Below, in pieces: positions 1 through 64,000 of a stretch of 64,000 nucleotides of DNA (positions are counted from its first letter, which is position 1; each line of letters opens with the position of its first letter). The notes beneath the pieces were generated by a model. The model saw only the letters and a program-made list of their open reading frames with translations. It had not been told where the DNA came from and did no database searches. A program made the translations under genes and the position numbers. Source of the DNA: Muribaculaceae bacterium (GTDB lineage Bacteria > Bacteroidota > Bacteroidia > Bacteroidales > Muribaculaceae); the NCBI GenBank assembly GCA_017547845.1, contig JAFYNZ010000053.1, positions 29,198 through 93,197 of the forward strand, given 5' to 3'.

Positions 1-2
1 CC

Positions 3-3000
3 GGTTTGATAAATGGTAATATTGAAGTAGATTACATTATTGAAGCTGAACCATTAGAAATGGGTGCAGTTGAGAATGTGACTCCTGCAGTCGGCTCAAC
101 AGTGATGGATCTCAGTACAATTACTATTCCGTTTGCTGAGCCAGCAGAGGTGGTAGGCGACATAGCTAATGTTACTCTTGGTGAACAAGCTGTCGATGCA
201 GTGACAATGAGTGCAGATGGTCTAACAGCGACTATTACAAGCTCTGCAACTTTCAATGCAGGCACTGTAAGCCTTTCTATTCCTAAAGGATTCTTTAAAG
301 CACAAAATTCACCAAGCGTGAATGATCCTCTCTCATACTCTTGGAACGTGGTTAAAGCTTCTTTGGGCATCACAGTACCGGAATATATTTTCAAGGGTGA
401 TGTGGCGAATGTCACATTAGAATTGACAAACGGCATCTTATTTGCGGGATTCCAACTTGATATGGTATTGCCTGATGGTTTGACAGTAGAACCAATCGTA
501 GGCTCTGATTGTAATTTTGTATTAAGCAGAGGCAATGGTCATACTATAATGAACGGCACAGTAAGAAACACTCCTGGAGCAATCCGTTTGTTGAGCTATG
601 CTGATAATGGTGAAGTTTATACCGGAAATGAAGGTACTTTGGTGACTTTCGCTGTAAGAGCGAATGATAACTTCAATGGCGACAATATCGCAATCAGCAA
701 TATCAAATTTGCTGACCGTGAAGGCGTGAAATATTTATTGGCCGACGTTACTTCTCGAAAAATCGACTCTCGCACATACGTCGCTTCTATCACAATCGCT
801 CCTGAAGCATTGAATCTCGAAACGAATCAAGAAGGAGTAACAGTTACAGCAACAGTGCTTCCTGAAGTAGCATACGATAAGACTTTCGTATGGAGCTCAT
901 CTAACCCTGAATATGTGACAGTTGATGAATATGGTGTTGTGACAGCTGTTAAACCAACAGACGCAGAAAATCCTGTTTATATCATCGCAACAGCTCAAGA
1001 CGGCTCAAACGTTACAGCTCAAATCCCTGTAACAGTGGTCTTCACTCATGCACAAAAACTTGCAATCAATCCTGTAGCGTTTAATATCGAAGCTACACAG
1101 ACAAGACAATTGGAAGCTGTCATTACAAATCTTAATGATGAAGAAGTGGAAACCAATAAGCCTATCGTATGGAGTTCATCAGACATTACAAAGGTGACAG
1201 TTGATGAAAACGGTTTGGTTGAAGCTATCGCAGTGACAGAAGAAAATAATCCTGTCATCATTACAGCTCGCATCATGGATGGCGAAAACGTAGTGCTTGA
1301 AGCAACATCAGAAGTGACTGTCAGAGCTACACTTGCTGAATCAGTGACAGTCAGCCCTAAGAATGTGAAGCTTGAAATTGGCGGTACATGTACTCTTACA
1401 GCGACAGTAAATGAACTTGCAACAAATAAGAGAGTCGTTTGGTCAGTAGAGAGTGGTACAGAATATGTTTCTATTGATCCAGATACAGGTGTAGTGACAG
1501 CTCTCGCGGTAACTCCGGCAGAAGCTCCTGCAGTAGTGAAAGCTACTACAGTCGATGGTTCTAACAAGTCAGATACAGCAGAAGTAATCGTTCTTGCAAC
1601 TCTTGCAACAAACGTGGAAGTGGCATTGGTAGAAGGCTATGATACAACAGAACTTAAGCACACTGAATTTGTAGAATTGAAAGCTACATTGACACCTGAA
1701 ACTTCTAAACCTATCGTATGGACTGCAGACCCTGCAGAAAATGTAATTATAGAAGTTGATGCTGAAACAGGCTTTGCAAAGGTTACAGCAAATGAAACAG
1801 TGGGCGCAGTGACAGTATATGCAACAGTAGAAAACACAAACGTTCAAGGCTCTATCGAGTTGAATATCGTTAAGACTCCTGTTGAAACAATCGCAATCAA
1901 TTATGAAGGTGTGACAACATTTGAAACAGATGCCGAATCATTTGAATTGACAGCAACAGTAGGTCCTGAATTGGCAACAGACAAGACTTACGCATGGTCA
2001 ACAACAGACGCTGACATCGCTTATGTAGATGAAAACAACCAAGTGGTGTTTGGTCAGAAGAAAGGCGAAGTGACATTGACGGCGACAGCTAATGATGACG
2101 CAGAAGTTTATGATTCATTGACATTCAACGTGGTTTATACTCTCGCAACAGAAATCACAATCACAAGTGATTCAGATGATAATATACTCAAGGCAGGCGA
2201 AAGCTTGACATTGACAGCGACAGCTGACACCAACAAGGAAATCCGTTGGAGCGCAGACCCTGAAGACTGTGTAGAAATCACAGTAGATCCGGAGACAGGT
2301 GTCGCAACAGTGAAAGCTCTTAAGTATGTAGAAGATGGCGTGACCATCAAGGCTCAAATCTTCGAAGGCGAAACTGCAGTGGTGACAGCTGAACAAGCGA
2401 TTACTCTCGAGATTACTCGTGGTGATGTCAACAACGACGCAATCGTCAACATCGTCGACGTGACTGCGACAGCAGCTTATATCCTCGGTCAAGAAGTGAA
2501 TACATTCATCTTCGCGGCAGCTGATTTGGATAACGACCAAGTAATCGACATCGCCGACATCGTAAGATTGGTAAGATTGATTTTGGATCAGCCTGCAGCA
2601 ACACCTGAACAACAAGCCATCATCAACCGTGCTCGTCGATTTGCAGATAGCAGCAACAGCCTCTCAATCGAAGACTTCGAAATCAATGAAGGCGAAACTA
2701 AGCAAATCGCTATTAAGCTCGTCAATAGCAAGGCGTTCTCAGCATTCCAAGCAGATATCTACTTGCCTGAAGGTCTTGAATTCGTAGACGGTGCATTGTC
2801 AGCAAGACAGAGCGCAGACCACGTAATGGCATCAACAGTGAGAGAAGACGGCTCAGTGCGTATGTTGAGCTACTCAATGGATCTTGACACTTACTCAGGC
2901 TCAGAAGGTGACTTCATCTACTTGACAGTGAAGGCAGAAGAAGGCTTCGTAGGTGACTTCCAAATCGAAATCGACAATATCGTATTCGTACAAGCTGATC

Positions 3001-3233
3001 AGTCAGCAAGCTACTTCCAGCCGGTAGTCGCTAACGTCAATGGCGTTGAAACAACAGGCATCGAAGATGTAGAAGGTGACGAATTTGAAGTGAAGGTTGT
3101 AGGCAACTCAATCGTAGCTCCTGAAGGTGCTGAAGTTTATGACCTCAATGGTCTCCGCGTAAACGCAGAAAACCTTGCTAAGGGTATCTACATCGTGAAG
3201 GTTGGCAACCAAATCGTGAAGGTTATCATCTAA
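3..3233 (+). CDS. Secreted Ig-like/cohesin/dockerin protein with T9SS tail (5' partial)
   Basis: The reading frame is open to the left edge, so the N-terminus and any signal peptide are missing. In order, the visible part has an Ig-like module, a cohesin-like domain (about residues 118-258 of the visible chain), six bacterial Ig (BIG_2) repeats (about 259-805, recognisable by W-S-S/T and GVVTA motifs), a dockerin-like pair of calcium loops (GDVNNDAIVNIVDV and DLDNDQVIDIADI, from about residue 807), a second cohesin-like domain and a C-terminal T9SS type A tail ending in KGIYIVKVGNQIVKVII. Established knowledge: such tails send proteins through the type IX system to the cell surface. No catalytic domain is visible, so a structural, adhesive or scaffold role is inferred. 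The next gene is a close paralogue with a nearly identical 3' end. The substrate or partner is unknown. Confidence 0.85.
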   Translation, partial: GLINGNIEVDYIIEAEPLEMGAVENVTPAVGSTVMDLSTITIPFAEPAEVVGDIANVTLGEQAVDAVTMSADGLTATITSSATFNAGTVSLSIPKGFFKAQNSPSVNDPLSYSWNVVKASLGITVPEYIFKGDVANVTLELTNGILFAGFQLDMVLPDGLTVEPIVGSDCNFVLSRGNGHTIMNGTVRNTPGAIRLLSYADNGEVYTGNEGTLVTFAVRANDNFNGDNIAISNIKFADREGVKYLLADVTSRKIDSRTYVASITIAPEALNLETNQEGVTVTATVLPEVAYDKTFVWSSSNPEYVTVDEYGVVTAVKPTDAENPVYIIATAQDGSNVTAQIPVTVVFTHAQKLAINPVAFNIEATQTRQLEAVITNLNDEEVETNKPIVWSSSDITKVTVDENGLVEAIAVTEENNPVIITARIMDGENVVLEATSEVTVRATLAESVTVSPKNVKLEIGGTCTLTATVNELATNKRVVWSVESGTEYVSIDPDTGVVTALAVTPAEAPAVVKATTVDGSNKSDTAEVIVLATLATNVEVALVEGYDTTELKHTEFVELKATLTPETSKPIVWTADPAENVIIEVDAETGFAKVTANETVGAVTVYATVENTNVQGSIELNIVKTPVETIAINYEGVTTFETDAESFELTATVGPELATDKTYAWSTTDADIAYVDENNQVVFGQKKGEVTLTATANDDAEVYDSLTFNVVYTLATEITITSDSDDNILKAGESLTLTATADTNKEIRWSADPEDCVEITVDPETGVATVKALKYVEDGVTIKAQIFEGETAVVTAEQAITLEITRGDVNNDAIVNIVDVTATAAYILGQEVNTFIFAAADLDNDQVIDIADIVRLVRLILDQPAATPEQQAIINRARRFADSSNSLSIEDFEINEGETKQIAIKLVNSKAFSAFQADIYLPEGLEFVDGALSARQSADHVMASTVREDGSVRMLSYSMDLDTYSGSEGDFIYLTVKAEEGFVGDFQIEIDNIVFVQADQSASYFQPVVANVNGVETTGIEDVEGDEFEVKVVGNSIVAPEGAEVYDLNGLRVNAENLAKGIYIVKVGNQIVKVII

Positions 3234-3271
3234 TCCGAGCAATCAGAATAAAATCATAAAACACTCTTTGA

Positions 3272-3303
3272 GGTCATCGGGTTTAGTCCCGGTGACCTTT
3301 TTT
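3272..3303 (+). terminator. Rho-independent terminator
   Basis: GGTCATCGGG pairs with CCCGGTGACC across a 6-nt loop and is followed by six T. It lies 39 bp after the stop of the first gene. Confidence 0.85.
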
Positions 3304-3596
3304 ATGCATAAATTTGGTCGCGATGCATTTTAGCAAAATGCTATTGCTCATATCGAGGACGAAAGCAGGAGTTGCGTGATATAGGTCACATAAGCAATAT
3401 TTTTCGTAAAAAGCACAAAAATAGTTGTCGGAATATTTGGAAATGTCAAATGTTTAGCACATATTTGCACGTACCAAACATTTTGCGTTGCATTTTGGCA
3501 AAGTGCAACCGAGATGACTCAAAATGGCATCTAATCGCAATATAAAATATACTAAATATATAATCTTAATATTAACCCTTTTAAAATCTTTACAAC
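3304..3596. other. Intergenic region with hairpins, leader of the second Ig-like gene
   Basis: No coding signal was found. It contains a perfect short inverted repeat, GCATTTT-AGC-AAAATGC (3325-3341), and a 23-nt near-perfect inverted repeat (3487-3509, arms GTTGCATTTTG and CAAAGTGCAAC) that would fall in the 5' leader of the downstream mRNA if the promoter at 3436-3467 is real. Confidence 0.5.
3436..3467 (+). promoter_or_regulatory. Probable Bacteroidetes-type promoter
   Basis: TTTG at 3436-3439 and CATATTTG at 3460-3467 are separated by 20 nt, close to the TTTG-N19-21-TAnnTTTG consensus. The leader to the ATG at 3597 would be about 120 nt. Confidence 0.5.
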
Positions 3597-6500
3597 ATGA
3601 AAAAGCTATTAAATTTCAGTCTTGTATTCATGTTAGCAGTGTTGTTTAACACGAATGCATTCGCATGGATTGAATGTGACATTACTCCTACTGCTGGTGA
3701 TGTAAAGTTAGATGAATTTTCAGAAATTCGAGTAACTTTCAAAGGTATCTCTACTCTCGTTCTTAATGAAGGAAAAAAGCTTAAAGTCAGCACAAGAGAC
3801 GCTAACGGAAAGTGGACCGATTACTATGCGCCTAATGTTAAAATTGAAGGAACATCTCTTGTGATAACGGACATGACAGATGTAAAAGTAGGTACTTATG
3901 GCATTAGTATAGATAAAAACATGCTGCGTTGTGAGTACGAAGATTATAATAATGATATTTACAACACAAAAATGTGGAATGTCGTAGCCGGTGTAGAGCC
4001 ATTCGCATTTGAATCGGCTGTGCCTGCTAATAATGCGACTGTCAATAAGCTCGAAGAAATTGTTTTGAACTTTGGCTCAGAAAGCGTGCTTACAGGTAGC
4101 GCAACAGTCAATGTTGCCGGCGTGCAGGCTACATTCGCTCCAACAGCGACTCCGGGTCAAGTGAAAGCAACGCTTCCTCAACCTATTAAGGCAGAAGGCG
4201 CTTACTCGTTCACTATCCCTGAAAAATCATTTACAGCAGCCGACGGTTCATACAATGAGGCTGTGACTGTGAACTATACTGTGGCTATCCCTGAGATGGA
4301 TGCTAACTCTATCGTAGTTTCTCCTGCTGCGGGCGCAAACGTGATGGATCTTAGTACTATCACTATCGATTTCCCAGAACAAATCAGCGTAAATGAAGCT
4401 GCCGGCGCGATTACATTCAGCAACGGTGCTACTATCGAAAACATTGAAATTCAAAAATATACAGCTGTTATCACAGCAAATGCTCCTGCAGGATGGCAAG
4501 CAGGTCAATGCTCACTCAATATCCCTAAGGGTTACTTCGTATCAGAAAACAGCAAGAGCCCTGCTCTCGCTTACTCATGGAATATCATCGCGGCTACATT
4601 GTCGATCGACGACTTCGTAATCTACAGCGGTGAAACTAAGGAAGTGGCTATCAAGCTCAATAGCGAAGTAGCTTTCGCAGCATTCCAAGCAGACGTCAGA
4701 TTGCCTGAAGGTCTTGAATTGGTGGGCGACTTCCAATTGCTTCGTGGCACTGACCACACATTCTCTACTCGCGTACAAAAAGATGGCTCAATCCGCTTGT
4801 TGAGCTACTCATTGACAAATGCCAACTATGCAGGCAACAGCGGCGATGCATTGGTGAAATTCCAAGTAAAGGCTGCTGCCGACTACAATCAGACTCGTCA
4901 AATCACCATCAACAACATCGCATTCACAACCAAAGAAGGTAACGAATATGAATTAGACGCAGCGGCAGCTAACGCAGAGGGTCGCTTGTTCGTCTCTTCT
5001 ATCACTATCGCTCCTGAAGCATTGAATCTCGAAACAAATGAAACTGCGAAGGTCACAGCGACTGTGCTTCCTGAAAATGCATACTCAGCAAAATTTGAAT
5101 GGAGCTCTTCCAACCCTGACATCGTCGCAATCGATGAAGAAGGTAATGTGGTGGCTAAGGCTGCAGGCAATGCGAATATCATCGCAACTGCTACCGACGG
5201 CTCAGGCGTGACAGCTCAAATCCCTGTGACAGTGGTCTACACTCACGCGACAGCTCTCACTATCACTCCTGCGACTGTGCTCTTCGAAGTCGGCAGTCGT
5301 CAGACATTGACAGCTACTCTCGATAAGGAAACTAATAAGGCAGCCGACATTGTCTGGACATCAAACAAACCTGAAGTGGCAGAAATCGTTATCACTGAAG
5401 GCGTGGTGGAAGTAGTCGGTAAGACTATCGGCCAAACAAACGTTATCGCACGACTCATGAACGGCAACGAAGTGGTGTTGGAAAATATTATCCCTGTAGT
5501 AGTCGATGCAACAATGGCAACTACTTTGGAAGTCAGCCCAGCAGAAGTGTTGCTCGAAACAGGCGGACAGACCACACTCGTGGCAACAGTCGACGATAAG
5601 GCTACAAATCCTAAGATTTCTTGGTATGTAGAAGAAGGCGGCGAGCAATATGTATCAGTTAACGAAAATGGTGTCGTTACAGCGCTTGCAGTCACTCCGG
5701 CAGCAGTGAAGGTCTATGCTAAGACAGGCGACGGCTCTAACTTGACAGCTTATTCAGAAGTGACAGTAGTCGCAACTCTCGTGGAAAATGTGACTATCTC
5801 ATTGGCAGATCCTAACGACGACAACCAACTCATGAATACAGAGACTGTACGCTTGGTAGCTAATATGACAGGTACAACCAATAAGAATGTGCTCTGGACA
5901 TCATCAGACGAAGCTATGGCAACTGTAGCAGTTGTGGAAGGCGTGGCAGTAGTGACAGCCGGAAGCAAGACAGGTGAAGTGACTATCTTCGCAACAATCG
6001 AAGGCACTAACATTCGTGGTGAATATAAGTTGATTATCATTCCAACTCCTGCAACCAAAATCGCTATCAACTACGCAGGCGAAACTAAGTTTGAAACAGG
6101 TGCGGCTCAAGTGGCATTGACAGCAACAGTAGGTCCTGAATTGGCAACAGACAAGACTTACACTTGGACTTCTTCAGACGAAGAAATCGCAGCAGTAGAC
6201 GCTAATGGCGTGGTGACATTCGGCGAAAAACCGGGCGTAGTGACTATCACAGCTAAGGCTAACGGCGCAGCAGAAGGTCAAGAAGTGAAAGCAACTATTG
6301 ACTTTGAAGTTGTCTACACATTTGCAACAGCAGTCAGCATCGACCAAGATCCATTCACATTCAAAGCTAACGATCGTCAACAGTTGACAGCTACAACAGA
6401 CGCTGCAACCAATAAGGCTATCCTCTGGACTTCATCAGACGCTAAGGTGGCAACAGTTGATGCCAATGGTCTTGTGACAGCAGTAGGCGTAGGTCAAGCG

Positions 6501-7376
6501 ACTATCACAGCGACTATCGAAGGCACAGAAATCGCCGATACATTGGTGGTGACTGTAGAAGCAACTGATGGTGATGTCAACAACGACGGCGAAGTCGACA
6601 TCGTCGACGTGACTGCGACAGCAGCTTATATCCTCGGTGATGAAGTAGACCCATTTATCTTCGCAGCAGCCGACCTCAACCTTGACGGCAAGGTGAATGT
6701 GACTGATATCGTGTACTTGGTGAACATTATCCTCACACAACAAGATGACGAAAATACTCCGGCAGCAGTAGCCGCTCGCATGATGGCCAACAGCGACAAT
6801 AGTCTCTACATCGAAGACTTCGATATCAATGAAGGCGAAACCAAGCAAATCGCAGTGAAACTCAACAACAACATGGGCTTCATCGCATTCCAAGCAGATT
6901 TCTACTTGCCTGAAGGTCTCCAACTCGTCGAAAGCTCATTGTCGGCAAGAAAGAGCGCTGACCACGTATTGGCATCAGCATTGAGAGACTCAGGCGCAGT
7001 GCGCATGTTGAGCTACTCACTCGGTCTTAACGAATTTGCTGAGTCAGAAGGCGACCTCATCTACTTGACAGTGAAGGCAGACAAGGACTTCATCGGCGAC
7101 TTCCAAATCGAAATCGACAACATCAGATTCGTAGACGCAGATCAGAATAAGTATCATTTCGCATCAGCTGTTGCTAACGTGAAGGGTATCGAAACAACAG
7201 GTATCGAAAACGTTGAAGGCGACGAACTTGAAGTGAAGGTTGTAGGCAACTCAATCGTAGCTCCTGAAGGTGCTGAAGTTTACGACCTCAATGGTCTCCG
7301 CGTAGACGCAGAAAACCTCGCGAAGGGTATCTACATCGTGAAGGTTGGTAACCAAATAGTGAAGGTGGTAATCTAA
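3597..7376 (+). CDS. Secreted Ig-like/cohesin/dockerin protein with T9SS tail
   Basis: Full-length paralogue of the preceding gene (1259 aa). It begins with a signal peptide (MKKLLNFSLVFMLAVLFNTN, cleaved after a following A-F-A). Then come Ig-like modules, a cohesin-like domain (about 330-465), a series of BIG_2 repeats (about 465-985), a dockerin-like domain (GDVNNDGEVDIVDV and DLNLDGKVNVTDI, from about residue 992), a second cohesin-like domain and a T9SS sorting tail. No enzyme domain is recognisable. The combination of cohesin-like and dockerin-like modules on one chain is known from scattered non-cellulosomal bacteria. Assembly with the neighbouring paralogues through these modules is an inference. 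The last roughly 150 bp are nearly identical to the end of the upstream gene, which suggests recent duplication or gene conversion. Confidence 0.88.
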   Translation: MKKLLNFSLVFMLAVLFNTNAFAWIECDITPTAGDVKLDEFSEIRVTFKGISTLVLNEGKKLKVSTRDANGKWTDYYAPNVKIEGTSLVITDMTDVKVGTYGISIDKNMLRCEYEDYNNDIYNTKMWNVVAGVEPFAFESAVPANNATVNKLEEIVLNFGSESVLTGSATVNVAGVQATFAPTATPGQVKATLPQPIKAEGAYSFTIPEKSFTAADGSYNEAVTVNYTVAIPEMDANSIVVSPAAGANVMDLSTITIDFPEQISVNEAAGAITFSNGATIENIEIQKYTAVITANAPAGWQAGQCSLNIPKGYFVSENSKSPALAYSWNIIAATLSIDDFVIYSGETKEVAIKLNSEVAFAAFQADVRLPEGLELVGDFQLLRGTDHTFSTRVQKDGSIRLLSYSLTNANYAGNSGDALVKFQVKAAADYNQTRQITINNIAFTTKEGNEYELDAAAANAEGRLFVSSITIAPEALNLETNETAKVTATVLPENAYSAKFEWSSSNPDIVAIDEEGNVVAKAAGNANIIATATDGSGVTAQIPVTVVYTHATALTITPATVLFEVGSRQTLTATLDKETNKAADIVWTSNKPEVAEIVITEGVVEVVGKTIGQTNVIARLMNGNEVVLENIIPVVVDATMATTLEVSPAEVLLETGGQTTLVATVDDKATNPKISWYVEEGGEQYVSVNENGVVTALAVTPAAVKVYAKTGDGSNLTAYSEVTVVATLVENVTISLADPNDDNQLMNTETVRLVANMTGTTNKNVLWTSSDEAMATVAVVEGVAVVTAGSKTGEVTIFATIEGTNIRGEYKLIIIPTPATKIAINYAGETKFETGAAQVALTATVGPELATDKTYTWTSSDEEIAAVDANGVVTFGEKPGVVTITAKANGAAEGQEVKATIDFEVVYTFATAVSIDQDPFTFKANDRQQLTATTDAATNKAILWTSSDAKVATVDANGLVTAVGVGQATITATIEGTEIADTLVVTVEATDGDVNNDGEVDIVDVTATAAYILGDEVDPFIFAAADLNLDGKVNVTDIVYLVNIILTQQDDENTPAAVAARMMANSDNSLYIEDFDINEGETKQIAVKLNNNMGFIAFQADFYLPEGLQLVESSLSARKSADHVLASALRDSGAVRMLSYSLGLNEFAESEGDLIYLTVKADKDFIGDFQIEIDNIRFVDADQNKYHFASAVANVKGIETTGIENVEGDELEVKVVGNSIVAPEGAEVYDLNGLRVDAENLAKGIYIVKVGNQIVKVVI

Positions 7377-7398
7377 TCCTAATACTTTCTCATAATCC

Positions 7399-7424
7399 GG
7401 TCGTCGGACTTCGGTCCGATGACC
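7399..7424 (+). terminator. Stem-loop after second Ig-like gene
   Basis: GGTCGTCGGAC and GTCCGATGACC form an 11-bp stem with one mismatch, followed by a short T run. Its core resembles the terminator of the preceding paralogue. Confidence 0.65.
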
Positions 7425-7443
7425 TTTACCACCAAAACACCTC

Positions 7444-7476
7444 GGTGTCTGTCGCTTGATTGCGGCAGACATCACC
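7444..7476 (+). other. Second stem-loop in the intergenic space before the M6 protease
   Basis: GGTGTCTGTCGC and GCGGCAGACATCACC form a long imperfect stem 30 nt before the ATG at 7506. It lacks a T run, so a role in mRNA stability or translation is as likely as termination. Confidence 0.4.
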
Positions 7477-7505
7477 AAGAAAATAACTAACAAAAAATAT
7501 ATCGT

Positions 7506-10500
7506 ATGGCACTATTAAATAAATGTAAGCGCATCTTTGCTTTGCTAATATTGAGCAATCTCATTATGCTGTGTAATGCATCAGTGGCTTACCCCGGTCT
7601 TATCGACTTCAAGCAGCCTGATGGCAGTGTGGTCAAGATTAAGTTGAGGGGTGACGAGAGTCTGAAGTGGGCAGAAACGGAAGATGGCTACACGTTGCTT
7701 TATGACAATGTGGGCAATCTTGTCTATGCCCAACTCGACGATAAGGGCGACTTGGTACCTACGGACATCGTAGCAACAGATATAGCCAAGCGTCCGATAG
7801 ATGTACAACGTCGCTTGCAAGCGACTCCAAAGAAGTTGTTTTATTCGGAATCTCAGCGCAGTATGGTCAATCAACTTCGCCAGGCTCGTACGGCACAGCG
7901 TTCAGCAGATGGCTTGCAAAAAGCGGTGTCGGGCTCGACAAAGGGGCTTATTATCTTAGTGGATTATCCTGACTGTGCTTTCAGTAAGACGAAAGATGAC
8001 TTTAATAAGCTCATGAATCAGCTTAATTACACAGAAGGTGGACGTTATGGTAGTGTGCGTGACTTTTATCAGGAGAATTCTTTTGGTCAATTTGACATTA
8101 CAGCCGACATAGCAGGAGTCTATCGTCTTTCTAATAATCGTGCTTATTATGGTGCTAATACCACTGCCGGAGCTAATGATATCCGTCCTCGTGAGATGGC
8201 AGAAGAGGCTATCAAAGCTGCTGATAAAGATGTCAATTACTCAAACTATCGTTTTATTCACATCATCTATGCCGGTCGTGGTGAAGAATCGGGCGGTGGT
8301 AGCGATTGCATCTGGGCTCACTCTTGGACAGTCAATTTGTCCCTCGATGGTACAAGAATCGGTTACTATTCTTGCTCTCCGGAACTACGCGCTCCTGCTG
8401 ACCCATACGATACGAATACTTACATTACTAATATCGGTGTTATGTGTCACGAAATTGCTCACGTATTGGGCACGCAGGACTTTTATGATACTGATGGTGG
8501 CACTAATGGTAGCTACGACGGAACAGGTATGTGGGACGTAATGGCAGACGGTGAGTGGCTTGCCGGTGGTGCGTGTCCTGCACACTTCAACCCATACACC
8601 AAGATATACGATTTCGGTTGGGCAAGTCCGACAGTTGTCAGTGGTCGCTCACAACATAAGTTGTATGCCAAGTCAAAAGATGGCTTTGTGAGAATCAATA
8701 CAGCGACAAGCAACGAGTATTTCCTCCTCGAGTATCGCGTGCAAAAGGGTTTCGACAAAGAGATTCCCGGTCATGGCTTGATTATCTATCGTGCTTCCGA
8801 AGGATTGAGCAAGCATAGCAACAACACTATTAATGCCGGCCACAAGCAACAGTTCTATGTCGTGGCTGCCAATGCAAAATATTCGCTTCCGAATAGTGAT
8901 GCGACTTCATACGGTGTAGTCAATTCATACACTGCTCCATTCCCGGGCAATAATGGCGTCGATGAGTTTACGGACACATCAGTGCCAAGCATGAAGAGCT
9001 GGAGCGGAGCAAACACCAACCTCCCTATCACATCGATTGACGAATTTATGGCCGATGGTTATGTCACATTTGACGTGGCTGCTCCATTCACATATTCATC
9101 TATTACGCCTACAGCAGGCACTGCCGAAAGTCTTAGCTCTATCACGCTTAAATTCCCTAAGGCGGCATCAATTAACACATCAGCCGGTAGTATCACGCTA
9201 AAGAGTAGCAACGGTAGTTATTATGGCAGCAATATCGCAGTGTCGATGAGTTCCGACGGCAAAACAGCGACCATCACCAGCACTCCTAACAATTCGCGTT
9301 GGGTCATTGGACAGACCTATACACTAAGCATCCCTGCGGGATATTTCGTGGCTGACTCCAACAATCGCTCATATGAAGCTGTGTCATGCAGTTGGACTAT
9401 CGTGCCGGAGACATTCACTTATCTAAGCGTCAGCCCTATGGAAGGCGAAGTGCAGCAGATCAGAGACATTCTCATCAGTTTCCCTAACGAGATTATGGCT
9501 GCTAATGGAGGCTCAATGCCTACGCTCAACATTGTGGACGCTGATGACAATGTTGTAGCATCTGTGGCTACATATAAGACCAAAGATGTCAAAAACAATC
9601 CTGCCCTCATGGCGACCGTATCACCTGCGATTACGGCTCTCGGCAACTATCGCCTCGTGTTCCCGGCAGGCGTATTGTCCAACGACCAATATGGCTCGAT
9701 GCTCAACCGAGCATTTGAAATAGAGTGGGACGTAGTGCTCCCTCCGGTGCAGGTCGTATCAGTCACCCCAGTAGGTTCGGAAGCAATTGATCTCAACACC
9801 GTTACTATTACGTTCAACGAGCAAGTGACAGTCAATTCTGCGATGGCCAACTCTACCGAAGAGGCCGACAAAATCTCACTCACTACTGATGACCCGGGCA
9901 ACTATGGTAAGGATGTCAGAGTGACAATTAGCGACGACGGCTTGACAGCAACTATCAATTTCTCTCCAAGTTATGGTCAAGGTTGGACTGTTGAAAAGCA
10001 ATACACACTCAACGTGCCGAATGGCTATTTCATCGGTGCATCTGGTGGTACTAATAAGACTATCAGTCGCTCATGGAAAATCGTTCCGAAACGATTGTTG
10101 CCTGTCAGCGTGACTCCTTCAGAGGGAGAAGTCGGCAGTTTGAGTAAAATTGTGATAACTTTCGCTAAATCTATCTACACCAGTGGTTCTATTAAGGATG
10201 CTACTATCAATGGCAATTCGATCCCTTCTACTTCAATCAAAACGAGCGGTTCTCAGATCATAGTCGACCTTGATCCGGCTATCACAGAACTTGGTACTTA
10301 TACATTCCATTTGCCGACTGCTCGAGTCAGTGATGACCAGCGTTTTAATAGTGGTACGCAGAACGGCGACATCTATCTTACATGGGAAGTGGTGTCAATG
10401 CCTGCAACATCGGTCACTCTTGACAAGTCGGTGCTTGACATCGAAATCGGTCAAACAGCGACTCTCACAGCAACTGTGCTTCCGTTAGGAGCAAGTAGTG

Positions 10501-11774
10501 GAGTGCAATGGACATCGTCAGATGACGCTGTGGCGACTGTCGACCAAAACGGCGTAGTAACTGCTATCGGCGTGGGCGAAACGTTCATCACAGCTACGAC
10601 CACCGACGGCACCAACCTATTTGCAGCTTGCCATGTAATCGTCAAGGCTGTTCAAGCCAAATCGCTCACTCTCGATAAGCATGAAGCCGAATTGCGCCTC
10701 GATGAAACAGTGAAACTTACAGCCTCTATTCTCCCTGTGCAAGCAGCCGGCAGCATTGTGCTTTGGAGCTCATCAGACACTTCAGTGGCAACAGTAGATG
10801 CCAACGGCGTAGTGACAGCAGTCGGTATCGGCGAAGCGGTGATTACAGCCGTAGCAGAAGGCACCGATGTTAAGGATACATGCGTTGTGAGCGTAGTTCC
10901 GACTCCAGGTGATGCCAACAACGACGGCATAGTCACAGTGACCGACATCGTAGTCACAGCAAGCTATATTTTGGGCGATGATGTGCCGGGATTCGTTCCG
11001 TCAAGCGTCGACCTCAATGATGATGGCAAGGTGAATGTGACCGACATCGTATTGCTCGTCAACATCATATTGGGAGGCGAGAATCCACAACAGACAATGC
11101 CTCGCCGAGTGGCTCAGAATGTCGACAGTCCAAACAACCTGTGCATCGACGACTTTGAAATCACTGCCGGCGAAACAAAACAGATAGCCATCAAGCTCGA
11201 AAACAGCGACATGTTCACAGCATTCCAGGCCGACATCTATCTCCCTGAAGGATTGGAACTCTGTGAAGAAGATGGCGACTACATGGTGGAACTGTCCGAC
11301 AGAAAGAGATCCGACCATGTGCTGACATCGGCAGCACAACCTGACGGCTCTATCCGTCTGCTAAGTTATTCGCTAAGTCTTAAAGAGTTTACCGGCAATA
11401 GTGGAGACCTCGTATATCTCACAGTGAAAGCCGCAGAAGACTTCCTCGGTGCGTTTAATATAGTGGTCGACAATATCGTATTTGTGCAACCTGACCATGC
11501 CGAATGCTCTTTGCCGTCTATAATGGCCGGCGTCGTGGGCAACAAAGTAGACTCGATTGACGAGGTAGACGGACAGGGTCCTAAGGTATCGACTTGTGGC
11601 AACAGCATCTGCATAGAGGGCGTGCCGACAGGTGTCGAAGTCAGACTCTATACAACCAACGGTGTGCTAATCCGTAGCGAGCAATCCGTAGACGAGCCAA
11701 TCAGCCTCGAAGTGCCTGCTCCGGGTATCTACCTCCTCCAGCTCGGCAACCGCACCCTCAAAGTAGCGATATAA
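7506..11774 (+). CDS. Secreted M6-family metalloprotease with Ig-like and dockerin modules, T9SS tail
   Basis: 1422-aa secreted protease. An N-terminal signal peptide (about 1-28) is followed by a propeptide-like region and the M6 (immune-inhibitor-A type) catalytic domain. The zinc motif HEIAHVLGTQDFY starts at residue 315, giving H315, E316, H319 and D325 of the HExxHxxGxxD signature. After about residue 530 come Ig-like modules, two BIG_2 repeats, a dockerin-like domain (GDANNDGIVTVTDI and DLNDDGKVNVTDI, about 1135-1190), a cohesin-like domain and a C-terminal T9SS sorting tail. Family knowledge: M6 enzymes are zinc endopeptidases that degrade host or matrix proteins. The target here is unknown. 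It shares its back half with the two preceding non-catalytic proteins, so the three probably act together at the cell surface. Confidence 0.92.
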   Translation: MALLNKCKRIFALLILSNLIMLCNASVAYPGLIDFKQPDGSVVKIKLRGDESLKWAETEDGYTLLYDNVGNLVYAQLDDKGDLVPTDIVATDIAKRPIDVQRRLQATPKKLFYSESQRSMVNQLRQARTAQRSADGLQKAVSGSTKGLIILVDYPDCAFSKTKDDFNKLMNQLNYTEGGRYGSVRDFYQENSFGQFDITADIAGVYRLSNNRAYYGANTTAGANDIRPREMAEEAIKAADKDVNYSNYRFIHIIYAGRGEESGGGSDCIWAHSWTVNLSLDGTRIGYYSCSPELRAPADPYDTNTYITNIGVMCHEIAHVLGTQDFYDTDGGTNGSYDGTGMWDVMADGEWLAGGACPAHFNPYTKIYDFGWASPTVVSGRSQHKLYAKSKDGFVRINTATSNEYFLLEYRVQKGFDKEIPGHGLIIYRASEGLSKHSNNTINAGHKQQFYVVAANAKYSLPNSDATSYGVVNSYTAPFPGNNGVDEFTDTSVPSMKSWSGANTNLPITSIDEFMADGYVTFDVAAPFTYSSITPTAGTAESLSSITLKFPKAASINTSAGSITLKSSNGSYYGSNIAVSMSSDGKTATITSTPNNSRWVIGQTYTLSIPAGYFVADSNNRSYEAVSCSWTIVPETFTYLSVSPMEGEVQQIRDILISFPNEIMAANGGSMPTLNIVDADDNVVASVATYKTKDVKNNPALMATVSPAITALGNYRLVFPAGVLSNDQYGSMLNRAFEIEWDVVLPPVQVVSVTPVGSEAIDLNTVTITFNEQVTVNSAMANSTEEADKISLTTDDPGNYGKDVRVTISDDGLTATINFSPSYGQGWTVEKQYTLNVPNGYFIGASGGTNKTISRSWKIVPKRLLPVSVTPSEGEVGSLSKIVITFAKSIYTSGSIKDATINGNSIPSTSIKTSGSQIIVDLDPAITELGTYTFHLPTARVSDDQRFNSGTQNGDIYLTWEVVSMPATSVTLDKSVLDIEIGQTATLTATVLPLGASSGVQWTSSDDAVATVDQNGVVTAIGVGETFITATTTDGTNLFAACHVIVKAVQAKSLTLDKHEAELRLDETVKLTASILPVQAAGSIVLWSSSDTSVATVDANGVVTAVGIGEAVITAVAEGTDVKDTCVVSVVPTPGDANNDGIVTVTDIVVTASYILGDDVPGFVPSSVDLNDDGKVNVTDIVLLVNIILGGENPQQTMPRRVAQNVDSPNNLCIDDFEITAGETKQIAIKLENSDMFTAFQADIYLPEGLELCEEDGDYMVELSDRKRSDHVLTSAAQPDGSIRLLSYSLSLKEFTGNSGDLVYLTVKAAEDFLGAFNIVVDNIVFVQPDHAECSLPSIMAGVVGNKVDSIDEVDGQGPKVSTCGNSICIEGVPTGVEVRLYTTNGVLIRSEQSVDEPISLEVPAPGIYLLQLGNRTLKVAI

Positions 11775-11816
11775 CCAAATCTAATTGCACACAGATAACT
11801 GCATTGCAATATAAAC

Positions 11817-11853
11817 AAAGGAAGCCATCTGAAATTGTCAGATGGCTTCCTTT
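11817..11853 (+). terminator. Strong rho-independent terminator
   Basis: A perfect 16-bp stem (AAAGGAAGCCATCTGA with its complement) has a 5-nt loop. The T and A runs at the ends of the stem suit termination in both directions. Confidence 0.8.
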
Positions 11854-11898
11854 GTGCAACCGACATACACTCCGACTCTTTGCCGAGGGAGAGACGAG

Positions 11899-11929
11899 AA
11901 AAGCCACTCCGGGAAAGGGAGTGGCTTTT
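11899..11929. terminator. Bidirectional terminator between convergent genes
   Basis: AAAAGCCACTCC pairs with GGAGTGGCTTTT around a 7-nt loop. It lies between the M6 protease gene (+) and yebC (-). The rest of 11775-12060 holds no gene. Confidence 0.75.
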
Positions 11930-12060
11930 ATGATGGTCAAGCGAGGATGGTTGCTCGCGTTTTCGTCGAGGATGCTCTTCGCTTTATTTGATGTTTCTAT
12001 GCGCTATCACAGATATTACTCTGCACCTACTTCGAGGTTACTCAGCGCTTTCGTTGAGGG

Positions 12061-12783
12061 TTACTCTTCGTCTTCTTTGATGTTGTGGAATACGTTTTGA
12101 ACGTCTTCGTCGTCTTCAAATTTTTCGAGCAACTTGTCGAGCACTTCGCGTTGCTCAGCAGTCACTTCTTTGAAGTCGTTAGGAATGCGTTCAAACTCGG
12201 CGCTGATGATTTCAAATTCGTTTTCTTCGAGGTATTTCTGAATGTTAGAGAATTGGTCGAATGCGCCGTAGATTACCCATTCTTCGTCTTCAGCTTCGAG
12301 TTCGTCAACGCCGAAGTCGATGAGTTCGAGTTCGAGTTCTTCGAGTTCGATGCCATCTTTTGGCTTGAGGTGGAACACACATTTGTGGTCGAAGAGGAAA
12401 GAAAGAGAGCCTGATGTGCCGAGCGAACCGCCGTATTTGTTGAAGTAGCTACGCACGTTAGCCACGGTGCGTTGGTTGTTGTCGGTAGCAGTTTCGACTA
12501 CGATAGCGATACCGAAAGGACCGTATCCTTCGTAAACGATTTCCTTGTAGTCTGTAGCGTCTTTTTCTGTTGCTTTCTTGATGGCGCGTTCGACAGTATC
12601 CTTAGGCATGTTTGCAGCCTTAGCATTCTGCATGAGTACGCGGAGACGAGGGTTCATGTCCGGGTCGCCACCACCTGCCTTACAGCACATAGTGATTTCC
12701 TTACCGATACGAGTAAATGTGCGAGACATGTTGCCCCAACGTTTAAGCTTACGCGCTTTGCGATATTCAAATGCTCTTCCCAT
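12061..12783 (-). CDS. yebC: YebC/PmpR family regulatory protein
   Basis: 240 aa, the usual family length. The N-terminus shows the conserved start with MGRAFEYRKARKLKRWGNMS and the DPDMNPRLR and NMPKDTVERAIKKA motifs. The middle has YEGYGPFGIAIVVE and TDNNQRTVANVRS, and the C-terminus is acidic. Established knowledge: YebC proteins are cytoplasmic and have been described as DNA-binding regulators and, more recently, as ribosome-associated factors that help translation of difficult sequences such as proline runs. It follows pheT on the same strand with an 80-bp gap, so co-transcription with a translation gene is likely. Confidence 0.95.
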   Translation of the reverse strand: MGRAFEYRKARKLKRWGNMSRTFTRIGKEITMCCKAGGGDPDMNPRLRVLMQNAKAANMPKDTVERAIKKATEKDATDYKEIVYEGYGPFGIAIVVETATDNNQRTVANVRSYFNKYGGSLGTSGSLSFLFDHKCVFHLKPKDGIELEELELELIDFGVDELEAEDEEWVIYGAFDQFSNIQKYLEENEFEIISAEFERIPNDFKEVTAEQREVLDKLLEKFEDDEDVQNVFHNIKEDEE

Positions 12784-12863
12784 TGTAGTGATATGTTTAT
12801 TTTGTTTGTTGTTATTATTGATATGAGCAGGCCGCTTTGAGGTCGACCTGCTCGTATGAGTTA

Positions 12864-15332
12864 TTATCTTAGTTTAGCGTTGAGTTGCTTTTCGAGGTTC
12901 ATGATGATTTTGCCCATCACTGCATCGATCTGCTTGTCTTGGAGTGTCTTTTCAGGGTCTTGGAGTGTCATGCTGACAGCGTAGCTCTTCTTGCCCGGCT
13001 CAAGGTTTTTGCCTTCGTACACGTCGAAGAGGCGTACATCGCGGAGCAATTTGCGTTCCGACTGACGGATCACATCTTCCACTTGACGGAATGTCACTGC
13101 TGAGTCGAGGAGCAATGCGAGGTCGCGCTTCACAGGCTGTGACTTAGGGATAGCCTGATATGTGGTCTTAACCTTGGCTGCGAGTTTGAAGAGAGCGTCC
13201 CAATTCAACTCTGCATACATCACTTCCTGCTCAATGTCGAAGCCCTTGAGCAAGTTGTGGCGAAGCATACCGAGTGAGCCGAGTGGCTTGCCTGCCTTGG
13301 TGAGGATATCGAGTTTTGCTGCAAAGATTTCGTCTGACGATTGAGTCATGTCGAGCGTGCGAGCATCGATGCCGAGACGGCGGAGCACGTTGAGCACCAC
13401 TGCCTTGAGGTCGAATACTGTGACAGGCTCTGCCTTAGTGTTCCACGAAGCCGCTGTCTTGTCGCCGGTCATCCAGATACCGAGGTGGAGTTCTTCAGCG
13501 TATGGAGCGAGTGGATTTTCAGCAGTCGATTCCTTCTCAGGGTTGCGAGAGTAGCAGTTGCCGATTTCGTAGAGAGCGAGCGACGAAGCCTTACGGTTGA
13601 TGTTGTGTGACAATGACTCAAGACCACCGTAGAGGAGAGTCTGACGCATCACGCAGAGGTCGTTGCTCAATGGGTTGAGCAGACGCACGCACTTCGCTTC
13701 CGGATAGACTTCCTTGCCTTCGTAGTAAGAGATAGCCGAGAGAGAGTTGTTCATGATTTCGCAGAAGCCGTCGGCTGTGAGCTGCTCTGCGATGAGCTGC
13801 TGCAGACGATAAGACTCGTCAGTGGCAGTCTTTTGTGAGAGGTTGGCGTGCATTTCCATGCCAAACTCTATATTGTTGTAGCCATAGACGCGAAGGATTT
13901 CTTCTACCACGTCGCATGGGCGCTGAACGTCGACACGATATGTCGGCACTTCGAGGCTGAGCACTTCGGCTGTCTCTGCCTTGATGTCGATTTCGAGTGA
14001 AGCGAGGATAGCCTTAATCTCTTCAGTAGGAATCTCCTTACCGATGAGACGATGGCAATATGCCAACTCGAGTTCCACTTTGAACGGCTCCACTTTCTCA
14101 GGATAGATGTCCATCACATCGCCACAGATTTCGCCACCTGCAACCTCCTTGATGAGCAATGCAGCGAGTTTGGCAGTGAAGATAGTGATGTTAGGGTCGC
14201 AACCGCGCTCGTAACGGAACGAAGCGTCGGTGTTCAATCCGTGACGGCGAGCTGTCTTACGCACGCGAGTCGGATTGAAGTATGCACTTTCGATGAATAC
14301 GTCGGTAGTAGTTTCGGTCACACCTGAGTCAAGACCGCCAAATACGCCGGCGATACACATTGGTTTCTCAGCGTCGCAAATCATGAGGTCGGCTTCGTCG
14401 AGAGTGCGTTCCACGCCGTCGAGCGTAGTGAACTTTGTACCTTGAGGGCAAGTGCGCACCACAATCTTCTCGCCTGCCACCTTCGAGAGGTCGAAGCAGT
14501 GGAGTGGTTGGCCCATACCGAGAAGCACATAGTTGGTAATATCGACGATATTGTTGATTGGGCGTTGACCTGCAGCAAGAAGGAGATTTTTAAGCCATTC
14601 AGGCGACTCTTTCACCTCTACGCCACGCACTGTGACACCCGAGTAGCGAGGGCATCCTTGACCATCGACCACCTCAATCTGAGCCGCGCCGTCATTGCTG
14701 TCGGCCTTGAAGCCCGAAACGTCAGGAGTGACAACTTCAGCCTCAGGCTTGCCGTTGCGACGGAGCCATGCCTTAAGGTCGCGAGCCACGCCGTAGTGAG
14801 AAGCACCATCGACACGGTTAGGCGTCAACTCCACTTCAAGCATGTAGTCGCTTTCCACCTGGAAATATTCTGCGGCAGGAGTACCCGGAGCGATGTCGCC
14901 TTCGAGCACCATGATGCCGTCGTGAGAATGACCGAGACCGATCTCGTCTTCAGCGCAAATCATGCCGAACGACTCTACGCCGCGTATTTTTGATTTCTTA
15001 ATCTGAAATTCTTCGTCACCATTGTAGAGCTTTGTGCCTACTGTTGCGACCACGACAGTCTGTCCGGCAGCCACGTTAGCAGCTCCGCAGACGATTTGCA
15101 CAGGCTCACCTGTACCCAAGTCGCAAGTCGTGATATGCAAGTGATCGGAATTAGGGTGTTCGTCGCATGTAAGCACTTTGCCTATCACGATGCCACGCAA
15201 GCCCCCTTTGATAGTTTCCACTTCTTCGATAGAGTCACATTCAAGACCCAATGAAGTCAACGCAGCCGTAATCTCTTTCGGCTCCAAGTCGATATCGATG
15301 TAGCGTTTTAGCCACTTGTATGATATATTCAT
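12864..15332 (-). CDS. pheT: Phenylalanine-tRNA ligase beta subunit
   Basis: 822 aa, normal for Bacteroidetes PheT. Domains in order are an N-terminal MNISYKWLKRYIDID start, a tRNA-binding OB domain (about 40-150, with HPNSDHLHITTCDLG), the B3/4 editing domain (about 210-390, with QRPINNIVDITNYVL), the B5 domain (about 400-480), the catalytic-like core and a C-terminal anticodon-binding FDX-ACB domain (PKSQPVKRDLALLLD onward). The enzyme pairs with PheS (not in the window) as an alpha2beta2 tetramer and charges tRNA-Phe in the cytoplasm. A probable promoter lies about 50 nt upstream, and yebC follows. Confidence 0.97.
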   Translation of the reverse strand: MNISYKWLKRYIDIDLEPKEITAALTSLGLECDSIEEVETIKGGLRGIVIGKVLTCDEHPNSDHLHITTCDLGTGEPVQIVCGAANVAAGQTVVVATVGTKLYNGDEEFQIKKSKIRGVESFGMICAEDEIGLGHSHDGIMVLEGDIAPGTPAAEYFQVESDYMLEVELTPNRVDGASHYGVARDLKAWLRRNGKPEAEVVTPDVSGFKADSNDGAAQIEVVDGQGCPRYSGVTVRGVEVKESPEWLKNLLLAAGQRPINNIVDITNYVLLGMGQPLHCFDLSKVAGEKIVVRTCPQGTKFTTLDGVERTLDEADLMICDAEKPMCIAGVFGGLDSGVTETTTDVFIESAYFNPTRVRKTARRHGLNTDASFRYERGCDPNITIFTAKLAALLIKEVAGGEICGDVMDIYPEKVEPFKVELELAYCHRLIGKEIPTEEIKAILASLEIDIKAETAEVLSLEVPTYRVDVQRPCDVVEEILRVYGYNNIEFGMEMHANLSQKTATDESYRLQQLIAEQLTADGFCEIMNNSLSAISYYEGKEVYPEAKCVRLLNPLSNDLCVMRQTLLYGGLESLSHNINRKASSLALYEIGNCYSRNPEKESTAENPLAPYAEELHLGIWMTGDKTAASWNTKAEPVTVFDLKAVVLNVLRRLGIDARTLDMTQSSDEIFAAKLDILTKAGKPLGSLGMLRHNLLKGFDIEQEVMYAELNWDALFKLAAKVKTTYQAIPKSQPVKRDLALLLDSAVTFRQVEDVIRQSERKLLRDVRLFDVYEGKNLEPGKKSYAVSMTLQDPEKTLQDKQIDAVMGKIIMNLEKQLNAKLR

Positions 15333-15739
15333 ATCGTTTGATTTATTATCTTATTTATACGCCCAAAAGGAAGCTATCCGGGGCAAATTTACTCCCTCAA
15401 AACAGCTCCTCAGACAATTATCGTGCGAAATTAACAAAAAATACACAAATTAGCAAATCCCAATTGCGATTACCACAACTTTTGCCGACTTCTCCCTTTC
15501 TGCTTCTCCTCCTTCTCCTACCTTTTTCCGGCTCGGTGTCAGTCTTGATTTTATTTATCAGCCTTTGTCTAAGGGAACTTCTATAAATTACTTTGTCATG
15601 ATTTATGAATTTTGACTGAGGAGATTTTTATTTTTAACGCAAGGAGTATAGCGAGCTACACAACTGAGTTAAAGTCGAATAGATTCCGATCAAAAACATA
15701 GAGCATACAAAAGGAAGCTCCTCAAAGCTAAAGAAATAA
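15333..15739. other. 407-bp region without a recognisable gene
   Basis: Apart from the pheT promoter (15384-15391) the region is AT-rich with a C/T-rich patch (about 15488-15530). No conserved coding frame, tRNA or terminator with a clear T run was seen. Confidence 0.5.
15384..15391 (-). promoter_or_regulatory. Probable pheT -7 box
   Basis: On the minus strand this reads TAAATTTG, a match to TAnnTTTG. A TTG lies about 22 nt upstream, and the pheT ATG follows 51 nt downstream. Confidence 0.5.
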
Positions 15740-16378
15740 CTAAATCCGGGAATTTTTAGAAATTCTCTTAAGCCTCATCCAGATTATAACCTCTATCAAT
15801 AATGTCACTACCCATATCAACAATAATGGTTGCCAAATTGCTCTCATAAACAGAAATCTATAGCCCATCATTTTAAATATTGTATAGTACGGATAACTGT
15901 TTGCCGACACTTCTCCCAGCACCTCATCGATGAACACTGTGTGTTGATACGCATACACTATCGGATAAAATATATTAGTGTCATCTACATCAAATTCCAC
16001 GCGCATCAGCGACCCATTATCCACCTCATATATATGTACATCAGCCGTCGTTCCATTTGAAAGTTTCAACTTTATGAAACACTTTGATTCATTACTTAAA
16101 GGATTGACGAAATATCGTTCCTCATCGTCCAAAACGCCTCTTGACATTGTCGTGTCATTTGCGTTCGACGACTCTAATGCCGAGTTCAAATCTATTTTGT
16201 CGGAAAATCTATTCTCTATAAGTTCAGCCGCAACTGTCTGCCACTGCTTATCCAAGAAATAATCAGAATAATCAATTCTTCCGGTAGGCAGAGAAACAAT
16301 TGCTGATACTGCAAGCACCACCAAATATATCGGCAACAACAACGCCGTCCACAATATAACTGTTTTAATACGCCTCAT
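15740..16378 (-). CDS. Hypothetical two-TM membrane protein
   Basis: 212 aa from the ATG at 16378 (MRRIKTVILW). An upstream in-frame ATG at 16441 would lie inside the 87-bp promoter repeat, so I reject it. One hydrophobic segment lies near the N-terminus (about 5-28) and another near the C-terminus (about 175-200), with a soluble, probably extracytoplasmic, middle of about 145 residues and a basic C-terminal tail (RLKRISKNSRI). The family is not recognised. It is transcribed from the second copy of the promoter-bearing repeat and lies directly downstream of the RHS cassette, so an immunity or accessory role is possible but unproven. Confidence 0.6.
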   Translation of the reverse strand: MRRIKTVILWTALLLPIYLVVLAVSAIVSLPTGRIDYSDYFLDKQWQTVAAELIENRFSDKIDLNSALESSNANDTTMSRGVLDDEERYFVNPLSNESKCFIKLKLSNGTTADVHIYEVDNGSLMRVEFDVDDTNIFYPIVYAYQHTVFIDEVLGEVSANSYPYYTIFKMMGYRFLFMRAIWQPLLLIWVVTLLIEVIIWMRLKRISKNSRI

Positions 16379-16395
16379 CTCGCAATATATATTTT

Positions 16396-16482
16396 GCAAA
16401 TATAAGCATCTGTTTTGATTTTTGCAACTTTTTATCAACAAAACAATATACCAACCGAAAACATATAAATTGTTAAGTCCAA
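16396..16482. repeat. 87-bp perfect direct repeat, copy 1
   Basis: Identical over 87 bp to 18751-18837. Each copy carries the same minus-strand promoter and lies about 18 nt upstream of a start codon. Similarity fades just beyond position 16482. Confidence 0.95.
16397..16427 (-). promoter_or_regulatory. Promoter inside repeat copy 1
   Basis: On the minus strand TTG (16427-16425) and TATATTTG (16404-16397) are separated by 20 nt, a canonical Bacteroidetes promoter. It drives the membrane protein that starts at 16378. Confidence 0.8.
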
Positions 16483-16520
16483 TAGAAAATTATAATGAAC
16501 CAACAATTCGAAAGATGAGC

Positions 16521-16946
16521 CTAATTATTTGCCATAACACTAACTATCATCACACTCGAAATTAATACTAATTCAAAAACCATAGAAATCATACTTAATA
16601 CAAATTTTATTATCCTGATTTTTCTTCTACTCCATTCACATTTACTTTCATAATATTCAATCACATCTGTATGGTTACTACTATTTACATAATATGACTG
16701 ATATAATAAAAAGAATGGAATAAAACACACAACACCCCATAATATAGCTACCACAATAAAAAAGTACGTGAGATAATAACCCAGATAAAAATATATTGCA
16801 CTTAAAACACACGCAATGGGAGAGAAAATCAACAAGCAAGCACGAAGTAATGCCCACCTTACTCGCTCTTCATGAGTTTCGGAATAACTAAAATATTCTA
16901 TATTTTTATAAAATACGAAGTAACTATAATTAAGAATTTTATTCAT
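16521..16946 (-). CDS. Small membrane protein, candidate immunity protein for the RHS tip
   Basis: 141 aa. The start at 16946 forms an 8-nt overlap with the end of the RHS gene (ATGAATAA), typical of translational coupling. Two hydrophobic segments are visible (about 33-75) and a third near the C-terminus (about 112-138). No family was recognised. In polymorphic toxin loci the gene directly after the toxin tip normally encodes its cognate immunity protein. A membrane-embedded immunity protein would fit a toxin that attacks the membrane or acts in the periplasm. Function rests on position only. Confidence 0.65.
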   Translation of the reverse strand: MNKILNYSYFVFYKNIEYFSYSETHEERVRWALLRACLLIFSPIACVLSAIYFYLGYYLTYFFIVVAILWGVVCFIPFFLLYQSYYVNSSNHTDVIEYYESKCEWSRRKIRIIKFVLSMISMVFELVLISSVMIVSVMANN

Positions 16947-18054
16947 GTCCTTCATCTTCTTCAATAGGGTCTAATAAGTTATAAATTTCATCTTCATACT
17001 CATCTACCGTTATATCTAAAAGTATTGTAAACGGATGTGTCTTAATTTTACTCATTGCACAAGTATAAATAAATTTTGCTATTGCTGACTTATACCTAGA
17101 ATCATTTATCAGCTCCATTATTTCAACCAAATCATGTGATGCCGATATACCATAAAGCAACTGAGACCCTCTTGGTTTTGTTGTCTCAAGAGATAGTCCA
17201 ATTGTTTCTAAAAAATAATCTGCCATATTGATATACATTGAGCACCACTCATCAGATGTTACATCAAAAGGTGTAGGATAAGATAAAACATATTTTTTAG
17301 CCAAAACTACTGGTTCATAAGCCCCATCACTTTCTATAGTCGTAATCCATAAAATACCCGTACTATCATTAAAATATGCTGTTCCTACATCCAATATTTT
17401 CCAACCCTCCATTGAATAACGTTGCATATCCTTTAAAGACCATCCATTAGCTTCTAACTCATTTAAAAATTTAATAATTGCATCTGGGCTACTTGTAGAC
17501 CAAATTACTTCGCCGGTGGGGTCGGTGTAGCGAAGTGGGTTGTTGAGGCAGTAGGTGTAGCGGTTGTTGTTTTGTGGGCAGTCGGGTGACTGGATGTGTG
17601 GGTCGGGCGAGAGGAAGCGTCCGAGCATCGGGTCGTAAAGTCGGGCGTTCATGTCGATCAAGCCGATACCAGCGATGTGACGATGTCCGGTGTAACCTCG
17701 TCCGAGTATCGGTGTCGGCACGCTGTCCGAGGCGTATGCTTCGTGTGTGTCGGGGTTGCGCAGTCTGCCCCATGCGTCGTAGCTGAGTTCTTGAAGCAGT
17801 GTCGGGATAGGTTCTGCCGTATATACGTGGGTGATGCTGCCCAGGTGGTCGCGCATAACATAGCGATAGCTCATCGTGTCGGTGACTTCAAGCACTACAG
17901 GCGCTCCATAATACCCTCCTCCAAGCCATAATCGCTCTGCCACGCCCTCGTTGTCGTAGCATCCTCCAAGGCTGAAAGAGGTGCGCATCGTCATCCTGCC
18001 TGTCTGAAGGTCTATCAGACGTCTTATATTGGTACTATGAATAAAATGTATCAT
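16939..18054 (-). CDS. RHS-repeat core with variable C-terminal tip (truncated polymorphic toxin)
   Basis: 371 aa. Residues about 70-175 are a typical RHS-associated core: RYVMRDHLGS, ELSYDAWGR, RGYTGHRHI, NARLYDPMLGRFLSPDP and NRYTYCLNNPLRYTDPTGE. The roughly 195 residues after DPTGE are a variable tip that I do not recognise. At DNA level the core is GC-rich and the tip (16939 to about 17510) clearly AT-rich, as expected for swapped toxin tips. Full-length RHS proteins have long YD-repeat shells of a thousand residues or more, which are absent here, so this is an orphan core-tip cassette. The ATG at 18054 overlaps the stop of the upstream small membrane gene by 4 nt. Whether the fragment is exported or only a reservoir for recombination into a full RHS gene cannot be told. 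Confidence 0.85.
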   Translation of the reverse strand: MIHFIHSTNIRRLIDLQTGRMTMRTSFSLGGCYDNEGVAERLWLGGGYYGAPVVLEVTDTMSYRYVMRDHLGSITHVYTAEPIPTLLQELSYDAWGRLRNPDTHEAYASDSVPTPILGRGYTGHRHIAGIGLIDMNARLYDPMLGRFLSPDPHIQSPDCPQNNNRYTYCLNNPLRYTDPTGEVIWSTSSPDAIIKFLNELEANGWSLKDMQRYSMEGWKILDVGTAYFNDSTGILWITTIESDGAYEPVVLAKKYVLSYPTPFDVTSDEWCSMYINMADYFLETIGLSLETTKPRGSQLLYGISASHDLVEIMELINDSRYKSAIAKFIYTCAMSKIKTHPFTILLDITVDEYEDEIYNLLDPIEEDEGHE

Positions 18055-18422
18055 AGATTACAAAGAGTTAAAATCAATAACGGCAGTGGAGCTATTATAT
18101 AAATAATAAGCAAATATACACCCATTATATTTTGCATATATTGGATATTGTACACAATTCTTGTATCCTTAATCATTTTTTTAATCTTATAGCAGATAAA
18201 TAAATTTGCTAAAGCCGAAATAATCAAGGATATTATAGTTAATTCTAATATATTAATTAGAGGCAACAATAGATAGGATAATCCCAATAACCATAATATA
18301 TTAAAAAATTGTATAACAAAATAAGCATCTGTAATCTCTAATTTATATAATGGCCTTTTTCTTCGATTAATCTTAACAAAATACCAAACCACCTTGCTGA
18401 ATAATATATATATTATTTTCAT
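18051..18422 (-). CDS. Small hydrophobic membrane protein, possible orphan immunity gene
   Basis: 123 aa, very AT-rich, with about three hydrophobic segments (about 33-55, 57-75 and 95-120) and a basic stretch near the N-terminus (KINRRKRP). It ends in a 4-nt overlap with the RHS start. Composition and position resemble the immunity genes left behind when toxin tips are displaced. No family was recognised. Confidence 0.6.
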   Translation of the reverse strand: MKIIYILFSKVVWYFVKINRRKRPLYKLEITDAYFVIQFFNILWLLGLSYLLLPLINILELTIISLIISALANLFICYKIKKMIKDTRIVYNIQYMQNIMGVYLLIIYIIAPLPLLILTLCNL

Positions 18423-18496
18423 AATTCATTAATTTCTAGTTCCAAATCCATTTGTAAATAAATCTAACATAAAGTAAGATGAACTAACAAGCCCCC

Positions 18497-18733
18497 CTAT
18501 TGGACCGCCCAAAAAATAGACGAAATGTCTATATTTTCAATTGTGGTTGCTTCTTGCTCCTCTTGTGAGCTTCGCATTGCAGTCGGTTCTACCTCCTCGA
18601 CTTCCAATGTGCGTGACACTATGTTCCCCGTTGCATCATAGCCATACCTAACCACGCGCTCTGCCTGCATCGTCATACTGCAACCCAAAATAGCTATCAT
18701 AAATAGCAACGAAATATCAACCAAACACTTCAT
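18497..18733 (-). CDS. Short exported protein with one RHS/YD-like motif
   Basis: 78 aa from ATG 18733, which lies 18 nt after the promoter in repeat copy 2. It has a hydrophobic N-terminal signal with a lipobox-like I-L-G-C (MKCLVDISLLFMIAILGC), then VVRYGYDATGNIVSRTLE, a clear YD-repeat motif, then a Glu-rich tail. It may be the leftover N-terminal end of an RHS-type protein whose shell was deleted, because its single YD motif is what normally starts such a shell. Alternatively it is a free-standing small lipoprotein. Confidence 0.6.
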   Translation of the reverse strand: MKCLVDISLLFMIAILGCSMTMQAERVVRYGYDATGNIVSRTLEVEEVEPTAMRSSQEEQEATTIENIDISSIFWAVQ

Positions 18734-18750
18734 ATTGCAATAAATTTTTC

Positions 18751-18837
18751 GCAAATATAAGCATCTGTTTTGATTTTTGCAACTTTTTATCAACAAAACA
18801 ATATACCAACCGAAAACATATAAATTGTTAAGTCCAA
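18751..18837. repeat. 87-bp perfect direct repeat, copy 2
   Basis: Identical to 16396-16482. The two copies bracket the short YD protein, the RHS cassette and both candidate immunity genes. Confidence 0.95.
18752..18782 (-). promoter_or_regulatory. Promoter inside repeat copy 2
   Basis: Same TTG-N20-TATATTTG arrangement as copy 1. It drives the gene starting at 18733. Confidence 0.8.
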
Positions 18838-18911
18838 CAGCAAATGCAAAATTAGCAAAGATTGCTGAAAGGAATTTATAGAAGCACCCTGAAAAATGTG
18901 AGCTATACGAA

Positions 18912-18951
18912 AAAATCTGCATCGTCATATCAATGAAACGATGCAGATTTT
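18912..18951 (-). terminator. Terminator after the CotH-like gene
   Basis: A 13-bp perfect stem (AAAATCTGCATCG with its complement) and a 14-nt loop. Read on the minus strand it is followed by a T run. It closes the operon that begins at deoC. Confidence 0.85.
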
Positions 18952-18996
18952 GTATAATACTGATTTGTCGCCCAAATATATCGGGCCGGTGATGGA

Positions 18997-20763
18997 TTAT
19001 CTGACGAGGATTTTGCGGGCTTGGGAGCCGAGACGCACGATATAGACTCCGGCAGGAAGATTGTCTGCGCTGACCTTGCAACCGCTAAGGTTGTAGATTT
19101 TCGCATTTTCCGGTGCAACAATACCTCCGTCGATAGCATACACATCAAACTCAGGGACTTCAATACCTGTGATATTAGAGTCTTCCCAATAGCCATGAAG
19201 CCACTTTATGCGACCGTCAATATTCTTTTTCATTTCACTTTTCTTGGCATAGATGTCGGCGTTGCCATATTGCGGCCAACGTGCATAGTCGCATGCTGCC
19301 GCCACTGCGATTTTATCGGCAAACTCTGTCATGAAAGCATCTATCGATGCGACTTCCTCGCGATAAAACTTGTTCCATATCACCTTCACATGCTCTTGAA
19401 AACGAGGGAATTTTGCAAACTCCTCAATCCAGTGATTGCCAAACGGCGAATTGATGTAGATAAATCGGTTTTCGCCATTGTGGAACGAGTTGCCAAAGTC
19501 CCATACCGGACCAAACATCCATTTCTGATCCTCGCCACGGTCGCGGTGCATGTAGCAGCTGCCGTGGAACGACTCAGCGTTTTGCATTATCTCTTGCACG
19601 ATGTAGAAACGCACCAAGCGATCCATATCGACGAGTTCTTCCCAATCGGTAGATGACTTATCAGACAGATAAATAGCGTCGTCGATAGCGTTCATCTGAT
19701 CGGAAAGAAATCGGCGTTGCTCTGCCGAAAGGAGTTCGGGCGTTTTATAGGTGAAGCGCATAGTAACGCCATTGCCTTCGGTGATGCGCACCTGTTCCGT
19801 CTCATCATAGTTGTCTATCTCCACAAGCCAACCACCCGTAATTTCAGAGGCATCAGTCGCATAGTCTTCTTGCTCCACGATGTTGACTCTGTCTTCGTCG
19901 ATGCGAATAGTCTCAGTGAGGAAATACAGGCCGATATAGTTGCCATTAAGCACCACTTCGACAGGCTCTTGCGCCGGCGTGTAAGGCATATCCATCAAGC
20001 GACTAAACTCGAAGCCAAGCGTATTGCGATAGAAACCGAGGTTGTCGTCGGCATGAGCCAGCAATGCAAAGTGTTTGCTCTTGTTCATACCGAGCAGAGC
20101 GGCCTTTGAGCCGAGTTTGATGCGATAAGGCTTCTTGTCGAAGTCACGCCATGTGTAGTTGCCACGACCACGAATTTCGAGGGGCAATTGCTCCTCCTTA
20201 GAGCCGACAGCTTCGTAGCCGTCGAGTCCGAATGTCTCAATGTAGTAAGTGGCATTGATATAGTTCTCCTTTGAAGTAATCGCTTGCGAATTTTCGGTGT
20301 TGATAAACATCACCGGGAGAGTCTCAGAATAGCCGTTGCCACTTGATGACATCACCCACGAGCCTTGCGCCCAATTGTCGCCCGACGACGGAGTGAACGT
20401 GCCACCCACGAGGATTGTGGCTGACGTGGTCGCTGTGCGATATTCATTGCGCACTTTGCTGATATTTTCTTTCACATTCGGAAACGTGTCGTCGATTTTT
20501 CCGTCGGGAAGCGTAGTCGCAGCAAAGGTGTAGCGATACATATTTTCGACGCTCTTGTCGAATGTCACCGACCATTTGTCGCCCGACTCGCGAGTCATCG
20601 ACACCACCCAAGTCTGCTTGTCGTGCTCACTGCCATAGACAAACTTCACATTCTCGTATTTCGTCTTCGAATTGTCGAAATAGAACGTACCCTTAGGGAT
20701 TGTCACTCCCCAAGCAACGGCACACACAAGTGCCAACAACATAAAGAGATTAAACCTACACAT
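18997..20763 (-). CDS. Secreted CotH-kinase-family protein with T9SS tail
   Basis: 588 aa. Signal peptide about 1-19 (MCRFNLFMLLALVCAVAWG). A carbohydrate-binding-like N-terminal part is followed by a CotH domain (about 175-470) with RGRGNYTW, KHFALLAHADDN, GLYFLTETIRIDEDRVNI and RFYIVQEIMQN. Family knowledge: CotH proteins are atypical kinases, shown to phosphorylate spore-coat proteins in Bacillus. Many Bacteroidetes members are secreted and their substrates are unknown. The C-terminus (KIYNLSGCKVSADNLPAGVY and following) is a T9SS sorting tail, so the protein is probably on the surface. It is the last gene of the operon with the secreted endonuclease and TonB receptor. Confidence 0.88.
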   Translation of the reverse strand: MCRFNLFMLLALVCAVAWGVTIPKGTFYFDNSKTKYENVKFVYGSEHDKQTWVVSMTRESGDKWSVTFDKSVENMYRYTFAATTLPDGKIDDTFPNVKENISKVRNEYRTATTSATILVGGTFTPSSGDNWAQGSWVMSSSGNGYSETLPVMFINTENSQAITSKENYINATYYIETFGLDGYEAVGSKEEQLPLEIRGRGNYTWRDFDKKPYRIKLGSKAALLGMNKSKHFALLAHADDNLGFYRNTLGFEFSRLMDMPYTPAQEPVEVVLNGNYIGLYFLTETIRIDEDRVNIVEQEDYATDASEITGGWLVEIDNYDETEQVRITEGNGVTMRFTYKTPELLSAEQRRFLSDQMNAIDDAIYLSDKSSTDWEELVDMDRLVRFYIVQEIMQNAESFHGSCYMHRDRGEDQKWMFGPVWDFGNSFHNGENRFIYINSPFGNHWIEEFAKFPRFQEHVKVIWNKFYREEVASIDAFMTEFADKIAVAAACDYARWPQYGNADIYAKKSEMKKNIDGRIKWLHGYWEDSNITGIEVPEFDVYAIDGGIVAPENAKIYNLSGCKVSADNLPAGVYIVRLGSQARKILVR

Positions 20764-20799
20764 ATAAAATCTTAATTAGCTAATTATCAACCCAATATA

Positions 20800-22497
20800 T
20801 CATCTTACGATGACCTTCACAGGACGCAATGAGTGTGGAGCAACTATGAAATAGACACCACTCGGAAGGTCGATCATCATCGACGATGCGACACCCGAAA
20901 TCTGCTTGATCATCACGCCTGAGATGTCGTAGACAGTGAGTGAGTCGACCTCATCGTCACATCTGACGACCACTCCCCCATCAACGCTTATCGCTCGCAA
21001 CCCGTAAGAGTCATCGAGGGCTGCGACACTTGATGTCTTTGCCACTTGAATGGTATTTGACAGCTCCGACTTATAGCCCAGACGGACACTTTGCACCTCA
21101 TACGACTCAGAGACATCGGCTGCTCGGTCTTCTATAAGCAGATAGGACTCTTCGGCTATAATCTCGCTTGTGACCACCTCGCCCGACGGCAGATAGCGCG
21201 TGCGATGCACGATGTAGTAGTCGATAGTCTGCTCGGGGGCAATCCAGTTGGCAACATAGCTGCTGTCGGTGACATCGGTCGCCGCAGTCGCAACGACCGG
21301 CAACATCTGTGGCACTTCAAGGGCTTCAGCCGACAATGCGACATTGAATGTCTTTCCGGCAGCAAAACCACCATCGTAGAGCGTAATCGCCGCCACATGC
21401 TTGCCCAACATGGTCGGAGCATATCTGATAGCCAGTCGGTAGCCCTCATCGGAATTTACCTTTGAGGCCGGTATCTGATTGTCCTTGACTCCTTGGAGAG
21501 TGAACATGGCACGATCGGTGCCTGTGACGCGTATTGACAACGCCGACGAGAGGTTGACTCCTTTGACAAGCAACTCGATGGTCTGAGTTGAGCCGATTGC
21601 CACCTGTCCGAAGTCGAGCGACGAGTTTTCAGCCGGTGACACAAGTTCGGGATCGCCGGTGATGGGAGGAGTGATAGCGCCACCTTGTTCGGCGATGTAG
21701 AATGTCTCACTGGTGCGGCTGCCCCAGATATATTCAGCCAATTCGGCAAAGTCAATAAACGGATTTCGGTTGCCTTGAATCTTGTAGACAGCCTCGTTGC
21801 GGTCAATCTCTTTTTGGCTCACAGGGTCGCGACGATGCCAGTCGAGCAGCAAATCGACAGCCCACGGCTTGAGCGTCGGATAGTCGCCTTGCTGAGCCAT
21901 GTAGGTGTATTTCCAAGTGAAATCTTGATAGGCTGTCACCACATAGAAGTAGGTGCGTGCGAAGTCGCCTTTGTATTCATCGGCAGGCTCAAACACCTTT
22001 CCTGCACCGCCACCTTGGCCAATGACAGCGTAACCGACACGAGTCACGCCATTGTCGAAAGTCGCATCTTCCACTTCGCCGAGAGGATAGTTGCTCTTGG
22101 CCATATTGGCATCAGACTCCGACGGATAGAGATGAAACAGGTCGGTGTAGGCTTCATTGTTGTCGCCACCCCACCACGACTTAGGGAACGAGTGCTCACG
22201 ATTCATTCCGCTCCAACCACGACTGACATAGTAGACATTGTCGGAATACATCTCCCACCAACGCTTCTGGCCGTTGTAGAGTTCGGGATAGACATCAGTC
22301 TTGGGAAACTGAGTAGGAAACAGTGAGTTGTAGGTCACCACCGTGTGAGGGCGTATCACCTCATGAGCCGCTGTTTTGAGAGCCTCCTTCTTCTTGCCAT
22401 CAAGTGCGGTGTAGTAGTTATGAGGCACATCGGCAGCGACTGTCGCGCATAGCGACAACAGCATTATGAGTGTGGAAATCAGTCGTTGTATCATCAT
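20800..22497 (-). CDS. Secreted endonuclease I family nuclease with T9SS tail
   Basis: 565 aa. Signal peptide about 1-22. The endonuclease I (EndA/NucM type) domain covers about 25-270 and shows the beta-beta-alpha metal motif region REHSFPKSWWGG followed by DLFHLYPSESDANMAKSNYP. The enzyme class degrades DNA, and sometimes RNA, outside the cell. After a linker come an Ig/ASPM-like domain (about 285-395), a fibronectin-III-like domain and a T9SS sorting tail (SGVMIKQISG and following). Position next to a TonB receptor and an OB-fold lipoprotein suggests extracellular nucleic-acid breakdown before uptake. The 36-bp gap to the CotH gene and 59-bp gap to the lipoprotein gene support one operon. 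Confidence 0.92.
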   Translation of the reverse strand: MMIQRLISTLIMLLSLCATVAADVPHNYYTALDGKKKEALKTAAHEVIRPHTVVTYNSLFPTQFPKTDVYPELYNGQKRWWEMYSDNVYYVSRGWSGMNREHSFPKSWWGGDNNEAYTDLFHLYPSESDANMAKSNYPLGEVEDATFDNGVTRVGYAVIGQGGGAGKVFEPADEYKGDFARTYFYVVTAYQDFTWKYTYMAQQGDYPTLKPWAVDLLLDWHRRDPVSQKEIDRNEAVYKIQGNRNPFIDFAELAEYIWGSRTSETFYIAEQGGAITPPITGDPELVSPAENSSLDFGQVAIGSTQTIELLVKGVNLSSALSIRVTGTDRAMFTLQGVKDNQIPASKVNSDEGYRLAIRYAPTMLGKHVAAITLYDGGFAAGKTFNVALSAEALEVPQMLPVVATAATDVTDSSYVANWIAPEQTIDYYIVHRTRYLPSGEVVTSEIIAEESYLLIEDRAADVSESYEVQSVRLGYKSELSNTIQVAKTSSVAALDDSYGLRAISVDGGVVVRCDDEVDSLTVYDISGVMIKQISGVASSMMIDLPSGVYFIVAPHSLRPVKVIVR

Positions 22498-22556
22498 ATG
22501 TGGGTTTTGTGACCCACCACCCGATCAAGAGTGGTGAGCCTATAGGATTGTCGAGA

Positions 22557-24791
22557 TTAGTCAAGAATCTCCACCTTGGAGATGTTCTTCACGCCACGCT
22601 TGCCGAAGTATTTGGTCACATCGCCGTAGACCTTAACTCGCTTGAGGTAGATCGCCGGATTGTTCTTCAATCCGAGCACATCGCGTGTCGCACCGGCCTT
22701 GATACCGGCAGGGATACTCTTTGCTATCGTAGTGACATCAGATGAGTCTGCAAGGATACAGTTGGTGTTGTTGTAATCAGCATTAGGAGCATTGTCGAAT
22801 GTAGCACCTGAATCCCAGTTCATACCTGATACCCAACCGACAACATAACCCTCAATCCACACGCCTGTAGCGTCAGCCGTAGAAGCCATCACGTCTGAAA
22901 TCTTGTAAGGATTGTTTTCAGAGCCGAGACCTGAAGGGTCCACAGGGTCGTCGCCACCGGCAGGATCGTCAGGAGTGACTGCTGATGCACCACCGATGTT
23001 GACATTATCGATGCAATATGTCGAAGAAGCATCTTTGTCAGTGCCATAGTAGCGCCAGCCGATGTAGACCACGCCTGAGAATGCGCTAAGGTCGACATTA
23101 GATGCCACCCATGCGCTATAGCCTGAAGCAGGGATTTCAGGGAGTGTCACAGTGAGTTGAGTCTTAGTCGCTGTCTTAGGATCGTTGCTTGTGAGTACAT
23201 AGACTTCCATAGTCGATGTGGTGCTTGTGTAAGCCGCTTGAGTGATAAACTCGAGTGTCTTCTTAGGTGACTTGTCGAGGTCGATAGCCGGAGACACCAA
23301 CCATGAATCCCATGGACCTGTCGTACCCTTGTAGGCTGTGCATGTAGCATAGATATTGTTGTCAAACATCTTGAGATACCACTTCTTGTCGCCCGACACC
23401 TCAGTATAGTTCCAGCCGTCGTTCTTCATTGCTGCGATAGTCTCGCCATATTTCTCGAAGTCGCAGTAGAGCGATGCGACAGCTTCACCCGGATTTACAG
23501 GGTCATTACCACCACCGATGTTGACACCGTCAATCTTGAATTCGCTTGCTGTGCCCTTGTTGCCGGTCACACCGTTGGCACCCATGAATGATTCAAACTT
23601 ACCACGCACCCAGATTTGCTTCTGGTAGACGCTTGCGTTATCGATAAGGTTACCATACTTGCGGAGGTCGGAGCCCTGAGGGAGTTCGATAACGATAGAG
23701 TTGGCAAGCGACTTAGTGTCGGCAGTTTCACCGACGACGAGTGTATTGTCAAGCTCGGCATTTGCGCCCCATATCACTTGGTCGTCAGATGTGAGTTCCG
23801 ACACACCTGCTTTCACGCTACCCACGATGTAGCCTGTGGTCCAACCCGATATGCCACTGTTTTGAGCCTCAATAGCTTCAGCCAGTGTGTAAGGATCATC
23901 GATTTGACCCTTAGTGTCAAACATACAGTCGTCTGTCGAACGGAGAAGAATCTGCCATGTACCGTTATAGTAAGACAAGATACCTCTCACATCGCCATTG
24001 CCCGAAGGGAGGAGGTCGTTCTTAAACGAAGCGTAGCTTGAGTTGCGCACGATGATAGAGTTGCCGTTTTCATCAAGAAGATTGCGGTTGGCATTAGCAT
24101 CAGCGTCAGCATAGTTCAACACGCCACCATCTTGGAAATGCACGTTACGGAAGATGACGAGTTGGCTTTGCCATTCGCGTTGACCGGCAGCCGATGTAGG
24201 GAGCTTGCCCATATCGGCTTCTTTGCAGTACATGGTCAAGTCTTCAGGTGCAGCTTCGCCTTCCACGATTTCGACACAGTCGCTCTTAGGAAGACCATTG
24301 AGTTGCGCCACATCTTGGAACACTTCGAAAGCCATAAACGACACCTGTGGAGTGCCATTATACTCACCATAACCACCTATCTGCTGAAGACCGGCATATT
24401 TACCGATGCCGAGACCTGTCACATTGATTACGACCTCTTGTCCGATGCGATATGTGTTGTAGAGGCTGTTTTGGTTGACTGAGAATGCCAACGCGCCTGT
24501 ACCGTCTTGGATTACGAGCGACTTATAGATGTTGCCTGTCGCGTCAGAAGAGATGACACGACCATGGACTATCACGTCAGAGCCGTCTTCATTCTTCTCG
24601 ATTGTCATATAGTAGTTGTTGTCATCACTCCAATACTTCTGCTTAAGGTCAGCGATAGTCGTATTGGCCTGAATAGTCGCTTCAGGGACAATCAGAGGAG
24701 GAGTGTCAAAATCATCTTGACATCCACTAAAGCCGCCCCACGCGATGAGTGCTGCGGCAGCAATGCTGAGATATGATTTAAAGGATTTCAT
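22557..24791 (-). CDS. DUF5689/DUF6359 OB-fold surface lipoprotein
   Basis: 744 aa lipoprotein: the signal ends in WGGFSGC, with the lipidated Cys at about residue 24. An N-terminal DUF5689 domain (about 40-290, with VIVHGRVISSDATGN) has OB-fold character like nucleic-acid-binding domains. It is followed by a DUF6359-like OB domain (about 300-420), a jelly-roll module of the choice-of-anchor type (about 435-605, with WDSWLVSPAIDL and CIDNVNIGG) and a second DUF6359-like OB domain at the C-terminus. It sits immediately downstream of the TonB receptor, where a SusD-like protein would be expected. I infer that it is the surface substrate-binding partner of that receptor, with nucleic acid as a plausible ligand. 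Confidence 0.82.
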   Translation of the reverse strand: MKSFKSYLSIAAAALIAWGGFSGCQDDFDTPPLIVPEATIQANTTIADLKQKYWSDDNNYYMTIEKNEDGSDVIVHGRVISSDATGNIYKSLVIQDGTGALAFSVNQNSLYNTYRIGQEVVINVTGLGIGKYAGLQQIGGYGEYNGTPQVSFMAFEVFQDVAQLNGLPKSDCVEIVEGEAAPEDLTMYCKEADMGKLPTSAAGQREWQSQLVIFRNVHFQDGGVLNYADADANANRNLLDENGNSIIVRNSSYASFKNDLLPSGNGDVRGILSYYNGTWQILLRSTDDCMFDTKGQIDDPYTLAEAIEAQNSGISGWTTGYIVGSVKAGVSELTSDDQVIWGANAELDNTLVVGETADTKSLANSIVIELPQGSDLRKYGNLIDNASVYQKQIWVRGKFESFMGANGVTGNKGTASEFKIDGVNIGGGNDPVNPGEAVASLYCDFEKYGETIAAMKNDGWNYTEVSGDKKWYLKMFDNNIYATCTAYKGTTGPWDSWLVSPAIDLDKSPKKTLEFITQAAYTSTTSTMEVYVLTSNDPKTATKTQLTVTLPEIPASGYSAWVASNVDLSAFSGVVYIGWRYYGTDKDASSTYCIDNVNIGGASAVTPDDPAGGDDPVDPSGLGSENNPYKISDVMASTADATGVWIEGYVVGWVSGMNWDSGATFDNAPNADYNNTNCILADSSDVTTIAKSIPAGIKAGATRDVLGLKNNPAIYLKRVKVYGDVTKYFGKRGVKNISKVEILD

Positions 24792-24828
24792 ATGTTGTAG
24801 TTGTTTTATTTGCTTGATTATTAATTAT

Positions 24829-27609
24829 TTAGAAACGGATACCACAATTCAAGAAGATGCGTATGCCTTGAGCATAGTAGATCTTGTTGGGGAATTTACC
24901 CACATCGAAGTTGTCGTAGTCGAAGCGTCCTTGCTGATAGCCTCCGGTCTGGATATTCTTGTTGTTGAGCAAGTTGTTGACACTGAGGTTGAAGTTGACT
25001 TGACCAAACTTGGTGTAGATGACCTTACCGATAGAGAGGTTGACCACGAATGCATCGTTGAGACGCTCTTGCGTAGCGATTTCACGCATCTTCTGCTCGA
25101 GTTCCTCCTCTGAGTTACAGATTTTGTAAAGGTCGGGCAATGCTTCGTGACGGATTGGAGAAAGGTCGATGTAAGAGTCGCCCATCCATGAAGCATTGAT
25201 GTTGAAGAACCACATCTTAGGTGCCGCCCAGTCGATGCCGATGTTGTAGGCTTGCTGAGGAGTGCCTGCCACGTAGTAGTTTTTGATGTAGACTGTGGTC
25301 ACGGTGTCGGGCATTGTGCCATTTTCGTATGAACGCACACCACGTGGACGGTTGGTGTACTGATAGCGTGAGAATGTACCCGCTGCAGTGACTGTCAATG
25401 ATGGCGTAATCTTGTAGGCCATACCGAGTTCGACACCCTTATATGTCTTATTGACACCTGCCATCACATAGTTCATAAACGATGAGTGCTGGTCATCGTA
25501 GAACGATGTGCGCTCTGTGCCGTCATAAGTGTTGGTCCAGAAACCGGTGATGCTACCACGGAAACGGCTATAGTTCCACACATAAGAGATGTCGGCAGAG
25601 ATGTAGCGTTCCGACTGCAAGCCTGAAATGGCTGTATCCTTAACGCGTGGCGAAACGTAAGCGTAGTCGTAGAGTGGTGCTGCTGTGCCGTAGCTTGCGT
25701 GAGCCACAAAGTAGTTGCGACCATCAAGTTTGTAGGTCGCGCCGGCCTTGAATGCCACGTTGTCGAATGTGTGACGCTCGCCTGCACCGTATGAATTCTC
25801 AGGTGCACGACCGTTGCGCATGTTACCATAGCGACGGAAGTTGGTATAGCTCACTTGCATACCATAGTTGACATCCCAGTGTTGTGTCTTAATCTGGTTT
25901 TGAAGCCATGCACGAGCCGTAATCGAACGAATGTTGTAGTCATAGCCAAACACATCACCTTCGGTCACCTTGCGGTTAGGATTATTGAGGTCGTTTTGAA
26001 GCATTGTCGGATTGTCCGGGAAGTCGCGTTCCGAGAAGTTGTCGATGTCGCGCCAGTATTCTGCACCCAAGAGGTCCTTGATAGTCTTGTAGTAGTGAGA
26101 ATCTGTGTAGTTGAACGACACGCCGCCATCGAGCGTCATGATGTCGTTGATGCGATGATTGATGTAGGAGTTGAGCATCCATGAAGTGAAATCGCTGTGG
26201 CGATTTTCGATGATGTAGGTCGCATGACCTCTCAACTCAGGATTGCTCTGATTCTGGATATTGTTGAGCAAGTTGGTCTGATAGATTGCCGCCCAGTCGA
26301 TTTGGCGCATGCTTTCGTTGTTTTGCCAAAGCTCTGTGTAGTAGTCATAGACCGCTTTCTGCTGATTGTAAAGCTCTGTGCCCTCTTCAGCCGTAGGCTC
26401 GTAATAAGATGGCAAGTAGCGATAGTAGTCAGGACGAGGGTCGGCTGCTTGATACCAGTTGAGAGCCGAGCTCGCATACTTATTGTGACGGAATCCGACC
26501 GCTGTGTTGACTGTCGTACCCATCTGAGGCTTCCAAATCCAGTTGATGATAGCCGATGGGTCGAATGAGTTGACTATACGCGCACTTTTCTTCTTACCAT
26601 CGTGCCAACCCCAGTTTGGGTTGTAAAGATTGTTGCCGGCAAGTTGGTAAGCCTCTTCGTAAGTGGCACTTGCTGTGGCACGTTGAGTCGGAGCGCCCCA
26701 TGTCGTGATGTTGATGCTATGCTCGTCGTTGAAAATCTTCTGCAACGAGAGGAAGTAGCCCACCGAGTTGTAGAACGTGCCTTCGGTGACACCCTCCGGT
26801 GCATAACGACCGATGACCGATGCTGTCAATGCCCAACCATGCTTGTTAACGCCGGTCGCATATTGCATCATGGCACGAAGCATATAGTTGGAATTGGTGT
26901 AGGAGACATTGCCTCTCCAACCCGGAGCGTAGTCGGCTGCATAGGTAGAGAAATTGTGCGACCCACCGATTCCACCGAAGCCGTAGGCCACTGATTCCAA
27001 TCCCACACCGACGCTCTTGCTACGGAACGCCGTAGATGTCATACCTCCAAGACCAGAGAAGTTGAAGCGACCACGAGCCGGGTCGTTGAAGTTCACTCCG
27101 TTGATATAGCCCTGAGAGTATTCCGAGTCATATCCGCGCATGCGGAAACGCATCACAGAGAAGTCGTAGTTGGCTGTCTGATAGAAGACGTTGTCGTTGG
27201 CACCTTGGATTGTACCGATCGACTGGTTGCCGCCTTCATCTTCCAATAACTGAGACTCGTCGAAAATGTAGTCGTCAGGATTCATCAACGATGTATCATA
27301 CGACGATATTTGCATCTTAATCTCACCCAAGTTTGTTGTAAGTCCGGCGATGATGTTGACATCTTCCATTATGTCGAGATAGCCATAAGCGACCACCTGA
27401 AGCACATCATTACCGGCTTTTGCTTCCGTGATAGTGAACGAGCCATCTTCGGCCGTCACCACGAATGCACCCTGGTCGCGCAACATGACATTGGCGTCGG
27501 CAATAGGAGCGCCGGTCATCGCATCGACCACGACACCCTTCAACCCTGTCGCAGCAAACGCCGGCAAGGTCAGCAAGAGCATCAAGAGTAGATGAATGTT
27601 TCGTTTCAT
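24829..27609 (-). CDS. TonB-dependent outer-membrane receptor
   Basis: 926 aa. Signal peptide about 1-19, then a carboxypeptidase-regulatory-like beta-sandwich (about 20-95, GLKGVVVDAMTGAPIADANV), a plug domain (about 130-230) and a 22-strand-type barrel ending in an aromatic residue (GIRIFLNCGIRF), as usual for outer-membrane barrels. TonB receptors import large or scarce nutrients using the proton-motive force. It is SusC-like in its N-terminal extension, but no SusD gene is adjacent. The gap to the downstream lipoprotein gene is 37 bp. Neighbouring nucleases suggest import of DNA fragments or nucleotides, though phosphate- or metal-related uptake remains possible. Confidence 0.9.
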   Translation of the reverse strand: MKRNIHLLLMLLLTLPAFAATGLKGVVVDAMTGAPIADANVMLRDQGAFVVTAEDGSFTITEAKAGNDVLQVVAYGYLDIMEDVNIIAGLTTNLGEIKMQISSYDTSLMNPDDYIFDESQLLEDEGGNQSIGTIQGANDNVFYQTANYDFSVMRFRMRGYDSEYSQGYINGVNFNDPARGRFNFSGLGGMTSTAFRSKSVGVGLESVAYGFGGIGGSHNFSTYAADYAPGWRGNVSYTNSNYMLRAMMQYATGVNKHGWALTASVIGRYAPEGVTEGTFYNSVGYFLSLQKIFNDEHSINITTWGAPTQRATASATYEEAYQLAGNNLYNPNWGWHDGKKKSARIVNSFDPSAIINWIWKPQMGTTVNTAVGFRHNKYASSALNWYQAADPRPDYYRYLPSYYEPTAEEGTELYNQQKAVYDYYTELWQNNESMRQIDWAAIYQTNLLNNIQNQSNPELRGHATYIIENRHSDFTSWMLNSYINHRINDIMTLDGGVSFNYTDSHYYKTIKDLLGAEYWRDIDNFSERDFPDNPTMLQNDLNNPNRKVTEGDVFGYDYNIRSITARAWLQNQIKTQHWDVNYGMQVSYTNFRRYGNMRNGRAPENSYGAGERHTFDNVAFKAGATYKLDGRNYFVAHASYGTAAPLYDYAYVSPRVKDTAISGLQSERYISADISYVWNYSRFRGSITGFWTNTYDGTERTSFYDDQHSSFMNYVMAGVNKTYKGVELGMAYKITPSLTVTAAGTFSRYQYTNRPRGVRSYENGTMPDTVTTVYIKNYYVAGTPQQAYNIGIDWAAPKMWFFNINASWMGDSYIDLSPIRHEALPDLYKICNSEEELEQKMREIATQERLNDAFVVNLSIGKVIYTKFGQVNFNLSVNNLLNNKNIQTGGYQQGRFDYDNFDVGKFPNKIYYAQGIRIFLNCGIRF

Positions 27610-27625
27610 AATATTATCTGTTTAG

Positions 27626-28663
27626 TTATTTGATTTCTTTGATTAGGAACACTTGCGTTGGGAAGTGGTCGGAGTAGCCGTTGAGGAACACACCGCCCGA
27701 GAAGGTGCGATGTGGATAACCGCGATATGCCCCATCTTGCTGCTTTAGAAACTCCTTGTTGAACACCTCACACTTCAAGTATTTCAATTTTGAGCCACCC
27801 TGCGAAAGCAGACTGTGGCTGACGATTATTTGGTCGAAAAGGTCCCAATTGCCCTTGTAGCAATATGAACCGATACCCTTGTCAAGCATTGTCCAGAACG
27901 GATTGAAGAAGTAGCCCTCTTCGACATCTTCTTGCTTCTTTTGTGCACCAAGCACCATCGAGCAACTCTTGTCTTGAGGGTCATCGTTAAGGTCGCCCAT
28001 GACGATGATGCCGATGTTAGGGTCGATATTGCGCAACGAGTCGGCTATCTGACGACACAACTGTGCTGCCGCCTCACGAAGATAACTCGACTGCTCTGTG
28101 CCACCACGACGCGATGGCCAGTGATTGACTATTACGCCCACTCTTTCGCCACCAAGCAGACCGACGACACACATCTGGTCGCGCGTCTTGAAGTAATTCA
28201 GACCCTCAATCTTCAGCGTGTGGTTGGTCACATTTATCGGCTTAAAAAAGCGTGGATTGTAGAGCAATGCCACGTCGACACCGCGGCGGTCGGGCGAATC
28301 GTGGTGGATCACCTGATACATACGGTCTTTGATAGCATCTTGACGCACCAAGTCCTCAAGCACACTCTTGTTTTCTATCTCGCTGACGCCAAGCAGTGCA
28401 GGCCCCATAGGGGTCAACTTGGTAGTCATCTGCGAGATGGCATACGACATGTTCTTGAGCTTTGACTTGTACTTCTTGCCGTCCCAGCGATTTTTGCCTT
28501 CAGGCGAGAACTCGAGGTCATATTTGCCATTGTTGTTGAGCGTATCAAACAGGTTTTCGAGATTGTAGAATGCTACGCCAAACGTCTGATAACGCTTCCC
28601 CTGTGCCACTGCATTGCCGCACAAAAGCACGACAGCCAGCAGCATTGTCATCAATCTTTTCAT
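27626..28663 (-). CDS. Exported endonuclease/exonuclease/phosphatase family protein
   Basis: 345 aa. Signal peptide about 1-20 (ends in NAVAQG). All EEP signature blocks are visible: N-LENLFDT, the metal-binding E in VSEIENKSV, DRRGVDVALLY, NHWPSRRGG, GDLNDDP, and the terminal YSDHFP with catalytic Asp-His. The family hydrolyses phosphodiester bonds in nucleic acids, nucleotides or phospholipids. An exported member between deoC and a TonB receptor fits degradation of DNA or nucleotides in the periplasm or on the surface. The gaps to its neighbours are 16 and 21 bp. Confidence 0.92.
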   Translation of the reverse strand: MKRLMTMLLAVVLLCGNAVAQGKRYQTFGVAFYNLENLFDTLNNNGKYDLEFSPEGKNRWDGKKYKSKLKNMSYAISQMTTKLTPMGPALLGVSEIENKSVLEDLVRQDAIKDRMYQVIHHDSPDRRGVDVALLYNPRFFKPINVTNHTLKIEGLNYFKTRDQMCVVGLLGGERVGVIVNHWPSRRGGTEQSSYLREAAAQLCRQIADSLRNIDPNIGIIVMGDLNDDPQDKSCSMVLGAQKKQEDVEEGYFFNPFWTMLDKGIGSYCYKGNWDLFDQIIVSHSLLSQGGSKLKYLKCEVFNKEFLKQQDGAYRGYPHRTFSGGVFLNGYSDHFPTQVFLIKEIK

Positions 28664-28684
28664 ATCTCTATCCGTTTTTGGGGG

Positions 28685-29563
28685 TTAGAAATACTTCACC
28701 TCTGTGCCTTCCATTGTCGAAAGAAGGCTGTTGGCAAGACTGCTTGCGCCGATACGGAAATACTCCTGTGTGAGCCATTCGTCGCCAAGCACTTCTTTGA
28801 CGATTGCATAGTACTGCAATGCCTCTTCTGTGGTGCGAATACCTCCGGCAGCCTTGAAACCGACCTTGCGACCTGTCTTTTCATAGTATTCCTTGATGCA
28901 TTGACACATCACCCATGCTGCCTCCAATGATGCACCCGGATAAATCTTGCCTGTCGATGTCTTGATGAAGTCGGCACCGCTGTACATCGAAAGCAATGAA
29001 GCATTCTTGATGTCTTCAGCCTTCTGCAATGCGCCGGTCTCGAGAATCACTTTGAGTTTAGCATCCTTGATGGCATCTTTGATCTCAGCGATTTCGTCAC
29101 ACATCTCTTCATAGTTCTTATCAAGATAATATCCGAGGCTCATCACGGTGTCCACTTCGTTAGCACCACCGGCAACTGCCATCGCTGACTCTGCAACCTT
29201 AATCTCTGTAAATGTCTGACTTGCAGGGAAACCGCCTGCCACTACTGCGATGTCGACACCTGTCACCTCAAGCGTAGAGCTGACCACTTCTGCGAAGTTG
29301 CTGTAGACACAGATTGCCGCCACATTCTTGTATTGTGGGTAGTCATTGTCAAAATCGTTCACACGCTTTACAAACGCCTCTACACTGCTCTGGGTGTCAG
29401 TAGTGCTGAGTGTCGTGAGATCAATAGAGCTAAACAAATACTGATACACCTCTGCAGACGCATACTCCGATGCCTTAGCCACAATCTTTTCCACTGCAGC
29501 CGCTACATTAGCGTCATTACTCTCTACTTGGCTTGATGCCAACACTTCTTGATATTTGTCCAT
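28685..29563 (-). CDS. deoC: Deoxyribose-phosphate aldolase
   Basis: 292 aa from ATG 29563 (MDKYQEVLASS). A further upstream ATG at 29596 is less likely. The class I aldolase Schiff-base lysine lies in DFIKTSTGK, and the other typical blocks are KVILETGAL and GFKAAGGIRT. The enzyme splits 2-deoxyribose-5-phosphate into glyceraldehyde-3-phosphate and acetaldehyde, the last step of deoxynucleoside catabolism in the cytoplasm. It is longer than the usual roughly 220-260 aa, with an N-terminal helical extension, as in the Bacteroidetes type. It heads the operon with the exported nucleases and TonB receptor, which is the main support for a DNA-scavenging function. Confidence 0.94.
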   Translation of the reverse strand: MDKYQEVLASSQVESNDANVAAAVEKIVAKASEYASAEVYQYLFSSIDLTTLSTTDTQSSVEAFVKRVNDFDNDYPQYKNVAAICVYSNFAEVVSSTLEVTGVDIAVVAGGFPASQTFTEIKVAESAMAVAGGANEVDTVMSLGYYLDKNYEEMCDEIAEIKDAIKDAKLKVILETGALQKAEDIKNASLLSMYSGADFIKTSTGKIYPGASLEAAWVMCQCIKEYYEKTGRKVGFKAAGGIRTTEEALQYYAIVKEVLGDEWLTQEYFRIGASSLANSLLSTMEGTEVKYF

Positions 29564-29661
29564 AATTTTTTGTAACTTATTTATTTTCAAATACATTGTT
29601 TCTTACGATAACATTCGACGCCCCCGATGCGTTTACACATGGAGACAATACATCGAATTTA

Positions 29662-29669
29662 CAAAGTTA
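29662..29669 (-). promoter_or_regulatory. Probable -7 box of the deoC operon
   Basis: The minus strand reads TAACTTTG, matching TAnnTTTG. It is about 98 nt before the deoC ATG. Confidence 0.55.
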
Positions 29670-29708
29670 CGTATTTTTTCCGAACAACTATAGTTTAACT
29701 CACGAAAT

Positions 29709-29739
29709 TTTGCAATCAGAAGAAAAAGTTGTAACTTCG
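29709..29739 (+). promoter_or_regulatory. Probable rpoN promoter
   Basis: TTTG (29709-29712), 19 nt, then TAACTTCG (29732-29739). The ATG follows 19 nt later. Confidence 0.6.
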
Positions 29740-29758
29740 CACATAAAATTTCGACAAA

Positions 29759-31204
29759 ATGCAAGAATCCCTACGTCTGACACAAGAACAAAAACTCGTA
29801 CAACGCCTCTCACCCATGCAAGTGAGATACGTCAGAATGCTCGAAATGAACTCTCTGGAAATGGACGAAGCCGTCAGACGCGAGCTCGACGACAACCAAG
29901 CTCTCGCTATCGACGACAGCGTCACCGAACGCCAACAGACCGAAGACGGACGAGACTTCACCGAGTCGTCCGAAGAATTGCAACGCAAGGACTATGCCGA
30001 CGATGACGATATCCCCTACTATCGTCTGAACACCAACAACTACAGCAGCGACAGCTCCGGCTACGACTACATTCAGCCCGACAACTCCGAAACCCTTTAC
30101 GACAACCTTTGTCGACAGATCGACGAACGTGACATCTCGGAAGATGTCGCACAGACAGCTAAATACATCATCGGAAACCTCGACTCCAACGGATGGTTGC
30201 AACGCGACCTGATGCTTATCATCGACGATCTCGCCTTCCAACACGGCATCGAAGTGCCCGAAGACATTGCTCGACAAGCACTCAAAGAAGTACGCTCACT
30301 CGAGCCTGTCGGCATCGGAGCCAAAGACCTGCGCGACTGCCTCATGCTTCAACTTAACGCCCTGCCGGCAACCCCCAACAACTACCTCGCACGACTCATC
30401 ATCGCCGACCACTTCGACGAGTTCTCGCTCAAACACTTCGACCGTATTCGCTCCCTACTCAAACTCGATGCCGACACCTTCCAAAAAGCACTTGACACAG
30501 TGCTAAACCTCAACCCCAAACCCGGCGCTTCAATCGGCAACAGCCAGACCGACAACCGCTCTCAACAGATAATCGCTGACTTCATCATCGACATCGACGA
30601 CGACGACATACGCATCACGCTCAACAACAACATTCCCGACCTTCACATCGAAGAAAGCTTCGAGAATGCCGTCGCTCGCATGGAAGCCAACGCTCGAAAA
30701 CGCCAAGAGCAAGGACGCGAATTTATACTCTCCCGCTACAACGACGCTCGCGACTTCATCGATGCACTCAAACTGCGCCAAGAGACACTATTCGCAGTCA
30801 TCAGCGCTATCGTAAAAATACAAAAAGAATACTTCCTCACCGAAGACGAGCACAACCTTCGTCCGATGGCACTCAAAGACGTAGCGGCAATCACAGGCTA
30901 CGACATATCCGTCATCTCACGCTCCACAGCCAACAAATACATCTCCACACCGTGGGGCATACTCCCGCTGAGATTCTTCTTCAGCGAAGGTGTCGGAGAA
31001 GGCGACGACGAAGCATCAGCACGCGAAATACAAGCAGCCATCAAGCAAATCATCGAAAACGAAGACAAACGTCGTCCACTTAGCGACGACCTCATATGTC
31101 GAAAACTCAACGAGAAAGGCTACGACATCCGACGTCGCACAGTCGCAAAATACCGCGACCGACTCGGCATACCCGTTGCCCGCCTCCGCCGCTCATCTCA
31201 ATAA
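29759..31204 (+). CDS. rpoN: RNA polymerase sigma-54 factor
   Basis: 481 aa. Region I is present at the N-terminus (LRLTQEQKLVQRLSPMQ, then LEMNSLEMDEAV) and binds activator ATPases. An acidic region II follows. The core-binding domain covers about 110-300 (ETLYDNLCRQI and LNPKPGASIG). The DNA-binding part ends with the RpoN box RRRTVAKYRDRLGIPVARLR. Sigma-54 directs transcription of genes with -24/-12 promoters and needs enhancer-binding proteins, none of which is encoded in this window. Divergent from deoC. Confidence 0.97.
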   Translation: MQESLRLTQEQKLVQRLSPMQVRYVRMLEMNSLEMDEAVRRELDDNQALAIDDSVTERQQTEDGRDFTESSEELQRKDYADDDDIPYYRLNTNNYSSDSSGYDYIQPDNSETLYDNLCRQIDERDISEDVAQTAKYIIGNLDSNGWLQRDLMLIIDDLAFQHGIEVPEDIARQALKEVRSLEPVGIGAKDLRDCLMLQLNALPATPNNYLARLIIADHFDEFSLKHFDRIRSLLKLDADTFQKALDTVLNLNPKPGASIGNSQTDNRSQQIIADFIIDIDDDDIRITLNNNIPDLHIEESFENAVARMEANARKRQEQGREFILSRYNDARDFIDALKLRQETLFAVISAIVKIQKEYFLTEDEHNLRPMALKDVAAITGYDISVISRSTANKYISTPWGILPLRFFFSEGVGEGDDEASAREIQAAIKQIIENEDKRRPLSDDLICRKLNEKGYDIRRRTVAKYRDRLGIPVARLRRSSQ

Positions 31205-31224
31205 CCCCCAAAAACCCGAAAATC

Positions 31225-32109
31225 ATGACAAAAAAGACTCCCGACCCTCGAAAATTTGAAGACTTTGTAAAAACCCTATCTGAGAAAGATCGCGACTTGA
31301 TCAAAGAGCTAAATATCAATAGCATTGAAGAGCTTTTAGATGCTACACGTGCAATGATTGCTGAATATACAGATAGAATCAAAGAAACCTCCGACAACAT
31401 CGACTGCTCGACATTCGACGACGATGAAGACATGTTAGACTATGACGATTGCTTTGTATCAGGCGACCCCGATTTACTTCCTCCTATAATCTCCTTCGAC
31501 GAAGAGACTCCTTTGGCCTACCACTTCCGCATTAAACTTGAAGATTGCGCAGTCCCGGTATGGCGCGAAATAGAAGTCCCTTCCAATATTTCACTAGAAT
31601 TTTTTGCTCATATCATCCTCTATGCCATGGGCTGGGACAATATGCACCTCCACCAATTCTACAGAAAAAACACTTACTATCGACGACGCTACGATATATT
31701 ACAAGATAGAGAAATGGGATTCTTTCCCGCTAAATATACAAACCTCTGCTCAGAAAACTACCCTCTCTCAGCAATATTCCGCGAAAAGAAAGACAGTATC
31801 AAATTTGAATACGACTTTGGAGATAGTTGGATACACAAAGTTTGGCTCAAGGGCATTAGAGAATACGATAGCAACGAGACACCTGGTCTGAAAAAACTGA
31901 AAGGCAAAGGAGCTTGCCCTCCGGAAGATTGTGGTGGACTCGGTGGATACGACTACATCTTGCGACTACTCAATGAAAAAGGTTTATCACAAGAAGAACG
32001 AGAACATCTTAGATGGTATGGCATCGACACAGATTTTGACCCCAATATATTTGACATCGAATATTCAATAATCAACCTTGACGAACTCTGGAAAGAAGCC
32101 ACCTGCTAA
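31225..32109 (+). CDS. Plasmid pRiA4b ORF-3-like protein
   Basis: 294 aa from ATG 31225 (MTKKTPDPRKF). Longer in-frame extensions would run into rpoN. The C-terminal two thirds (about 95-285) match the pRiA4b ORF-3 fold: AYHFRIKLEDCAVPVWREIE, then HLHQF, a DFGDSWIHKV block and a GACPPEDCGGLGGY motif. The family's function is not established, although it is widespread on plasmids and chromosomes. The N-terminal 90 residues are acidic and unfamiliar. It begins 20 nt after rpoN, so co-transcription is likely. Downstream to 32250 there is no gene. Confidence 0.85.
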   Translation: MTKKTPDPRKFEDFVKTLSEKDRDLIKELNINSIEELLDATRAMIAEYTDRIKETSDNIDCSTFDDDEDMLDYDDCFVSGDPDLLPPIISFDEETPLAYHFRIKLEDCAVPVWREIEVPSNISLEFFAHIILYAMGWDNMHLHQFYRKNTYYRRRYDILQDREMGFFPAKYTNLCSENYPLSAIFREKKDSIKFEYDFGDSWIHKVWLKGIREYDSNETPGLKKLKGKGACPPEDCGGLGGYDYILRLLNEKGLSQEEREHLRWYGIDTDFDPNIFDIEYSIINLDELWKEATC

Positions 32110-32250
32110 CAATCTCCTATTCAAACCACAATCGACAAAAACAAAACTTAACACAGCCCCACTTTCACCAAGGGCTCTGCATACACAATAGACCACAACT
32201 TACACAACCAAAGGGTCCGACTGCACCACGCACTCGAGCCCCTTATTTTA

Positions 32251-32880
32251 TCACTTCCTGTTCACACTGACATCGCCATCGGTATGCTCGAAGATGATTG
32301 AATGAAGATTTTCAGGCAACAAGTCCATATAAAAAGACTTGCTACCACAAGGCACGATAATCTTGTCCAACGCATCACAATACTCAAAAGTGCTTACTCC
32401 CACAATTGTATTGCTGCCCTTAAATACGACTTCTTTCAGGATTTCGCATCCGGCAAAAGCATCATCTCCCACTTCTCGCACCCCTTCGGGTATTATTACG
32501 CTCCTTAGTTTACGACAACCACTAAACGCAAAATTGCCAATAATGGCAAGCCCATCAGGAAACTCGATACCCTCTAAGTTGATACAATCTGAGAAAGCAT
32601 ACCAACCAATGGTATGCAACTCTCGAGGAAACTCTATGTGAGCCAAGCTTTCGCACCCACTAAATGCTTCATCTCCTATCCAAAGCATCGTGTCTGTCAT
32701 TTGGAGATTTCGCAAGTTTACACAGCCCTCAAATGCTGACTCTCCTATTACACTAATTCCCTCCGGAATGACGATGCTATTCAGCTCGTCACAATATGCA
32801 AATTCATGAGGGGGCACACCAATCTCATCTACAGGAATTATCCCAATGCCATCTATAACTTGACACTCATCGCAACTCAT
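32251..32880 (-). CDS. Leucine-rich repeat protein (BspA/LRR_5 type)
   Basis: 209 aa without a signal peptide. It consists of about six LRR_5 units with the pattern IGxxAFxGCxxLxxIxFPxxL, for example GESAFEGCVNL, GDEAFSGCESL, GNFAFSGCRKL and GDDAFAGCEIL. Such repeats bind proteins. Many relatives are secreted, but this one appears cytoplasmic. Its ATG overlaps the stop of the 340-aa gene by 4 nt (ATGA), so the two are translated together and controlled by the palindromic operator at 33944-33962. Role unknown, possibly a recognition subunit. Confidence 0.85.
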   Translation of the reverse strand: MSCDECQVIDGIGIIPVDEIGVPPHEFAYCDELNSIVIPEGISVIGESAFEGCVNLRNLQMTDTMLWIGDEAFSGCESLAHIEFPRELHTIGWYAFSDCINLEGIEFPDGLAIIGNFAFSGCRKLRSVIIPEGVREVGDDAFAGCEILKEVVFKGSNTIVGVSTFEYCDALDKIIVPCGSKSFYMDLLPENLHSIIFEHTDGDVSVNRK

Positions 32881-33899
32881 CTCTTTGGGCGATGTTTCTT
32901 CTCTTGTGGCGAAGTGAGGATTATGCGCAGATTCATTTCGGAATCAGGAAGCGATGACTCGGTCCCATAAATGAATTTTAAGCTCATCCCCTGAGTGACG
33001 GCTTGGGCGCTGAAAAGTTGGGCGAGGGCTTGCTTTTCATGCTCTGCTGTGGGATTTTGAGGCGATGTGGTCACAACGACTGTCATATCGCTATAATTCT
33101 CGCATTCTTCGCAATGTAAGCCATTATAGCGTGTGATAAGCTCTGCGAGGTAATCCAAGCGGGCTGCTTCGCCGTATGATCGCGATTCGCGAATTATCAC
33201 TTGCATCTTCGCTGCGTTCATTATCTGAGGTCGTAAATCGTCTACCTCTGCTCCAATCATTTCGGACAGATGGGTGAGCAATTCGTCGCGATGAGCCAAT
33301 CGCTCAAGCTGCTCGATGCGATTTTCAATGCGATGAAATCTCATCCGTTTGCTACGATTTTGATGTTTCATGCCGTGCCATATTTTAGCCCAATTTTCGA
33401 AGGTAAAGGCCACTTGATAGTCGGCATCTCTACGTTTAAGTTGGGTTATTTGTTTCTTATCGCGAAGATATGGCAAATATAGCTTACATTGGAGTCGATG
33501 AGTCATTTCTCCATATTTGCCGAATGGTACTTCTCTGGGGTTCCATTTCTTCAGTTGCGAAAAGCCGTAGAACGTCATTCCCCAAAGGATTGATCCTGCC
33601 AATTCAGCTTTGGTGAACGGATTGCTGTCAGGGAATACCACAGTTTTGCCTACGGTATTCTCCCAGTAGTCGCCTTCAACGTTGTTGGCAAGCATGGGTA
33701 CATCTGAAAAATCAGTAGATTCGGTTAGATCAAAGATCACATTGCCACCATCCCCCTTAAATTCGGTGTGGCAAATTTCATCGTAAACCTCTTTGTAAGA
33801 AGCCATTTTGCGGATAGAGCTGTCGCTGTGGTGCGTACGGCGTAATGCCGCAGCAATTTCCTCGAATGTAACCGATGTAAATAATTCTTTTACTGTCAT
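32877..33899 (-). CDS. Conserved hypothetical protein, 340 aa
   Basis: No catalytic motif recognised. The N-terminal 60 residues (TVKELFTSVTFEEIAAALRR and following) look like the start of a Bacteroides family that I tentatively associate with DUF6557, with low certainty. The middle is basic and rich in Arg/Lys (RSKRMRFHRIENRIEQLERL, probably a helix or short coiled coil). The HCEECENYSDM segment has two cysteines that could bind metal. The gene is the first of a two-gene unit with the LRR protein and is divergent from the gene at 34005. Its promoter (-7 TAATTTTG at 33934-33927) is 9 nt from the shared palindrome. Confidence 0.65.
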   Translation of the reverse strand: MTVKELFTSVTFEEIAAALRRTHHSDSSIRKMASYKEVYDEICHTEFKGDGGNVIFDLTESTDFSDVPMLANNVEGDYWENTVGKTVVFPDSNPFTKAELAGSILWGMTFYGFSQLKKWNPREVPFGKYGEMTHRLQCKLYLPYLRDKKQITQLKRRDADYQVAFTFENWAKIWHGMKHQNRSKRMRFHRIENRIEQLERLAHRDELLTHLSEMIGAEVDDLRPQIMNAAKMQVIIRESRSYGEAARLDYLAELITRYNGLHCEECENYSDMTVVVTTSPQNPTAEHEKQALAQLFSAQAVTQGMSLKFIYGTESSLPDSEMNLRIILTSPQEKKHRPKR

Positions 33900-33943
33900 A
33901 ATGTGTAGCTTTTAGAATCTTCATCGCAAAATTAGAGCACGGG

Positions 33944-33962
33944 TGTATCGGTTATTGATACA
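33944..33962. promoter_or_regulatory. Palindromic operator between divergent promoters
   Basis: TGTATCG-GTTAT-TGATACA, one mismatch from the perfect TGTATCA-N5-TGATACA. A minus-strand TAATTTTG (33927-33934) and a plus-strand TAATTTTG (33972-33979) each lie exactly 9 nt away, so one dimer could control both promoters. Confidence 0.8.
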
Positions 33963-34004
33963 TCTCCACCATAATTTTGCAAAAAAATAATACAAGTTGA
34001 AAAG

Positions 34005-34388
34005 ATGAATAACGACAAACTCTCCCGAGCAGAACTCGCAAAACAATTTTCAGAAAAGTATTCGTTTTTTACGGAACTTGCCAAAGAAGAGCGAAAATCT
34101 CGCCAAGCCGTGATGCTTAAACGCCACGCATATTTTAGCGGACTTACAAATAGTTGTTCGTCGTTAAAAGAGTTTTACAATAAGTATCACGAACTTTTTC
34201 AAATTTGGGGCGTGGAGTTTTATTGGGACGAATTAAATCGAAAACTTGTCGCTCAAATCTGGCTCGACTTTAATGAGCATGAGACTTATTATTTTGAAGA
34301 AACAGACAGCAAAGTCGTTGTGAGTCCGATAATTTCGTGGCAAAACGAAGTTTTTGCAAATGAAGATTGGGATATATCAATCCCATAA
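34005..34388 (+). CDS. Hypothetical protein, 127 aa
   Basis: No family recognised. The N-terminal half is predicted helical and basic, and the second half contains several aromatic residues (FYWDELNRKLVAQIWLDF). No signal peptide or membrane segment. It is divergent from the 340-aa gene and shares its palindromic operator, so it probably belongs to the same regulon. Its last 12 nt overlap the converging remnant gene at 34377. Confidence 0.6.
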   Translation: MNNDKLSRAELAKQFSEKYSFFTELAKEERKSRQAVMLKRHAYFSGLTNSCSSLKEFYNKYHELFQIWGVEFYWDELNRKLVAQIWLDFNEHETYYFEETDSKVVVSPIISWQNEVFANEDWDISIP

Positions 34389-34643
34389 GTTGCGGAAATA
34401 TTTACGGAATAGGTCAAGCCCTTGCTCGGTTGTACGATTTTCTTCCGTCGTAAAAGCCGAATGGTTGAGCGACAGCAATTCAAACGCATCAATCATCTTC
34501 TGAATTGCGTTATCCCAGCTCTCCATGTCATCAAAATCTACTGGCAGTCCATGCTTATCCAGCAATTTGAATGCTTTTAATCGCGGCAAAATCATCCGAG
34601 CAATCGCATGATAAGTGCCCCATACCTCCTCGACTGGAAATGT
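34377..34643 (-). pseudogene. 5'-truncated remnant of a small conserved gene
   Basis: The open frame 34643-34377 has no ATG before the internal one at 34595, yet the sequence upstream of that Met (VWGTYHAIARMILPRLKAFK) already looks like the conserved body of a small protein family found in Bacteroidetes genomes and phages (IAR-ILPRLK-FK, W-x(4)-KMI-AFE). A stop closes the frame at 34646-34644. I read this as a gene that lost its 5' end. The alternative is a shorter functional 72-aa protein from the ATG at 34595. Confidence 0.5.
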
Positions 34644-34691
34644 TTACTCCTTGCACATTATTATTTCGATAAGTTTTAAGATTATGAAAGT

Positions 34692-34724
34692 ACAAAGTTG
34701 CATCGTTTTGCGACGCAACTTTGT
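34692..34724. terminator. Possible terminator downstream of the 74-aa gene
   Basis: A perfect 10-bp stem (ACAAAGTTGC with its complement) and 13-nt loop. The T run after it on the minus strand is weak. Confidence 0.45.
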
Positions 34725-34745
34725 GTTTAAGTTCTTTGTATTCTG

Positions 34746-34970
34746 CTAACCGATTTTCTCGGCGGTCAGATAAGAGCTGTTCATTCTGGTCTTTTCAAAT
34801 TTGGTAGAATACTTCATGTTGAATGCATTGGCTATCGTTTCCTTATACTTCGCCTGACAAAGCGGTGAAGTCGGAGAGGTAGCGGAGATTTCGACAAACA
34901 CACCTTTGACAAGCTCTTTACCCTTGCCCCAATTCCAATTGCCCTTGGCTGTAATTTTCCAAAGTGTCAT
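34746..34970 (-). CDS. Small hypothetical protein, 74 aa
   Basis: Starts MTLWKITAKGNWNWGKGKELVKGVFVEI at ATG 34970. A TTG three codons earlier is less likely. It is basic, without signal or membrane segment, and resembles short Bacteroides proteins of unknown function that begin with a beta-strand W-K-I-T-A-K-G. It has its own promoter (-7 TAAATTTG at 35012-35005), preceded at 9 nt by a degenerate version of the island's palindrome. Confidence 0.65.
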   Translation of the reverse strand: MTLWKITAKGNWNWGKGKELVKGVFVEISATSPTSPLCQAKYKETIANAFNMKYSTKFEKTRMNSSYLTAEKIG

Positions 34971-35004
34971 AATTTGCAAGTTTTAATAAGTTTATAATCA
35001 CCCA

Positions 35005-35012
35005 CAAATTTA
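35005..35012 (-). promoter_or_regulatory. -7 box of the 74-aa gene
   Basis: The minus strand reads TAAATTTG, 35 nt before the ATG at 34970. Confidence 0.6.
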
Positions 35013-35021
35013 CACCTCACC

Positions 35022-35040
35022 TGTCTCAAAAATCAATACA
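35022..35040 (-). promoter_or_regulatory. Degenerate copy of the island operator
   Basis: The minus strand reads TGTATTG-ATTTT-TGAGACA: 11 of 14 arm positions match TGTATCA-N5-TGATACA, and the distance to the -7 box is again 9 nt. It may be a weaker site of the same regulator. Confidence 0.5.
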
Positions 35041-35065
35041 CAAAAATATTTTAAAACGAATTGAT

Positions 35066-35725
35066 TTACTTTCGAAGTTCATCTCCTAAGAATTTCACAA
35101 GAATATTTTGCCAAAGACGAATCTTGTCTCCGGTATAATACCTTCTGCACATAGGCGATGGATTTGGAATATAAGCAAGAGGAATCCCTTTGTGATAACT
35201 AAATTTAAAATTAGGCTCAACCTTTAATTCTACTTTTGACTTTCCTCTAAGAGCATCAAAGGGTTTCACTCCCAAAGCAATAATATGCTTAGGCTGTATA
35301 ATTTGGATAAGTTCTTCCAAAAATTCTTTTGCTTTTGGAAGTATTTTCTTATCTATATCATGTTCCCTTCGTGTATTCATGAACACAAGATTTGTGCCAA
35401 CACAGTTTTCATATATATTAGATAAAAAATCATTATAATATTCATCAGATTTATACCCAAACACGCTTTGCAAACAAGTTGCCCAAGCATCACTTCCATT
35501 AAGATAGTAATTGTCTTTTTGTGCGAGTTGAGGCTCTCCATAGTAATTGCCACCAGGATTTATCCCTACAATTAATAGGTCTGGATTATAGTGATATTTA
35601 TCTGTCTGGAAAACATAATACAATAACGGAATGCCTTTTTTATCAGCAGGAGTCACTTCGTCTGAATTATAAAAAGTCTTGACATTTTCCCAGAAATCAT
35701 GCAATTCTTCTTCAATATTTTTCAT
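35066..35725 (-). CDS. Uracil-DNA glycosylase-like superfamily protein
   Basis: 219 aa. Superfamily motifs are visible: the active-site loop DLLIVGINPGGN (residues about 49-60), a central LVFMNT strand, KHIIALGVKPFDAL (the LGxxA-type block) and, near the C-terminus, IPNPSPMCRR in place of the usual HPSP. The fold flips bases out of DNA and cuts the glycosidic bond, but the changed motifs prevent a substrate call, and the enzyme may act on modified bases. Family knowledge: one UDG-fold enzyme, Brig1, excises modified phage bases and protects bacteria. The ATG overlaps by 4 nt the stop of a remnant of a WYL gene, so it was originally coupled to a WYL regulator and is still downstream of an intact one. 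Confidence 0.75.
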   Translation of the reverse strand: MKNIEEELHDFWENVKTFYNSDEVTPADKKGIPLLYYVFQTDKYHYNPDLLIVGINPGGNYYGEPQLAQKDNYYLNGSDAWATCLQSVFGYKSDEYYNDFLSNIYENCVGTNLVFMNTRREHDIDKKILPKAKEFLEELIQIIQPKHIIALGVKPFDALRGKSKVELKVEPNFKFSYHKGIPLAYIPNPSPMCRRYYTGDKIRLWQNILVKFLGDELRK

Positions 35726-35765
35726 TTGTTATTTTGATTATTAATATTATACATTTGGGAGAGGT
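35711..35765. repeat. 55-bp direct repeat, copy 1 (WYL end / UDG start)
   Basis: Matches 35992-36046 with one mismatch. It spans the end of a WYL-like reading frame and the first codons of the UDG-like gene. Confidence 0.9.
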
Positions 35766-35805
35766 TACGAACCCGTGCCATTGTCAAGTTATCTTCGTGG
35801 AAATT
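35722..35805 (-). pseudogene. C-terminal remnant of a second WYL-domain gene
   Basis: The 27-residue open frame ends in the same 13 residues (LSQMYNINNQNNK) as the intact WYL protein. The preceding segment FHEDNLTMARVRN corresponds to, but differs from, FRDEFTIWVRD there. An in-frame stop closes it upstream. It is coupled to the UDG-like gene by an ATGA overlap. The rest of 35806-36002 has no coding signal but contains a -7-like TAATTTTG (35946-35939, minus) that may serve the UDG-like gene. Confidence 0.7.
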
Positions 35806-35991
35806 TCATACGGCCAAGTTTGAATACCAAAGATAAAATTTCAATAACACCTTTTTTTCGGTGGACATTACTCCACCATCAACAAAAAATGTTGACTCTG
35901 CGAGGCTACCTCTGCTTCCTCTTTGTCAGAATCAACGGCAAAATTAACTAAAATTTTGATATAATGTGCAATTTTCGCAAAAAATTAAATT

Positions 35992-36046
35992 TTCAATATT
36001 TTTCATTTGTTATTTTGGTTATTAATATTATACATTTGGGAGAGGT
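35992..36046. repeat. 55-bp direct repeat, copy 2
   Basis: Copy at the end of the intact WYL gene. After the WYL stop it still carries the first five codons of the UDG-like gene (M-K-N-I-E) before diverging. Confidence 0.9.
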
Positions 36047-36917
36047 CGCGGACCCAGATGGTGAATTCGTCGCGGAATTCGGTGGGCTTTAGGATTTCTA
36101 CCATAGTTCCCATTCCGAGCAATGCCATCAGAAAGTCGTAGGTGGGAGCAAGGAAGTATTCGAAGTCGGTGTATTCCTCTCCTGTCGATATTTCCCGCTG
36201 CGAGTGATGCAATGGCAATGAGCGAAGATAATGAGCATGTCCGCCATAGGCACGAATCACTATTCGACAAGCATCATTTTCACCCGACAATACCACGCCA
36301 TACATTTTAGCGAAGAAATCTTCGACTTGAAAATCTTTCGGCATGGTGAATTTTCGGTCCGTAGGCTCTACTCCTTTTACTCGATCAAGACCATAGAGCC
36401 ACATGTTTCCATTGCTTCCCTTGCCAAGAAGATACCATCTGTTTTGATGCAGTCGCAGGCCGTAAGGTTCGATTTCGAATGTGTGAGCATCACGACCAAA
36501 CCCTTGATATGTGAGATTGACAACTTGATATTCCTTCATAGACGAAAGCAAGGGAGCCAAATAATTTCTCCCGGAAGGTATTTCGTCGACCATGATGCGA
36601 TGGTTCATTCCTTTATGCTCAGCAAGCAGATTGCTGACTGCAAACGAGTCGATTATCCAACTCTTCAATTGGTCCTCATCAATTGCTTCGGGATTGTCGA
36701 TATAATAGCGATAACCGCCTCTCTTTTCGCACTCGATATTTACACCAAATTGCATCAGAATCGCAGTGCGCCAACGATTGAACTTGCATCGCAATAACGG
36801 TCTTCCTCCACTCAACTCCTCACAATCTTGCCACTTTGCAGAAATATCTTCGAGCGAGATGCGACCCGCGCGACGAATAGTATCAATCAGCCAAATATGT
36901 TTCTCAGTCTGTGTCAT
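36003..36917 (-). CDS. WYL-domain transcriptional regulator
   Basis: 304 aa. Residues about 1-75 look like a winged-helix DNA-binding region. The WYL domain covers about 125-195 with the signature RWYLLGKG (W161-Y162-L163) and the VVNLTYQGFG strand. A WCX-like C-terminal extension follows. Family knowledge: wH-WYL-WCX proteins such as BrxR and CapW bind palindromes as dimers and repress defence operons until a nucleic-acid-like ligand is sensed. The start overlaps the metallophosphoesterase stop by 4 nt. Position makes it the prime candidate for binding the TGTATCA-N5-TGATACA sites at 37554-37618 and 33944-33962. Whether it represses or activates cannot be read from the sequence. Confidence 0.9.
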   Translation of the reverse strand: MTQTEKHIWLIDTIRRAGRISLEDISAKWQDCEELSGGRPLLRCKFNRWRTAILMQFGVNIECEKRGGYRYYIDNPEAIDEDQLKSWIIDSFAVSNLLAEHKGMNHRIMVDEIPSGRNYLAPLLSSMKEYQVVNLTYQGFGRDAHTFEIEPYGLRLHQNRWYLLGKGSNGNMWLYGLDRVKGVEPTDRKFTMPKDFQVEDFFAKMYGVVLSGENDACRIVIRAYGGHAHYLRSLPLHHSQREISTGEEYTDFEYFLAPTYDFLMALLGMGTMVEILKPTEFRDEFTIWVRDLSQMYNINNQNNK

Positions 36918-37507
36918 ATCTCAATTATATTAGGAGAGTTTAATAAATCGTAGCTTTCATTCATAATAGCAGCATTGGAGAATATGGTATTGTCCTGTGT
37001 CAGAGTCCCATGTTGACTATGAATATGCCCAAACAAGTGCGCACGTGGGGCTATGCGTGTCACACGATGCAGAAGCACTTCCGACCCGTAATGGAAGCCA
37101 CCATCGAAGTCAAGGACTTTGTGTGGCGGTGCATGCGTGACAAGCACATCGACATCTGCCGGCACCTCATTGTAAAAATCTTCTTGGCGACCACTAAAAC
37201 TATCGCTCATAAACATAGAAATACCATAAAATTTCACTCCATTAATTATGACAGATGAATTGCAAAGATAGCTGACATTCTCATCGAGTCCGGAAAGCGA
37301 TGCCCCATACAGAGCTTCGTCATGGTTGCCACAAATGAAAATCTTATGACGATATGGCAAGTCGCAAAACCAATTCAGAAAATCGAGTGCTTCCGACTCA
37401 GTCCCTACCATACAGAAATCGCCTGAATGCACCACAACATCGGCCTCCGGTAGATTCCTAAGCCATCGATGCATGCCATGAGTGTCTGATAAATGCAATA
37501 TCTTCAT
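36914..37507 (-). CDS. Calcineurin-like metallophosphoesterase
   Basis: 197 aa from ATG 37507 (MKILHLSDTHG). Metal-binding motifs in order are D-x-H in LSDTHG, HSGDF, CGNHDE, VTHAPPH and FGHIHSQHG. The domain is complete and cytoplasmic. The superfamily cleaves phosphomono- or diesters, including nucleotides, cyclic nucleotides and DNA ends. The exact substrate is unknown. It heads the minus-strand operon with the WYL and UDG-like genes and is divergent from the large helicase. Its promoter (-7 TATATTTG at 37543-37536) lies 10 nt from a perfect palindrome. Confidence 0.92.
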   Translation of the reverse strand: MKILHLSDTHGMHRWLRNLPEADVVVHSGDFCMVGTESEALDFLNWFCDLPYRHKIFICGNHDEALYGASLSGLDENVSYLCNSSVIINGVKFYGISMFMSDSFSGRQEDFYNEVPADVDVLVTHAPPHKVLDFDGGFHYGSEVLLHRVTRIAPRAHLFGHIHSQHGTLTQDNTIFSNAAIMNESYDLLNSPNIIEI

Positions 37508-37535
37508 ATTAAAGAGAACCGCTAAAAATTTTCTG

Positions 37536-37543
37536 CAAATATA
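37536..37543 (-). promoter_or_regulatory. -7 box of the metallophosphoesterase-WYL operon
   Basis: TATATTTG on the minus strand, 28 nt before the ATG at 37507. Confidence 0.7.
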
Positions 37544-37553
37544 ACCATAAAGA

Positions 37554-37572
37554 TGTATCAAATCGTGATACA
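37554..37572. promoter_or_regulatory. Perfect palindromic operator, minus-strand side
   Basis: TGTATCA-AATCG-TGATACA. Both arms are exact and it lies 10 nt upstream of the minus-strand -7 box. Confidence 0.85.
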
Positions 37573-37592
37573 AGTTAAAAACTTTGCAAAGG

Positions 37593-37618
37593 TGTATCAA
37601 TAAATGATACATGATACA
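37593..37618. promoter_or_regulatory. Perfect palindromic operator plus an extra half-site, plus-strand side
   Basis: TGTATCA-ATAAA-TGATACA (37593-37611) is followed at once by another TGATACA (37612-37618). The palindrome ends 9 nt before the plus-strand -7 box TAATTTTG (37621-37628). Confidence 0.85.
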
Positions 37619-37620
37619 CC

Positions 37621-37628
37621 TAATTTTG
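37621..37628 (+). promoter_or_regulatory. -7 box of the helicase operon
   Basis: TAATTTTG, 17 nt before the helicase ATG. The palindrome occupies the place where the -33 element would be. Confidence 0.7.
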
Positions 37629-37645
37629 CCCATAAACCAGTAATT

Positions 37646-40600
37646 ATGACCGAAACAATGAGAAATAATAGTGCTTCTAATATCGAAATCCAGTCGTTAG
37701 GTGCTATAATTCCCGACCAACTCGCGGAAGAAACGAAATACGCTCATGCACAACTCAAGGAGGCATTGGGTAATGACATCGAAGGGTTTGTAGCCAATCG
37801 TCTTCAGTTTTCGCCCGAAGAACTTGCGATGGCTTTGGCTACCGAACAAATAGAAGGCGTGGCATTCGCAATCTACAACATCGAGGCTCGTGGGCAGTCG
37901 GTAATAATCGGCGACCAAACCGGTATCGGCAAGGGACGACAAGCCGCTGCGTTAATCCGATATGGTATGTTGGCAGGGTATTTACCTATTTTTCTCACTG
38001 ATAGGTACACCTTGTTTAGCGACATGTATCGCGACTGCAAGGCTCTCGGAATCAAAGATGCTCGTCCGCTGATATTAAATCTCGGAGCGTCAATCGTAGA
38101 TTTTGACAGACCAATAGAAGACGAAGAGGCACAGCACAAAGATGAAATATGGACACCGGACGAAGACACTGACGATGAAGACTTGATGGATGTTTACACT
38201 CAGCACTATGAAGAAGTCTATAAGTCGCCGAAAAAAGCCGAACTTGCGACGATGTATCAATCCGGAGATATACCCGACGGACGTTTCGAATATGCGATGC
38301 TATCATATTCACAGCTCAAAGATGCACGAAAAGATATGACACGTCTTGACTTCCTGACCTCACTGTGTGAGAAACATCGTGTCCTCTTCATCTTCGATGA
38401 GGCACATAAAAGCAGTAGTGTTTCAGCCGGCAAAATTTCTGTCATAACACAGGGCATTAATTCGATATTGGAGACATGCCCACAGACTCAATGCGTGTTT
38501 CTGTCTGCCACATTCGCAAAACGCCCGGAGTGTCTGATCACCTTCATGCGTCAAACTATACTTAATTCATTAGCGACAGGCGAAACATTGCAACAAGCCT
38601 TTTCCGGTGGTGGCGTGCAGATGCAAGAATATGTCGCATCAATGCTCGCCAAAGAGGGGCAAATGCTCAGACGTGAGCATTGCAACGATGAGCTTCCTGA
38701 GCCGACCTACACCTATCTTGACGATAAACTCGAGATTCATTCCGCTCTATTCGACAAGGTGATGTATCACTTTAGAGAATTGGTGAAATTGTCTGACACG
38801 GTAAAAGAATTCCTCACTAAAGCCTCCATGCTTGAGGTGAACACGTTCCGTCCCTACCCCACACGCGCACAGCTTTTTTATGTCAACAAAATCTTGTTAC
38901 TATCATTGAAAGCGATAGATGTTGCAGAAGCCGCAGTGCGCGAAGTTCAGTCAGGTCGCAGCGTAGTAATCGGCATGAGCGACACACTTGAATGCGTGCT
39001 TCGCGATAGTATTGACACTATGACCGGCGAATGCTCCAAAGGAGACTTCTCCACTATTCTACTGCGACTCTTAGACAAGACTCTTTGCAACCCCAAGAAC
39101 TACAAGCAGACTGTGTATGATTTAGACTTTAGCGACGTTTCTGACCCTACAGAATTGAATTCTCTGCTCAATGACATTCAAACTTACGAACATCAGATAA
39201 GAGCCAACATCATGAAAGAGGTGTTTCATCTGCCTATGTCGCCTATTGATGTCATCAGACAATTGGTGACACAAGAACGTTTCACCGACAAGAAGGGCAT
39301 CGTCAGGGATATCCGTTTCGAAGAGTGCACCGGACGTGCCCGACAACTTGAATATCTATCGCCTGAGGGTGATGACGATTTTAAGAATGCTACAGTAATT
39401 CCGAGAAAAAAGCGCCATTCCAACCTCATCTACAACGATTTTCAAAACAACAAGTTGGACATTATCCTCATTAATGCCTGTGGAGCTATCGGTGCGAGTG
39501 CCCATGCTGTCGCCACGGCGGAAGTGGCAGAGAGTGATGTACGTCAGCGCAAAATGCTTATCGTTCAAAACGACCTTGACGTAAATATCGACCTTCAGAA
39601 ACGAGGTCGTATAAATCGCACAGGACAAATCGCCGAGTTGCCCCCATTATACGAATATATCATCACCGCCATTCCTTCTGAAAAGCGTCTCAACATGATG
39701 CTCCGTGCTAAGTTGCGCTCTCTTAGTGCCAACACTACAGCCAATCAAGACCAAGACAAAAAGCAAGCCGATTTTATAGACATCACCAACAAATACGGCA
39801 ATCTTGTCACGCAAGAATTTATCGCTTCAAATCAGGAACTTGCATTTGTACTCGGTCTAAACAAAACAGCCACTGCAAGCCAATTGCTTGCTCGCATTGC
39901 AATGCTTAGCGTTGCCGCTCAGCAAGATATCATCGACGAAATTTTCGGAGCATACCAAAGCATGGAGCAAGAACTGCGACGCATCAATCAGTGGGATCTC
40001 GAAAGAGAATATCGCGACTTCGAAGCTGAGTTTATAAAAGAAGAACTCTTCACAGCACCGATAAACAACTCTGCATTAGGAGGAGCTTCGATGCTTTCTA
40101 CATTCCGATGCCGCCATCGCACTTACCCATACGATGCTACTTCGCTACAGCTGTGCATCGACCAAGCGAAAATGGCTTACGGCGACAAATTAGCAGACTC
40201 TGTCGAGTTGCACGAGGAAATATTGAGATATTATCAAAATGAAACAAAGAAAATACGCGACAAAATAGCATTTCGAAAAGAGGCTCTTTCCGAAGCAACA
40301 CTTAACTCTCTGCTTAAATATGGACTTGACCGCAAAGTGGCAAAAAATCTAATGGTCCAATCTCGCCGGTCGAACGAATTATCCGAGTATCACATTGGTG
40401 ATTGCATTCAGGAAAAGGCTCAACTCAGAAGAATTTTAAGCAAATTGAAATCCTACAAAATTGATTACACCGATTTGCTTTCTCGCGAAAAGAAGAGCAT
40501 TACAATGCTTGCAGATCAACGTCAGCGACTGCTCAATGTCATATCCAAAGCCGTAATAGGTCAAGGTTACTACAATATATTGGGCTTTATGCCGGTCGAA

Positions 40601-42037
40601 GAAAATGTTGATAGGGTGATAGCCGTGCTCAAAGAGGTGAGATTTGACAAGAACCCAGAGAAACGTTTCTTGCCAAGCAAAGTGCAGTTTGTCTTTGCTC
40701 TCTCAGCCGTACACAAAGAGCTTGTGCTCAATTTGGTGGACAAAGGTTCTTGCAGCAATTACACCCGACTTTTAGGCATTCTGACATCTCAGACATGGAC
40801 GTTTTCTCATTCTTCTTGGAACAAGGAAATAGCAAAATACAACAACCGTATTTTGGAACGCAAGATTATCACCGGCAATATTCTGGGCGCTTTTTGCAAC
40901 CCTCTCATTCAGGCCATGAAGCCTCGCTTCATCACCTTCTCATTGGCTTCCATTGATGGTGAGCAGCCTACGATTGAACGCGGTCTGCTTTTACCAATGT
41001 CAGGAGAAAATACTGAGAAAGCAATATCTGTGGCTATGCTTCCTCTTTCTAATGGGCTGAAATTTGCGACGGCACTCAATCATGTGTATCAGATTTCAGG
41101 CATAGGTGTGGACTTTTCTATAACCCCTTCAAGAAAAGACAACGAGTCTGAATTGGCATTCCACATTAGTGTAAACGAAAAGGATTCTCGGAAATTCGAA
41201 TCCGACAATCGTTTTGACACCATCAGAGAGTATTTTAAGGCTTCCCGAGTGAGATCTATGTTCAACCACAACAGCAAGAGCACAAAACGCCCCTTGATGC
41301 ATTACATGACAGAAAACTTGTCTGCTCAATCGACTGAATTCGACATTATAATGACCCTATTGGCATCATTACACACCGTCATTATGATTCCGAGAGAATA
41401 TCTCACAGTCGGAGAAATGAAGGGGTATAGCCATAGAAGCAACACCACCGACGCAAATAATAATTGGCCATATCTTGACTGGCAAAAGTCGCCTATTTTG
41501 CCTCCTTCAAGACAAGAAGAACAAATAAGAATATCGGCTCCTATCGTAAAGGGATCGAATGTCTGCTATGTCGATGAATATCCGTCACACTTGTCTCTTT
41601 GTCAAAACACGCTGTCATATCAAGGTCGATCATTCAGTGAGCAAAATATCGTTAGAAAAATCAGATCATTGTATTTCGATTGGCATAATCTATATATGTC
41701 GTCTATCCAAGACAAGAACGACTACACTTTGAGCAGATTGGCAAGTAAAGTGTCTGACGAGATGCATCGACTGCTGACCAATTCCATCAAAGAACCGACC
41801 ATTTCAATCAAAGACGCAGTCCTCAAAATGCTTGAAGAAGAAATCAACAAATACAAGTTGTCAACCATTGGCGTTATAATCGAAAAGTATCAGACCGATA
41901 TGTTGTTTATGTCACCTCCGAAAGAAGATGCAGAGAAATTTCTCGATAGCTGCCTTTGCGATTCTCGCCTTGACAAGATAAGACGTAGCCTTGAAAATTA
42001 CATTAATGGAAAAACCGATATCATCACAGACTTATGA
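37646..42037 (+). CDS. Strawberry-notch-type superfamily 2 helicase/ATPase
   Basis: 1463 aa from ATG 37646 (MTETMRNNSASN). The upstream in-frame start at 37604 falls in the operator. Helicase motifs are a Q-like block ATEQIEGVAFAI, Walker A GDQTGIGKGR (residues 89-98), Walker B/motif II IFDEAHKSS (D251), motif III VFLSATF, a C-terminal lobe with NACGAIGASAH and QNDLDVNIDLQKRGRINRTGQ-like motif VI (arginines around residues 653-658). The GIGKGR and GRINRTGQ forms are typical of the strawberry notch (SNO) group, which is rare on bacterial chromosomes but common in phages and plasmids, sometimes inside polyvalent or DarB-like antirestriction proteins. The last about 600 residues are unfamiliar. 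The stop overlaps the next gene by 4 nt. Confidence 0.88.
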   Translation: MTETMRNNSASNIEIQSLGAIIPDQLAEETKYAHAQLKEALGNDIEGFVANRLQFSPEELAMALATEQIEGVAFAIYNIEARGQSVIIGDQTGIGKGRQAAALIRYGMLAGYLPIFLTDRYTLFSDMYRDCKALGIKDARPLILNLGASIVDFDRPIEDEEAQHKDEIWTPDEDTDDEDLMDVYTQHYEEVYKSPKKAELATMYQSGDIPDGRFEYAMLSYSQLKDARKDMTRLDFLTSLCEKHRVLFIFDEAHKSSSVSAGKISVITQGINSILETCPQTQCVFLSATFAKRPECLITFMRQTILNSLATGETLQQAFSGGGVQMQEYVASMLAKEGQMLRREHCNDELPEPTYTYLDDKLEIHSALFDKVMYHFRELVKLSDTVKEFLTKASMLEVNTFRPYPTRAQLFYVNKILLLSLKAIDVAEAAVREVQSGRSVVIGMSDTLECVLRDSIDTMTGECSKGDFSTILLRLLDKTLCNPKNYKQTVYDLDFSDVSDPTELNSLLNDIQTYEHQIRANIMKEVFHLPMSPIDVIRQLVTQERFTDKKGIVRDIRFEECTGRARQLEYLSPEGDDDFKNATVIPRKKRHSNLIYNDFQNNKLDIILINACGAIGASAHAVATAEVAESDVRQRKMLIVQNDLDVNIDLQKRGRINRTGQIAELPPLYEYIITAIPSEKRLNMMLRAKLRSLSANTTANQDQDKKQADFIDITNKYGNLVTQEFIASNQELAFVLGLNKTATASQLLARIAMLSVAAQQDIIDEIFGAYQSMEQELRRINQWDLEREYRDFEAEFIKEELFTAPINNSALGGASMLSTFRCRHRTYPYDATSLQLCIDQAKMAYGDKLADSVELHEEILRYYQNETKKIRDKIAFRKEALSEATLNSLLKYGLDRKVAKNLMVQSRRSNELSEYHIGDCIQEKAQLRRILSKLKSYKIDYTDLLSREKKSITMLADQRQRLLNVISKAVIGQGYYNILGFMPVEENVDRVIAVLKEVRFDKNPEKRFLPSKVQFVFALSAVHKELVLNLVDKGSCSNYTRLLGILTSQTWTFSHSSWNKEIAKYNNRILERKIITGNILGAFCNPLIQAMKPRFITFSLASIDGEQPTIERGLLLPMSGENTEKAISVAMLPLSNGLKFATALNHVYQISGIGVDFSITPSRKDNESELAFHISVNEKDSRKFESDNRFDTIREYFKASRVRSMFNHNSKSTKRPLMHYMTENLSAQSTEFDIIMTLLASLHTVIMIPREYLTVGEMKGYSHRSNTTDANNNWPYLDWQKSPILPPSRQEEQIRISAPIVKGSNVCYVDEYPSHLSLCQNTLSYQGRSFSEQNIVRKIRSLYFDWHNLYMSSIQDKNDYTLSRLASKVSDEMHRLLTNSIKEPTISIKDAVLKMLEEEINKYKLSTIGVIIEKYQTDMLFMSPPKEDAEKFLDSCLCDSRLDKIRRSLENYINGKTDIITDL

Positions 42038-42666
42038 GTTACATAGGACAGACAGGTATGGCAAGAATTGACCATAAAAATATGCTCAATCTTCAACAGG
42101 CAAAACAAATGCTCAGCGAAGGATGTGCCCCATCTACCATTAAAATCCAAACAGGTTGGGAACTTGGTATCGATGGATTGTGGCGTTACGAAATTCTCGA
42201 CCCATTCTTGCCGAATTCCGAAATAGAGGCATACGTAAAACCTCGTTTCGGAGAATCGATAAATATCCGATTGATATTGCAGGATAACCTCATATTAGAC
42301 GCATACCCTCAATTTGAAAACTTGACACTTTATGCTATGTATTCTCCTCAAAAAGGCGTAGCCGGGTATTATAATCCGTCAACCAACGGCATGGTTATCT
42401 CTATGGGCAGACCATCGGATAAGTTTGAGTATCAGATCGAAGGAGTTCTGCTTCATGAAATCCAACATCTTATCCAAAATATCGAGGGCTTTGCACAAGG
42501 AGGAAATCCCAAAGCAATCGGAATGAGGCGTTACCTTCGACTCGCCGGAGAAGTTGAAGCTCGCAACATCTGCCTTCGTCATTTCTTGACAGATGACGAA
42601 CGTCGTCGCACCCTTCGCACCGAAACCCAAGACATTGAGGACAAAGATCAAATCATAATTTGTTAG
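42034..42666 (+). CDS. HEXXH protein related to mobile-element polyvalent-protein domains
   Basis: 210 aa. It carries LLHEIQHLIQNIEGFAQGGN followed by LAGEVEARNICLRHFL, an HEXXH zinc-peptidase-like motif with a downstream Glu. This arrangement is what I recognise from the large polyvalent proteins of phages and conjugative elements, where it sits on one chain next to SNO-type helicases. Here the two are separate but coupled: the ATG overlaps the helicase stop (ATGA). No signal peptide, so it acts in the cytoplasm. The target is unknown; self-processing or cleavage of a host or phage protein is possible. Confidence 0.75.
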   Translation: MSYIGQTGMARIDHKNMLNLQQAKQMLSEGCAPSTIKIQTGWELGIDGLWRYEILDPFLPNSEIEAYVKPRFGESINIRLILQDNLILDAYPQFENLTLYAMYSPQKGVAGYYNPSTNGMVISMGRPSDKFEYQIEGVLLHEIQHLIQNIEGFAQGGNPKAIGMRRYLRLAGEVEARNICLRHFLTDDERRRTLRTETQDIEDKDQIIIC

Positions 42667-42771
42667 TCAAGCACAAAATCCCGCTTATGTGTGATTCGGA
42701 AATCATCACAAAGCAATTCATAGAAGCTCCCACATTTCGTATGGATGAGTCGAATAGGAGCCTCTGTGGTT
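42667..42771. other. Short spacer with no recognisable feature
   Basis: All frames are broken. It separates the helicase operon from the prophage-remnant region. Confidence 0.4.
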
Positions 42772-42801
42772 AGAATTTCATGGAGGCGACAAAAATGATG
42801 C
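42772..42801. repeat. Copy 1 of the PAP2-3'-end direct repeat
   Basis: 30 bp identical to 43546-43575. The first 19 bp (AGAATTTCATGGAGGCGAC) also equal the 3' end of the intact PAP2 gene at 44431-44449. Confidence 0.85.
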
Positions 42802-43153
42802 TTATAACCAACGTGTGCGCCGCGCCAACTCGAAACTCTTTAAACCCATCATCAGTCAGATTATAACAATCGAGAACGGCAATCGAAAGTCCTTCGAACG
42901 CTTTTTGAATGATGTTCGAAAGATTGACAAGACTTAAAATAGCAACTACCTGCGTGCCGAATACAACTTCGTTCAAACTTCGGTTCAAATGGCTGCCAAA
43001 TGGGAGGAATTTATGGAGGATGGTGACCGTTATAATCTCCAATACAGAACGGCCAATGATGGTAAGGTGCGCCCGGAACACGCCGCGATGCACGGAATAA
43101 CGCTTCCACCTTCAGACCCGTTCTGGGAGGAGTTCTACCCACCTAACGGTTAA
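42779..43153 (+). pseudogene. Remnant of a phage minor head protein (MuF/SPP1 gp7-like)
   Basis: The frame reads NDAYNQRVRRANSKLFK, then FLNDVRKIDKT, a stop, then NYLRAEYNFVQTSVQMAAKW, DGDRYNLQYRTANDGKVRPE, HAAMHGITLPPSDPFW and EEFYPPNG before a final stop. This is the conserved region of Mu gpF-like head morphogenesis proteins (YRTAxDxxVRPEHAxxHGxTLPxxDPFW). One in-frame TAA interrupts it, and it ends exactly where the conserved WxCRC motif should follow. It is a decayed prophage fragment. Confidence 0.85.
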
Positions 43154-43160
43154 AAAGTCA

Positions 43161-43182
43161 GAGGAATGATTGCTCATTCCTC
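43161..43182. other. Stem-loop before the first small-gene copy
   Basis: GAGGAATGA and TCATTCCTC form a perfect 9-bp stem with a 4-nt loop. There is no T run. Confidence 0.5.
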
Positions 43183-43188
43183 CTTCTG

Positions 43189-43311
43189 CAACGAATCGGT
43201 GGTCATTAGCCACGGAATCGTTATCGCAAAGGTAATAACTTTTTTTCTAATAACAACAATATGGACAAAATTATTTCATTTCTAAGAGAGAAAAATCGTT
43301 TCAAACGACTT
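43189..43311. repeat. 123-bp direct repeat, copy 1
   Basis: Leader plus first 17 codons of a small membrane gene. It matches 43854-43976 with two mismatches. The leader contains an imperfect stem-loop (43190-43218, around CGAATCGGTGG and CCACGGAATCG). Confidence 0.9.
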
Positions 43312-43464
43312 ATTATAGGGCTGTTAGTTGGATTATTCGCTTTCAATCCATGGACTGCCATCTACTCAGCTACGGTACTTGCATCATGCCTTGAACTCAA
43401 GAACAAGCTTAGAGGCAGTTATTGGGATTGGTTGGACTGGATATTGACATTACTTCTCTCTTAA
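43261..43464 (+). CDS. Small holin-like membrane protein, copy A
   Basis: 67 aa: a basic N-terminus (MDKIISFLREKNRFKR), a hydrophobic segment (LIIGLLVGLFAFNPWTAIYS), ATVLASCLELK and a C-terminal WDWLDWILTLLLS. It resembles the small membrane proteins next to lysis genes in Bacteroides prophages, which are usually somewhat longer with a second full membrane segment, so this copy may be truncated. Two further damaged copies follow downstream. Confidence 0.6.
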   Translation: MDKIISFLREKNRFKRLIIGLLVGLFAFNPWTAIYSATVLASCLELKNKLRGSYWDWLDWILTLLLS

Positions 43465-43545
43465 GCCGAGAATGTTTTAACTATCTATTTTTGACCTATA
43501 CACCTCATTTTTGCAGAACTAATGGGCATAATATTAGTATGCTTC

Positions 43546-43575
43546 AGAATTTCATGGAGGCGACAAAAATGATGC
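43546..43575. repeat. Copy 2 of the PAP2-3'-end direct repeat
   Basis: Identical to 42772-42801. The homology to the intact PAP2 locus extends leftward over copy A of the small gene. Confidence 0.85.
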
Positions 43576-43826
43576 CCCGACTTACGCATCAATGGATTGT
43601 GGTACGAGCATGAGGGATTCGTTACTGATAATCCCAAGCGTGCATTCTCAAATATGATGACTCATGGTTTGAAATAATCTAATCGAATCATTATTGATCA
43701 TCCCGGTTTAACAGAACGTTATATAAAACGAAGCATATACAATCGAATCAACTATGGGGAGGATATTGAAGAGGTATGGCTAAGAGAAAGCAATGGAAAT
43801 CTTACCCTGTTGTATAAAAAACGGAC
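43573..43826 (+). pseudogene. Remnant of a CDI/MuF-type nuclease toxin domain
   Basis: The frame reads CPDLRINGLWYEHEGFVTDN, then AFSNMMTHGLK, a TAA, then SNRIIIDHPGLTERYIKRSI and NYGEDIEEVWLRESNGNLTL. The CPDLR-x-NG-x-[FY]YE, GLKQSxxIII and RYIKxxI patterns resemble the C-terminal nuclease toxin of MuF-type phage proteins and contact-dependent inhibition toxins. The TAA stands where Gln (CAA) is expected. Only this C-terminal part is left. Confidence 0.7.
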
Positions 43827-43845
43827 GGCTAACCAATGGTTAGCC
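43827..43845. other. Stem-loop before the second small-gene copy
   Basis: GGCTAACC-AAT-GGTTAGCC, a perfect 8-bp stem. It occupies the same relative place as the hairpin at 43161-43182 although the sequence differs. Confidence 0.5.
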
Positions 43846-43853
43846 CCCGCTAT

Positions 43854-43976
43854 CAACGAATCGGTGGTCATTAGCCACGGAATCGTTATCGCAAAGTTAA
43901 TAACTTTTTTTCTAATAACAACAATATGGACAAAATTATTTCATTTTTAAGAGAGAAAAATCGTTTCAAACGACTT
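43854..43976. repeat. 123-bp direct repeat, copy 2
   Basis: Second copy of 43189-43311. Confidence 0.9.
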
Positions 43977-44060
43977 AAAAAAGGTGTGAGCGTACGCCAT
44001 ATAATTTACGCTATCAATAGTGCAAAATGTCTCGAATTAAAGACCTTTGATTTTGAATAA
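43926..44060 (+). CDS. Small ORF, copy B: shared start with a different C-terminus
   Basis: 44 aa. The first 17 codons are those of copy A (MDKIISFLREKNRFKRL), but the hydrophobic body is replaced by KKGVSVRHIIYAINSAKCL and a short tail. Probably a recombination product without function, although the leader is intact and it may be translated. Confidence 0.35.
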   Translation: MDKIISFLREKNRFKRLKKGVSVRHIIYAINSAKCLELKTFDFE

Positions 44061-44146
44061 AAAAAGCGAAGTCGGACCCGAAGGCTCCCCAACCTCACCA
44101 AATTGGATGCCACAAAGATAGTAACATTTTTTCAAATAATAGCATT

Positions 44147-44349
44147 ATGAACAAAATTATTTCATTTCTAAGAGAGAAAAACGTTTCAAACGACTTATTA
44201 TAGGGCTGTTAGTTGGATTGTTTGCTTTCAATCCATGGACTGCCATCTACTCAGCAGTGGTAGCAGCTTCTTGCTTTGAGTTCAAAAATAAATTCAGAGA
44301 TTGTTGTTGGGACTGGTTGGGCTGGATATTGACATTACTTCTCTCATGA
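44147..44349 (+). pseudogene. Small holin-like gene, copy C, frameshifted
   Basis: Homologous to copy A along its whole length. One base is missing near codon 12 (GAGAAAAACG instead of GAGAAAAATCG), so the frame ends early at TTATTATAG. The region up to the PAP2 3' end (44449) mirrors 43261-43564. Confidence 0.8.
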
Positions 44350-44428
44350 GCCAACAAAGTTTTGACTATCTATTTTTGACCTATATGCCTCATTTTTGCA
44401 GAACTAATGGGCATAATATTAGTATGCT

Positions 44429-44995
44429 TCAGAATTTCATGGAGGCGACGATGCCGAAATTGTGGCCGTCGCTGACCGGAGCTATCGAGAGGTCGTGCTT
44501 CTTGGCAAACGGACGGGTGAAGATGTAGGCACTGCCTGCCCCAATGGCTGCTCCGGCGAGAACATCCCACCAGTCGTGTTTCTTGGCGTAGGTGCGTGCC
44601 CAACCGACGTATGTGGCCAATGCGTAGGCCGGTATACCGAATTTCCAACCGTAACGTCGCTGCACAAAGGCGGCATTGGCGAAGGTAACAGATGTGTGAC
44701 CCGACGGGAATGAGTGGAAGTCGGAGAAGTCGGGGCGCTGTTTCTTTACGGTGTATTTGAGCAGATAGGTGGCTCCGAGCGTTGTCGCTGTCGTAAACGC
44801 AGCTTGCTTCAGTCCGGTCCAGTCTTGCGCAATCAGCACGCCTGTGAGTGTAGCTACGGGCATGGCGATGAGTATGACATCGCTGGAGATTTTGACACCT
44901 TGTTGGACAGGAGTGCGTTCAAACACGGGTGGCTCTTGCGCCCATGTCGATAGTGTCATGACGAGACTTAGAAGGAGGAGCGTGATGCGTTTCAT
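44429..44995 (-). CDS. PAP2-superfamily phosphatase
   Basis: 188 aa with a signal peptide (about 1-19) and membrane segments. The three PAP2 motifs are visible: KYTVKKQRP, FPSGHTS and ARTYAKKHDWWD (catalytic His). The group dephosphorylates lipid phosphates such as undecaprenyl pyrophosphate, phosphatidic acid or lipid A on the periplasmic side. The start overlaps the stop of dgkA by 4 nt, so a lipid kinase and a lipid phosphatase are made together, probably for recycling of undecaprenyl or diacylglycerol lipids. The 3' end of this gene is the repeated sequence in the neighbouring decayed region. Confidence 0.93.
   Translation of the reverse strand: MKRITLLLLSLVMTLSTWAQEPPVFERTPVQQGVKISSDVILIAMPVATLTGVLIAQDWTGLKQAAFTTATTLGATYLLKYTVKKQRPDFSDFHSFPSGHTSVTFANAAFVQRRYGWKFGIPAYALATYVGWARTYAKKHDWWDVLAGAAIGAGSAYIFTRPFAKKHDLSIAPVSDGHNFGIVASMKF
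44431..44449. repeat. Copy 3 of the direct repeat, in the intact PAP2 3' end
   Basis: 19 bp, AGAATTTCATGGAGGCGAC, shared with 42772 and 43546. Duplicated gene 3' ends are typical of attachment sites of integrating elements. Confidence 0.8.
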
Positions 44996-45372
44996 GCGAA
45001 TAGTGCTATTAGTTTAGGCAAAAAGATGATGAGGCCTACCACTACGACTGCCATAACGAAGAGCAATACTGCACCGGCAGCCATGTCTTTGCATCGTTTG
45101 ATGAGGGGATGATATTCCTCTGAGACCATGTCAGCCAAGGCTTCGATGGCAGAATTGAATGCTTCGGCGGCGAAGACTCCACCGATGCACAATAAGACTG
45201 CTATCCACTCGTAGGTGGATATGGAGAAGAAGATGGAAGCAGCGATGACGAGCACTGCGACGACGGCATGAATGCGTGCATTGTGCTCGCCTTTAAAAAG
45301 CATAGATATGCCTTGGAAGGCATATCTAAAACTTTTTGCACGCTTCTTGAAGCTGAATTTTTCGTCGTTCAT
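44992..45372 (-). CDS. dgkA: Diacylglycerol kinase family protein (DgkA-like)
   Basis: 126 aa. N-terminal RAKSFRYAFQGI and HNARIHAV, then three membrane helices and the core signature EAFNSAIEALAD with HPLIKRCKDMAAGAV. Members phosphorylate diacylglycerol or undecaprenol in the inner membrane, the latter being common outside Proteobacteria. It starts 1 nt after the preceding lipoprotein gene stop and overlaps PAP2. The link with the surface lipoprotein operon upstream may be only transcriptional. Confidence 0.93.
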   Translation of the reverse strand: MNDEKFSFKKRAKSFRYAFQGISMLFKGEHNARIHAVVAVLVIAASIFFSISTYEWIAVLLCIGGVFAAEAFNSAIEALADMVSEEYHPLIKRCKDMAAGAVLLFVMAVVVVGLIIFLPKLIALFA

Positions 45373-45373
45373 A

Positions 45374-46966
45374 TCAATAGTCGTATTCTAAGACAAAATC
45401 GTCGACATAGAGCACTGCTCCCGCACCTCCGGTGAAGAAGTCGCCATAGCGCGATGCCGCACATGATATGACGATATATGACGGACGACGGTTGGTCGCA
45501 CGATACTGCAATGGTATCTCAAACTCTTGCCATCCACCTGTCGATGTACCCGAGCGCAATTCGCCGTAGGCGATGATTGATGGTGAGTTGACATCAAAGA
45601 GTTGACGATTCTTTGGGTTGGTGCGGATTTCATATGGGGCTGTCCAGTCGGCGAGTGCGACATAGATGCTACATGTGTCAGGCACGCCCAAGAGGTGTTG
45701 TGTCTCTTCGCTGACATAGTTGATTGGCGCAGTAGTGTAGTTGTAGTAGCCACGGAGGCTCACCGGACGCGCTGTCCAAGGACGACCATAGTCGAGGATA
45801 CCGTTTGTGCCATCTACCTTCTTGAATGAGCCAGAGTAAACCGAACCGGCAGCCAATTTACCGACACCTGCGATGCCGACAAATTTGGTCTCAAGCATTG
45901 CCGACTTACCTTTGCCTTTAGGGGTGTTGTCGGAAGGGACTACGTTGGACTGTCCGAGCGTTGCAGCACCGGTGTTGCCCGTATCCCAGAACGACTCGCC
46001 TGTCTGAGCCCATGGACACCAAATCTTGTCGTCTTTCAACCACCAATCGTCAAACGATGCGTTAGGCAAATCAAGCGTGAACTCTGTAGTTACCGCTATC
46101 TCGTTGCCAATATTTTCGCCTGAGACTGCACGCACGACATATTCTGTCATAGTGTCGAGGTGAGGGATATAAGCGTAGAACGCACCGGCATTGTGAGTGA
46201 CATTCTCTGCAGGGACATCTATCCACTGAGAAGAGGTCGCCTTGCGATATTGGAAACCATTATCTGCACCTTCAGGAGCCGCACCATATGCCCAGATCAC
46301 TTGTGCCCAAGCATCGGCTTGAGTCGTTGTGACGATAGCATTGGTAGTGTCGACATAGATGGTCCAATCTTCTTCGACATCGAAGTAAGATACCTTCACC
46401 GACACCGGCTCTGAGAAGTCGTAGATGCCCGGCTCGATAGCAGGAGTCAATGTTGTCACATCAGCAGGGCCGAGCTTGATAGATGTGACTTCGAGCGACT
46501 CTTTTTCGAGGTTGTTTGGCACACTGAGCACTACGCGACGACCGACAAGGTCGATAGTAGTCTCGCCAATCTGACCTGCGATGGTGAAGTAGCGTTCGAT
46601 GCTCTGAGTCGCTGTAATGGTCCATTCATAGGACTGATACAACGATAGATTGACCTTCAAAGGCGACGAAAGGTTGTAGGTGCCTTCGAGAAGGTTAAGC
46701 GATGACTCAGCACCTTCTGTGTAGGTGTAATCCGTGAAGCTCACTTGCTTGATGTTGACATTCTCAGCAAGGTGGATTTCTGCTGTGAGAGCTTTGGTAT
46801 CGATAGTCGCAGCCGATAGTTGGCCGTCAGCGGCAATCGAGAGGATATTCTGCTGAATCTTCGGATAAGGCAAGTCATTCTTGATGCAACCGCTCATCAA
46901 TAAGCCGACTGCAACCAGAATCGTATAAGATAATTGATTGATATTGCGCATACTACTGATTATCAT
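45374..46966 (-). CDS. PCMD-domain surface lipoprotein
   Basis: 530 aa. A lipobox L-L-M-S-G-C follows a hydrophobic signal. Two ATGs compete: 46966 overlaps the upstream stop (ATGA), and 46951 gives the tidier signal MRNINQLSYTI. Two Ig-like modules (about 40-215) and a fibronectin-like module precede a C-terminal PCMD (putative carbohydrate metabolism, PF13201) jelly roll (about 315-530, from NASFDDWW to VLYVDDFVLEYD). PCMD domains probably bind glycans, but no activity is established. It is the sixth gene of the minus-strand lipoprotein/barrel operon. Confidence 0.85.
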   Translation of the reverse strand: MIISSMRNINQLSYTILVAVGLLMSGCIKNDLPYPKIQQNILSIAADGQLSAATIDTKALTAEIHLAENVNIKQVSFTDYTYTEGAESSLNLLEGTYNLSSPLKVNLSLYQSYEWTITATQSIERYFTIAGQIGETTIDLVGRRVVLSVPNNLEKESLEVTSIKLGPADVTTLTPAIEPGIYDFSEPVSVKVSYFDVEEDWTIYVDTTNAIVTTTQADAWAQVIWAYGAAPEGADNGFQYRKATSSQWIDVPAENVTHNAGAFYAYIPHLDTMTEYVVRAVSGENIGNEIAVTTEFTLDLPNASFDDWWLKDDKIWCPWAQTGESFWDTGNTGAATLGQSNVVPSDNTPKGKGKSAMLETKFVGIAGVGKLAAGSVYSGSFKKVDGTNGILDYGRPWTARPVSLRGYYNYTTAPINYVSEETQHLLGVPDTCSIYVALADWTAPYEIRTNPKNRQLFDVNSPSIIAYGELRSGTSTGGWQEFEIPLQYRATNRRPSYIVISCAASRYGDFFTGGAGAVLYVDDFVLEYDY

Positions 46967-47904
46967 ATGTGAACACCGAGTCCAAAGTTAATATTAAAGA
47001 GGTTGAACTTGAAGTTGGCACCTGATGTGAATCTGCTACCTTCGTAGACACCATCAGTGACTTGCTTCTCGTTCTTCAAATAGAGACCAAACACACCGAG
47101 TGAGATGTTGAACGACACATTCTTCATCATAAACACGCTGAGACCCGGTGAGAAATTGAGTCGAGCATCGGTGAATGTTGTGTGTGTCACGCGAGGCGAG
47201 CCGGCATAGTTGCGAGTAAAGTCGGAGTTGCCAGAAGAGAACGCCAATTCCACTTCGTTGAACACACCGAAACGACCGTTGCGAGTCAGACCGATGTAGT
47301 AGCGACCATTGACAGCAGCAGTGTACGACTGAGTCTTATAAGATGCGTCAGAGATCTCGAAATTGATATCCTCATCGAAGTCCACTCCCATTGAACCAAG
47401 TCGTGCGTTGCCTTGAGTGTAGCCAAGACGCACACCGACAGAGAGGTTGTTGCTGATGAAATAGCTGACCGATGGCTTGATAGAGAACATGCTGCCACCA
47501 AAGTCGAGGTCGGAAAGAATGCTGAGCATCTGCACATCGCTGGCATCAAAACCGCTATAAGAAGCCGACAAGCCAAAGTGCCATGAGCCCTTAGGAATGT
47601 ACAAGTAATTGAGCAGACCGCGGTCGTAACGACCGAGATTGCGGTCGCGAAGGAACAAAGGCACAGTGTCGCCCTTGACGACGACCTTCTCATCGAGATT
47701 CACGCGAGAATAGTCGCGCACAATCTTGGAGTTGCCATTGATGACCGACTGCACTTGAGAAGCCAATGAGTCAGGGATAAGCATCAAACGATCAGTCGAT
47801 TGCTCAGTAATTACTTCGTTGACTTCAGGCGTCATTGTATTACCGGCATACGATAAAGCACATGACACAATCATGAGAGTGATGATATGTAAAACCTTCT
47901 TCAT
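46963..47904 (-). CDS. Outer-membrane beta-barrel protein A
   Basis: 313 aa. Signal peptide about 1-20. An N-terminal soluble part (about 21-105) is followed by alternating amphipathic strands (about 110-313, for example WHFGLSASYSG and NNLSVGVRLGYTQG). It ends NINFGLGVHI, consistent with an outer-membrane barrel of around 10-12 strands. It is a paralogue of the following barrel (shared FIPKGQW/YIPKGSW-H-GLS-YS and a tail NFxFNLxxI-FG). Possibly an anchor or export pore for the PCMD/DUF4493 lipoproteins of the same operon. Confidence 0.8.
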   Translation of the reverse strand: MKKVLHIITLMIVSCALSYAGNTMTPEVNEVITEQSTDRLMLIPDSLASQVQSVINGNSKIVRDYSRVNLDEKVVVKGDTVPLFLRDRNLGRYDRGLLNYLYIPKGSWHFGLSASYSGFDASDVQMLSILSDLDFGGSMFSIKPSVSYFISNNLSVGVRLGYTQGNARLGSMGVDFDEDINFEISDASYKTQSYTAAVNGRYYIGLTRNGRFGVFNEVELAFSSGNSDFTRNYAGSPRVTHTTFTDARLNFSPGLSVFMMKNVSFNISLGVFGLYLKNEKQVTDGVYEGSRFTSGANFKFNLFNINFGLGVHI

Positions 47905-47910
47905 AGCCTG

Positions 47911-48717
47911 TTACAAATAGAATGATACGCCAAATGCAATCGACATCAGATTGAGTCGGAAATTGGCTGAGTTAGACTTCAAGTTTGCTTCATAGATCTG
48001 GTTGGAGATCTGTTTAGTGTGGTTGTAGCTGAAACCAAGCACACCGATATTGACCTCAAGTGCCGAGTAGTTGTTGAGGAACATGATGATACCTGGAGCC
48101 AGACCGACATCGACTGAGAAATTGCGTTGGTAAGAACCAATAGTATCCCCGCCTCTTCCTTGAGTCAACTTCGACTGACCACCACCGACTTGGAGCTGAA
48201 TCTCGTTGAAAAAGCCAAAACGCTTTGACATGCCCAACGAGAAATAGTTGCGCATGATAGCCATGCCATAGTAGTTGTGCGAAAGGCTGTAGAGGTCGTT
48301 GACATTGTAATTGGTCTCTGAGTCCAAAACGATGTTGGCACTTTCGAGCTTGGTAAGATTGCGAGAATAGCCAAACTTACCGCCGACACCCATGTCGTCC
48401 TTGACGAAATAGCAGACCATCGGAGTCACCTTAAACGAGTAGGTATCGCCCTTGATGTCCTCAATGATAAGGAATTGATAGTCGTTTTGAGTCGACTGCG
48501 AATAGTTGACACTTAATCCTACAGCCCATTGTCCTTTGGGAATAAAGACTGTCGATCTAATATCGCGCTCGAAAGTTTCAATCTCTTGATTAGACAATGA
48601 ATCTACTACATGCGATGACCTTAGGTCTTTAATATAAGTTTCCTGCGCTTGTACCACAAAAGGGCACAAGAGCAGGAAATATATATATGTTGCAATGTTT
48701 CTTACGATATTATTCAT
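47911..48717 (-). CDS. Outer-membrane beta-barrel protein B
   Basis: 268 aa. Signal peptide about 1-24 (ends in VVQAQ). Barrel strands run from about residue 55 (VFIPKGQWAVGLSVNYS) to the terminal AFGVSFYL. Shorter than its paralogue because the N-terminal extension is reduced. The start lies within the end of the upstream PCMD gene (8-nt overlap), and the gap to barrel A is 6 nt, so the two are co-translated and may form one complex. Confidence 0.8.
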   Translation of the reverse strand: MNNIVRNIATYIYFLLLCPFVVQAQETYIKDLRSSHVVDSLSNQEIETFERDIRSTVFIPKGQWAVGLSVNYSQSTQNDYQFLIIEDIKGDTYSFKVTPMVCYFVKDDMGVGGKFGYSRNLTKLESANIVLDSETNYNVNDLYSLSHNYYGMAIMRNYFSLGMSKRFGFFNEIQLQVGGGQSKLTQGRGGDTIGSYQRNFSVDVGLAPGIIMFLNNYSALEVNIGVLGFSYNHTKQISNQIYEANLKSNSANFRLNLMSIAFGVSFYL

Positions 48718-50842
48718 ACACTAGTTCTAAGTCATCAATATAGAGCACACTTGAAGTCGAGCCCACGAAACGGTCGGCATACTTTGACGCTGAAGCCTGA
48801 ATCATGATGTGAGTCGCTTTTTTAGTGTCGGCTGCCACTTTATAAGTAATCGGAATTACAAACTCTTGGAGTTGACCATCAGCCGAGAAGTTGCCTGTCC
48901 AAGTCACTTCACCGAATGCAATCACTGAAGCATCATCTGGGTTGAAGTACTTGCTTTCTGCAGGGTTGATATACATTGTGCCTGTAGTCAACGCAACGAA
49001 TACTTGAGCATGGTCAGTCGCACCTGATGCAAGAGCACTACCTGAGTAGTCGACTGCACCCGGACGATAGTTGGCCCAACCACGAAGTTTCGCAGGGCGA
49101 GAGCCATTGAATGGCTGACCATAAGTCAACTCTGCTGTAGCATTGGCAGAAACTACGACATTCGTACATACACCCGAGAAGATGTTACCTCCCGAAAATG
49201 CACCCATACCGAGCATACCACACCACTTTGACATCAATTTAGCAGAGTAATCGCCACTGTGAACAATATCAGAAGACTTGTTGGCAAGCACAGTCGATGC
49301 CAATGATGCACCTTGATTACCTGAATCCCAGAAAATATTGTTTGCATTTTCATTAGGCATAAGAGCATTCTTCACACCACCATTACACCAATACTCAAAA
49401 CTTGAGTTAGGAATATTGAAGATTTCTTCAGTAGTAAAATACTTTGACTCATTATTGACAAAATCATCAGCAATAGCTTGATATTCGTATTGAGTGCCAG
49501 GTTGGAGACCGGTCAACTCAATAGAGTACGACTCATTGAGAGCTACATTGGCTGTAGCAACAGTAGTCCAGTCTGTCTGACCATGAGCACGATATCTGAA
49601 ACCAGGGTTGTTCATGCCTTCCTTCACGACACGACCATGGAGTTTAGCACGATAAGCATAAACCTCCTGCCATGGTGTCTCTTCAAGCACTACACCTGCA
49701 TCGCTCACCTTGATGGTCATTGTCATAGTGGTCACCTTGCCATAACTGTCGACTGCCTCGAAATCCAAAACATAGTTGCCGAGGACAAGTGTATTGAGGT
49801 ATGCAGGGCTGAAAGAGATACGAGCAGAAGATGTATCGTAGAGGGCATCATAGTTTGACTCATACGAAATACCGAGAGTAGTCAATTCCGCTGCTTTCTC
49901 TTCTGAAAGTGTAGCGAAATTATACTCATTGGTTGACAATCCTAATGCGACATAATCTTGCGATGACATTTTGAGACTTTGGAACTCACCCAAACATTGC
50001 ACATAGACAGAGCGACGGTCAAACTTACCAGGAGCGCCTTCCACCGGCTTAGTGATATCGTAGCCGATACCTGAGAATACAGGAGCACCCTTGATTTGAA
50101 CGATATCATCGATAACGAGTTCAGAGTCATCTACTGTCACTGTGATGAACGCACCACCGTAATCCAAAGCGTCTGGTGTGTACTTCACATTCAACACATA
50201 TTCGTGAGCCGGCTTAACATCATAGATTGTGCCCTTCTTGACATAATCCTGACCATTCTCTCGCTTACCGGTGATGGTCCATGTCAAAGAAGTGTCGCCG
50301 TTAGGCTGCATGAAGTAGCCATGAGCTGTCGCAGCATTTTCTTCAGTAAATTCGAGAGAACCACGAGTGTTGCCGATAGTCACCTTGTAGTCTGCCAACG
50401 CTGCCGAAAGCATCGGGTCAGGGTTGATTGAAGCCACGACATTGGCAATCTTGCAGTCGAGAACCACCTGCTCAACCTCGCCTTTCTTGATAGTGAATGG
50501 CTCGTAAGCCTTATAGAATTTCTTATCGAAAGAAGCGGTCACAGAGTCGCCCGTCCATGCTTCGGCCACGTAGCCACCCGACTTGAGATACAAGTCGGAT
50601 GGAACATTTTCGATACCTTTAAACTTATGAATCAAGCCCTTATCGTTTGAGATGTAGATGACACACTTTTCGCCCAGGTCTTCACCTGCATCTTCACCAT
50701 TACGAGTGAGGCTATTGTTGATGAACATTTTCATCTTGAGCACACCCTCGCCATCAGCAAAGAATCCATCTTCGCTTTGGCATGACTGCATCATACCTCC
50801 CACAAGGGCTGAAGCCAATACAATTCCGAAAAACTTTTTCAT
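48710..50842 (-). CDS. DUF4493/PCMD surface lipoprotein
   Basis: 710 aa. A lipobox (GGMMQSC, Cys about residue 22) follows the signal. The N-terminal DUF4493-like region (about 30-250) has ISNDKGLIHKFKGIENVPSD and YLKSGGYVAEAWTGDS, which recur in the two upstream lipoproteins. A middle Ig-like part and a fibronectin-like domain (about 390-480) lead to a C-terminal PCMD jelly roll (about 485-710, NSSFEYWCNGG to LYIDDLELVYE). Function unknown. The domain order suggests a surface protein that both binds a partner and recognises a glycan or peptide. Confidence 0.85.
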   Translation of the reverse strand: MKKFFGIVLASALVGGMMQSCQSEDGFFADGEGVLKMKMFINNSLTRNGEDAGEDLGEKCVIYISNDKGLIHKFKGIENVPSDLYLKSGGYVAEAWTGDSVTASFDKKFYKAYEPFTIKKGEVEQVVLDCKIANVVASINPDPMLSAALADYKVTIGNTRGSLEFTEENAATAHGYFMQPNGDTSLTWTITGKRENGQDYVKKGTIYDVKPAHEYVLNVKYTPDALDYGGAFITVTVDDSELVIDDIVQIKGAPVFSGIGYDITKPVEGAPGKFDRRSVYVQCLGEFQSLKMSSQDYVALGLSTNEYNFATLSEEKAAELTTLGISYESNYDALYDTSSARISFSPAYLNTLVLGNYVLDFEAVDSYGKVTTMTMTIKVSDAGVVLEETPWQEVYAYRAKLHGRVVKEGMNNPGFRYRAHGQTDWTTVATANVALNESYSIELTGLQPGTQYEYQAIADDFVNNESKYFTTEEIFNIPNSSFEYWCNGGVKNALMPNENANNIFWDSGNQGASLASTVLANKSSDIVHSGDYSAKLMSKWCGMLGMGAFSGGNIFSGVCTNVVVSANATAELTYGQPFNGSRPAKLRGWANYRPGAVDYSGSALASGATDHAQVFVALTTGTMYINPAESKYFNPDDASVIAFGEVTWTGNFSADGQLQEFVIPITYKVAADTKKATHIMIQASASKYADRFVGSTSSVLYIDDLELVYE

Positions 50843-50846
50843 AGTA

Positions 50847-52106
50847 TTACTTTTCGATTACAAGGGTTAATGTTTTAACTGTTCGACCATTAGCGTCACC
50901 GACCGTAATAACGAAGTCGTGAGAACTTGGACCGAGGATTGACAACATGCCCATGAAACCTGTAATCTTGATTTCGATGTTGTCGGTGCAGCCCTTCACA
51001 TCGCCTTCCACAAGATTGAGTTCCTTGATAAAGTTGGCCACAGTCTCGCTTGCAGGGTTGATAAAGTCGAGTTCAGATGTACCAAGTTGAGCTTCGAGCA
51101 AGCCTGAAATCATCTCAGAGTTGATTGTCACCTTAAACTCGTTGATACCATCTTCGTGGTGACTCTGAACGTTGATAGTCACTTCAGAGTTAGCGTCTAC
51201 TACGTTAGGAGCATCGAATGTGATAGGAGCGACTGCTTCCACTGTAGGCAAATCTTGATCAGCCGGAGGATCAATTGGACCTTCACCACCTTCTTCAGGA
51301 CGCTCATCATCTTCGAGGATATCATCTTCTGTCTCCACATTGACAGTCATATTGACAGATGTCACAGAGGCGCTTACATTCACACCATGATTGATGTAGC
51401 CTTCATTGTCAGGCACATCACCATTAGGACCTTGGAGACGATAAGTGATGATGTAGTGGTTGCCCGGTGCTACGTCTACATATGTGCGGAAGTTTTCTTC
51501 GTAGTTGTTTTGCACAGTACCTGTGAAAGTAGCGACCATCGTAGAGCTACCTTCTACATACTTGAAATAACCTGAGCGAGTTTCAGTCTTAGAGAAATCC
51601 AAAGAAGTGTTTTCGCCGAGAAGCACGTTCACGTTGACATCATCAGCCGACTTGCGAGCAAGAAGATCGTGGATGACAATAGTGACTCTTACGTTAGCAA
51701 GACGACACACCACTGTGTTGACCTCAGTCACTTTATTCTTCTCAACCTTGAACGATTGCTCGCCATAGAAATATGGTTCGTCCCAAGCAGCATCTTTCAC
51801 TTCGTGCGACTTAACGCAGACCTTATAGTTACCGACAGGGAGTGTCACCACTTCCGGCATATCCTTATAAGCTTCTGTGATTACGACGCCGCTTTCACCT
51901 TCGATTGAAACGATGAACTCTGCGACATCGATTGACGAACGCATCACAACCTCTTCATTGGTAATATCTACAAGCATCTTCTTGAGCGACACTTGTCCTT
52001 GTGCGCTTTCTTCCGGAGTAGCAGGGAATGGATCGTCCTTGCTACAGCTTGCCAAAGTCACAAGCGAGAGAAGCGCCAACATCATTATGTTATATATCTT
52101 TTTCAT
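50847..52106 (-). CDS. DUF4493-domain lipoprotein
   Basis: 419 aa. Lipobox TLASC at about residues 17-21. The DUF4493 domain covers about 35-270: PVGNYKVCVKSHEVKDAAWD, EPYFYGEQSFKVEKNKVTEV and GYFKYVEG. A Glu/Pro linker (EDDERPEEGGEGPIDPPADQ) and a C-terminal Ig-like module follow. No PCMD domain, unlike its two operon partners. Only 4 bp separate it from the next gene. The family occurs almost only in Bacteroidales and its role is not established. Confidence 0.85.
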   Translation of the reverse strand: MKKIYNIMMLALLSLVTLASCSKDDPFPATPEESAQGQVSLKKMLVDITNEEVVMRSSIDVAEFIVSIEGESGVVITEAYKDMPEVVTLPVGNYKVCVKSHEVKDAAWDEPYFYGEQSFKVEKNKVTEVNTVVCRLANVRVTIVIHDLLARKSADDVNVNVLLGENTSLDFSKTETRSGYFKYVEGSSTMVATFTGTVQNNYEENFRTYVDVAPGNHYIITYRLQGPNGDVPDNEGYINHGVNVSASVTSVNMTVNVETEDDILEDDERPEEGGEGPIDPPADQDLPTVEAVAPITFDAPNVVDANSEVTINVQSHHEDGINEFKVTINSEMISGLLEAQLGTSELDFINPASETVANFIKELNLVEGDVKGCTDNIEIKITGFMGMLSILGPSSHDFVITVGDANGRTVKTLTLVIEK

Positions 52107-52126
52107 GTCTTTTCTATGGGTTTTGA

Positions 52127-54577
52127 TTAGTAATTCAATTGGATATCATCTACTCTGAGCGTTGCGCTGAGTTTAACACGATATGGGTCGCTTGAACCCT
52201 TAGAGCCAGCGATTTCAAGGTATGTACCTCCTCTATCGCAAGAGTGAGAAGATGATGTCGATGCCTTGTAAGCAATGTAAATTGAAGCAGCCTTTTTGTT
52301 GAGCACTGTGTAGTTGAGTGGCAATTCCGCTTTTGTCCATGATGAAGCAGAGCCACCGCTTGGCAATGATGCTGTCGCAATCACTGTGCCGTCTGCAGCC
52401 TTGAGCCATACTTCAGCAGAGAATTTGTCGCTGCTTGAATATGGAGCATATTCGTACCAGAATGTTATCGATGTCGGACGTGAGCCGAAAGCGTGACCTT
52501 CAGACGAACGTGACCAACCACCATTAGAGCCATCGTTGCCCTTACCAATCAGCAATTCACCGACATGCCATGTACCTGTAGTTGCCCAAGTAGAGTTGGT
52601 GTTACCGATATTTACAACTGTAATCTGTGCAGAACGCTTGCCAGAGTGAGCATCTGTCGAATAGTGTACCAATGGGAAACATTTGAAGAATGTGTAACCT
52701 ACGGTCAGGCTATTTGAAAGAGATGTAGTCGTGTTTGAATCCCACCAGTGGTCAGAATTAGAAGACGACCAAGGCTTGTAGTAGGTCATCGGGCTTGACT
52801 GACCACCAAGGCTACCAAGCGAACCGTGGTTAAAATCCCAGCCATACTCTGTCCAGTTTTCAAATCCACCATTTTCGACCTGTGCCGCAGTTTCAGTGGT
52901 AAACGCCAATTCCGGATAGTATTTAATATCGTAATTCACACCGGCCTTAAGACCATTCAATACGATTTGGTTGGCAGAAGCGTTGCGAGTAATGTTTTCA
53001 TACAACTTGTATGCGCCATCGCCTTCTGCAAGATAGATTTCAATATCATCAAATGTCATTGATGTAGGCAATTCAGTGACATCAATAGTCGCACGATTTG
53101 ACCACACGTTGTAGTCTTGCAATGACAACTTAGCTGCTTCTCTTGAGACAGTAATGCTGCTACGTTCCTTGCCACAGTAGTTAGCACGGATTGTCACATC
53201 GTTGACGCCATCAGGGATTGATAGACGAGCCGAGTAGTTTTTGCCGTTGATGCTAAGATTAGAGACTGAGCACTTTTCCCACACGCCACTTGCGTTCAAT
53301 GCTTCGAATGTCACCTTGTTAGAGAACTCCACACCTGTGTAAGTCACTACGACATCAGTGTAGTTATGACCTATCTTCGCATCTGTAGCAGAAGCTATCT
53401 TGAGATCGACAGCCTTAGTTGCAGCCACCAAAGTCATAGGCTCTGTCACCTTAGTCAATTTATCCTTCACCATCAAAGTAAACTCATGAGTGCCGGCGCC
53501 TTCAATGTTTTCAAACACCTTAGCGACATCAATGCTACCCATCTTGTCGGCATTTTTCCAAAGACCTGCGACATTGAAGCCCAAATCCTTCATGAGTTGT
53601 TGGAGGGAAGCATCAGCATTCATAAGGTCTACCTCTGCAGGCATACCCTTAGCGAGCAACGCTTCAGAGTGAGTAGTAAGGAATACATTATTCAATACAC
53701 CGCGAGCCATGATATCAAATCTCTTGACACCTTCTGCCGCTGTACCTTCAAACACCTCAAATGATTCGCCAGGCACAAAGCCCACAGCGATCAACTCAGG
53801 TGCAGGAGAGAGCATCAACTCATCGCTGAGGTCGATCACTACATCTTCGCTCACCACTGAGTCATCGAAGAGGATTTGGAGTTGAGCGTCACCGATTTCA
53901 CCGTTGTTGACATCAAGAGTGATGTGGTAGTGGTGGCGAGGCTCGATTACTATTTCAGCAGGTTGGAATGTAGCTTCGACACCATTCTGCTTTTCGAGAT
54001 GCACGATGAGCGACATTTCGCCCGGACGCATATATGCCGGACGCACTTCACCTTCGAAGAAATCCACATAGCGACCGCCCTTGGTGTGAGCTTGCACGCT
54101 GTAAGTCTTAAAATACTGCTTGAAAGCATCTGTATAGTCGATGCTCACCATCGAATTGGCCAACGAAGCAGTGATGTTTACCTTAGAAGTTTCACCCTCT
54201 TCTACGATAAATTCTTCGCTACCATAGAAATACGGACGATCGAAACCTTCCTCGTTGATGTTACCGTAATAGGCCTCCATCTTGTAGGCACCTATCGGAT
54301 AACTTTCGTCAACCGGGAATTGACCGATAGTCTCCCACGACTGGTCGTAGGTGCCATCTGTTTTAGTCAATCTTAATCCAAACTCATTCGCATCAGGAAC
54401 AACGATTTGCTCCTCTGCGCGTGTAATAGGGACTACTTCCTCCACGGTGCCGTCCGCTATCACGATGGGTGAGATTCCACCCTCGCCATTAGAACCCACT
54501 ATCGGATTCTCGTCGCTACATCCTGTCATCACAAGGACAGATGTCGCGAGTAGCGCTCCAAATTTTAATAGTTTCAT
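52127..54577 (-). CDS. DUF4493/PCMD-like surface lipoprotein, first gene of the operon
   Basis: 816 aa from ATG 54577 (MKLLKFGALLATSVLVMTGC, lipobox MTGC). Upstream in-frame ATGs would spoil the signal peptide. A DUF4493 domain covers about 55-255 (SYPIGAYKMEAYYGN, RPYFYGSEEFIVEEGE and YFKTYSVQAHTKGGRYVDFF). Several Ig-like modules and a C-terminal jelly roll of PCMD type (about 575-816, from VENGGFENWTEYGW to LRVDDIQLNY) follow. It heads a run of eight closely spaced genes ending in PAP2. Two TAATTTTG boxes lie upstream. Confidence 0.85.
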   Translation of the reverse strand: MKLLKFGALLATSVLVMTGCSDENPIVGSNGEGGISPIVIADGTVEEVVPITRAEEQIVVPDANEFGLRLTKTDGTYDQSWETIGQFPVDESYPIGAYKMEAYYGNINEEGFDRPYFYGSEEFIVEEGETSKVNITASLANSMVSIDYTDAFKQYFKTYSVQAHTKGGRYVDFFEGEVRPAYMRPGEMSLIVHLEKQNGVEATFQPAEIVIEPRHHYHITLDVNNGEIGDAQLQILFDDSVVSEDVVIDLSDELMLSPAPELIAVGFVPGESFEVFEGTAAEGVKRFDIMARGVLNNVFLTTHSEALLAKGMPAEVDLMNADASLQQLMKDLGFNVAGLWKNADKMGSIDVAKVFENIEGAGTHEFTLMVKDKLTKVTEPMTLVAATKAVDLKIASATDAKIGHNYTDVVVTYTGVEFSNKVTFEALNASGVWEKCSVSNLSINGKNYSARLSIPDGVNDVTIRANYCGKERSSITVSREAAKLSLQDYNVWSNRATIDVTELPTSMTFDDIEIYLAEGDGAYKLYENITRNASANQIVLNGLKAGVNYDIKYYPELAFTTETAAQVENGGFENWTEYGWDFNHGSLGSLGGQSSPMTYYKPWSSSNSDHWWDSNTTTSLSNSLTVGYTFFKCFPLVHYSTDAHSGKRSAQITVVNIGNTNSTWATTGTWHVGELLIGKGNDGSNGGWSRSSEGHAFGSRPTSITFWYEYAPYSSSDKFSAEVWLKAADGTVIATASLPSGGSASSWTKAELPLNYTVLNKKAASIYIAYKASTSSSHSCDRGGTYLEIAGSKGSSDPYRVKLSATLRVDDIQLNY

Positions 54578-54622
54578 CTTATGTATTTTTGTATATAATA
54601 TTTTCATTTTACAAAATCTCGG

Positions 54623-54657
54623 CAAAATTACGATTTTTTAATAACACGGCAAAATTA
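54623..54657 (-). promoter_or_regulatory. Candidate promoters of the DUF4493 operon
   Basis: The minus strand contains TAATTTTG twice (54630-54623 and 54657-54650), each preceding a CCG. Either could be the -7 box, and the twin arrangement suggests two start sites. Confidence 0.45.
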
Positions 54658-54800
54658 TGGTCCAAATCAGTGGATTAATACACCAATTTGTCCACTTTTG
54701 AACTCTTTTTATATGTAAATCAGGTCATTTTCACCTCAAAAACACTCTTTAGACCAATCCAATTTCTCACACCGACTCACTCTATATGAAAAATATTTAC

Positions 54801-54808
54801 TACCTTTG
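54801..54808 (+). promoter_or_regulatory. Possible -7 box of the DUF4923 gene
   Basis: TACCTTTG, 83 nt before the ATG at 54892. The -33 element is not clear. Confidence 0.4.
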
Positions 54809-54891
54809 CCTTGTCGTTGCATCGTCACTTTTTAGCAAGATATGCAACCGTTCCACCCTCAACATATTAACTATAAAACACTACGACTATC

Positions 54892-55686
54892 ATGACACGC
54901 AAATCCCTACGCACAATCCTCGCCGGAACCCTCATGGCGGCATCTTGCCTCTCTGCATCGGCATTCGACATCAACGACCTACTCAACCAACTCGGTAAAG
55001 GCATCGAAAACGGCACCGTGACCGACATCATAGAAGGCGTGCTATCCAAGTCCAACCTCGAAGTCCGCGACCTCGCAGGCGAATGGACCGTTGCAGGCTC
55101 GGCTATCTCGTTCAAAAGCGAAGACTTCCTCTCGCAAGCCGGCGGCACAGCCATTGCTTCAACCATCGAAAGCAAACTCAACCCTTATTTCACTCGCTAC
55201 AAACTGACAGGCGGAGTGTTTACCATCCAGACCGATGGCACTTTCACGCTTAAAGTCAAAAAGACCACCGTCAAAGGCACCATCACCAAAGGCACCAACA
55301 ACAATTTCGTAATGACATTCCAAGCCTTTGGAAAATACAAACTCGGCTCAGTCAACCTCTATGCGCAAAAGACATCATCGTCGCTCGATTTGATGTTTGA
55401 TGTATCAAAACTTCAAAGCATCATCACATCAGTAGCCAAACTTAGCAATAACACTGTAGCAAAGACTATCACCGGTGCACTCAACTCCTATGACGGCATC
55501 TGCGCAGGCTTCTCACTCAACAAGACAGGCACTGTGCCGGGCGAAGACTCTTCGACATCAATCCTCGACCTCTTCAAAGACGGCTCTTCGTCATCTAACT
55601 CAAACGGCACTACCAATTCCGACTCAACCGAAAACAAATCTCAAGACAAAGGCTCCGTCAAAGACCTCTTCAACAAAAAGAAATAA
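54892..55686 (+). CDS. DUF4923 family exported protein
   Basis: 264 aa. Signal peptide about 1-23 (MTRKSLRTILAGTLMAASCL, then SASA). The DUF4923 domain covers about 45-215: LAGEWTVAGSAISFKSED, the KLNPYFTRYKLTGGVFT segment, a beta-rich middle (GTFTLKVKKTTVKGTITKG) and SYDGICAGFSLNKTG. The C-terminal 45 residues are Ser/Asn/Lys-rich and low-complexity. Members are common in gut Bacteroidales and have no known activity. They look like periplasmic or surface beta-barrel/lipocalin-like domains. Monocistronic by spacing. Confidence 0.85.
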   Translation: MTRKSLRTILAGTLMAASCLSASAFDINDLLNQLGKGIENGTVTDIIEGVLSKSNLEVRDLAGEWTVAGSAISFKSEDFLSQAGGTAIASTIESKLNPYFTRYKLTGGVFTIQTDGTFTLKVKKTTVKGTITKGTNNNFVMTFQAFGKYKLGSVNLYAQKTSSSLDLMFDVSKLQSIITSVAKLSNNTVAKTITGALNSYDGICAGFSLNKTGTVPGEDSSTSILDLFKDGSSSSNSNGTTNSDSTENKSQDKGSVKDLFNKKK

Positions 55687-55814
55687 CCCTCTCCCATCCC
55701 CGTCTTGTCACCACAAGATGACTACTACATAGCCCGATTGTTTCAAATCTACATAAAACACCAAGATATAGAACATTCAGCAAATTTTAAAGAAGTCATC
55801 AATACGCCAAAAAT

Positions 55815-57646
55815 ATGATAGAAATTAGAAATATTCATGATTTTAATGATTTTGTGGAGCAGCTACTTTCACAGAACGAATCAGACGACCTCGAGTATAA
55901 AAGTGCCGCAGGTGGTTTCCCGGGAAGTTTTTGGGACACTTACTCAGCATTTGCAAATAGCGAAGGCGGTGTTATCATATTAGGCGTTGCAGAGAAGAAA
56001 AACGGGTTGTATCTTGACAAATTATCAGATGAACTTATTGAAAAATATCGAAAGGATTTTTGGAATAATGTAAATAATACATCAACAATAAGTTGTAATC
56101 TTATGAAGACAGACGACGTTAAAGTCGTCAATTACAAAGGACACAATTTGATGTTGTTTTGTATTCCAAGAGCAAGACGAGAACAAAGACCGGTATACCG
56201 TACTACCCAACCATATAATGGTACGTTTAAACGAAATCACGAAGGAGACTATAAATGCACCGAACGAGAAGTGCAACGCATGTTTTCAGATGCAAACGTT
56301 TCATGCTCTGCAGATAGTCGTATATTGTGCGGTTATGATATGAATGATATTGATAAAGCGTCAATAAATCAATATCGTCAACTGTTCAGTATTGCGAAAC
56401 CGGACCATCCTTGGTTGGCATTGGACGACAAAGACCTCTTACAAAAATTAGGCGGTTATCGTAAAGATAGGCAAACCGGCGAAGAGGGGTTCACTTTAGC
56501 CGGATTATTGATGTTTGGCAAAGGGTCTTCCATCACAGACAATGAATGTTGTCCTGATTTTTTCCTGATTTTCAAGAAAAATTTGACACTCAATTACGAT
56601 GGACCAATCGAATTATTCCTGATGGAACATGGGAAGCAAATCTATTTCAATTTTATAGACAAGTATTGCCTCGCCTTCAAGCAATTTTACCCAAACCTTT
56701 TATTTTGGAAGATAATATACGTCGAGAAGAAACTCCGGCTCACATCGCTGTTCGTGAGGCCTTGATAAACTTATGCATACATGCTGATTATTCGGAAAAT
56801 GCATCATTATCTGTAAAACTATATAAAGACAAAATAGTATTTTCCAATCCGGGGACTCTTCTTGTTTCGTTAGAACAATACTATCAAGGAGGTGAAAGTG
56901 TATGCCGAAATAAATCGTTACAGACGATGTTCATGATGCTCGGTTCGGCAGAAAAAGCGGGTAGCGGGGTGGATAAAATTTTTGAAGGGTGGAAAGCTTC
57001 TAATTGGAGAAAACCTGTATTTGAAACAAAAGTTCGTCCCGATAAATGTGAGTTAACGATGAAACTCGAATCAATAATGGATGAACATGTGGAGAACGAA
57101 CTTAAAGAGAAATTTGGGGAGGATATTCTCCACGTTGACCATACTCAATTGCTTATTTTAAACCTGGTCTGTATAGATGGATATGTTACAAATGAAAGCT
57201 TAAGGTATAGTTTATCCATTCATAAAGCGGATATTACGGATATTCTTAAACAGATGTGTAAGCAAGGTTGGCTTGAAAGTAAAGGATACGGAAGAGGCAC
57301 TATTTATCGTTTTGCTAATGTTGCAACCTCAGACATTAATGTTGCAACCTCGGAAGCTAATGTTGCAACCTCAAACGCTAATGTTGCAACCTCAAACGCT
57401 AATGTTGCAACTTCAAACGCTAAGCAGCGAATGAAATATGATGAGTTATGCGACAAGATAACAAGCATGGCTCAAGAATGGATTTCTTTGAATGAAATAG
57501 CTAAAGGCTTAGACCGTAAACCGACATATCTAAGAAATCATATTTTAAGCAAGATGATTACGGACCAAAAATTAGAAATGATGTTCCCTGCAACACCAAA
57601 TCATCCTCAACAAAAATATCGATCGAAAGAGACCGCGGATATTTAA
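55815..57646 (+). pseudogene. AlbA/Schlafen-type ATP-binding protein, frameshifted
   Basis: Two overlapping frames make one protein of about 610 aa. The first (from 55815) has the AlbA_2/Schlafen domain: ESDDLEYKSAAGGFP, YSAFANSEGGVIILGV and RPVYRTTQPYNGTFKR. The second (to 57646) has the helicase-related ATP-binding module (REALINLCIHADYS, GSGVDKIFEGW) and a winged-helix end. The switch falls in a T run near 56651-56654 (IYFNF-IDKYC against the expected NFYRQVLPRLQ), so one T appears to be missing: a real mutation, phase variation or sequencing error. Near the C-terminus five heptads of the form NVATSNA are encoded by a 21-bp tandem repeat. Family members act as transcription regulators or in phage and stress responses. 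Confidence 0.85.
57317..57421 (+). repeat. Five tandem 21-bp units inside the AlbA-type gene
   Basis: Units of the form AATGTTGCAACCTCAAACGC plus T, encoding N-V-A-T-S-N-A. The third and fourth units are identical and the others differ by a few bases. In-frame copy-number change is likely. Confidence 0.9.
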
Positions 57647-57690
57647 TTCATTATTTGACAGTTATTTAAGTAGTGGACAAAATACAAAAA

Positions 57691-57714
57691 GGACCGGCCA
57701 TTTTTGACCAGTCC
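57691..57714 (-). terminator. Terminator between convergent genes
   Basis: GGACTGG and CCGGTCC (minus strand) form a 7-bp stem followed by five T, terminating ribE. It may also serve the plus-strand gene. Confidence 0.7.
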
Positions 57715-57798
57715 TTATTATTTTATCGTTACATCTATACTCGACAAAAGAGTATCGCGATAAACGATTTACTATAATCTACAAAAAATCTGTGGGGA

Positions 57799-58401
57799 TC
57801 AGATGGTGGTGATGCGGGCGATGTATTTGCCGATGATGTCGAATTCGAGGTTGACTTTGGTGCCCGGCTCGATGCGATGGAAGTTGGTGTTGTCGTGAGT
57901 GTAAGGGATAATCGCCACTCTGAATTGGTCGCGCTCTGAGTCGCACACTGTCAAGCTGACACCATTGACTGTGATTGAGCCTTTCTCTACTGTGACGTAG
58001 CCCTTCTTGGCCATTTCGGCATCAAATTCGTACTTGAATGTGTAGTACCAGCTACCGTCCGACTCCTTGAGGTCGGTGCACAATGCTGTGGTGTCGACAT
58101 GGCCTTGCACGATGTGGCCATCGAGACGACCGTCAAATTTCATACTTCTCTCAAGGTTGACGAGGTCGCCTACCTTCAGACCACCTAAATTGGAGCGATT
58201 GAGTGTCTCTTGGATTGCTGTCACCTTGTAGGTGTCAGGTGTCGGGAAATCCACCACTGTCAGGCACACGCCGTTGTGAGCGACACTCTGGTCGATCTTC
58301 AATTCGTTGACAAACGAGCACTTCAATGTGAAGTGGATATTGCCTTCCTCTTTATCTATTGCCACCACTTGAGCAGCTTCTTCTACGATTCCTGAAAACA
58401 T
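57799..58401 (-). CDS. ribE: Riboflavin synthase (alpha subunit)
   Basis: 200 aa. Two lumazine-binding repeats are visible: MFSGIVEEAAQV with NGVCLTVVD (first half) and GHIVQGHVDTTA with VNGVSLTVCD (second half). The enzyme dismutates two 6,7-dimethyl-8-ribityllumazine molecules to riboflavin in the cytoplasm and works as a trimer. No other rib genes are adjacent. No FMN riboswitch is evident in the short leader. The minus-strand -7 box TAACTTTG (58442-58435) lies 33 nt upstream. Confidence 0.97.
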   Translation of the reverse strand: MFSGIVEEAAQVVAIDKEEGNIHFTLKCSFVNELKIDQSVAHNGVCLTVVDFPTPDTYKVTAIQETLNRSNLGGLKVGDLVNLERSMKFDGRLDGHIVQGHVDTTALCTDLKESDGSWYYTFKYEFDAEMAKKGYVTVEKGSITVNGVSLTVCDSERDQFRVAIIPYTHDNTNFHRIEPGTKVNLEFDIIGKYIARITTI

Positions 58402-58434
58402 AGTCTTTTATCGGTTAAATTGTCATTTACTACG

Positions 58435-58442
58435 CAAAGTTA
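58435..58442 (-). promoter_or_regulatory. -7 box of ribE
   Basis: TAACTTTG on the minus strand, in the 135-bp divergent region. Confidence 0.6.
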
Positions 58443-58485
58443 CTAATTTTAAGTCAATCATTGCTCATAGTTTGTTATTTTTTTG

Positions 58486-58493
58486 TAACTTTG
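58486..58493 (+). promoter_or_regulatory. -7 box of the ATPase-DUF4435 gene
   Basis: TAACTTTG with a TTG 22 nt upstream (58461-58463). The ATG is at 58537. Confidence 0.55.
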
Positions 58494-58536
58494 AAAAGTC
58501 TATCGCCAATGGTAGGACTTTAACGACCGACAGACT

Positions 58537-60126
58537 ATGACGGAAATCACTCTCCCCCGCCACATTGATGGCAGTCAATCGCCGCAACTACCCAAGTCGC
58601 GACAAATCACGCTGATTGGTGCCAACGGAGCCGGCAAGACGCGCTTCATGAACGACCTTGTGACTCGTTGCGAAGGACGAGCCTATGTGCTTTCTGCGCT
58701 CAGTGCTTTCTATCCCGAGCGAGACACCAATCCCCTCCCGGGCTCTATCGACAATCTTTACGCCGAGGCAAGCAAAGCATCGGTCTACCTCAAGAACGAT
58801 GCCGTCAGCGAGCTCGACAAGCTCGGCTACATGCTATTCAACGACGAGTTTGAGACACTGCTCCGAGCCAAGACTATGCGTGCTCTGGGCGAGCAACCCG
58901 AAGCCACAGTCACCAAACTCGACCGTCTCATCGCCCTCTGGCAACAGATTTTCCCCGGCAATCAGATCTTGCGAGCCGCCGGACAGATGATGTTCTCCAC
59001 CGAGTCAGGTGAGAACATTATCTCGTCGATTAAACTGAGTTCGGGTGAGAAAGCGGTGCTCTACTACATCGCAGCCGTGCTCTACGCCATGCCCAATGCG
59101 GTGATTTTCATCGACTCGCCGACCCTCTTCCTCCACCCCTCGATACTCAACACTGTCTGGAACGCCATCGAAAACCTTCGTCCCGACTGCACATTCATCT
59201 ACAACACTTACGACGTCAACTTCGTCAACTCCCGCACCGAAAATGTCTGCATCTGGATTAAGAGTTTCAACATCGAGCAGCACGCTTGGGACTACGAAGT
59301 GTTGCGTAGCGACAACCTTGATGAAGAGCTCTTTATCGACCTCATCGGCACACGCAAACCTGTGCTTTTCATTGAGGGCGATGCTATCCACAGCCTCGAT
59401 GCCAAGCTTTATCCGCTCGTATTCCCCGACCACACCGTGCGACCACTGGGCAGCTGCGACAAGGTGATCGAGTCGACACGCACCTTCAACGATCTCAAGC
59501 ATATGCACCACCTCGACAGCCGAGGCATCGTCGACCGCGACCGACGCACCGACGGCGAAGTCGACTACCTGCGCAACAAAAATGTGCTCGTGCCCAACGT
59601 GGCTGAAATCGAAAACATATTTATGCTCGAAGGGGTTATCAAGACCATGGCACGCCGACGCGGCAAAGATGCCGACAAGGTGTTTGACAAGGTCAAAGCC
59701 GCCATCTTCAAGAGTTTCCGTGCCCACTTCGAGGCGCAAGCCTTGCTACACGTGCGCCACAAGGTAAAACACGACGTCGAGTGCCGCATAGATGCACGCT
59801 TCAACTCCATCAACGAGCTTGAGCAGCACCTCAACACCCTGGTCAACAAAATCCGTCCTCGCGAGACCTACAACGAGGTGCGCAACAGATTTTCAAAAAT
59901 GCTCACCGATAACGACTACGCAGGCATCTTGAAAGTGTTCAACCACAAGCCGATGCTGTCGGAATCAGGCATCACCACACTGCTCGACTATCGCTCTAAA
60001 GACCAGTATATCAAGGGGGTGCTCAATGTGCTCAAAGGCAACGGCAAGGACGCCAAGCAGATACGCGCCACCATCAAGCACGCTTTCGGACTATCGCTCG
60101 ACGACAACCTCATCGACGACCGTTAG
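58537..60126 (+). CDS. ABC-type ATPase fused to a DUF4435 (TOPRIM-like) domain
   Basis: 529 aa. The N-terminal ATPase (about 1-265) has Walker A GANGAGKT (about 29-36), the signature-like LSSGEKAVLYYIAAVLYA and a Walker-B-like AVIFIDSPTLFLHP, in which the usual catalytic Glu of IDEP is Ser. The C-terminal DUF4435 part (about 275-529) starts PVLFIEGDAIHSLDAKLYPL with the conserved FIEG-D, then GIVDRDRRTDGEV and VAEIENIFML, the acidic TOPRIM-like residues. Family knowledge: in the PARIS defence system AriA is an ATPase and AriB a DUF4435 nuclease, and fused forms exist. This single gene is shorter, may be a housekeeping relative, and has no obvious partner. Confidence 0.82.
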   Translation: MTEITLPRHIDGSQSPQLPKSRQITLIGANGAGKTRFMNDLVTRCEGRAYVLSALSAFYPERDTNPLPGSIDNLYAEASKASVYLKNDAVSELDKLGYMLFNDEFETLLRAKTMRALGEQPEATVTKLDRLIALWQQIFPGNQILRAAGQMMFSTESGENIISSIKLSSGEKAVLYYIAAVLYAMPNAVIFIDSPTLFLHPSILNTVWNAIENLRPDCTFIYNTYDVNFVNSRTENVCIWIKSFNIEQHAWDYEVLRSDNLDEELFIDLIGTRKPVLFIEGDAIHSLDAKLYPLVFPDHTVRPLGSCDKVIESTRTFNDLKHMHHLDSRGIVDRDRRTDGEVDYLRNKNVLVPNVAEIENIFMLEGVIKTMARRRGKDADKVFDKVKAAIFKSFRAHFEAQALLHVRHKVKHDVECRIDARFNSINELEQHLNTLVNKIRPRETYNEVRNRFSKMLTDNDYAGILKVFNHKPMLSESGITTLLDYRSKDQYIKGVLNVLKGNGKDAKQIRATIKHAFGLSLDDNLIDDR

Positions 60127-60137
60127 ACATATCGACA

Positions 60138-60169
60138 TTTGGAGCATTCCACTCTTTTGACTACCTTTG
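60138..60169 (+). promoter_or_regulatory. glgB promoter
   Basis: TTTG (60138-60141), 20 nt, TACCTTTG (60162-60169): a textbook Bacteroidetes promoter, 33 nt before the ATG. Confidence 0.8.
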
Positions 60170-60202
60170 TATATCGAAACAACCGAACTAAATAAATTCG
60201 AC

Positions 60203-62275
60203 ATGAAAAAGAAATTAGCAATCCTTAAGTCCGACCCTTGGTTGGAGCCTTTCGCCAAAGCCATCGAAGGCCGCCACCAAGATGTGATCAATAAGTTGAA
60301 CGATATAACAGCCGACACCGACGGCTCTCTCTCCAAATTTGCTAATGCCCACAAATATTTCGGTCTCAACAAGAGCACCCGTGGCGGCTGGGTATTCCGC
60401 GAATATGCCCCTAACGCCACAGCCATCACTCTGGTCGGCACATTCTCCGACTGGAAGGAACTTAAGCAATATCAACTCCAAAACATCGGCAACGGCGTGT
60501 GGGAACTCAAGCTTCCAAAGAAGGCACTTCACCACGGCGACCTCTATAAGATGATGGTCCACTGGGACGGCGGACAAGGGGAACGCATTCCTGCCTATGC
60601 CACTCGCGTGGTGCAAGACGAAGTGACCCACATCTTCTCAGCCGAAGTCTATGACCCGAAAGAGAAATACGAGTTTAAGGTGCGTCGCTTCAAACCGGAG
60701 ACCAAGCCATTGCTCATCTACGAGTGCCACATCGGTATGTCGCAGATAGAGCCTAAAGTCGGCTCCTACGACGAATTTCGCGAAAAAGTGCTTCCTCGCA
60801 TCGCCAAAGACGGCTACAATGCCATTCAGATTATGGCCATTCAGGAGCACCCCTACTACGGCTCGTTTGGCTACCATGTGTCCAACTTCTTCGCCGCTTC
60901 AAGCCGTTTCGGCACACCCGAGCAGCTCAAGCGACTCATCGATGAAGCCCATCGTCTCGGCATCGCAGTCATCATGGACATCGTGCACTCTCACGCCGTA
61001 AAGAACGAGTCGGAAGGTCTCGGACGCCTCGATGGCTCCCACGACCTCTACTTCTACCCCGACCACCGCAGAGAGCACCCCGCATGGGACAGTCTATGCT
61101 TCGACTACGGCAAAAACTCCGTGCTACACTTCCTGCTCAGCAACTGCAAATATTGGCTTGAAGAGTATCGTTTCGACGGCTTCCGCTTCGACGGCGTGAC
61201 CTCCATGCTCTACTACGACCATGGTCTGGGCAAAGCATTCGGCTCTTACGACGACTACTATGACGGCGGACAAGACACCAACGCCATCACATATCTCACT
61301 CTCGCCAATCTGCTCATCCACGAAGTCAACCGCAACGCCATCACCATCGCCGAAGAGATGAGTGGCATGCCGGGACTCGCCGTACGCTTTGAAGATGGCG
61401 GCATCGGCTTTGACTATCGCATGGCCATGGGTATCCCCGACTATTGGATTAAGATGATTAAAGAGCGCAAAGATGAAGATTGGCACCCGACATCTATCTT
61501 CTGGGAACTCACCAACCGTCGCGCCGACGAAAAGACCATATCCTACGCCGAAAGCCACGACCAAGCACTTGTCGGCGACAAGACTATCATCTTCCGTCTC
61601 ATCGATAAAGAGATGTATTGGCACATGATGGTCGACGACGACAACTTCATGGTTGAGCGCGGCATGGCACTCCACAAGATGATACGCCTCGTCACTGCAG
61701 CATCAATCAATGGCGGCTATCTCAACTTCATGGGCAATGAATTTGGCCACCCTGAGTGGATAGACTTCCCTCGCGAAGGCAACGGCTGGAGCCACCAATA
61801 TGCTCGCCGTCAGTGGGACCTCGTTGACCGCGAAGACCTCAAATACAAATATCTCAACCTATTCGACAACCGAATGATTGAGACCATCTCATCTGCCTAC
61901 AACTTCCAAAACTCCGTCATCGAAAAACTTTGGGAGAAGGACGACGACCAGATTCTCGCTTTCATGCGTGGCGACCTCATCTTCGTCTTCAACTTTAGCC
62001 CCAACAAGTCATTCCCCGACTATGGCTTCCTCGCTCCTGAAGGCGAATACGAAATCATTCTCGACACCGATGCTCCGGAATTTGGCGGACGTGGCAATAT
62101 CGACTCCTCAATCCATCACTTCACCACCGAAGACAAGCTCTACAAGCCGACCGGCAAGGGCTGGTTACGCATGTATCTCCCGGCTCGCACTGCCCAAGTG
62201 CTCCGTCGCGTCAAAGCAAAGCCAACTCGTCGCAAAGCGGTCAAGGCTGCCAACGAAGAGTCACCGACAAAGTAA
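60203..62275 (+). CDS. glgB: 1,4-alpha-glucan branching enzyme
   Basis: 690 aa from ATG 60203 (MKKKLAILKSDPWL). A longer frame from 60167 would start inside the promoter. An N-terminal CBM48 domain (about 45-150, with GGWVFREYAPNA) precedes the GH13 barrel. Conserved regions are DIVHSHA (I), GFRFDGVTS (II, nucleophile Asp), IAEEMSG (III, acid-base Glu) and YAESHDQ (IV). A C-terminal beta domain and a basic tail (VKAKPTRRKAVKAA) follow. The overall shape matches the eukaryote-like branching enzymes of Bacteroidetes. It makes alpha-1,6 branches in glycogen in the cytoplasm. No other glg gene is adjacent. Confidence 0.96.
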   Translation: MKKKLAILKSDPWLEPFAKAIEGRHQDVINKLNDITADTDGSLSKFANAHKYFGLNKSTRGGWVFREYAPNATAITLVGTFSDWKELKQYQLQNIGNGVWELKLPKKALHHGDLYKMMVHWDGGQGERIPAYATRVVQDEVTHIFSAEVYDPKEKYEFKVRRFKPETKPLLIYECHIGMSQIEPKVGSYDEFREKVLPRIAKDGYNAIQIMAIQEHPYYGSFGYHVSNFFAASSRFGTPEQLKRLIDEAHRLGIAVIMDIVHSHAVKNESEGLGRLDGSHDLYFYPDHRREHPAWDSLCFDYGKNSVLHFLLSNCKYWLEEYRFDGFRFDGVTSMLYYDHGLGKAFGSYDDYYDGGQDTNAITYLTLANLLIHEVNRNAITIAEEMSGMPGLAVRFEDGGIGFDYRMAMGIPDYWIKMIKERKDEDWHPTSIFWELTNRRADEKTISYAESHDQALVGDKTIIFRLIDKEMYWHMMVDDDNFMVERGMALHKMIRLVTAASINGGYLNFMGNEFGHPEWIDFPREGNGWSHQYARRQWDLVDREDLKYKYLNLFDNRMIETISSAYNFQNSVIEKLWEKDDDQILAFMRGDLIFVFNFSPNKSFPDYGFLAPEGEYEIILDTDAPEFGGRGNIDSSIHHFTTEDKLYKPTGKGWLRMYLPARTAQVLRRVKAKPTRRKAVKAANEESPTK

Positions 62276-62311
62276 TCGGCGTATAACCACTCCGACTCAC
62301 TTACCCTCATA

Positions 62312-62349
62312 AGCGGCTGCCACTCCCAAGGCGGCCGCTTTTCGCTTTA
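62312..62349 (+). terminator. glgB terminator
   Basis: AGCGGCTGCC and GGCGGCCGCT form a 10-bp stem with one mismatch, followed by a T-rich tract. Confidence 0.8.
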
Positions 62350-62486
62350 TAATGTGAAATGTTTAGGGTTTAAAGTTTAATGGAGCAGAGTCTTTTGTGT
62401 CCTATTAGTTTTTTCTTGCTGCAAGGCTCATTAAATTCAATCAAAATTCTATCACAAAAAATATTTTTATTTTTTTAGTTAAATAT

Positions 62487-62517
62487 TTTGAGACTTTAAA
62501 AAATATTAGTATATTTG
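62487..62517 (+). promoter_or_regulatory. Promoter of the last gene
   Basis: TTTG (62487-62490), 19 nt, TATATTTG (62510-62517): an exact consensus match. It leaves a leader of about 230 nt. Confidence 0.8.
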
Positions 62518-62751
62518 GCGCAAAATTGGGTACAGTCAGCGTCGGCAACCTATCAAGGTGTATTCGATTATGTCCCCGACAACGAAGGAGCACCAAGTAA
62601 TTGCTAAGGACATCCATGTAATAAAAAATTTAACAATTGAAAAAGGAGGATTTATAAGTTTACGAAATAATTAAGAGTTATAATAGGAATAAAGATTATC
62701 TTTGTGATTGTATAATATTTTTTAGAATTGTAAAAACATAAAAGTATTTAT
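62518..62751 (+). other. Long structured 5' leader with a small ORF
   Basis: After the promoter lies a G/C-richer block (about 62525-62620) in an otherwise AT-rich region. GTCGG (62541-62545) can pair with CCGAC (62576-62580), and ATGTCC (62570-62575) can alternatively pair with GGACAT (62607-62612). A 34-codon ORF (62570-62674, beginning M-S-P-T-T-K-E-H) spans part of it. No known riboswitch class was recognised. Confidence 0.4.
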
Positions 62752-64000
62752 ATGAAGTTTAATAGAATGTCATTAATTTTGTGTCTAAGTATTTGTTTAC
62801 TTAGTGCATTTAGTATGCAATCTGAAAATAAAAATGTGATAGATTTTCAGGTAGAAGCGACACCACCTTATAATCTATGCAAGTATATCCGTACATATGG
62901 AGGGGACAATTATGTAGATTTTGAGATTGGCGATATTGTTCTTGATATTTGTTTTGAGAAGTCAGATATTTCAGTAGATGTAGAAGACAATAATATCACA
63001 TTGTATATTAAATCTCAGCAAATGAAAAACGGAGGATCGCAAAACTATTTGTTTAGCGTCAAGGTAGATGATGTGCCTTGTGGGCAATATAGTTTAAATA
63101 TTGAAACTATGATATTACAATCATATCCTGACTCAGAACATGAAATCTATCACACATCTACTTATCTATCCAATCACACAATTGAAATTAAGAATGGAGA
63201 ATCATGGGAGTGGACATGTAATGATAATCCACTCAATTACATATACACGCCACTCGTGGAAGAAGGTAAGACCTGGAGTTATTTGCACCAGATAGATGAG
63301 ATTCAAGGATCTCCAAAATACTATCATTATGCTATTAGTGGTACAGAGATTGGTGTAGGTGTTCCTCCTCATGACGCATATAAGTGTTACAAATATGATG
63401 GTTGGGATTTAGATACTAATGTAATAGAACCAATTGCATATCTTTATGAAAAAGATAAGAAAGTCTATATTTCCTATAATGTGAATCATCATGAGTTGCA
63501 AGGATTGGATTTATCAAAGAATTGGAGACTACTTTATAATTTCAACGACGTTGATACCTATAGCTTTGTTGATATCAATGGTCAACAGCGAAAATGCTAT
63601 ATATCAGAAAATAATACTAACTATAAATATATTGAGGGGATAGGAAGTGTGGGAGAATATTCTGACCTCATCAGTTTTAAACGTGTTAATTCAGAAATAT
63701 ATGCGCCGGCAGTATGGACAGACCAAAGAGTGTTCAATTATATTACAGATGCAGACGGCAAGATAATCTATGAATCTACATCAGCAGAAAAGTATAAATA
63801 TGGTACAGAAGACCCATGCTTTACAGGAGAGGGGGCGTATGAGTATGTTCCATTAGTGAGAGAAGGTGCAGAATGGGGTTATTTCATTGGAGATACAGCA
63901 GAAGAAGTAGATTTCTATCGTTTGCGATTGTCAGGAGAAGAAGAGATAAATGGAAATATCTATAAAAAGTGTTGGTGTTACACCGATTGCGAATTTGATG
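62752..64000 (+). CDS. Secreted Bacteroidales protein with repeated beta-rich modules (3' partial)
   Basis: Open from the ATG at 62752 to the window end (416 codons), with no stop. A signal peptide is present (MKFNRMSLILCLSICLLSAF). An N-terminal beta-rich domain is followed by two modules that both open with a P-L-V-x-E-G-x-x-W-x-Y motif (YTPLVEEGKTWSYL and YVPLVREGAEWGYF), separated by about 190 residues, with GTEIG/EEEIN-x-x-x-Y-K-C/K-C segments following. This pattern is common in secreted proteins of gut Bacteroidales that often end in a T9SS tail, which would lie outside the window. No enzyme motif recognised. Very AT-rich. Confidence 0.75.
   Translation, partial: MKFNRMSLILCLSICLLSAFSMQSENKNVIDFQVEATPPYNLCKYIRTYGGDNYVDFEIGDIVLDICFEKSDISVDVEDNNITLYIKSQQMKNGGSQNYLFSVKVDDVPCGQYSLNIETMILQSYPDSEHEIYHTSTYLSNHTIEIKNGESWEWTCNDNPLNYIYTPLVEEGKTWSYLHQIDEIQGSPKYYHYAISGTEIGVGVPPHDAYKCYKYDGWDLDTNVIEPIAYLYEKDKKVYISYNVNHHELQGLDLSKNWRLLYNFNDVDTYSFVDINGQQRKCYISENNTNYKYIEGIGSVGEYSDLISFKRVNSEIYAPAVWTDQRVFNYITDADGKIIYESTSAEKYKYGTEDPCFTGEGAYEYVPLVREGAEWGYFIGDTAEEVDFYRLRLSGEEEINGNIYKKCWCYTDCEFD

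Follow-up and report, generated by a model that had tools for sequence, protein, structure and literature searches.

A palindrome at fixed spacing from the -7 box as the predicted operator of a WYL regulator in a Muribaculaceae gene island

Described WYL regulators and the present locus

Described WYL regulators act on promoters in different ways. In Caulobacter crescentus, the WYL activator DriD recognizes the consensus ATACGAC-N7-GTCGTAT, which overlaps a poor -35 element, and in the aligned promoters of its multi-promoter regulon, which includes a bidirectional promoter, the sites stand at a constant distance from the -10 element (PMC12340889, preprint). In mycobacteria, the WYL activator PafBC controls a damage regulon through sigma adaptation, the housekeeping polymerase being reprogrammed at a special upstream element; PafBC is a heterodimer, and the -26 element is read through one subunit (PMC11804915). 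SiwR of Mycobacterium smegmatis is a homodimeric WYL activator of a single adjacent operon of dinB-like genes, and it binds a 19-bp imperfect palindrome upstream of the -10 element, between -35 and -10 (PMC10693628). BrxR, of the BrxR/CapW family of WYL regulators found next to defence islands, is a repressor with 11-bp inverted repeats separated by a 5-bp spacer, the main binding site being downstream of the BrxR promoter (PMC9122601). The Rtc regulon is controlled by RtcR, a CARF-containing, sigma-54-dependent activator (PMC9223846, PMC7790460, PMC6514570, PMC4012209).

The locus compared here is an island of genes in the window, that is, the whole 64,000-nucleotide stretch of Muribaculaceae bacterium DNA that was analysed. 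As with DriD, a WYL-WCX regulator is associated with a palindrome that covers the -35/-33 slot at a fixed distance from the -10/-7 box in several promoters, including a bidirectional one. Unlike DriD, the half-site is a different one, the promoters are of the Bacteroidales -7/-33 type, and the targets belong to an island that in relatives leans towards RNA repair; alignment with DriD (chain 8tp8, phmmer) was confined to the WYL-WCX part, residues 120–290. Similar to PafBC, the WYL protein is predicted to activate promoters with a special upstream element, but the site is symmetric, unlike the PafBC heterodimer, and the protein is thus probably a homodimer. Whereas one operon is described for SiwR, four to five window promoters are concerned here, with distal ones in relatives. 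Inverted repeats with a 5-bp spacer are shared with BrxR and CapW, while the operators lie over the -33 position, unlike the main BrxR site. RtcB and PrfH genes occur in relatives' islands, as in the Rtc RNA-repair regulon and the RtcB2-PrfH operon; however, the regulator here has WYL and WCX domains without a CARF match in Pfam, as opposed to the CARF/sigma-54 protein RtcR.

The palindromes are read as predicted operators of the WYL protein, and the island as one regulon with four clear promoters and a probable fifth that would be activated together. The probability of this reading was put at about 0.68.

Predicted operators and promoters and their conservation

A window scan for TGTATCA-N5-TGATACA returned operator A with one mismatch and operators B and C with none, and the operator-to-box distances read from the sequence at the five window promoters were 9, 9, 10, 9, and 9 nt. 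The initial annotation had reported the same three palindromes and four of these distances, together with a degenerate copy 9 nt before its box, which was recovered with three mismatches. In the 97%-identical locus L035, operator A is a perfect palindrome, TGTATCG-N5-CGATACA.

Table 1. Predicted operators, -7 boxes, and genes of the island in the window
Feature	Position	Strand	Remarks
BspA-type LRR protein	32251..32880	minus	Pfam; in unit with DUF6557 gene
DUF6557 protein, 340 aa	32877..33899	minus	Pfam
-7 box TAATTTTG, DUF6557/LRR unit	33927..33934	minus	9 nt from operator A; composite match G000:C50:63124-63159
Operator A (predicted), TGTATCG-GTTAT-TGATACA	33944..33962	.	Common to two divergent promoters
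-7 box TAATTTTG, 127-aa gene	33972..33979	plus	9 nt from operator A; composite match G000:C50:63141-63176
127-aa protein	34005..34388	plus	Family in 12/49 group-1 sequences
DUF6140-like small protein	34746..34973	minus	Below Pfam cut-off
-7 box TAAATTTG, DUF6140-like gene	35005-35012	minus	9 nt from degenerate operator; composite 35005..35040
Degenerate operator (predicted) TGTATTGATTTTTGAGACA	35022-35040	minus	3 mismatches; before DUF6140-like gene
UDG-superfamily protein	35066..35725	minus	WYL-operon membership by position only
WYL-WCX regulator, 304 aa, predicted operator binder	36003..36917	minus	Pfam WYL 9.1e-12, WCX 3.1e-06
Calcineurin-like metallophosphoesterase	36914..37507	minus	Pfam Metallophos 9.8e-14; PADLOC PDC-S10 (candidate) 8.9e-73
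-7 box TATATTTG, metallophosphoesterase-WYL promoter	37536..37543	minus	10 nt from operator B
Operator B (predicted), TGTATCACGATTTGATACA on minus strand	37554..37572	minus	Promoter of metallophosphoesterase-WYL
Operator C (predicted), TGTATCAATAAATGATACA	37593..37611	plus	Helicase promoter; sequence, genome scans, and composite scan
-7 box TAATTTTG, helicase operon	37621..37628	plus	9 nt from operator C
Strawberry-notch-like helicase	37646..42037	plus	First gene of operon; Pfam AAA_34, Helicase_C_4
LPD23 protein	42034..42666	plus	Helicase operon gene 2; DUF6782 match below cut-off

The start codons of the metallophosphoesterase and helicase genes were chosen downstream of the -7 boxes; the mechanical helicase reading frame starts at 37604. 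There is a 4-nt overlap between the metallophosphoesterase gene and the start of the WYL gene. A metallophosphoesterase-WYL-UDG operon was proposed initially; the UDG gene belongs to it by position only, and its place is occupied in L035 by a different gene that shows weak local similarity at best. A full-length, 65%-identical helicase was found in 2 of 246 sampled family genomes besides the own genome, with a 33% partial match in two more. In the helicase comparison, locus L187 has a degenerate operator (two mismatches), again with 9 nt to the -7 box, and upstream of the match in L186 no operator was found over 878 nt when up to three mismatches were allowed.

With up to three mismatches, the window held nine palindrome matches against a shuffle mean of 4.07, and nine were reached in 2 of 100 shuffles. 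In the 2.32-Mb genome, sites with zero or one mismatch were confined to the three window palindromes, so the genome-wide scan that the initial annotation had proposed yielded no such site elsewhere. Nine more sites had exactly two mismatches, and the reversed control gave 16 per strand at two or fewer. As two-mismatch copies were at the level of the reversed control, only sites with zero or one mismatch stand out. The own-genome scan for the composite of palindrome, spacing, and box (up to two mismatches) gave five places against three in the control, four of the five being in this island with 0, 1, 1, and 2 mismatches. The degenerate site is therefore insignificant alone, and it is the least certain of the window operators. 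It is considered probable from its place and from similar half-sites in relatives, such as TGTATCGGTTTTTGAGACA in L059; its sequence is identical in L035.

The arrangement was compared in 49 group-1 sequences, namely, 47 WYL-gene relatives (43–53% identity), the near-identical locus, and the window. When palindrome and TAnnTTTG lay within 30 nt of each other, 87 of the 96 pairs were exactly 9 nt apart, whereas the reversed control gave no pair at 9 nt and three at other distances. In the comparison beside WYL relatives, also proposed initially, 32 of the 47 relatives had a palindrome no further than 250 nt from the WYL start and followed 9–10 nt later by a -7-like box; for the other 15, the rule used gave no operator over this distance. 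The palindrome is thus conserved in loci of about 50% protein identity.

The exact composite was present in 76 of 247 family genomes, and every reversed-control row was 0. It occurred in 41 of 44 WYL-subfamily genomes, the other three yielding none, versus 35 of 203 other genomes (Fisher p 3.7e-22). Several composites among those 35 read TGTGCC...GGCACA and are possibly sites of paralogues. When up to two mismatches were allowed in ten genomes, 64 matches were obtained against 14 in the control, i.e., background was present. In the subfamily genomes, 29 of 92 exact sites were either on a different contig from the WYL gene or separated from it by over 20 kb, and 17 of the 21 distal copies examined precede gene families seen in islands. 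A purely local regulon was thus rejected for the relatives, while it holds in this genome.

In the wider WYL family, 59 of 120 genes had a palindrome with at least 5 of 7 pairs 9–10 nt before a full -7 box, compared with 1, 3, 7, 2, and 1 of 120 at five other spacings. Outside the family, the arrangement was found at 6 of 27 WYL genes versus 1, 0, 0, 0, and 4 at offset spacings, which is a weak indication of a general trait across the order.

Identity of the binder and direction of control

Both the WYL and WCX domains of the regulator were above the Pfam cut-offs. Where DriD-type activators have an N-terminal winged helix-turn-helix, residues 1–118 gave no Pfam match; this region is conserved and co-varies with the half-sites. 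Half-site distance tracked the distance between WYL N-terminal regions (Mantel r 0.61, 0 of 5000 permutations, n = 50), with a partial correlation of 0.42 given the C-terminal part and a reverse partial of -0.11 (n = 50). As the half-site sequence follows the N-terminal region, the WYL protein very probably binds the palindromes. Moreover, two WYL paralogues on one contig (L056) each have their own operator type, TGTACCGCAAAATGAGACA and TCGGAAATGTTATTGCCGA. The initial annotation had put forward the WYL protein as the simplest candidate for the regulator, and both the conservation beside WYL genes and the covariation with half-sites speak for it.

With the family profile, the lowest E-value among solved structures was that of 6sj9 (PafBC), 4.4e-10, a value for the full chain, within which no individual stretch passed by itself. 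The eight solved-structure matches, as far as they could be named, are taken to be PafBC/DriD-type WYL chains, and neither BrxR nor CapW appeared among their names, which alone were compared. Among nine island proteins, PADLOC matched two, the regulator and the phosphoesterase; on the regulator, WYL models matched, and the region they cover also gave Cas3c and AbiEii matches. One viral-contig scan, reaching close relatives only, gave no viral copy of the WYL gene.

At -33, TTG was found in 0 of 94 regulated promoters versus 62 of 205 other promoters, a difference partly built into the motif, whose fixed letters exclude TTG at most such places. In a palindrome-only set, which gives a weaker test, TTG was found in 3 of 50 (p 2e-4), and after removal of the TGT...ACA type in 3 of 33 (p 0.011). 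Poor -35/-33 elements are thereby shared with DriD targets. An E. coli-type promoter scan was uninformative (17 found, 11.9 expected). From the fixed spacing, the lost -33 TTG, and the sequence kinship with PafBC and DriD, the WYL protein most likely activates rather than represses these promoters. Activation and repression had initially been regarded as equally possible; activation is now favoured.

We infer the binding, the direction of control, and the signal as follows. The WYL protein, most likely as a homodimer, would bind TGTnnCR-N5-YGnnACA, with the centre of the site some 19 nt before TAnnTTTG, in the usual place of the -33 TTG. By analogy with DriD, the bound regulator would position RNA polymerase at a constant distance from the -7 box. 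The trigger would be a damage signal bound by the WYL domain, either a nucleic acid or a nucleotide. The phosphoesterase-WYL operon, the helicase operon, the DUF6557/LRR unit, the 127-aa gene, and the DUF6140-like gene would be switched on together, and the presence of the first among the targets would give positive autoregulation. DriD is described as not activating its own gene, and the site at the regulator's own operon counts against activation in this respect.

Repressors, too, classically bind over the -33 region, and an operator at the regulator's own operon, found here in the window and in relatives, is common for repressors. The WYL protein could accordingly be an autoregulatory repressor that blocks RNA polymerase over -33 until a signal releases it, in the manner of BrxR, which represses at a defence island via inverted repeats with the same spacer length (PMC9122601). 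This is judged unlikely, since repression requires neither the exact 9-nt spacing nor a register in which the -33 TTG is lost, the main BrxR site is described downstream of its promoter (PMC9122601), and BrxR and CapW were missing among the names of the structure matches.

It is highly improbable that another regulator binds the palindromes and that the WYL gene is merely one target. Such a regulator would fit the finding that, of the 203 genomes lacking a close WYL relative, 35 have exact composites, but half-site divergence follows the N-terminal region of the WYL protein when the sensor part is held constant and not the reverse, the L056 paralogues have separate operator types, and nearly all subfamily genomes (41/44) carry the site. 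Chance or repeat-type sequence without regulatory meaning, to which the background level of two-mismatch copies would correspond, was rejected in view of the genome rarity of close matches, all three of which are in this island, the 9-nt spacing, the zero composite controls across 247 genomes, and the conservation at about 50% protein identity.

RNA-repair genes in relatives and wider meaning

The islands of relatives carry RtcB-PrfH, HAD_SAK_2, MoxR-VWA, and tubulin-like genes, pointing to a role of the predicted regulon in an RNA-damage or conflict response; operator sites before RtcB numbered 3 of 95. RtcB was not found in the window island, and its membership in the regulon of this window is not supported, as the RtcB gene on contig C16 had no operator with box at up to three mismatches within the flanks fetched.

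More broadly, it is tentatively suggested that Bacteroidales use DriD-like WYL activators to control RNA-damage and ribosome-rescue islands, each paralogue having a private palindrome that replaces the -33 element. As each paralogue would have its own palindrome in the same promoter slot, a cell may hold several parallel damage or conflict channels, which would differ in half-site and probably also in the nucleic-acid signal sensed. The channel described here would drive the phosphoesterase, the Strawberry-notch helicase, and three unstudied gene units, whereas in relatives it would drive RtcB, an AAA+ ATPase, MoxR, and tubulin/FtsZ-like proteins. The literature searches returned no work on WYL regulators belonging to this group. 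The promoter code of palindrome, 9 nt, and TAnnTTTG may name regulator-target pairs from sequence alone. As WYL sensing would thereby be linked to RtcB-PrfH-type repair genes, the inducing signal can be sought directly, and the differing half-sites of the paralogues offer a way to test how specific WYL DNA-binding domains are.

Proposed operator sites in the window and its genome

The initial annotation had placed three palindromes at set distances from TAnnTTTG (-7) boxes, and its coordinates and distances agreed with the sequence (table below). The palindrome, claimed to mark one regulon, occurred with at most one mismatch only at these three sites in the whole genome (2,321,429 bases in 69 contigs, 89.8% complete). 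Nine more palindromes had exactly two mismatches, a class considered to be background because allowing up to two mismatches produced 16 matches on each strand in the reversed control. In a composite scan for the palindrome, 9 nt and a -7 box (up to two mismatches; the island promoter with 10-nt spacing lies outside this pattern), five places were found versus three in the control, namely, four in the island (0, 1, 1, and 2 mismatches) and one elsewhere with two. The island match with two mismatches was the degenerate site, which was therefore not supported by the scan alone; its support comes from its place and from similar half-sites in relatives. Over ten genomes, the composite scan gave 64 matches versus 14 in the control.

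Operators and associated features (window positions unless a fetched locus, L, is named)
Feature	Position	Detail
Operator, two divergent promoters	33944-33962	9 nt to the -7 box on either side
Operator, metallophosphoesterase-WYL	37554-37572	own -7 box at 10 nt; back to back with helicase operator
Operator, helicase	37593-37611	own -7 box at 9 nt
Degenerate operator, DUF6140-like gene	35022-35040	9 nt upstream of TAAATTTG
Stretch with third half-site (TGATACATGATACA)	37605-37618	half-site directly after helicase operator; also in L035
Second 10-nt inverted repeat made by it	37590-37599/37612-37621	
64-nt direct repeat (94%)	35711-35774/35992-36055	flanks UDG-WYL interval; takes in WYL 3' end
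171-aa family, relatives	L191:562-1077; L207:1996-2505	recurrent operator target away from islands
Tubulin/FtsZ-like GTPase-type and FtsZ_C-like proteins	L095:11903-12454; L201:612-1133; L044:2707-3435	recurrent in islands and as operator targets
Helicase 65% identical to the window's	L187:1498-5868	another genus

Conservation of the arrangement in relatives

Relatives of the WYL protein were sought in 247 sampled genomes of the family, its own included. Forty-seven were found at 43-53% identity (E up to 1.6e-84), beyond which lay many weaker ones (31-43% among the matches listed, one partial at 49%); a 97%-identical relative was present on a Bacteroidales MAG contig (L035). Regions of up to 20 kb were taken around the 47 (L036-L082) and the next 13 (L083-L095), and the 47, L035, and 40 kb of the window formed a set of 49 sequences. 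In this set, TGTnnCA-N5-TGnnACA (at most one mismatch, at least 4/7 arm pairs) occurred 248 times, counted per strand, versus 78 for the reversed control. The fixed spacing claimed initially recurred, as a full TAnnTTTG followed within 0-30 nt in 96 cases, exactly 9 nt away in 87, versus three cases and none at 9 nt for the control. When the box was relaxed slightly and 9-10 nt were allowed, 95 sites were found, with at least one in 43/49 sequences, at least two in 26, and at least three in 16. The first downstream gene encoded WYL (32), AAA+ ATPase (9), metallophosphoesterase (8), MoxR (4), RtcB (3), FtsZ_C-like (3), or others, and none was found for 4. The palindrome was also conserved beside the WYL relatives, lying within 250 nt of the start in 32 of the 47 genes; among the 15 without it by this rule, WYL follows a different gene that carries the site in its own promoter in L041, L047, and L078, and L080 was partial.

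The exact composite, TGTnnCR-N5-TGnnACA-N9-TAnnTTTG, was present in 76/247 genomes, while the reversed pattern was zero in every listed row. It occurred in 41/44 genomes with a subfamily member (E up to 1.6e-84) versus 35/203 without (Fisher p 3.7e-22), a comparison that counts the regulator's own promoter, the source of the motif. In a stricter test, a distal site was present in 18/44 subfamily genomes versus any site in 35/203 of the rest (p 0.001). When 21 of 29 distal sites were examined, 17 preceded a gene of a family already known from the islands; adding three sites from L190 and L201 made this 20/24, and the other 4/24 did not. The 20 targets, several of which are close orthologues and thus not independent cases, were AAA+ (8), 171-aa family (6), FtsZ_C-like (2), and one each of tubulin-like, HAD_SAK_2, UDG-like (Pfam 0.049), and DUF6557-like (0.004), the last two below the cut-off. 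These distal sites are read as a putative trans-acting regulon in relatives; in the window's own genome, the clear sites all lie within one island. The 171-aa family, found at 6/24 sites, had no Pfam match (one member scanned).

Upstream of the L187 helicase, a degenerate operator is spaced 9 nt from the -7 box, and a WYL gene (41% identity) lies approximately 2 kb away. At the second 65%-identical helicase, L186, no operator was found. Full-length relatives of this type were present in only 2/246 other sampled family genomes. At the UDG position, L035 has a different 377-aa gene, which resembles UDG weakly and locally (E 0.017, two-sequence comparison) and has no Pfam match. As the sequence on both sides is nevertheless 97% identical to the window, this position after WYL seems to hold a cassette that has been exchanged.

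Palindrome recognition and mode of regulation

In the wider family, 59/120 WYL genes had a palindrome (at least 5/7 pairs) with a complete -7 box 9-10 nt downstream of it, versus 1, 3, 7, 2, and 1 at five other spacings. The half-site varied by lineage (TGTATCA, TATGCCA/TCTGCCA, TCGGAAA/TCGGCAA, TATGAAA), with constant geometry. Half-site distance correlated with that of the N-terminal 88 residues (r 0.61, 50 non-redundant genes), and 0/5000 Mantel permutations reached this value (largest 0.17), although the test is not free of phylogeny, as regulators and operators have common descent. The partial correlation given the C-terminal part was 0.42 and the reverse -0.11, which points at the N-terminal part as tracking the half-site. 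Outside the family, the arrangement was weak (6/27 WYL genes versus 1, 0, 0, 0, and 4 at other spacings). WYL paralogues of approximately 37-41% identity (L088, L089, L091, L096, L100) carry palindromes of the TATGCCA/TCTGCCA type at the equivalent promoter position; in L091, TGTGCCATGGATTGGCACA additionally occurs three times, always 9 nt upstream of TAATTTTG, and the genes that follow belong to a single family.

TTG at the -33 position (18-21 nt before the -7 box) was found in 0/94 regulated versus 62/205 other promoters of the same loci, the zero being partly by definition since TTG is incompatible with the motif's fixed letters at most of these positions. Among promoters chosen on palindromicity alone, TTG occurred in 3/50 (p 0.0002), and in 3/33 without the TGT...ACA type (p 0.011). 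Solved-structure matches of the WYL protein or family comprised eight WYL chains, of which 6sj9 is titled PafBC. We take 7u02, 7tzv, 9cu3, and 9pfq to be constructs of the activator DriD, and 7p5x and 9fnd to be PafBC complexes. The PafBC paper gives 8tp8 as DriD (PMC11804915). According to the DriD study, its sites lie at equal distance from -10 and overlap poor -35 elements, and its DNA-binding domains flank sigma region 4 (PMC12340889); strict operator spacing and loss of the -33 element at the WYL-family promoters are similar. The WYL protein would probably activate the operator promoters (probability about 0.7). Repression of these promoters is less likely. The WYL repressor BrxR has its main site downstream of its promoter (PMC9122601).

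Island content and likely role

Within about 10 kb in the 49 sequences, the families counted were DnaQ-type exonuclease (26/49), RtcB (22/49), metallophosphoesterase (22/49), PrfH (15/49, adjoining RtcB in 15/15), FtsZ_C-like (13/49), the 127-aa family (12/49), AAA+ (11/49), ADP-ribosylglycohydrolase (6/49), and MoxR (6/49). Families were named from Pfam and NCBIfam using one representative each (RtcB 9e-58, PrfH equivalog 4e-55, HAD_SAK_2 5.9e-29). The 13 more distant loci had RtcB once, phosphoesterase once, and no PrfH. The window's island lacks RtcB. It encodes the phosphoesterase, which is PADLOC candidate PDC-S10; a Strawberry-notch-like helicase together with an LPD23 protein; DUF6557 accompanied by an LRR protein; and proteins that are small or UDG-like.

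In literature on WYL with RtcB/PrfH, Bacteroidetes/Bacteroidota, Bacteroides promoters, and RNA repair, mostly without subscription papers, the operator and regulon were undescribed among the matches listed. WYL genes close to RtcB may have been noted before, in Burroughs and Aravind's 2016 survey of RNA-repair systems. Candidates for the inducing signal are ssDNA, to which DriD and PafBC respond, RNA ends, and a nucleotide. RtcB2-PrfH shields E. coli against colicin E3, which cleaves ribosomes (PMC9223846). Given this and the RtcB/PrfH content of the islands, damage done to RNA or ribosomes in conflicts is most likely what the WYL subfamily responds to.
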